A DNA stretch of 21,700 nt, taken from a virus. This document shows positions 1-21,700 of this stretch, in pieces. Each line of letters opens with the position of its first letter. Positions within the stretch are counted from its first letter, which is position 1. The stretch is taken from the IMG/VR virus record IMGVR_UViG_3300006350_000965, positions 1 to 21,700 of that record; one strand, written 5' to 3'. Under the pieces are notes generated by a model. That model was not told the DNA's origin and ran no database searches. It worked only from the letters and a program-made list of their open reading frames with translations. Made by a program: the position numbers and the translations under genes.

Positions 1-840
1 TGATACCTTTCTATTCTCTTCAATTTTATTTTTAAGATACTCAGTATCTTCTAATTTCTTATCAGGAATAACAGTAATGAAAGGTTGAGATAAATCAAGA
101 TTAGCAGTGCTTTGTTCGGATAAAACTAAACCAAGTCCAGCAGCCATACCTTCCAAACATACGAATGGATGTGCTTCTCCAGAACTTAGTAGTATCATAT
201 TAGCATAAGCCGTCAGATTGTCCATAATATCTTGCTTACTCTGCTCACCAAAGTAACAAGGATCTGTCGTATCAAAAGATGGATCTGCATTGTTACCAAT
301 GAAATCAATATTCAAACCTTTCTTCTGTAAAAATGCTTGTCTCTTTCTTGGTTCTAGTTTACCGACAACAACAGATCTATCTGGATGTAATGCTTCATCA
401 TCTATAGTGTAAGCATCAGTATCAATAGCACAAGGAAGCACTGATACATTTGTACTATCAATACCTCTTCTCACAAATTCTTTTTTTATTCTATCAGATA
501 ATGATACTATATGACTCTGAGAGTTCTTGAGTAAATCATATAAAAATACATACTGAGGTTCTGGATTCTCTAGGTATGGATAATGGCTTGTGACCATTTT
601 CTTTTTACAATTTAAGTGAGGCATTACAGTTGAGTAATGATCATAATGTAAATGAACAGCATCAAAATTTCCTGAGTTGACTCTACGTACAATATCATGC
701 AAATCCTTTGTATTAATAATTACAACCTCATCACCAATCTTCTTTAACTGATTATTATAATTCCATATAAGATGTTCAACACCACCCCATCCAGTAGGAG
801 GAATGGGCATGATTCCAGGCCCAATCAATGCTATTTTCAT
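1..840 (-). CDS. GT4-type glycosyltransferase, 3' end outside window
   Basis: The gene starts at ATG 840 and stays open to the window edge, giving 280 residues without the C-terminus. The N-terminus MKIALIGPGIMPIPPTGWGG followed by VEHLIW is the classic opening of GT-B glycosyltransferases of family 4: a nucleotide-binding beta strand, then a glycine-rich acceptor loop. Near residue 240 it carries GEAHPFVCLEGMAAG, matching the E-x7-E donor-sugar motif of that family. It would transfer a sugar from an activated nucleotide donor to a growing glycan in the cytoplasm; donor and acceptor cannot be read from sequence. Its ATG overlaps the stop of the preceding gene as ATGA, so translation is probably coupled. 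It is the last visible gene of the glycan cluster. Family is confident; specificity is unknown. Confidence 0.85.
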   Translation of the reverse strand, partial: MKIALIGPGIMPIPPTGWGGVEHLIWNYNNQLKKIGDEVVIINTKDLHDIVRRVNSGNFDAVHLHYDHYSTVMPHLNCKKKMVTSHYPYLENPEPQYVFLYDLLKNSQSHIVSLSDRIKKEFVRRGIDSTNVSVLPCAIDTDAYTIDDEALHPDRSVVVGKLEPRKRQAFLQKKGLNIDFIGNNADPSFDTTDPCYFGEQSKQDIMDNLTAYANMILLSSGEAHPFVCLEGMAAGLGLVLSEQSTANLDLSQPFITVIPDKKLEDTEYLKNKIEENRKVS

Positions 841-1658
841 TCTACAAATCCTAGTTCCTGTATGAATTCATAATCTTTATGCATGTTAGCATGATTTTCA
901 AATGGTAAAAAGAGTTCGGGATTATTTTTATACACATAAGCCATAGCAATCTGTTCATTGTTAACTAAATTATTACCAACCATTTTATTTTCAAATACAT
1001 CATGGATTAGTTCAGCAAATTTTAGCATTGGTTCTTTATAACCACCCCACAGTCCAGCCATAACCCAACTTCTATTATCCCAAAGATAATCTTCACCACA
1101 ACTATCAGAATAAACTAAATCAGGATAGTAAGACATTGATGTTTGAATGATTGCTTTATCTGGATTAGCATTTATTGCTGCTAGTCCTTGTGGAGATGGG
1201 TATGGTTTATCTAAATCAGTTTCATAAAATAACCTAGACAACCCTGCATCCATCCATAGAAAAATATCAGTATCAAAATGATTTTCTTCTATAGCTCTTT
1301 TAACCCATTGAAACTTAGAAAAAATTACAAGAGGATATAGGGGATTCCTACATTCTAATCTCTCTGGATCATCAATCTTATCCTTATATTTTTTTGAGTT
1401 AAGAATCTTATTTACTTTTTGATACAGATAGAAGTAAGGTATTTCATCTATCTCATGAGTTATAATTTTAGTAGGTCTATCTGCTCTAAACTCTTCAACA
1501 AATTTCTTTGAAGAAGGATCTACATAGACAACCATGGGTGAAGGTATGCGTAGAGTATTTGCAAACCAATTGATATACTCTTCCCATTTTCTTCCATCTC
1601 CTTTTTCTTCATCCTCTCTATCAATATCATAGAGGGCAGTAACTAAAGTAGCAGTCAT
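837..1658 (-). CDS. HtrL/YibB-family protein, putative glycosyltransferase
   Basis: This 273-residue protein opens with TATLVTALYDIDRED, contains NPLYPLVIFSKFQWVKRAI and then FLWMDAGLSR near residue 133. That layout matches the HtrL/YibB (WlaTC) family found in lipopolysaccharide and capsule gene clusters. The family is thought to have a GT-A-like fold in which the acidic motif (here the D of WMDAG) acts like a DxD metal site; this is inference, because the biochemistry is poorly known. It lies 3 nt after the radical SAM gene and overlaps the next glycosyltransferase by 4 nt. The context supports a role in glycan assembly. The family match comes from motif memory. Confidence 0.7.
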   Translation of the reverse strand: MTATLVTALYDIDREDEEKGDGRKWEEYINWFANTLRIPSPMVVYVDPSSKKFVEEFRADRPTKIITHEIDEIPYFYLYQKVNKILNSKKYKDKIDDPERLECRNPLYPLVIFSKFQWVKRAIEENHFDTDIFLWMDAGLSRLFYETDLDKPYPSPQGLAAINANPDKAIIQTSMSYYPDLVYSDSCGEDYLWDNRSWVMAGLWGGYKEPMLKFAELIHDVFENKMVGNNLVNNEQIAMAYVYKNNPELFLPFENHANMHKDYEFIQELGFVE

Positions 1659-1661
1659 AAT

Positions 1662-2567
1662 TTAGTATAGTTGTGAGGGTCTTCGCCATTGTTGCCAACT
1701 AGCGGTATCAGTATAAGTAAGTCCTTCTTCACAGTAATCGCAAAGATCGGCTCCTTCTTTTCTAATTCTTTTTACAGTTTCAGAAGCTTCATATTCATCC
1801 CAAGTATTCTCTACAAGATTACCTAAGACTTCATCAAGTCCATAGTCTTGACAACAAAGGGATAATGATCCATCAGGTAATAAAACATTCTGATATACTC
1901 TAGAACAATTACCTCTAATATTTTCCTCAGGTGGAACCTTATCTTTTTTCTCTAATAATATATTCATTGCTCTACTATTAACTTGACGTATACCAACATA
2001 GAAATGATTTGTTAAGTCAGCAAGTTCTGGATGAAGATCTCCTAGACAATGGAAGTCAAGTTTATATTGACCCCATCCATTACCAGGATTCTGTATAAGG
2101 AAATTCAACATATCATAATACTCTTCACTAAGAGCCTTAATCTTTCTTCCTTCGTGCTCATATGTTTCTACTGGAATCTTTACTCCAATCATTTCATCAA
2201 ATGAACATGAAGGTAAGTGTATATGTAATTCTCTATAATTAATATCTTTAATTTTCATCCAATCTTCTTTTTTTAATCCAACTAAAGTTGTATTTAAAAG
2301 AATACTATACCCTCTTTCAGCAGCATGTAATATCATATCAGCAGTATCTGGAGCAAGGAATGGTTCCACATATCCAGTAAAATTTAATCCAACATGTAAT
2401 GGTATAGTACTAAGACATTTTTTAAATGTCTCTAAGGTCATGATAGTATCTTTATCAGCACCTATTCTCTCTCTATATCTTTTAATTAAAGTTGATTGAG
2501 GACAATACTCACATACATTCGAGCACCCAATTCTAGGTGTAATCTCTATGTTATGTTTTAGATTCAT
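1662..2567 (-). CDS. Radical SAM protein with SPASM-like C-terminus
   Basis: The 301-residue product has the radical SAM signature C-x3-C-x2-C at C15, C19 and C22 (GCSNVCEYCPQ), which binds a 4Fe-4S cluster and S-adenosylmethionine. The C-terminus holds further cysteines near 221, 238/239, 276 and 279 (SLSLCCQDYG, LCDYCEEG). This fits a SPASM or twitch auxiliary cluster domain as seen in enzymes modifying peptides or sugars. Its substrate is not evident. It lies between a GT-D-like gene (ATGA overlap at its start) and an HtrL-type gene (3-nt gap), so a role in modifying a sugar, or a peptide linked to the glycan, is plausible but inferred. Oxygen-sensitive chemistry in a phage of an oxygenic phototroph is noteworthy. 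Confidence 0.85.
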   Translation of the reverse strand: MNLKHNIEITPRIGCSNVCEYCPQSTLIKRYRERIGADKDTIMTLETFKKCLSTIPLHVGLNFTGYVEPFLAPDTADMILHAAERGYSILLNTTLVGLKKEDWMKIKDINYRELHIHLPSCSFDEMIGVKIPVETYEHEGRKIKALSEEYYDMLNFLIQNPGNGWGQYKLDFHCLGDLHPELADLTNHFYVGIRQVNSRAMNILLEKKDKVPPEENIRGNCSRVYQNVLLPDGSLSLCCQDYGLDEVLGNLVENTWDEYEASETVKRIRKEGADLCDYCEEGLTYTDTASWQQWRRPSQLY

Positions 2568-3430
2568 TCTTCTATTCTCTCCAGAATAACTTCTTTACCG
2601 ATTCTATTATACTGAAGATAATCTACACCATTATAAATGGGGTCTTCATCAATTTGATAGTTAGTCCAATCACCAAAGTAAGGACGATTAACATCAATGA
2701 TTCCTGCAATAGCATCTATAGAAGATCCTACATCAAGAAACACTGCATCAGTATACTTCTTCAGCCTATGTAGTAGACCAGACTTAACATGTCCTATACC
2801 TACTAGGAATATTTTAGAAGTAGAATTTTTAAGTTGTTCACCAACCATTTTTTCTGTTGCATCAAGATCATCACAAGCAAACTTCTGAGGAATAGTAATG
2901 TAGTCTTCAAACTTTTCAATACCCAAATAATCTTGATACTGTTCTGCTTCTAAAATATTTTCAATAATATTTAATTTAGTATTAGCACCAAGTAAACCTA
3001 TCTTTCCTGCAAAAGTTTCTAGTAACCATTTGTTAGCAACTAGACCATACCCATACTCTGCAGGGTAATCAATCTTCCTAGCAATTACTTCTTTGAAATT
3101 AGCCATGTTCTCTGGATATATTTCACAAGTATAGTAATCACATAATTGTGCACCTCTTACAAATGCTTCATGATCTATTTCTTCATAAGGTTTTCCTAAA
3201 GCCCTCTTACCAGGTGTTGCACTCCCAACAGATTTTTTCTGTAAGAAATAATAATCTCCATCACCAAATTTATAAAACGTTTTACTCTCACCCTTATCTA
3301 CAAGATCAACTAAGAGAGATTTAAACTCTTCTAATTTTTCTTGGAATTTTGGAAACGCAGTTTTATCACCAAAACAATAATGGGAATCTAAATTTTCAGA
3401 TCCCTCAATTTTATACATGCTTAGATACAT
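2564..3430 (-). CDS. GT-D/DUF1792-like protein, putative glycosyltransferase
   Basis: I place the start at ATG 3430 (288 residues), because GGGAG lies 7 nt upstream and the ATG begins 2 nt after the preceding stop. A TTG at 3454 would add eight residues and overlap that gene. The protein has FYKFGDGDYYFLQ at 53-64 and IFLVGIGHVKSGLL then VFLDVGSSID at 207-239. These resemble the GDGE and late glycine/aspartate motifs of GT-D fold enzymes (DUF1792), which add glucose in glycoprotein and polysaccharide assembly. The resemblance is partial and from memory, so function is tentative. The gene overlaps the following radical SAM gene by 4 nt (ATGA). Confidence 0.6.
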   Translation of the reverse strand: MYLSMYKIEGSENLDSHYCFGDKTAFPKFQEKLEEFKSLLVDLVDKGESKTFYKFGDGDYYFLQKKSVGSATPGKRALGKPYEEIDHEAFVRGAQLCDYYTCEIYPENMANFKEVIARKIDYPAEYGYGLVANKWLLETFAGKIGLLGANTKLNIIENILEAEQYQDYLGIEKFEDYITIPQKFACDDLDATEKMVGEQLKNSTSKIFLVGIGHVKSGLLHRLKKYTDAVFLDVGSSIDAIAGIIDVNRPYFGDWTNYQIDEDPIYNGVDYLQYNRIGKEVILERIEE

Positions 3431-3432
3431 AG

Positions 3433-4596
3433 TTACTCCCAGAACCTCCACCAAGGTTTTTCTATTTCTACAGGTTGTGCTTTTTCTTCAAAATATTTCA
3501 AGACCCAATATACAACGTAATCAATATCCTCATCATTCATACCAGGATGACATGGTAAACTAATTAGTTTTTTCCATTCTACATTTGCTACAGGATAATC
3601 ACGTTGATTCATATCCTTAACAACATTATATAAATGGAGTGGTTTGAAATGCACACTAGTATGTATCTTCTTATCAGCAAGGTAATCTATAAGATCATCA
3701 CGCACTTCTGGATCTACTTTAGCACAGTAATACTGAACAGTTTCACTATGTGGAGGTGCTTGAATAACATCACCTAACTCTTCATTATATCTCTTCTGTA
3801 CGTGTCTTCTCCATTCTAAATTCTTAGGCAACTTTTTCATTTGCTCCAAACAAATTGCTGCTTGAAGATCAATCATATAACACTTATAACCTAATAGGTC
3901 TACTTCATAATCCCAAGAATAGCCAGGCTTTCCTGTTAGACCATCATCTTTTTTAACTCTAGAATATGTACTAGTAATTCCTAACCAAGTCATAGGAACT
4001 AACTTATCATATAACTCTTTATCATTTGTAGTAATCATACCACCATCACCACAAGGCATTGTTTTAACTGCTTGGAAAGACCAGACAGCAACATCACCCT
4101 TTGTACCTGCACCTTCTGTATAACAACTGTGTGCACAATCTTCTATAATTAATCCATCATAAAACTTACGGATCTCATCTATAGGAGCAGGAACACCTGC
4201 CTGATTTACAGCAATGATTGCTTTAGTATTAGGTTTTAAACTTTTCCTTACATCCTCTGGATCTAAACACATTGTAACTGGATCTACATCTACAATATTA
4301 GATGTACAATTATTCCATAAAGGAACAACAGCAGTAGTCATAAAAGATATAGTAGGATTAATAATATCACAATCTTTAATTCCAAGTGCTTTCAAAACTA
4401 AGTCTTGTCCACTGGTAGCACTATTAACTGCTACAGCATACTTAGCACCTACCATCTCAGCAAACTCTTTTTCAAACTGAGCAACCTTAGGGCCTTTACC
4501 CCACCAACCACTTTCAATTGATTCTCTAATAGCATTTACTTCTTCGTCTCCACCAACTGGACGAAGAACAGGTAACATGGTGTCTCTAATTTCCAT
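3433..4596 (-). CDS. DegT/DnrJ/EryC1/StrS sugar aminotransferase
   Basis: This 387-residue PLP-dependent enzyme is full length for its family. The expected catalytic residues are visible: D153 in IIEDCAHS, which pairs with the pyridine nitrogen, and K178 in SFQAVKTMPCGDGG, which forms the Schiff base. GWWGKGPKVAQFE at 31-43 is the family's N-terminal substrate loop. Such enzymes move an amino group from glutamate or glutamine to a keto-sugar nucleotide. Here the keto sugar could come from rfbB/rfbC or gmd, but which one is not shown. The ATG is 1 nt after the preceding stop. The C-terminus is Trp-rich (KPWWRFWE), which is unusual. Confidence 0.9.
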   Translation of the reverse strand: MEIRDTMLPVLRPVGGDEEVNAIRESIESGWWGKGPKVAQFEKEFAEMVGAKYAVAVNSATSGQDLVLKALGIKDCDIINPTISFMTTAVVPLWNNCTSNIVDVDPVTMCLDPEDVRKSLKPNTKAIIAVNQAGVPAPIDEIRKFYDGLIIEDCAHSCYTEGAGTKGDVAVWSFQAVKTMPCGDGGMITTNDKELYDKLVPMTWLGITSTYSRVKKDDGLTGKPGYSWDYEVDLLGYKCYMIDLQAAICLEQMKKLPKNLEWRRHVQKRYNEELGDVIQAPPHSETVQYYCAKVDPEVRDDLIDYLADKKIHTSVHFKPLHLYNVVKDMNQRDYPVANVEWKKLISLPCHPGMNDEDIDYVVYWVLKYFEEKAQPVEIEKPWWRFWE

Positions 4597-4597
4597 T

Positions 4598-5260
4598 TTA
4601 ATTTAACTTATAAAGATTATGATCTGTATCATTATTTACTGTGCCTAAAATTTCATACTTTTCAGTCATCTTAGGTAGGCCTAATTGATTCCATTTAGGT
4701 TCACTTAATATAGCACAGTTTGTAACTTTTGGCAAAACAGTAAACATTTGTTCAACCTCCTCAGGAACATGATCATTTCCATGAAAGAAATTTAAGATTG
4801 AAACACATTCAAAAACTGGTCGATCAAAGTGACCAAAGAAATCTATAAAGGTTCTAAAGTTTCCAATGTATCCATATTTCTGCTCACCATAATGATGTTC
4901 AAAAGCAACATCAGATGTTCTCACACAATCTTCTCTAGGATCTACACCTACAGAAAATATATCATTCTTATTACATAGGAAAGAGAAATGATTATTAGCA
5001 CATCCCATATCTAAATTAGATTTGATATTGTTCTTCTTAAAAAGATCAATTACTTCCATCCAAAAATCATACCTTGTGTGTTTAGCATAGGCATCTTCCT
5101 TATAAAAATCAGTAACACCTTCATCATCAAAGTGACCTACACAATTTGCATGCCATCTGATATCTTGATTATTACTATACCATCCACGTGTCTGAATGAT
5201 ATTATCATATGAATAGTCATTATAACTACTCATCATATTAAAGATAGTACTCTTTTCCAT
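4598..5260 (-). CDS. Putative class I SAM-dependent methyltransferase
   Basis: The preferred start is ATG 5260 (220 residues), which forms TAATG with the upstream stop; a TTG at 5266 would add two residues. Residues 83-90 (LDMGCANN) resemble motif I of class I methyltransferases, and VGVDPRED at 104-111 fits motif II with the acidic residue that binds the SAM ribose. The later SILNFFHG could be motif IV. The first 80 residues contain several Trp, Tyr and His and match nothing I recognise. Methylation of a sugar or lipid head is a reasonable guess from the neighbours. No Shine-Dalgarno is visible, so expression is probably by coupled re-initiation. Confidence 0.65.
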   Translation of the reverse strand: MEKSTIFNMMSSYNDYSYDNIIQTRGWYSNNQDIRWHANCVGHFDDEGVTDFYKEDAYAKHTRYDFWMEVIDLFKKNNIKSNLDMGCANNHFSFLCNKNDIFSVGVDPREDCVRTSDVAFEHHYGEQKYGYIGNFRTFIDFFGHFDRPVFECVSILNFFHGNDHVPEEVEQMFTVLPKVTNCAILSEPKWNQLGLPKMTEKYEILGTVNNDTDHNLYKLN

Positions 5261-5961
5261 TAGCAAATATGAAAGTTACTTAAGTCATTAGTTTTACCAC
5301 TTCGTTCCCATTCATTACGAACGATACCTAGCCAATCAAGTATTTCATATTGTACTTTCTTCTCATGAATAAACTCATAAAGATGTACCTCTGATGAAAT
5401 ATGTTTATCAGAAAGTTCTTGTAATCTATCAGCACTATACTGAGCATACTCTAACATATCACCAGTCTTCATAGAGAAGTATGTATCATTAAAATTATCT
5501 TTATCATTACATCTAACTGCACCATCAAAATATATGTGACAATTTTGTACGACAACCGCACCTTTAGATGCTGCACTTCTTTCAAATGAATAAGGACAAG
5601 TCCACATTCTTCTTCCAGTTACATAAGCAATGTTTTCATATTGAGGAAGGTCATCTTTGAGTTCTGCTAATGCTTCATTCAACATTAATAATTCACCACA
5701 ACCTTTATTTTTTGTACCTGCATTAGCTTCACTTCCTAATGATATAATTTCTATGTTAGAAAAATATTCTCTTATCTCAGGGTTCTTAATTTCATTAGGA
5801 TCATCAATAGTATTTTCAACCAATACCATATCATAATTACTAGGCATTATCCTTTCAAGTTGTTGAACTGTTTGATAATATTCCAGTTCTCTATAATCAC
5901 ATATAGATGGTAGAAGTTGTTCAGGCCTAATAGAACAAAATACCAACGCTAAATTTTTCAT
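5260..5961 (-). CDS. Unknown protein, possible glycosyltransferase
   Basis: The 233-residue protein begins [15 protein letters not shown]. It contains NAGTKNKGCGELLMLNEAL near residue 80 and NIAYVTGRRMW near residue 112. The NKGxGE and I-x-x-TGRR/Y pattern is seen in some poorly characterised transferases of surface-polysaccharide loci, where the TGR strand sits in a GT-A-like core. That is an analogy, not a firm assignment. It has no signal peptide or membrane segment, so it should be cytoplasmic. It overlaps fcl by 4 nt (ATGA) and its stop overlaps the methyltransferase ATG (TAATG), which ties it to the glycan pathway. Confidence 0.5.
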   Translation of the reverse strand: MKNLALVFCSIRPEQLLPSICDYRELEYYQTVQQLERIMPSNYDMVLVENTIDDPNEIKNPEIREYFSNIEIISLGSEANAGTKNKGCGELLMLNEALAELKDDLPQYENIAYVTGRRMWTCPYSFERSAASKGAVVVQNCHIYFDGAVRCNDKDNFNDTYFSMKTGDMLEYAQYSADRLQELSDKHISSEVHLYEFIHEKKVQYEILDWLGIVRNEWERSGKTNDLSNFHIC

Positions 5962-6863
5962 TTTATATAATCCTGATAAGTTGATTCAATACCGTCACGT
6001 AAACTAATAGTAGGTTTCCAACCCATTGATTTAATCTTACTTACATCAAGAACCTTACGTGGAGTACCATTAGGTTTGGATGTATCCCATTCTATTTCTT
6101 TACTTCCAACAACACTACCAACAGTTTCAGCAAGTTCTTTGATAGTTACATCTTCTCCTGTACCTACATTGATTGGTGATGCATCACTATACTGATTCAT
6201 TAAAAGATAAAGTGCTTCTGCTAAATCATCTACATGAAGAAATTCTCTCATAGCAGATCCGTCACCCCATAGAGTAACTTTATCTTCTGCTTCATGAAAC
6301 TTACGTATCATAGCAGGGAGAACATGTGAATTTTCTAGATCGTAATTATCATTTGGCCCATATAGATTTGTAGGCATTACTGATATAGCATCAAAACCAT
6401 ACTGTTGACGATATGCCTGACACATTTTAATACCTGCAATCTTAGCAGTAGAATATGCATCATTACTAGGTTCTAAAGCACCAGTCATTAGTTCTTCTTC
6501 TTTGATTGGTTGGTTAGCAAACTTAGGATAGATGCAAGATGAACCTAAGAAGATAAGTTTCTTTGCACCATAACGATAAGCACAATCTATGATGTTAGTT
6601 TGAATCATCAAGTTATCATAGATGAAGTGGGCTGGTGATGCACTATTAGCACCTATACCACCTACCTTTGCAGCAGCAAGGAAGACATATTCTGGTTGAT
6701 TAAGTCTAAAGAATTGTTCTACTCTACTCTGAACTGTTAGATCCCAGTGAGATGAAGGTGAAGAAATTATATTATAAAATCTTTTTTTCTTAAGCATTCT
6801 AACTATTGCAGATCCTACAAGTCCTGTATTACCTGCAACATAAAATTTACTATTACTGTCCAT
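5958..6863 (-). CDS. fcl: GDP-L-fucose synthase (GDP-4-keto-6-deoxymannose epimerase/reductase)
   Basis: This short-chain dehydrogenase converts GDP-4-keto-6-deoxy-D-mannose to GDP-L-fucose with NADPH. The NADP-binding loop is GNTGLVG at 11-17. The catalytic set is S108 (LGSSCIYPK), Y137 and K141 (NDAYSTAK), spaced as in the E. coli enzyme. YGPNDNYD, the conserved NLYGP region, is present. I choose ATG 6863 (301 residues), which overlaps gmd by 11 nt; a TTG at 6881 would add six residues with no better ribosome site. Together with gmd it completes GDP-fucose synthesis from GDP-mannose. Length is slightly below the usual 310-320. Confidence 0.95.
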
Positions 6864-7857
6864 AAAGTACCATGTCCTCAATTAATTCATCAAAGGTTAT
6901 TTTAGGTTCCCAACCTAATTTTTCTTTTGCTTTAGTAGGGTCTCCTAACAAAGACTCAACTTCAGCTGGTCTAAAGTATCTAGGGTTGACTTTAATGACC
7001 GTTTTCTGGGTAGTTAAATCATAACCAAATTCATCCATTCCCTCACCTCTCCACTCTATTTTAAAACCGAAGAAGGGTGCTACTTTATTAACAAAATCTT
7101 TAACAGAGTATTGTTCTCCAGTAGCGATAACATAATCATCTGGTTCATCTTGCTGAAGCATTAACCACATTGCTTCAACATAATCCTTTGCATGACCCCA
7201 ATCTCTTTTTGCATTAAGATTACCAAGTTCTAATATGCTTTGAAGTCCAACAGATATTTTTGATAGACCTTTTGAAATCTTACGAGTTACAAATGTCTCA
7301 CCTCTTCTTGGGCTCTCATGGTTAAAAAGAATACCAGTGCTGCAATGCATTCCATATGATTCACGATAATTTTTAATTATCCAATACCCATATAGTTTAG
7401 CAACACCATATGGAGAACGTGGATGGAAAGGAGTGGTTTCTGTTTGTGGTGTTGCTTGCACAAGACCATAAAGTTCTGATGTAGATGCTTGATATATTCT
7501 AACATCTTTCTCCATTCCTAGTGATCTAACTGCCTCAAGAACTCTAAGAGTTCCCATAGCATCTACCTGTCCAGTATATTCTGGTATCTCAAAAGAAACT
7601 TTTACATGACTCTGAGCACCTAGATTGTATATCTCTTGCGGTTTAACTTTTTGAATAATACTAATCAAACTAAAAGCATCAGTTAGATCACCAAAATGAA
7701 GTTTTAGTTTTGGATAGATATGATCTATTCTATCTGTATTAATTAATGAAGCACGACGAACAATTCCGTGTACCTCATATCCTTTTTCTAATAGTAGTTC
7801 AGCAAGGTAAGAACCATCCTGTCCTGTAATACCTGTTATTAAGGCAACTTTAGTCAT
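6853..7857 (-). CDS. gmd: GDP-mannose 4,6-dehydratase
   Basis: The 334-residue product carries the extended-SDR Rossmann loop GITGQDG at 9-15. Its active-site residues T126 and E128 (QASTSELYG), Y150 and K154 (SPYGVAK) match the E. coli enzyme with a constant offset of six. [16 protein letters not shown] and the C-terminal [11 protein letters not shown] segment are hallmarks of GMD. It dehydrates GDP-mannose to GDP-4-keto-6-deoxymannose using bound NADP. It overlaps rfbC by 8 nt and fcl by 11 nt. GDP-mannose itself would have to come from the host, because no manC-type nucleotidyltransferase is seen in the window. Confidence 0.97.
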
Positions 7858-8383
7858 ACTTTTTACACTCTTCGAAGAAATGTCCCCTCATATCTTTAAG
7901 AGAAAGAATAGGATCACCATCAAGTGGCCATTCTATATCTACAGAATTCCACATCAAAGTTCTTTGATGTTGTGGGTAATAATAATCAGTACATTTATAT
8001 TGAAACTCTGCAGTATCACTTAGAGTATAAAACCCATGAGCAAAACCAGGAGGAATCCAAAGTAATTGTTCTGGTCTATCTAGTACTATACCAAGAGACT
8101 TACCGAATGTCTCAGAATGTTTTCTTATATCAACAAATGCATCATATACAGCACCCTGAGTACAACGAATCAGTTTACCTTGAGGATGTTCTATTTGATA
8201 ATGAAGACCTCTTAGTACACCCTTAGAAGACTTTGAATGATTGTCTTGAACAAATTCATAGAAACCAATTTCTTTTTGAATTGCTTGTTCACTATAAGAT
8301 TCCATAAAGAATCCTCTATCATCTTCAAACCTATCTACAGTAATAAGTAAGACATCAGCCAGACTAGTTGCTTCTACTTTCAT
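7850..8383 (-). CDS. rfbC: dTDP-4-dehydrorhamnose 3,5-epimerase
   Basis: This 177-residue cupin-fold enzyme has RGFFMESY at 23-30, the active-site GVLRGLHYQ with catalytic H61, and [16 protein letters not shown], all diagnostic of RfbC/RmlC. It epimerises C3 and C5 of dTDP-4-keto-6-deoxyglucose. The start ATG lies inside the end of rfbB (20-nt overlap) and its stop overlaps the gmd ATG, so it is made from the same transcript. The usual last enzyme, the reductase rfbD, is not found downstream, so the product may be completed by a host reductase or diverted to another sugar. Confidence 0.96.
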
Positions 8384-9299
8384 ACCATTGTATTGTTTTT
8401 AATAATCCCTCCTCCAGACTATGCTTAGGAGAAAAATTTAATTCAGAGCTTATTTTACCATTACTAATAGAATATCGCAAGTCATGGCCTGGTCTATCAT
8501 CAACATATTCTATCAAATCCTCACTTGCATTCATCATTTTAATAATAGTCTTTACAAGATCGTTATTTGTAACCTCACATTCTCCACCAATATTATATTT
8601 TTCTCCTACCTTACCATTATTAAAGACATTAAGAATACCTTCACAATGATCTTCAACATAAATCCAGTCTCTTATATTCTCACCTGCACCATACACAGGT
8701 ATCTTTTTACCCTCTAATATATTAGTAATTGTTTTAGGAATTAATTTTTCTAGATGCTGTCTAGGGCCATAATTATTAGAACAATTAGTAATAATAGTTG
8801 GGAGACCATACGTATTATGATAGGCCTGTACAAAATGGTCACTTGCTGCTTTAGATGCTGAGTAAGGATTTTGAGGATCGTATGCTGTCATCTCAGTAAA
8901 GGATTGATCATACCATTTAAGAGAACCATATACCTCATCAGTAGATATGTGATGAAATCTTTCAATATCATATTTTAATGATAAGTTAAGTAAGTTAACA
9001 GTTCCATTTATATTAGTACTAATAAACTTTGAGCAATCTTTAATTGAATTATCTACATGACTTTCAGCAGCAAAATGAAAAATAGTTTTTGGTTTATATG
9101 TTTTAAAAATGTAATCACCATAATGCTCATCTATTATATTTACGTTACAAAATTCAATTGGAAGATCTTTTATATTTTCATAATCTGATGCATAACTCAG
9201 ATTATCAATGCAAACAATTTTTTCAGAGAATGAATTAACTGCTTGATGTAAAAAATTACTACCTATAAATCCTGCACCACCTGTAACAAAAATAGTCAT
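8364..9299 (-). CDS. rfbB: dTDP-glucose 4,6-dehydratase
   Basis: The 311-residue product has the NAD-binding loop GGAGFIG at 7-13. The catalytic triplet T120-D121-E122 (HHISTDEVYGS) and Y146/K150 (NPYSASKAASDH) are present, as are NCSNNYGPRQ and RDWIYVEDHC, typical of RmlB. It converts dTDP-glucose to dTDP-4-keto-6-deoxyglucose. It is shorter than most bacterial RmlB (about 340-360), mainly through compact loops, but no key residue is missing. The ATG overlaps the rfbA stop as TAATG, so translation is coupled. Confidence 0.96.
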   Translation of the reverse strand: MTIFVTGGAGFIGSNFLHQAVNSFSEKIVCIDNLSYASDYENIKDLPIEFCNVNIIDEHYGDYIFKTYKPKTIFHFAAESHVDNSIKDCSKFISTNINGTVNLLNLSLKYDIERFHHISTDEVYGSLKWYDQSFTEMTAYDPQNPYSASKAASDHFVQAYHNTYGLPTIITNCSNNYGPRQHLEKLIPKTITNILEGKKIPVYGAGENIRDWIYVEDHCEGILNVFNNGKVGEKYNIGGECEVTNNDLVKTIIKMMNASEDLIEYVDDRPGHDLRYSISNGKISSELNFSPKHSLEEGLLKTIQWYESRSN

Positions 9300-10174
9300 T
9301 AATAATCCTCAATAATACTTTCAAGGTAATCACCATACCCACTCTTAGGATATGTCTTTGCTATTTGATATAGTTCTATACCATTTATCCATCTATTTTT
9401 ATATGCAACTTCTTCTGGACAGGATACTTTATATGATTGTATTTGTTCACAATTGGCCACAAAATTAGAGGCTAAAAGAAGAGAATCAAATGTACCTGCA
9501 TCTATCCAAGTCATTGATCTGGTTAGATTCTTTACATTTAATTCGTCAGTTTCCAAATATTTTTTACAGAGATCTATAATCTCAGTCTCTCCTCTGTTAG
9601 AAGGTTTTAATTGTTTTGCATATTCAATACATTTATTATCAAAGAAATATATTCCAATCAATGCTCTATTAGATTTTGGATGTTCTGGTTTCTCCTCAAT
9701 TGATACTACATCCCCTTCATCATAACCATCAAATTCAATCACACCAAATCTTTCTGGATCTTTCACTGGATATGAAAGAATAGTTGCTCCTGTTTCTTTC
9801 TGTGCTTCTTGTAGAATAGAATCTAAATTGTTTCCAAATATAATATTATCACCCAATACCATGCATACATTATCGTCACCAATAAAATCTTCTGCGATTA
9901 CAAATGCTTCTGGTAAACCATTTGGTTTGTCTTGTATCTTATATGTTATGTTTATACCTAGACGCATTCCATTTCCAAGTAGTTTTTTAAATTGATCTAC
10001 CTGATCTTCATTTGTAATGATAAGTATATCCTTAATACCTGCAATCATTAATGTGCATAGAGGATAGTATATGAGAGGTTTATCATATACATTCATCAAC
10101 TGTTTAGATACTACTAAAGAGGATGGATGAAGACGAGTTCCACTTCCTCCAGCCAAGATAATACCTTTATACAT
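9299..10174 (-). CDS. rfbA: Glucose-1-phosphate thymidylyltransferase
   Basis: This enzyme makes dTDP-glucose from glucose-1-phosphate and dTTP. It begins [15 protein letters not shown], the nucleotide-binding signature, followed by VSKQLMNVYDKPLIYYPL. VLGDNIIFG, SIEEKPEHPKSN and MTWIDAGTFDSLL are all typical of RmlA. Two ATGs are in tandem (10177 and 10174). The second has GGGAG 7 nt upstream and is chosen, giving 291 residues; this matches family length. The start overlaps the stop of the upstream cupin gene. Products of rfbA, rfbB and rfbC act in order in the dTDP-sugar branch of the cluster. Confidence 0.97.
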   Translation of the reverse strand: MYKGIILAGGSGTRLHPSSLVVSKQLMNVYDKPLIYYPLCTLMIAGIKDILIITNEDQVDQFKKLLGNGMRLGINITYKIQDKPNGLPEAFVIAEDFIGDDNVCMVLGDNIIFGNNLDSILQEAQKETGATILSYPVKDPERFGVIEFDGYDEGDVVSIEEKPEHPKSNRALIGIYFFDNKCIEYAKQLKPSNRGETEIIDLCKKYLETDELNVKNLTRSMTWIDAGTFDSLLLASNFVANCEQIQSYKVSCPEEVAYKNRWINGIELYQIAKTYPKSGYGDYLESIIEDY

Positions 10175-10512
10175 CATGATCTCCCATAATTATCATCAAA
10201 ACGTTCTATATCATCTTCTTCAAGATAAGCACCACTTTGCACCTCAACGATTCTTAAGGGTATCTTACCACGATTTGATAGTCTATGCTTTGAACCTAAT
10301 GGTATATATGTGCTCTCATTCTCCTTTATTATAGAGGTTTTTCCGTCCACTTCAACTTGAGCAGTACCCTCTACAACTACCCAATGTTCTGCCCTATGCA
10401 AATGTTTCTGTAAAGAAAGACTTGCATTGGGCTTAACTTCTATACGTTTTACTTTATAACGATTACCTTGGTCGATAACTTCATACCAACCCCAAGGTCT
10501 TTCTTCTCTCAT
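10174..10512 (-). CDS. Stand-alone cupin, mannose-6-phosphate isomerase type II-like
   Basis: The 112-residue protein equals the C-terminal cupin domain of bifunctional ManC/AlgA enzymes. [10 protein letters not shown] at 5-14 and [20 protein letters not shown] at 32-51 are diagnostic. The likely metal ligands are Q35, H37, E42 and H76. The nucleotidyltransferase half of ManC is absent. It probably interconverts fructose-6-phosphate and mannose-6-phosphate, supplying the mannose branch that gmd and fcl use, although some free-standing homologues have other roles. Its ATG overlaps the preceding stop (ATGA). Confidence 0.85.
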
Positions 10513-10745
10513 CTTGCAACGTTATCATGTACATAACATGGTACACCTGCAGGGTCTAACCATTTAGTGTATTCAAAATCTTCGATAGCTGTTTTCATTT
10601 GCATCCAATTATCACAAAGGTACATGTCTTTGTATCCATTGTAATTATTCCACTTTTGAATACGATAATCTGGGTGTCCATTTTCTAGAAGATCAGGCAT
10701 CTTTACATACCTGTATGGATCATGCTGATACAGAACTTCAACCAT
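10509..10745 (-). CDS. Small soluble protein of unknown function
   Basis: This 78-residue protein has no recognisable domain. It is rich in aromatic residues and Asp/Asn ([27 protein letters not shown]), has two isolated cysteines, and shows no signal peptide or membrane helix. The start is firm: GGAGG lies 6 nt before ATG 10745. The gene starts 1 nt after the stop of the glycine-zipper protein and overlaps the cupin gene by 4 nt, so it lies at the junction between the small early genes and the nucleotide-sugar genes. I cannot assign a function. Confidence 0.75.
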
Positions 10746-10746
10746 A

Positions 10747-11157
10747 TTAACCTCCGTTTAGATCACATCCAATGGTAGCACCAGTCACCACACCGAGTGG
10801 TATTGCCCACCATCTTCCATCACCTCTTGATAATGCTGCACCTGCTGCACCACCTAAGATACCACCTGCAATCTTACCATCAGAACAATCGTTATCATCT
10901 ACTTCTCTATATTCTTCTACTACTTGTCTTCTTGGTGCTGTTGTCTTACGATCACTTACACTACATGGAAACTCAATAGTTTCTTTCCATGAATGAACAA
11001 AGCCAGGATCGTTTTCAGTACCTGGTACATATTCTTCTCGGTATTCTGTTCTATAACAAGTTTTAGTTCTAGAATAACCTGCTTGTTGTTCGTCAGGTCT
11101 TTCTGCAAGTACTGAAACAGGTGTGAGTGCTATAATTGATGCAAGTAAAATTTTCAT
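10747..11157 (-). CDS. Secreted or envelope protein with glycine-zipper segment
   Basis: I choose ATG 11157 (136 residues) because AGGA lies 6 nt upstream and the resulting N-terminus, MKILLASIIALTPVSVLA, is a clean signal peptide with a likely cleavage after LA. A start ten codons earlier would spoil it. The C-terminal third contains GKIAGGILGGAAGAALSRG and WAIPLGVVTGATIGCDLNGG, a glycine-zipper pair like those of small outer-membrane lipoproteins of the 17-kDa antigen type, though no lipobox is seen. It likely sits in the host envelope. It overlaps the preceding gene by ATGA. Confidence 0.8.
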   Translation of the reverse strand: MKILLASIIALTPVSVLAERPDEQQAGYSRTKTCYRTEYREEYVPGTENDPGFVHSWKETIEFPCSVSDRKTTAPRRQVVEEYREVDDNDCSDGKIAGGILGGAAGAALSRGDGRWWAIPLGVVTGATIGCDLNGG

Positions 11158-11366
11158 AATGTTCCTGTAATGTCTTCTTCTATACAACTTAATACTTCAT
11201 TGTAATCAGCATCTGGATCTTCTCCATTAAGTTGTAGTCCTTCACTCTCATAATATCTTCTAACCTTCTTGTAAAGTTTAGGATCTTTTACATCCAGATA
11301 GATTTCTTTATTCACAGCAGCACGTAGTGTCTCTATGTTTTTCTTGAATTTTGAGTTGAGAGTCAT
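11154..11366 (-). CDS. Small unknown protein, first gene of the glycan operon
   Basis: The 70-residue product is charged and apparently helical (KFKKNIETLRAAVNKEIY, DPKLYKKVRRYYESEG), ending with an acidic tail. No domain is recognised. It is the first gene after the strong sigma70-type promoter at 11391-11419, with an expected leader of about 20 nt. Its position as the promoter-proximal gene beside a dyad operator could suit an autoregulatory or host-takeover protein, but that is speculation. It overlaps the next gene by 4 nt (ATGA). Confidence 0.7.
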   Translation of the reverse strand: MTLNSKFKKNIETLRAAVNKEIYLDVKDPKLYKKVRRYYESEGLQLNGEDPDADYNEVLSCIEEDITGTL

Positions 11367-11390
11367 TGCTCTATAACGGTTTACCCTTCT

Positions 11391-11419
11391 ATTATAATAG
11401 ATAACCGTTATCTAGTCAA
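11391..11419 (-). promoter_or_regulatory. sigma70-type promoter of the glycan operon
   Basis: The minus strand reads TTGACT (11419-11414), exactly 17 nt, then TATAAT (11396-11391), one mismatch from the sigma70 consensus. Transcription should start near 11384, about 18 nt before ATG 11366. This is the only promoter I see for the cluster down to position 1. Its spacer is filled by a perfect dyad listed separately. A phage early promoter read by host RNA polymerase is the likely role. Confidence 0.8.
11398..11414. promoter_or_regulatory. 17-bp perfect dyad, operator-like, between -35 and -10
   Basis: The plus strand reads TAGATAACCGTTATCTA: two 8-bp arms around a single central base. It fills the promoter spacer. 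The half-site appears again in inverted order at 11373-11381 (ATAACGGTT), just downstream of the expected transcription start, and a 14-bp palindrome (TCTATTATAATAGA, 11388-11401) covers the -10. This arrangement is typical of a repressor or activator binding site; no regulator gene is identified. Confidence 0.6.
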
Positions 11420-11423
11420 GCAA

Positions 11424-11624
11424 TTAGTCATAAATTCCATATTGTGTTAAATCATATTCCACTTTTTCAATACCTTTATGTTGTACTTTAATAGGTTCTC
11501 CTATCTTTGCTAAGATATCAGCAGGTATTTTCTTCTTACTTATATCATAAGGTATGGGTGCGTTAGACACACATAGCCTAACACATTCCCATTCTTCCTC
11601 AGTAAGAGAATAGTTAGTCGTCAT
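11424..11624 (-). CDS. Small unknown protein
   Basis: The product is 66 residues from ATG 11624, or 68 from ATG 11630. I prefer 11624, which has GGGA about 6 nt upstream within the overlapping end of the PsbN-like gene. It contains LTEEEWECVRLCVSNAPIPYDI, then a basic stretch, and ends DLTQYGIYD. No known domain, signal or membrane segment is seen. It is the last gene of the unit started by the promoter at 12793-12821. The dyad promoter of the next unit lies directly downstream. Function unknown. Confidence 0.7.
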   Translation of the reverse strand: MTTNYSLTEEEWECVRLCVSNAPIPYDISKKKIPADILAKIGEPIKVQHKGIEKVEYDLTQYGIYD

Positions 11625-11823
11625 GATCATCCCAAGGATCTGCTAAACCTTTAGTTGAAAAGAATCCTTTATATATTCCAAACGCTGCTAACAATATAGT
11701 GATAACTGCTATTGATATTCCTAATGTAAAATTAGGATCAGCATTATAGTGTGGGATAATTGCATTACATTTAGTCCAAGTACCTGGTAAGGTATAGACT
11801 GGTGGACAAGAGAGAAAAATCAT
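11614..11823 (-). CDS. PsbN-like membrane protein, copy 1
   Basis: The 69-residue protein has an N-terminal part with two cysteines (SCPPVYTLPGTWTKCNAIIP), one transmembrane helix (about residues 33-56, LGISIAVITILLAAFGIY), and the tail KGLADPWDDHDD. The helix plus G-[IV]-Y-x-x-F and L-x-DP-[FW]-DDH-x-D tail resemble PsbN, a small thylakoid protein needed for assembly of photosystem II. PsbN is about 43-46 residues, so the Cys-containing N-terminal part is extra. A paralogue at 18571-18795 shares 54 of 65 aligned residues. The gene starts 3 nt after the preceding stop. The PsbN link is my reading of motifs, not a database result. Confidence 0.65.
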   Translation of the reverse strand: MIFLSCPPVYTLPGTWTKCNAIIPHYNADPNFTLGISIAVITILLAAFGIYKGFFSTKGLADPWDDHDD

Positions 11824-11826
11824 AAA

Positions 11827-12231
11827 TTACTTTCTATTAATTACTACATCCCCATCATCATCGTCGTCGTCTTCATCTTCATTCAATTCTTCAATCCTAT
11901 CTTGTAAGGATTTATGTAAAGGATCTCCTAGATTATGAAGTTCTGGCGAATCTAATTTGAATTTACTACGATCAATTTGATTTGGTTCATCAAATTTTAC
12001 TACTAATAACTCATCACCGTTTTGGACATCTTCCATTTCGGGATGAGGTTTCTTAGTAATAGTCATCTTATCTATACTAAACGATCCTAAAGGGTTTTGT
12101 GTTTTAGGTAATGGTTTCGTAACATCTCCATATTCACCCCAAACTCTAAACATCATAAGAGAGTATCTTACTGCATAGACTAGTAAGATAACCCAACATA
12201 TTGCAAAAATAATTTCAGTCCCCGCGTTCAT
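11827..12231 (-). CDS. Single-pass membrane protein with acidic tail
   Basis: The 134-residue protein has one N-terminal membrane helix (EIIFAICWVILLVYAVRYSL, about 6-25) and a long soluble part ending in a run of acidic residues (EELNEDEDDDDDDGD). No enzyme motif is seen. The ATG overlaps the stop of the 51-residue membrane protein (TAATG). In copy 2 of the surrounding module this gene is missing, so it was inserted here or lost there. It might anchor or scaffold a membrane complex together with its neighbours; that is inference only. Confidence 0.75.
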   Translation of the reverse strand: MNAGTEIIFAICWVILLVYAVRYSLMMFRVWGEYGDVTKPLPKTQNPLGSFSIDKMTITKKPHPEMEDVQNGDELLVVKFDEPNQIDRSKFKLDSPELHNLGDPLHKSLQDRIEELNEDEDDDDDDGDVVINRK

Positions 12232-12386
12232 TAGATACTAGTTTCATCATCAACCAAAACTTTATGGGCCGTACCCATACCATCATATTTATCTGTATCG
12301 TAGAAACCTCCTTTGGTTCCAAAAAACAGTGTTAGTCCTACAAATGGAACACAAGTAACTAATAATATAATACCTAATTGATCCAT
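12231..12386 (-). CDS. 51-residue membrane protein, CcoS/FixS-like
   Basis: This short gene encodes MDQLGIILLVTCVPFVGLTL followed by FFGTKGGFYDTDKYDGMGTA and HKVLVDDETSI. One membrane helix is followed by a G-x-[FY]-x-D-x-D segment and a terminal h-x-L-x-DD. This resembles CcoS (FixS), the about 50-residue assembly factor of cbb3-type cytochrome oxidase, in size, topology and tail, but identity is low and I regard it as a lead. Both ends are coupled: TAATG at its start with the upstream gene and TAATG at its stop with the next. Confidence 0.7.
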   Translation of the reverse strand: MDQLGIILLVTCVPFVGLTLFFGTKGGFYDTDKYDGMGTAHKVLVDDETSI

Positions 12387-12763
12387 TATCGGCCAAATAT
12401 TTTTTGTATTGGTACTTGTTTTATCTTATCAAGTACATCAGTCTCTACTCTATCAACAACCTTATCCAATAGGTCAATATCAATCTGCATGAATGGTGGA
12501 ATGATACCAAGTAGACGAAGTAAACCATCTACAAATAAAGCAAGAGTAGTAAATCCAAGAATCATAGAGATAACCGTTGCGTCTCTATTATGTTTCTTCA
12601 TTGACTCTTCATCAATTCTTCTCGCTTCAGCAACTGCTATTTTAACTGCATGATCTATCATCCTATCGACTTCTTTTTTGGTATATGCTACTTTACGGAT
12701 TCTCTCTTCTGACATTTTTGCTCCTACGTCTGAAAGGGGGAACTCTTTAATTAACTCGACCAT
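12386..12763 (-). CDS. Membrane protein paired with PsbN-like protein, copy 1
   Basis: The 125-residue product has a charged N-terminal half (EARRIDEESMKKHNRDATVI) leading into one or two membrane segments (SMILGFTTLALFVDGLLRLL, about 66-85, then GIIPPF). Its amphipathic C-terminus is LLDKVVDRVETDVLDKIKQV and PIQKIF. It closely matches the protein at 18797-19165, with near identity from about residue 52 to the end and divergent N-termini. It is the first gene after the promoter at 12793-12821; GGAGG lies about 12 nt upstream of the ATG. The family is unknown to me; both copies occur upstream of a PsbN-like gene. Confidence 0.8.
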   Translation of the reverse strand: MVELIKEFPLSDVGAKMSEERIRKVAYTKKEVDRMIDHAVKIAVAEARRIDEESMKKHNRDATVISMILGFTTLALFVDGLLRLLGIIPPFMQIDIDLLDKVVDRVETDVLDKIKQVPIQKIFGR

Positions 12764-12792
12764 AGAAGACTGTCCTCCGTCTATTACTTAAT

Positions 12793-12821
12793 AGTATAGC
12801 ACCCACTTATAGGTTCGTCAA
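12793..12821 (-). promoter_or_regulatory. sigma70-type promoter
   Basis: The minus strand reads TTGACG (12821-12816), a 17-nt spacer, then TATACT (12798-12793). It lies in a 74-bp gap before ATG 12763, with a leader of about 20-25 nt containing GGAGG. It should drive the unit from 12763 down to 11424 (copy 1 of the PsbN-like module). Confidence 0.75.
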
Positions 12822-12837
12822 TATAAATTATATATCG

Positions 12838-12990
12838 TTAAGTTATTTCATGCAAGTGTGTTGATGGTCTTTTCCCCATCTTCGCACTTTTATCTTGTTC
12901 CATCTGATACATTTTCTGCATCATGTCTTGTTTCTTTTCGATTGCGTCTATCTTTTTTTGAACGTCATTGAGTTCTTTCTTGATATCCAT
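12838..12990 (-). CDS. Short coiled-coil protein
   Basis: From ATG 12990 the product is 50 residues, largely one coiled coil (KKELNDVQKKIDAIEKKQDM, then MQKMYQMEQDKSAKMGKR). The frame is open upstream to a TTG at 13035 (65 residues). A strong AGGAGG at about 13013-13022 is too far from ATG 12990 and has no ATG at proper spacing, so the true start is uncertain. A late-type octamer GATAAATA (13070-13063) lies just upstream. Function unknown; the protein may oligomerise. Confidence 0.5.
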   Translation of the reverse strand: MDIKKELNDVQKKIDAIEKKQDMMQKMYQMEQDKSAKMGKRPSTHLHEIT

Positions 12991-13062
12991 ACGTCGTAAA
13001 AATTCTTCCCTTATAACCTCCTCACATATTATCAACCAGTGAGTTGTTGGTCTAAGTGATAT

Positions 13063-13070
13063 TATTTATC
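13063..13070 (-). promoter_or_regulatory. Late-promoter-like octamer GATAAATA
   Basis: The minus strand reads GATAAATA, one base from the T4 late consensus TATAAATA and fitting the NATAAATA form described for cyanomyoviruses. It overlaps the stop of the zinc-ribbon gene and precedes the coiled-coil gene. Short AT-rich motifs arise by chance, so this is tentative. Confidence 0.4.
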
Positions 13071-13320
13071 TAACTTCGAAGTCTAACCTACGAACTTTAC
13101 GCTTTCTACGATCCTCTTGCCACTGCATATCTTGGTCTGTTAGACCTTCTTTAACAGTTTTTTTATGTGGATTTATAAAAAGAACCTTATCCATATCAAC
13201 AGCAGATACGTTACTACCTGTAATGGTCATCATGTTTGGACAACCACAAGAATAAGTTTTTCCACTATTAGCTTCTAACTCTTTACCACACGCACGACAC
13301 CGTACTTTTAGTGTTTCCAT
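13066..13320 (-). CDS. Small zinc-ribbon protein
   Basis: The 84-residue product has two cysteine pairs, VRCRACGKEL (C8, C11) and YSCGCPN (C25, C27), forming a likely zinc ribbon at the N-terminus. A basic segment follows near the C-terminus (EDRRKRKVRRLDFEVR). Such proteins often bind nucleic acid or other proteins; the partner is unknown. It starts 9 nt after the stop of the upstream membrane protein. No clear Shine-Dalgarno is visible. Confidence 0.75.
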   Translation of the reverse strand: METLKVRCRACGKELEANSGKTYSCGCPNMMTITGSNVSAVDMDKVLFINPHKKTVKEGLTDQDMQWQEDRRKRKVRRLDFEVR

Positions 13321-13329
13321 TTTTTGTTA

Positions 13330-13983
13330 TTAACAATTCTTATTAAGATCTTCAGCCATAGTTCCACCTATCTCAGCACCTTGATTACCACCAAACATCG
13401 CAACCCAACCAGCAGCAACCCAGCCAACAAAGGGGATACCAGAGAGAGCAGGAGCAGCACTAGCACCAACTGATGTACCCACGAGCCTGCCTGTACCTTC
13501 TGCAGATCCGATTGCTTTAATACAGGCTTCGCTTTTTCGAGTGGCAGTTATGTCTGCAGCCTCCTGTTGTGTTAAACCTGGTTTACCATCTAACCACGAT
13601 CTATGATTAGATACTGAACCACCTTGGTTGATTGCACCATCCATGAAGTACTCTTCAGTAACCTGAGTTGTCTCTGTTGCTAATCCTAAGAAACCACCCT
13701 TCTCTTTAATATCCTTAGTAATGAATGCTGTCTTCGGATCATTTGCACTGTAACTGATCTTATATCCATTCTCATCTGCTGACACCACATATGAGGTGTA
13801 AGGTCCTACAGGTATGTCTAGGTTAGGTAACTTACTATCCTTTCTGTTGGCAATCATGCCAATCATACCGATATGAGAGAGACCAAGCAGTCCACCCAGA
13901 CCTAGGGCAAACCACTTGGTTAAATTTATTTTCTTCTTTGGTTTGACTTCTGTGCCAAACATCGCTTCATCCTGATCCATCAT
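13330..13983 (-). CDS. Membrane-associated protein with glycine-rich C-terminus
   Basis: I choose ATG 13983 (217 residues, MMDQDEAMFGTEV); a start 11 codons earlier would be non-ATG and overlap the small gene upstream. After a basic KPKKKINLTK comes a membrane helix (WFALGLGGLLGLSHIGMIGM, about 23-42). A long hydrophilic middle follows, and then a glycine/alanine-rich hydrophobic region (TSVGASAAPALSGIPFVGWV and GWVAMFGGNQGAEIGGTMAE) that could insert in membrane. It ends in Cys. No enzyme motif. A -10-like TATACT lies at 14005-14000 without a good -35. Confidence 0.75.
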   Translation of the reverse strand: MMDQDEAMFGTEVKPKKKINLTKWFALGLGGLLGLSHIGMIGMIANRKDSKLPNLDIPVGPYTSYVVSADENGYKISYSANDPKTAFITKDIKEKGGFLGLATETTQVTEEYFMDGAINQGGSVSNHRSWLDGKPGLTQQEAADITATRKSEACIKAIGSAEGTGRLVGTSVGASAAPALSGIPFVGWVAAGWVAMFGGNQGAEIGGTMAEDLNKNC

Positions 13984-14009
13984 GTTAGCAATTACTAACA
14001 GTATATATA

Positions 14010-14183
14010 CTACCAATCATCTTCTGAGTCCAGAGACTGCTGATACTCCATATTATTCTTACAATATGCGTGAACATCCATCTCCATTTTCTGATGAGCA
14101 CGAGTGTGAATTACTTGTATTAATCCTAGTGATCCCACAAGACACAGGTTTAAAACAGTAACAGGATGAGTAATATATTTCAA
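14010..14183 (-). CDS. 57-codon putative small membrane protein, TTG start
   Basis: An open frame from TTG 14183 to TAG 14012-14010 encodes a hydrophobic segment (VTVLNLCLVGSLGLIQVIHT) followed by a hydrophilic tail ending QQSLDSEDDW. No in-frame ATG lies before the hydrophobic segment, and no Shine-Dalgarno is seen near the TTG, so the start is uncertain. The acidic, aromatic ending and membrane helix resemble other small proteins in this window, which favours a real gene. It directly follows the terminator at 14190-14219, so its transcription is unclear. Confidence 0.45.
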   Translation of the reverse strand: MKYITHPVTVLNLCLVGSLGLIQVIHTRAHQKMEMDVHAYCKNNMEYQQSLDSEDDW

Positions 14184-14189
14184 GGCAAT

Positions 14190-14219
14190 AAAAAAAGACC
14201 CCTACTATGTAGAGGTCTT
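14190..14219 (-). terminator. Intrinsic terminator of the barrel-like gene
   Basis: On the minus strand an 11-bp stem (AAGACCTCTAC with GTAGGGGTCTT, one G-U pair, 3-nt loop) is followed by seven T. It lies 18 nt after the stop of the 120-residue secreted protein gene and is a textbook rho-independent terminator. Confidence 0.9.
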
Positions 14220-14237
14220 GAGTTAGTCAACTGTGAC

Positions 14238-14600
14238 TTAGAAAGTGAACTTAACTCCTGCTTTTGCAGAGAAGTCAATGTCATCAGATGCTGTTGTTAC
14301 ACCAGAGATCTCTCCGTAGAACTTATCATAAGAACCACCAAGGTATCCGATTAACTCAACGTCACCGAACTCGTCAGATGACTCAGTATGAGTTACTGTA
14401 GGACCACCAGATACGTACCAACCGATACCACCAGGTGTTTCTCCTTCGTATCCAACAACTGCTTCTAATCCACCAGATGTATATGTTCCATCAGGATAAG
14501 AACCTGTTGCTTCCAAATTAACGTATGGACCAGCAAAAGCTGCACCAGCGAATAGGAATGGAGATGCTGCTACTGCAGCGATTTTTTGGTTAATAGTCAT
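14238..14600 (-). CDS. Secreted small beta-barrel-like outer membrane protein
   Basis: The 120-residue product has a signal peptide (NQKIAAVAASPFLFAGAAFA, cleavage after AFA). About 100 residues of alternating polar/aromatic strands follow (GPYVNLEATGSY, GGIGWYVSGGPTV, VELIGYLGGSYDKFYGEISG), ending AKAGVKFTF. A C-terminal Phe and this strand pattern are typical of outer membrane barrels, although 100 residues would give only about six to eight short strands. It has its own promoter (14722-14750), structured leader and terminator, so it is a single-gene unit. A role in changing the host outer membrane is inferred. Confidence 0.8.
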   Translation of the reverse strand: MTINQKIAAVAASPFLFAGAAFAGPYVNLEATGSYPDGTYTSGGLEAVVGYEGETPGGIGWYVSGGPTVTHTESSDEFGDVELIGYLGGSYDKFYGEISGVTTASDDIDFSAKAGVKFTF

Positions 14601-14715
14601 TTATTTAAAAAGTATCTCGCAAGAAAAAATCCCTTGCGGATGATAGACTGCCCCGACATGGGAGTCTTTTTTACATACGCAAAGGGTTACGATCTTTCGA
14701 GTCCTTTGTATGATA
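14601..14715 (-). ncRNA. Structured 5' leader (three hairpins) before the barrel-like gene
   Basis: The promoter at 14722-14750 predicts a leader of about 115 nt. It holds three stem-loops: 14703-14712 with 14674-14685 (2-nt bulge) at the extreme 5' end; GACT/CCC with GGG/AGTC at 14646-14666; and CGCAAG with CTTGCG at 14618-14638. Phage early genes normally have short leaders, so RNA-level control is possible. It matches no riboswitch class I recall. No Shine-Dalgarno is seen before ATG 14600. Confidence 0.5.
14646..14672 (+). terminator. Plus-strand terminator-like hairpin with T6
   Basis: On the plus strand GACTGCCC-cgacat-GGGAGTC forms a stem with one bulged G, followed directly by six T. 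This is how an intrinsic terminator for a rightward transcript would look. No rightward gene is present, so it would end an antisense RNA, or the structure may serve only the minus-strand leader, where a run of A precedes it. Confidence 0.4.
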
Positions 14716-14721
14716 TTATTT

Positions 14722-14750
14722 AGTATAACAGTATACCTTTGATCTGTCAA
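14722..14750 (-). promoter_or_regulatory. sigma70-type promoter of the barrel-like gene
   Basis: The minus strand reads TTGACA (14750-14745), 17 nt, TATACT (14727-14722). It begins 4 nt after the talC stop. It is one base from the full consensus and should start the structured leader near 14715. Confidence 0.85.
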
Positions 14751-14753
14751 CCC

Positions 14754-15407
14754 TTAGTGGACAGTTGTGGACTCGACACACTTCCAATCAGCATCGAAGA
14801 GTTCCAACCCTTTGTCTGTCAGTATGTGGTTGTACATACCATTGAATACCTTAGGTGGTATCGTACATACGTTAGCACCATACTCAAATGCTCTACCCAC
14901 ATCTCTTACGTTGCGGATGGATGCAGCAAGTATCTCTGTGTATACATTCTGTCTAGTGTATACGTTAGCAATGTCCTTGACTAGACATAGACCACCGAAT
15001 GAGTTGTCATCTACTCTACCTACGAATGGTGAGACATACTTTGCACCTGCCTTAGCAGATAGTATTGCCTGTGATGGTGAGAAGATAAGCGTAACGTTTA
15101 CGTTAACAGCAGGTGATAGTTGTTTGCAAACCCATAGACCCTCTGGTGTACAGGGTACTTTGATCGTTGCATTCTTACCAAACTTATTAGCAAGTCTTCT
15201 ACCTTCAGCAAGCATGATCTCATCATTGCCTACTACTTCCATGGATACATCTGTGATGCCCATATCAATTAGTTCTTGGTAAACATCTTCTGGATCTCTA
15301 CCACTCTTTCGTATGAGGGTGGGGTTGGTTGTGACCCCATCAATTAAACCAGTTTCAAATGCAGAGCGTATTACATCTACCTCTGCTGAATCAATAAAAA
15401 GTTTCAT
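14754..15407 (-). CDS. talC: Transaldolase, short cyanophage type
   Basis: The 217-residue enzyme belongs to the small transaldolase/fructose-6-phosphate aldolase family, not the 330-residue host TalB type. D6 (FIDSAEVD), TTNPTLIRKSG at 26-36 and the Schiff-base lysine K83 (TIKVPCTPEGL) are in place, as is AGAKYVSPFVGRVDDN. Transaldolase moves a three-carbon unit between sugar phosphates in the non-oxidative pentose phosphate pathway. Cyanophages carry this form with cp12 to raise NADPH and ribose supply for DNA synthesis. It starts 3 nt after the cp12 stop, so the two are co-expressed. Confidence 0.96.
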   Translation of the reverse strand: MKLFIDSAEVDVIRSAFETGLIDGVTTNPTLIRKSGRDPEDVYQELIDMGITDVSMEVVGNDEIMLAEGRRLANKFGKNATIKVPCTPEGLWVCKQLSPAVNVNVTLIFSPSQAILSAKAGAKYVSPFVGRVDDNSFGGLCLVKDIANVYTRQNVYTEILAASIRNVRDVGRAFEYGANVCTIPPKVFNGMYNHILTDKGLELFDADWKCVESTTVH

Positions 15408-15410
15408 TAG

Positions 15411-15638
15411 TTAGTCGTCATATACTAAGCACTCTGGTTCATCAGGGTGCATGTCACAGAATAATTCTAGTGCGTTTGGATCGTGATGATCGCCTGCAGC
15501 GATCTCTTCTTTATGATGCTCTACGTACTCCTCTAGTTCATGGAGTTCTTCTTTAGCATGTCTGCGTGCTGCAGGATTTGCTAATGGATCATTAACGATC
15601 TCTTGATCTTTTTTAATGTGTTCTTCTATATTTTTCAT
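15411..15638 (-). CDS. cp12: CP12-like Calvin cycle inhibitor
   Basis: The 75-residue protein ends NALELFCDMHPDEPECLVYDD (after residue 54), the signature C-terminus of CP12, with the cysteine pair C61/C70. CP12 bridges GAPDH and phosphoribulokinase and shuts down the Calvin cycle; in phage infection it is thought to divert carbon to the pentose phosphate pathway. The N-terminal helix region (ARRHAKEELHELEEYVEHHK) is present but has no cysteine pair, a feature also known from some marine cyanobacterial forms. GGAGG precedes the ATG by 6 nt. talC follows after 3 nt. Confidence 0.92.
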   Translation of the reverse strand: MKNIEEHIKKDQEIVNDPLANPAARRHAKEELHELEEYVEHHKEEIAAGDHHDPNALELFCDMHPDEPECLVYDD

Positions 15639-15659
15639 TTGTACCTCCGTGATACATTA

Positions 15660-15965
15660 TTATTTATTCTTAAAATACTCTGCTAAGGCACTGTCTAGTG
15701 CATCATCAGGTTGGGTCATGTTCTTTTCTATCTGTTCTCTCCTAGCATTTCGTAACCAAAAGTATTGCATCTGCTGCCAATGACTTGCATCATAGACATC
15801 TACTTCACCTCTGATCTCTTCCCTTGGTAATTTTATATCATCCAAAGTATCAGGACAATAAGTAGGTTCACCATCTAAACGTGGACTACAAGCGTGTGCA
15901 GGTGGGTCTGTGACTGGTGCTGTGCATCCAACCAGTATGATAGGTAGTAGTAGAAATTTAATCAT
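15660..15965 (-). CDS. Putative lipoprotein
   Basis: The 101-residue product begins MIKFLLLPIILVGCTAP, a signal peptide with lipobox LVGC (lipidated C14), so it should be anchored to a membrane on the outer side of the cytoplasmic membrane or in the outer membrane. The mature part has a Cys pair (C26, C37), Trp/Gln-rich WQQMQYFWLRNARREQIEKN and an acidic end. It could be an outer spanin-like or superinfection-exclusion protein, but no inner partner is identified. It is first in the unit with cp12 and talC, after the promoter at 16025-16053. Confidence 0.8.
   Translation of the reverse strand: MIKFLLLPIILVGCTAPVTDPPAHACSPRLDGEPTYCPDTLDDIKLPREEIRGEVDVYDASHWQQMQYFWLRNARREQIEKNMTQPDDALDSALAEYFKNK
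15661..15668 (-). promoter_or_regulatory. Late-promoter-like octamer before cp12
   Basis: AATAAATA on the minus strand lies 22 nt before the cp12 ATG, at the very end of the lipoprotein gene. If active, cp12-talC would be expressed late as well as from the upstream sigma70 promoter. The match overlaps Lys-Asn-Lys-stop codons, so chance is possible. Confidence 0.4.
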
Positions 15966-16024
15966 CGTAAGTTAGTATTGCATAGATCACAAAGGATACT
16001 GCTGCTACTAATGTGAATACCATT

Positions 16025-16053
16025 ATATTAACACTATGTACTACAGTTGTCAA
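16025..16053 (-). promoter_or_regulatory. sigma70-type promoter of lipoprotein-cp12-talC
   Basis: The minus strand reads TTGACA (16053-16048), 17 nt, TAATAT (16030-16025). It overlaps the stop of the upstream 97-residue gene and would give a leader of about 50 nt before ATG 15965. Confidence 0.8.
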
Positions 16054-16343
16054 TCCCTTTGTCTCCAATCGTCACTACGTTTATTCTGAAACCAATCTGC
16101 TATGTCATCAGCACCACTAAATCCTTTCTTGTTTGACTTAGGATCTCCTAGGTCTAGGAACTTTAAACAGGAACCATCTTCATCAGTTGTCAATCTTCTT
16201 GCTTGACTCAGCATACCTCGTGCTGATGTATTCCTTTTTGATAATTTCTCTGCCCATATCATATCATCCAAACTTACTTCTTGTTCTGCAGCGATTGCTT
16301 TACAGATACCCACTAACCGTAGGCGGTATGCTGTTGATAACAT
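16050..16343 (-). CDS. Small basic protein of unknown function
   Basis: The 97-residue product has an N-terminal helical region (YRLRLVGICKAIAAEQEVSL) and a basic middle (EKLSKRNTSARGMLSQARRL). A C-terminal part DDIADWFQNKRSDDWRQRD looks like a small alpha-helical domain. No metal site, signal or membrane helix is seen. It could bind nucleic acid, judging only by charge. The next promoter overlaps its stop codon, so the unit ends here. Function not recognised. Confidence 0.75.
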   Translation of the reverse strand: MLSTAYRLRLVGICKAIAAEQEVSLDDMIWAEKLSKRNTSARGMLSQARRLTTDEDGSCLKFLDLGDPKSNKKGFSGADDIADWFQNKRSDDWRQRD

Positions 16344-16412
16344 ATTCTAATATTTTATATTAATTAGTCTTATTTAAGCATATAAATCACGTCACTGCGA
16401 GGATTGTGTTGG

Positions 16413-16517
16413 TCACACAATAATTGGATGCTGCCATGCGATTGGTATTAAAAACCAACCTGTACCAAATATAATTCCGAAGATGATACAGGATGATTTG
16501 AGAGGGAGGTTTCTCAT
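16413..16517 (-). CDS. 34-residue hydrophobic peptide
   Basis: A short frame from ATG 16517 encodes MRNLPLKSSCIIFGIIFGTG then WFLIPIAWQHPIIV: a basic N-terminus and one membrane helix. It starts 24 nt downstream of a perfect TATAAATA octamer, a spacing suited to a late transcript. The Shine-Dalgarno is weak (AAAGAG). The 69 bp between its stop and the next ATG contain only AT-rich sequence with a short TAATATAAAATATTA dyad-like stretch. Probable small membrane protein; function unknown. Confidence 0.5.
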   Translation of the reverse strand: MRNLPLKSSCIIFGIIFGTGWFLIPIAWQHPIIV

Positions 16518-16540
16518 TGAACTCTTTCAAAGTACAATAC

Positions 16541-16548
16541 TATTTATA
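16541..16548 (-). promoter_or_regulatory. T4-type late promoter TATAAATA
   Basis: This is a perfect T4 late-promoter octamer on the minus strand in an intergenic gap, with the start of transcription expected about 5-7 nt downstream and ATG 16517 after that. It is the best late-promoter match in the window and supports a T4-like late sigma factor elsewhere in the genome. Confidence 0.7.
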
Positions 16549-16569
16549 GCATAGACTAAGTAATTATGC

Positions 16570-16845
16570 CTAGTCGTGTTTGCATTCTCTGACTTCAGAC
16601 CAACCACCTTGTTCTAACCACATTTTATAGTGTGGGTTATACCATGCGTCACTAATATTATAAGAAGGCATGATAACCTCTCTGATATATCTTCTGTTCT
16701 CACTTGCTGTGACTTCCACATTGTTAAGTCGTTGTCCTTCAAGAAGTGAAACTCTATTCTGTATGCCTGATAAAAACCAAACCATACCACCCGCTTGAGC
16801 AGCAAGGAATGTAATCATAGCAACTGGAATTTTAAACTCCTTCAT
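16570..16845 (-). CDS. Small membrane-anchored protein
   Basis: The 91-residue product starts with a membrane helix (IPVAMITFLAAQAGGMVWFL, about 6-25). A short helical linker follows (NRVSLLEGQRLNNVEV), then a polar C-terminal part rich in Trp and Tyr, ending WSEVRECKHD. Topology is most like a type II anchor with a periplasmic domain, as for inner spanins or lysis regulators, but no such assignment can be supported further. It overlaps the upstream gene by ATGA. Confidence 0.75.
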   Translation of the reverse strand: MKEFKIPVAMITFLAAQAGGMVWFLSGIQNRVSLLEGQRLNNVEVTASENRRYIREVIMPSYNISDAWYNPHYKMWLEQGGWSEVRECKHD

Positions 16846-17015
16846 AATAGTATAGCACCAATAACAAATCCTTTAGCGAATGCAAGGCAAAGCATTTGAT
16901 AATCAGACAAGTTAAACTTGTTCTGGATCTTCTTTGCCACTTTCTTATCCCATTCTTTCACATGATACAAAGCATGTGAAACTGGGTTCATCTTTTCGTG
17001 ATCTCCACAAGTCAT
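16842..17015 (-). CDS. 57-residue membrane-associated protein
   Basis: ATG 17015 is preferred: GAGGA lies 5-6 nt upstream and the ATG overlaps the upstream stop as TAATG. The longer frame from 17054 would lie inside the neighbouring gene. The protein has a basic amphipathic part (HVKEWDKKVAKKIQNKFNLS) and a hydrophobic C-terminus (YQMLCLAFAKGFVIGAILL), consistent with a tail anchor. Function unknown. Confidence 0.7.
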   Translation of the reverse strand: MTCGDHEKMNPVSHALYHVKEWDKKVAKKIQNKFNLSDYQMLCLAFAKGFVIGAILL

Positions 17016-17218
17016 TAGAATTCCTCGTTGTTGAATAGTCTTCGTTTCTCCCACGTCTGACCAGACGTAGAACCTTTACAAGGATTTATACAGGCATCAT
17101 CCTTGATATCATTACACAGTAGACCTGCAAGGTCATGTGGGCATCCTTCCTTACCTGTAGCCCAGTACAGTTGATCATCCAACCAACGTGATTGACATAC
17201 TGGACATTCTTTAATCAT
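17015..17218 (-). CDS. Small cysteine-rich zinc-ribbon-like protein
   Basis: The 67-residue product carries CPVC (C5, C8), a third Cys in EGCPHDLAGLLC (C26, C35) and C43/C47. The first four likely bind zinc. The rest is hydrophilic and ends in an acidic tail. GGAGGTATC directly before the ATG is a strong ribosome site. It overlaps the oxygenase-like gene by 8 nt. A DNA- or protein-binding role is possible but not shown. Confidence 0.75.
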   Translation of the reverse strand: MIKECPVCQSRWLDDQLYWATGKEGCPHDLAGLLCNDIKDDACINPCKGSTSGQTWEKRRLFNNEEF

Positions 17219-17780
17219 GATACCTCCATATACATTGACCTCTACCTATCTTCTCAGAATATGCTGATACTTTATCTTCTGGTCTATGATATGATCTCAA
17301 CATTATATTACCTGCTACGATCAATCTGTCAACACCCTCCTCCTTTACTGGATCAACACCATGAAGTCTCCATGGTGGGAAGGCAAAGATGTCTCCACTC
17401 TCCTGATGTGTGGGATATATCTTATTGTTATCATCGTCTATGAAGTAGAAGCAACTCTGTTTAGTTGCGTCAATGATATGTGTGAAGGATATGATCTCAT
17501 TACTAGTGAAGTGTGCATGAAGTGGGTGACTATCAGTGTCTGAGTTATACATCTGACACCACAAACTAAAATCATACTGGGATCTCTTGAACATCCCCAA
17601 GTCTGACATCATATCCTTGATGACCTCAGAATAGTAAGGAATTAATAAATCAGAGAACTTATCTCCCGATTGAAAAGAGGAATAAAATCTGGTCTTATCT
17701 AGATGATCTTCCTCTATTGCATTCTTTATCCTATCCTTCAGATCAGAAGGCATTATATAATTTGAATTCCAAATCAACAT
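17211..17780 (-). CDS. 2OG-Fe(II) oxygenase-like protein
   Basis: The 189-residue protein has DSHPLHAHFTSNEIISFTHI near residue 85 and FPPWRLHGVDPVKEEG then VDRLIVAGNIML near residue 138-162. The H-x-H, later H and distal R fit the jelly-roll 2OG-Fe(II) oxygenase group (family 5) common in T4-like cyanophages, in which the R binds 2-oxoglutarate. Iron ligands would be one or both His of HAH and the H of RLHGV; a plain HxD is not present. Substrate unknown. A GGGTAA/TTACCC hairpin lies just upstream, and no Shine-Dalgarno is visible. Confidence 0.7.
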   Translation of the reverse strand: MLIWNSNYIMPSDLKDRIKNAIEEDHLDKTRFYSSFQSGDKFSDLLIPYYSEVIKDMMSDLGMFKRSQYDFSLWCQMYNSDTDSHPLHAHFTSNEIISFTHIIDATKQSCFYFIDDDNNKIYPTHQESGDIFAFPPWRLHGVDPVKEEGVDRLIVAGNIMLRSYHRPEDKVSAYSEKIGRGQCIWRYHD

Positions 17781-17791
17781 AAAAATCTAAG

Positions 17792-17818
17792 GGGTAAAAA
17801 ATTACCCGAATTTTTTTT
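17792..17818 (+). terminator. Plus-strand terminator-like hairpin with T8
   Basis: On the plus strand GGGTAA-aaaa-TTACCC is followed by GAA and eight T. The stem is only 6 bp. No rightward gene precedes it. On the minus strand the stem has A before it and no T tract after it, so it would not terminate leftward transcripts well. Confidence 0.35.
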
Positions 17819-17833
17819 CCGACTTTCTGGTAA

Positions 17834-18046
17834 TCAGTCCCACGTTTTCGGATAGTGTGCTTCTATATTACATGTGCTTTCTGGATCCCAACAGTCAGGG
17901 CAGTCCATCTCTTGTGCATAATCTTTTATCTTACTGATAGTCTTGTCGTAATGATATCCTAAGGTTGCATCCTGTGTACGAACTACAGCAGCATAATACT
18001 CACACGCATGAAGCATACGTTGTATATCTCTTCCATGAAACTGCAT
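17834..18046 (-). CDS. Small unknown protein with Cys motifs
   Basis: The product is 70 residues from ATG 18046, which overlaps the preceding stop as TGATG and has AGGGGG about 10 nt upstream. The N-terminal half is helical (DIQRMLHACEYYAAVVRTQD) and the C-terminal half holds CPDCWDPESTC, a possible metal site with three Cys and a later His. It is the last gene of the unit started inside the psbA terminator. Function not recognised. Confidence 0.7.
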   Translation of the reverse strand: MQFHGRDIQRMLHACEYYAAVVRTQDATLGYHYDKTISKIKDYAQEMDCPDCWDPESTCNIEAHYPKTWD

Positions 18047-18294
18047 CAATATGTCCCCCTATAAAGCCATTCATCTGATTCATCTTCTGGAAAATCATAA
18101 GGACCTTCCAGTTTCTTTTCGTGTTCTCTCTCATCTAGTACCTCATTGATAAGATCTTTGAGTTCTATCTTGAGTGAATCAGATATGATATTGAGTTTAT
18201 TGACTTGCATTGGTTTGATAGCAGCACGCTGCTCTTCAAGAGTTCTGCCACTCTTACCATCCCCAAATGACATGCCCTGTGTATCTATCTTCAT
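18046..18294 (-). CDS. Small acidic unknown protein
   Basis: I choose ATG 18294 (82 residues), which forms ATGA with the preceding stop; a TTG four codons earlier is less likely. The N-terminus KIDTQGMSFGDGKSGRTLEE is glycine-rich. A helix (NIISDSLKIELKDLINEVLD) and a very acidic C-terminus ending SDEWLYRGTY follow. No known domain is seen. Probably cytoplasmic. Confidence 0.7.
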   Translation of the reverse strand: MKIDTQGMSFGDGKSGRTLEEQRAAIKPMQVNKLNIISDSLKIELKDLINEVLDEREHEKKLEGPYDFPEDESDEWLYRGTY

Positions 18295-18578
18295 ATTCCA
18301 TTCCAAAAAGTATCCGATGGTGTCTGCATGTTTCTTGATATAATATACAAACCTATGTTACATAAGAACCAGAACAAATTGGTCACCCATGCCTGTCTCC
18401 AACAGTATCTTCTGTTGCTCTGTACAATGTACATGTTTCTCTCATTCATTGACGCATCAACTGATAGAGGTCTGAACTTAAGAACTTGTTCTAATACTAG
18501 TGAGATTACAAATCCAATCGCAAAGATATAAAATAAGAGGTTTAAAAAACCTGCATTAAAAAGTAAGAAACTAATCAT
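18291..18578 (-). CDS. Small multi-pass membrane protein
   Basis: From ATG 18578 the product is 95 residues; ATG 18587 is possible but leaves no room for a ribosome site. Two hydrophobic stretches are seen: FLLFNAGFLNLLFYIFAIGF (about 3-29, running on to VISLVL) and WVTNLFWFLCNIGLYII (about 65-81), joined by a polar loop. It follows the PsbN-like copy 2 with an 8-nt overlap, in the place that the 66-residue gene holds in copy 1, but the two are unrelated. Function unknown. Confidence 0.7.
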   Translation of the reverse strand: MISFLLFNAGFLNLLFYIFAIGFVISLVLEQVLKFRPLSVDASMNERNMYIVQSNRRYCWRQAWVTNLFWFLCNIGLYIISRNMQTPSDTFWNGI

Positions 18579-18795
18579 CGTGATCATCCCAAGGGTCTGC
18601 TAACTCTTTGTTGTTAAAGAATGCTTTGTACACTCCAAAACCTGCCAGTAATACTGTGATTACTGCAACTGATATACCAAACGTCATGTTTGGATTGGCA
18701 TTGTAATGCGGTATGATTGCATTACACTTAGTCCATGTACCAGGTAGTGTGTACACTGGAGGACATGATAATAATAAGTCGCGTATAGCGTACAT
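18571..18795 (-). CDS. PsbN-like membrane protein, copy 2
   Basis: The preferred start is ATG 18795 (74 residues), with GGGAAG just upstream and only 1 nt after the preceding stop. SCPPVYTLPGTWTKCNAIIP is identical to copy 1. The membrane helix FGISVAVITVLLAGFGVYKA and tail KELADPWDDHDD carry the PsbN-like G-V-Y-x-x-F and L-x-DPWDDH-x-D pattern. PsbN assists PSII assembly and repair and is a single-helix thylakoid protein, so a role beside phage psbA is attractive. The N-terminal Cys pair segment is not part of classical PsbN. Assignment is by motif only. Confidence 0.65.
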   Translation of the reverse strand: MYAIRDLLLSCPPVYTLPGTWTKCNAIIPHYNANPNMTFGISVAVITVLLAGFGVYKAFFNNKELADPWDDHDD

Positions 18796-18796
18796 T

Positions 18797-19165
18797 TCAC
18801 TTCCCATAATTAAATATTTTTTGAATTGGTACTTGTTTAATTTTATCTATGACATCAACCTCTACTCTATCCACAATCTTATCGAGTACATCAATATCAA
18901 TGTGCATGAATGGAGGAATGATACCTAACAATCTTAGCAAACCATCTACGAATAGTGCGAGTGCGGTGAACCCTAATATCATACTGATGACAGTAGCATC
19001 ACGATTATGTTTACGCATTGATTCTTCATCAATCTTTCTTGCTTCATCAATAGCATACTTAATGAGAGCATTCACCTCTGCCTTAGTGTAAGTATCATTC
19101 CCTAAAGTTGAGAATGGAAACTCCGCAAAGACAGACTTTCTTTTTTCTTTCGTAGGTGCTTTCAT
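18797..19165 (-). CDS. Membrane protein paired with PsbN-like protein, copy 2
   Basis: The 122-residue protein has a divergent basic N-terminus (KAPTKEKRKSVFAEFP), then EARKIDEESMRKHNRDATVI and a membrane segment SMILGFTALALFVDGLLRLL. The amphipathic tail is VLDKIVDRVEVDVIDKIKQV and PIQKIF. From the EESM region onward it is nearly identical to the protein at 12386-12763. GAGGGAAG sits right before the ATG, and ATGA overlaps the 58-residue gene. The PsbN-like gene follows after 1 nt, so here the pair is tightly coupled. Confidence 0.8.
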   Translation of the reverse strand: MKAPTKEKRKSVFAEFPFSTLGNDTYTKAEVNALIKYAIDEARKIDEESMRKHNRDATVISMILGFTALALFVDGLLRLLGIIPPFMHIDIDVLDKIVDRVEVDVIDKIKQVPIQKIFNYGK

Positions 19166-19338
19166 CTTCCCTCTCTTGATCTGTTTCTAATAACAATATG
19201 ATTACCTTCAATCTTAAAGTCTAAGTAGTCTCTATGATCCCATTGTAATTTATCATATAGGTCGTTTAACTTGTTCATGTCATCCCACAGGTCAGAAGGG
19301 GTTGGTTCTCCCCAAAATGGATTGTCGTCTGGGTTCAT
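19162..19338 (-). CDS. 58-residue acidic protein
   Basis: The frame from ATG 19338 encodes NPDDNPFWGEPTPSDLWDDM, then NKLNDLYDKLQWDHRDYLDF and KIEGNHIVIRNRSREGR. It is acidic at the N-terminus and basic at the C-terminus, with no signal or membrane helix. It ends in ATGA overlap with the paired membrane protein. It is first in the unit begun by the promoter at 19399-19427, with a leader of about 54 nt. Function unknown. Confidence 0.65.
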   Translation of the reverse strand: MNPDDNPFWGEPTPSDLWDDMNKLNDLYDKLQWDHRDYLDFKIEGNHIVIRNRSREGR

Positions 19339-19370
19339 TCTGAATAATGATTTGTACTATTTAATCTCAT

Positions 19371-19400
19371 AAAAAAAATGAGGGGAGCATTTCCCCTCAT
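19371..19400 (-). terminator. Intrinsic terminator of psbA
   Basis: On the minus strand a 9-bp perfect stem (ATGAGGGGA with TCCCCTCAT, 5-nt loop) is followed by eight T. It lies 24 nt after the psbA stop and is the strongest terminator in the window. The -10 of another promoter overlaps its first two bases. Confidence 0.93.
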
Positions 19401-19427
19401 TATATCTTAGTTTACTAACAGTGTCAA
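19399..19427 (-). promoter_or_regulatory. Perfect sigma70 consensus promoter inside psbA end/terminator
   Basis: The minus strand reads TTGACA (19427-19422), 17 nt, TATAAT (19404-19399), a full consensus match at both hexamers. The -35 includes the psbA stop codon. Transcription should start near 19392, after the 5' arm of the psbA terminator, so that RNA would lack the stem and read through to the genes from 19338 down. Confidence 0.85.
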
Positions 19428-20512
19428 CCTATTGAAGGTGCTGTTAGTGCAACTGTTGTTGTCTCAGCACTTGCTAAGTCAAGTGGGAAGTTGTGTGCAT
19501 TTCTTTCATGCATAACTTCCATACCTAGGTTTGCTCTGTTAAGCACGTCACCCCATGTTGGGACGATTTTTCCGTTAGCATCAACAACTGATTGGTTAAA
19601 GTTGAAACCATTCAAGTTGAATGCCATTGTGCATATACCCATGGATGTTAACCATACGCATACAACAGGGAAAACTGCTAGGAAGAAGTGAAGACTTCTT
19701 GAGTTGTTGAAAGAAGCATACTGGAAGATAAGACGACCAAAGTAACCGTGAGCAGCTACAATGTTGTATGTTTCTTCTTCTTGTCCGAACTTATAACCGT
19801 AGTTCTGGGACTCATCCTCTGTAGTTTCTCTGATTAGAGATGATGTAACTAAAGAACCGTGCATTGCACTGAAAAGACTACCACCGAACATACCTGCAAC
19901 ACCTGCCATGTGGAAAGGATGCATTAGTATGTTGTGCTCTGCTTGGAACACGAACATAAAGTTGAACGTACCAGAAATTCCTAAAGGCATACCATCAGAG
20001 AAAGATCCCTGACCGAATGGATATACTAGGAATACAGCGAATGCTGCAGATACAGGTGCTGAATATGCTACACAGATCCATGGTCTCATACCTAGTCTGT
20101 ATGATAATTCCCACTGTCTACCCATGTAGGCAGAGATTCCGATTAGGAAGTGGAAGATTACCAACTGGTATGGGCCACCGTTGTATAACCACTCATCGAT
20201 TGTTGCTGCTTCCCAAATTGGGTAGAAGTGTAAACCGATAGCGTTTGATGATGGAACAACTGCACCAGAGATGATGTTGTTACCATACATTAAAGAACCA
20301 GCAACTGGCTCTCTGATTCCGTCGATATCGACTGGAGGTGCAGCAATAAATGCTACGATGAAACAAGCTGCAGCTGTTAGCAGACATGGAATCATGAGAA
20401 CACCAAACCAACCAACGTAAAGTCTGTTGTTTGTTGATGTTACCCACTCGCAGAACTCTGGCCATCCCTTTAGGATACCACCTCTACTGCGTGTTAAATT
20501 AGAAGTTGTCAT
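19424..20512 (-). CDS. psbA: Photosystem II reaction-centre protein D1
   Basis: The 362-residue D1 is full length with a three-residue offset from standard numbering. Tyr-Z (Y164), the Mn and chlorophyll ligands D173, E192, H193, H201, H218, H275, H335, E336, H340 and D345, and the processing site after A347 (NFPLDLA) are all present. Q133 equals the Gln-130 type of low-light D1:1 forms. Five membrane helices are kept. The N-terminus ([20 protein letters not shown]) is of marine picocyanobacterial type. Phage D1 replaces the rapidly damaged host protein so that photosynthesis continues during infection. No intron is present. No Shine-Dalgarno is visible. Confidence 0.99.
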
Positions 20513-20664
20513 TAGTAAGACGTTTTTAAGTAGGGCATCAAGGGTAGATGCGAAACTTATTTCCAGTAATCCCTCACTACTGGATATGAAGACGTAATTT
20601 ATCCTCCCATAGGTCTTGGTTAGCGGGAGTTGTAATGTGTTAAAAGAAACACCTTCCGTTATTT
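20513..20664 (-). promoter_or_regulatory. psbA 5' leader
   Basis: About 150 nt separate the promoter from the psbA ATG. The leader contains a hairpin CCAGTA/TACTGG (20563-20583), a short CATC/GATG stem near 20536-20550, and a purine-rich GGGAGGATAAATTA near 20597-20610 with no ATG in reach. Long psbA leaders are targets of light-dependent control in cyanobacteria; whether this one acts so is unknown. No gene is seen in it. Confidence 0.5.
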
Positions 20665-20694
20665 ATCTTAACACAACTTTACACTATCTGTCAA
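20660..20694 (-). promoter_or_regulatory. psbA promoter, sigma70 hexamers overlapping a late octamer
   Basis: The minus strand reads TTGACA (20694-20689), 18 nt, TAAGAT (20670-20665). The late-type octamer GATAAATA (20667-20660) overlaps the -10. The site could thus be read by host sigma70 early and by the phage late sigma factor afterwards, which fits expression of psbA through infection. It lies just upstream of the stop of the preceding gene's unit, 3 nt from that stop. Confidence 0.65.
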
Positions 20695-20697
20695 CTA

Positions 20698-21700
20698 TTA
20701 TTTTTTTCCTAATAGATTCTTTAGTTTTCTTGCTTTTGCTTTCTGATCTGTTGCTTTTTGAATATTAGCATCTATTTCTGGATCATCTTGCATTGGCATG
20801 CCCTCTGCACTCTGAGGATCTAACTTATCATACTTATATCTCTTTCCATACTTTGGATGCATACCTGTATTTGGATCTATCTTTGGTGGTGCTTCATTTG
20901 GATATCCTTTTGGCGATGGTTTCTTTGGATAGTCAATTTCTTTCTTCAAACGATTCGCAACCTTCGTGAATAAAGGATCTTTTACCTTATTGTCATAAGT
21001 TTCTGACTCATCTATATTATTTTCATACTCTTTTATTCCATAAACTTCTCTCATGGCTTTTTGATGTGCCAACATATTAAGATGTTCTTGCACATCCTTT
21101 GTCTGTTTATTTTTCAATCGAACATTCTCACCAACAATACGATCAAAGTATTGTGAACCATGGCCAAGATTATCATAGATTATATTCATTCTTTCAGTGG
21201 TCTCATATCCTTTCCAATACTTATCCTTTGCTGTCCATATTTGTCTGGATGCATTTTTACCTGACACAATATCATCACTCTTCTTCGATGCTGTGACATC
21301 AGGAGTATTCTGTGGGCTAAACTTACCTTTGAAGTTAGGGCGATAACCTTTTAACTTTGTTGTCTTTGGTAATTCTTTAATTTCTTTTAATGGTTGTCTA
21401 ATCTCACGAAGGATTCTTTTTTTAGATTCTACTAAATTATTTTTGTTTTGTAAAATATAATCTTCTTTTTTATTACCTTTTGGTGGTTTAGCACTAAAAG
21501 ATTGTTGAGTATTATACTGCGTACCTATTACTGTTGTTTTAGTTTCGTCTGAATAAAATGGATTTCCATCACTACCCGGTGTCCACTTTCCATTTTCAAC
21601 TGCCTGTTGTGTGACACCATGAATAGTGTTAGAAATTATTGTTGAAGGGATAGTCCCACCTACATTTAATGCTTCATCAGATGCTAATGGATTTGCGTCT
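20698..21700 (-). CDS. C-terminal part of large protein, probably virion-related, 5' end outside window
   Basis: The frame is open from the window edge to TAA 20700-20698 (333 residues seen), so the GTG at 21267 is internal and not a start. The visible part is hydrophilic and rich in Lys, Pro, Asn and Thr, with stretches such as NTIHGVTQQAVENGKWTPGS, PKTTKLKGYRPNFKGKF and KKEIDYPKKPSPKGYPNEAP. It ends basic (KARKLKNLLGKK). No known domain is recognised. Low complexity, absence of catalytic motifs and position before psbA suggest a structural or capsid/tail-associated protein, but this is inference. Confidence 0.75.
   Translation of the reverse strand, partial: DANPLASDEALNVGGTIPSTIISNTIHGVTQQAVENGKWTPGSDGNPFYSDETKTTVIGTQYNTQQSFSAKPPKGNKKEDYILQNKNNLVESKKRILREIRQPLKEIKELPKTTKLKGYRPNFKGKFSPQNTPDVTASKKSDDIVSGKNASRQIWTAKDKYWKGYETTERMNIIYDNLGHGSQYFDRIVGENVRLKNKQTKDVQEHLNMLAHQKAMREVYGIKEYENNIDESETYDNKVKDPLFTKVANRLKKEIDYPKKPSPKGYPNEAPPKIDPNTGMHPKYGKRYKYDKLDPQSAEGMPMQDDPEIDANIQKATDQKAKARKLKNLLGKK

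Follow-up and report, generated by a model that had tools for sequence, protein, structure and literature searches.

PsbN is among the least understood of the assembly factors of photosystem II (PSII), being important in plants and apparently dispensable in Synechocystis. The plastid protein is required for assembly of the PSII reaction centre and for recovery from photoinhibition, and it is oriented with its C-terminus in the stroma and a few residues in the lumen (PMC4754418; PMC4823308). PsbN may be dispensable in cyanobacteria, as additional mutation of psbN did not worsen the state of a Synechocystis psbH mutant (PMC4823308). In cyanophages, the gene was described as T4-GC163, a “possible photosystem II PsbN” shared by all Prochlorococcus myoviruses sequenced by that time (Sullivan et al. 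2010, PMC3037559), and psbN ranks among the most abundant photosynthesis genes of an ocean viral data set (PMC8940887). RefSeq likewise names PsbN in phage P-TIM40, and a gene of P-TIM68 carries the note PsbN. The notion that PsbN is new to phages was therefore rejected, and an earlier note on the DNA studied here, which held PsbN to be unusual in cyanophages, was wrong on the gene and fair on the details described below.

T4-GC163 is the same family as phrog_8051. Records labelled T4-GC163 include P-HM2 PHM2_005, P-HM1 PHM1_009 and P-SSM4 PSSM4_007.1, with further members in P-SSM2, P-SSM7, P-RSM4 and S-SSM7; approximately 20 isolate or assembled phage genomes carry the family, and relatives are encoded by more than 500 stretches of the viral contig collection. 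All relatives found came from cyanophages or marine single-cell viruses, further matches being at chance level (E of 3-4).

The window, the whole 21,700-nucleotide stretch that was analyzed, comes from a marine cyanobacterial virus and carries two small genes, N1 and N2, that are derived from host PsbN. They share the family, the N-terminal extension and the tail type of the isolate T4-GC163 proteins. The arrangement differs: the isolates checked have one copy, located at least 8 kb from psbA, whereas two are present in the window, N2 being 0.6 kb from psbA. N1 and N2 belong to different phage PsbN sublineages, and each is accompanied by a phrog_7360 gene in a short block of genes (Table 1). 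Both genes were borne out with the positions and protein lengths given in the earlier note, which named no strand, and lie on the minus strand; a plus-strand reading was rejected, as its frames were full of stops. For N2, a GGAAG just 5' of the ATG at 18795 supports the 74-residue form, and this ATG lies one base past the TGA of the preceding gene; a start at the ATG at 18807, giving 78 residues, is also possible.

Table 1. Features of the two psbN loci and the psbA region in the window
Feature	Position	Strand	Details
psbN copy N1	11614..11823	minus	69 aa; Pfam PsbN 37.4 bits, phrog_8051 E=2e-41
N1 extension (SCPPVYTLPGTWTKCNAIIPHYNADPN)	11731..11811	minus	segment as in N2
phrog_7360 copy a, upstream of N1, two small genes between	12386..12763	minus	84/127 aligned positions identical to copy b
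Candidate promoter TTGACG-17-TATACT (with TG), upstream of phrog_7360 copy a and N1	12793..12821	minus	10/12 matches
psbN copy N2	18571..18795	minus	74 aa; Pfam PsbN 40.1 bits, phrog_8051 E=2e-41
N2 extension, Ser before Cys1 to N-P-N (SCPPVYTLPGTWTKCNAIIPHYNANPN)	18688..18768	minus	Cys pair C-x12-C; invariant alignment columns; Cys census
phrog_7360 copy b (T4-GC246, called “gp7”), directly upstream of N2	18797..19165	minus	PHROG E=9e-55
DUF7191 protein, first gene of N2 unit	19162..19338	minus	Pfam PF23821 E=5e-12
Intrinsic-terminator-like hairpin after psbA	19377..19401	minus	10 pairs, then T run
Sigma-70 consensus TTGACA-17-TATAAT after psbA, candidate promoter of DUF7191-phrog_7360-psbN unit	19399..19427	minus	12/12 matches
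psbA (D1), 362 aa	19424..20512	minus	ORF; 95% identical to Prochlorococcus D1
PhotoRC-II RNA element, upstream of psbA	20549..20642	minus	Rfam RF01717, 81.8 bits, gathering 39

The assignment of both genes to PsbN was right, as indicated by the Pfam match, a decoy test and a Prochlorococcus-type tail. N1 and N2 matched PF02468 above its gathering cut-off of 25 bits (E=2e-9 and 3e-10; model positions 2-43 and 3-43 of 43), so the proposed relation was upheld by profile search, and phrog_8051 was matched over its full length at 140.9 bits each (positions 1-69 and 2-69 of 69). The sole NCBIfam match of both was the PsbN equivalog NF009650, at 42.1 and 47.5 bits, which falls short of its equivalog cut-off of 70 bits; on these scores, the phage copies are best regarded as diverged PsbN relatives, not scored as the orthologue proper. 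A model built from host PsbN (n=13) gave 45.0 and 41.3 bits, compared with 4.7 bits for the next best open reading frame of the window. Among 1000 decoys with helix, spacer and tail shuffled in blocks, the maximum was 15.9 bits, and it was 26.8 bits when the DPWDDHDD tail was left intact and the helix shuffled; a generic helix with an acidic tail resembling PsbN by chance was thus ruled out. In BLASTP, a window protein and a Prochlorococcus PsbN, which also has the DPWDDHDD tail, were 43% identical over 44 residues.

The architecture was as first described, a single membrane helix followed by DPWDDHDD in both copies, and the PsbN signature D-P-[FW]-[DE]-[DE]-H-[DE]-D was present after the helix. 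AlphaFold predicted one long helix for N2 (residues 35-60), confident in its middle part. With some 30-35 residues before the helix, both proteins exceed the usual PsbN length of about 43 residues (PMC4823308), a length that is typical of cellular PsbN and no condition of PF02468. No relatives with a solved structure were found for the phage proteins.

Among 30 host PsbN sequences, tails of the DPW types (DPWDDHDD or DPWDEHDD) occurred in 20, all from Prochlorococcus, and DPWDDHDD was restricted to Prochlorococcus PsbN. The remaining 10 had DPF tails and came from Synechococcus, Cyanobium and other cyanobacteria, plus one Prochlorococcus sequence (L317, from the same genome as L130). Phages with DPF tails included S-SSM4, S-SSM7 and S-SSM6a, which have Synechococcus hosts, as well as P-RSM4 and P-RSM1 (both MIT9303) and P-TIM40 (NATL2A). 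The phage tail, DPW or DPF, resembles the type of the host. The window copies and Prochlorococcus PsbN share the helix, F-G-[VL]-[YW]-x-x-F and the L-x-DPWDDHDD tail in register, and differ before the helix, where the host protein has only a short stretch, with neither the Cys pair nor the LPGTW segment.

That N1 and N2 carry an identical N-terminal segment, SCPPVYTLPGTWTKCNAIIPHYNA, as the earlier note stated, was confirmed without a single amino-acid difference. Across its first 23 codons (SCPP..HYN), 9 were identical, 14 differed synonymously and none non-synonymously, whereas the helix and tail codons showed 14 synonymous and 11 non-synonymous changes. The 14 silent changes and the lack of replacements indicate that the extension is under strong purifying selection and that the copies are not recent; the extension is better conserved than the helix. 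It is not special to the window phage, an idea that was rejected, as the pattern [SATG]-C-P-[PNS]-x-Y-x-LPGTW-...-[KR]-C-N recurs in almost all phage members. It is not obligatory either, since the PsbN of S-SSM7, S-SSM6a and P-RSM4 starts MIIPHYN and lacks the segment.

The two cysteines of the extension were kept or missing as a pair. Among distinct segments, 20 had both, 9 had neither and none had one; the spacing was 12 residues in 16 of the two-Cys segments and 18 in the other 4, the longer form reflecting a six-residue insertion such as DPEKIA. The Cys-free segments were all of one type (P-SSM2, P-SSM7, single-cell viruses), so they represent one or few events, not nine. Paired presence and tolerance of loop length are as expected of a disulfide without proving one, and the cysteines may form such a bond, which could close a small loop. 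AlphaFold modelled the extension at low confidence (pLDDT about 50) and gave no geometric support for a disulfide. That Cys1 is instead a lipidation site is very improbable. In Cys-bearing sequences it is invariably preceded by S, A, G or T, roughly as in a lipobox, but only about 5-10 residues precede Cys1, fewer than in a lipoprotein signal peptide, and lipidation leaves the second invariant Cys and the paired absence unexplained. The conserved two-Cys extension, with its paired pattern, seems not to have been described before; the literature searched contained nothing on the extension of phage PsbN or on two psbN copies.

The claim that host PsbN lacks the extension held in all 30 host PsbN sequences, but a related N-terminus was found on another Prochlorococcus membrane protein, and an extension without any cellular counterpart was rejected to that extent. 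Against 37 host genomes, the extension profile matched one gene family only, encoding a single-helix Prochlorococcus protein of 64-67 residues (L345, L346-L354) with the N-terminus M[VF]FLSxPxxWHLxGTWSEQ. The match reached E=1e-6 in one genome and 0.02-0.04 in about 17 more, always to the same gene; phrog_8051 matched the first of these host genes at E=6e-8, and BLASTP of the host protein with the P-SSM2 protein gave a pairwise E=7e-11. The 20 N-terminal residues of the host protein align with the phage extension; it differs in having neither cysteines nor the DPWDDHDD tail, and it matched no Pfam or NCBIfam family at cut-off. In two genomes read, the 67-residue form lay just downstream of a gene that we take to resemble crtH. 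A further window gene, phrog_507 (97 residues, 16050-16343, minus), was 32% identical over 91 residues (pairwise E=8e-12) to a Prochlorococcus protein (L353:2599-2908) encoded about 0.9 kb from the look-alike gene.

The extension of P-SSM2-type phages is the same but is followed by another core, that of a second host PsbN-like family ending EHARMHELGIAHGH; the P-SSM2 core and this host protein were 60% identical over 55 residues. The T4-GC163 members of P-SSM2, P-SSM7 and P-TIM68 thus share the LPGTW extension with the window copies and differ in the tail, the second host family ending EHA[RK]MHELGIAHGH; P-SSM2 and P-SSM7 lack both cysteines, and P-TIM68 has both. Two Prochlorococcus genomes (G050 and G047) encode further PsbN-like proteins (L171, L173) with the tail EHARMHELGIAH, and the cores of P-SSM2, P-SSM5 and P-SSM7 resemble proteins with this tail. 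Prochlorococcus MIT 9201 has three PsbN-profile matches in total. The simplest inference from these alignments is that one module was placed on two host-derived cores and that the cysteines were gained in the phage line, a transfer that may have run in either direction. A fuller reading is tentative and rather unlikely as a whole: phage PsbN would be a modular fusion of a lumenal LPGTW segment, akin to the host look-alike, with two PsbN-type host cores; a Cys pair gained in most lineages would form a lumenal disulfide and yield a two-sided PSII assembly factor favouring phage D1, and some phages would have two diverged paralogues, one next to psbA. The likeness of the extension to another Prochlorococcus protein and the second core in P-SSM2-type phages both look unreported.

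The gene order around N2 was DUF7191, phrog_7360, psbN and a gene for a 98-residue protein. The earlier note had placed N2 in the unit directly after psbA; the position stood, but the block is probably transcribed separately, since it is divided from psbA by a strong hairpin of terminator type and a sigma-70 consensus without mismatch; promoter-like matches over the region were no more frequent than in shuffled sequence, so the separate unit is put forward as a suggestion. The order psbA-DUF7191-phrog_7360-psbN was also found in six viral contigs (L001, L002, L010, L012, L022, L024), and phrog_7360 (T4-GC246) neighbours psbN in S-SSM7, P-SSM4 and P-SSM3 as well. A psbN copy beside psbA seems undescribed before. 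Two other parts of the window may be recorded here. A 2OG-Fe(II) oxygenase family protein (phrog_81; 17211-17780, minus) is encoded inside the psbA-talC region, and a large sugar-nucleotide gene block, partly common to P-SSM2, occupies 837-10512 (minus); from reading of its open reading frames and phage annotations under the match, it includes GDP-mannose dehydratase, epimerases and nucleotidyltransferase-like, aminotransferase-like and radical-SAM-like proteins.

The gene context of psbN bears on whether PsbN likeness in the phage is ancestry only. A single-helix membrane protein could have been co-opted for a non-photosynthetic role, such as membrane remodelling, exclusion or lysis timing. 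Such a role might explain the recurrent linkage to phrog_7360, a protein with a hydrophobic segment and no assigned function, and the general location of psbN away from psbA (PMC7029224), as in the isolates checked. However, conservation extends to the C-terminal tail relevant to PSII, which resembles the type of the host, and all relatives found were from cyanophages or marine single-cell viruses; we consider co-option quite unlikely.

All 14 isolate or assembled psbN-bearing phage genomes checked also carried psbA. This, like the short distance from psbA to N2, supports the reading of phage PsbN as a PSII factor. It is also compatible with phage PsbN competing with its host counterpart, either favouring phage D1 or blocking host PSII biogenesis, discrimination then resting on the lumenal extension; the absence of the extension from host PsbN, its strong purifying selection and its conservation above that of the helix point the same way. 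Nevertheless, S-SSM7, S-SSM6a and P-RSM4 retain PsbN and psbA with no extension, and competition appears unlikely.

The copy number is a separate matter from gene identity. Each of the 14 isolate or assembled genomes, searched whole, had exactly one PsbN match, and the closest relatives of the window change near 13.33 kb: contig L256, which carries N1, matches 2.0-13.3 kb at up to 100%, and the matches to L001 and L016 start at 13.4 kb. This switch, and the finding that no contig besides the window holds both N1 and N2, would be accounted for by a chimeric assembly of two phages with one copy each. Several observations argue against a chimera, which we regard as rather unlikely. No 21-mer of the window around the switch was common to both parent types, each being shared with one of them only; the first 77 bases of L256, upstream of the same gene, match those of the N2-bearing contig L001 without a difference, as would be expected if such a genome exists; and an unrelated contig (L292) encodes, within 5.6 kb, a pair of PsbN that differ in type. 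Synteny with close relatives breaks at a gene for a conserved 228-residue protein (phrog_605; 13330-14016, minus), past which the gene content varies between relatives, much as at a recombination hot spot. In a tree of 92 distinct psbN reading frames, which is used only as a guide given its short alignment of 195 nt, N1 and N2 fell in separate groups. Two copies in one phage genome are thus likely and unproven, and two diverged psbN copies in one contig look unreported.

We consider it probable, if well short of certain, that both genes encode cyanophage PsbN (T4-GC163), a host-derived, single-helix thylakoid factor of PSII assembly or repair with a lumenal extension. Homology to PsbN leads us to expect the protein to act in PSII assembly during infection, when phage D1 is made. 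It would most likely help to assemble or repair PSII reaction centres with newly made D1, including the product of the phage's own psbA, and the benefit to the phage would be a continued supply of photosynthetic energy during infection. The conserved acidic C-terminus (L-x-DPWDDHDD) would be cytoplasmic, matching the orientation of plastid PsbN, and the segment added in the phage would sit in the lumen as an added contact or stabilizer. No expression, localization or mutant data for phage PsbN were found. A role in PSII repair is plausible.

Phage PsbN probably matters in infection, as it was universal in the Prochlorococcus myoviruses of 2010 and is abundant in ocean viromes. The extension, with its invariant residues, its paired-Cys pattern and its host look-alike, provides a concrete handle on phage PsbN.
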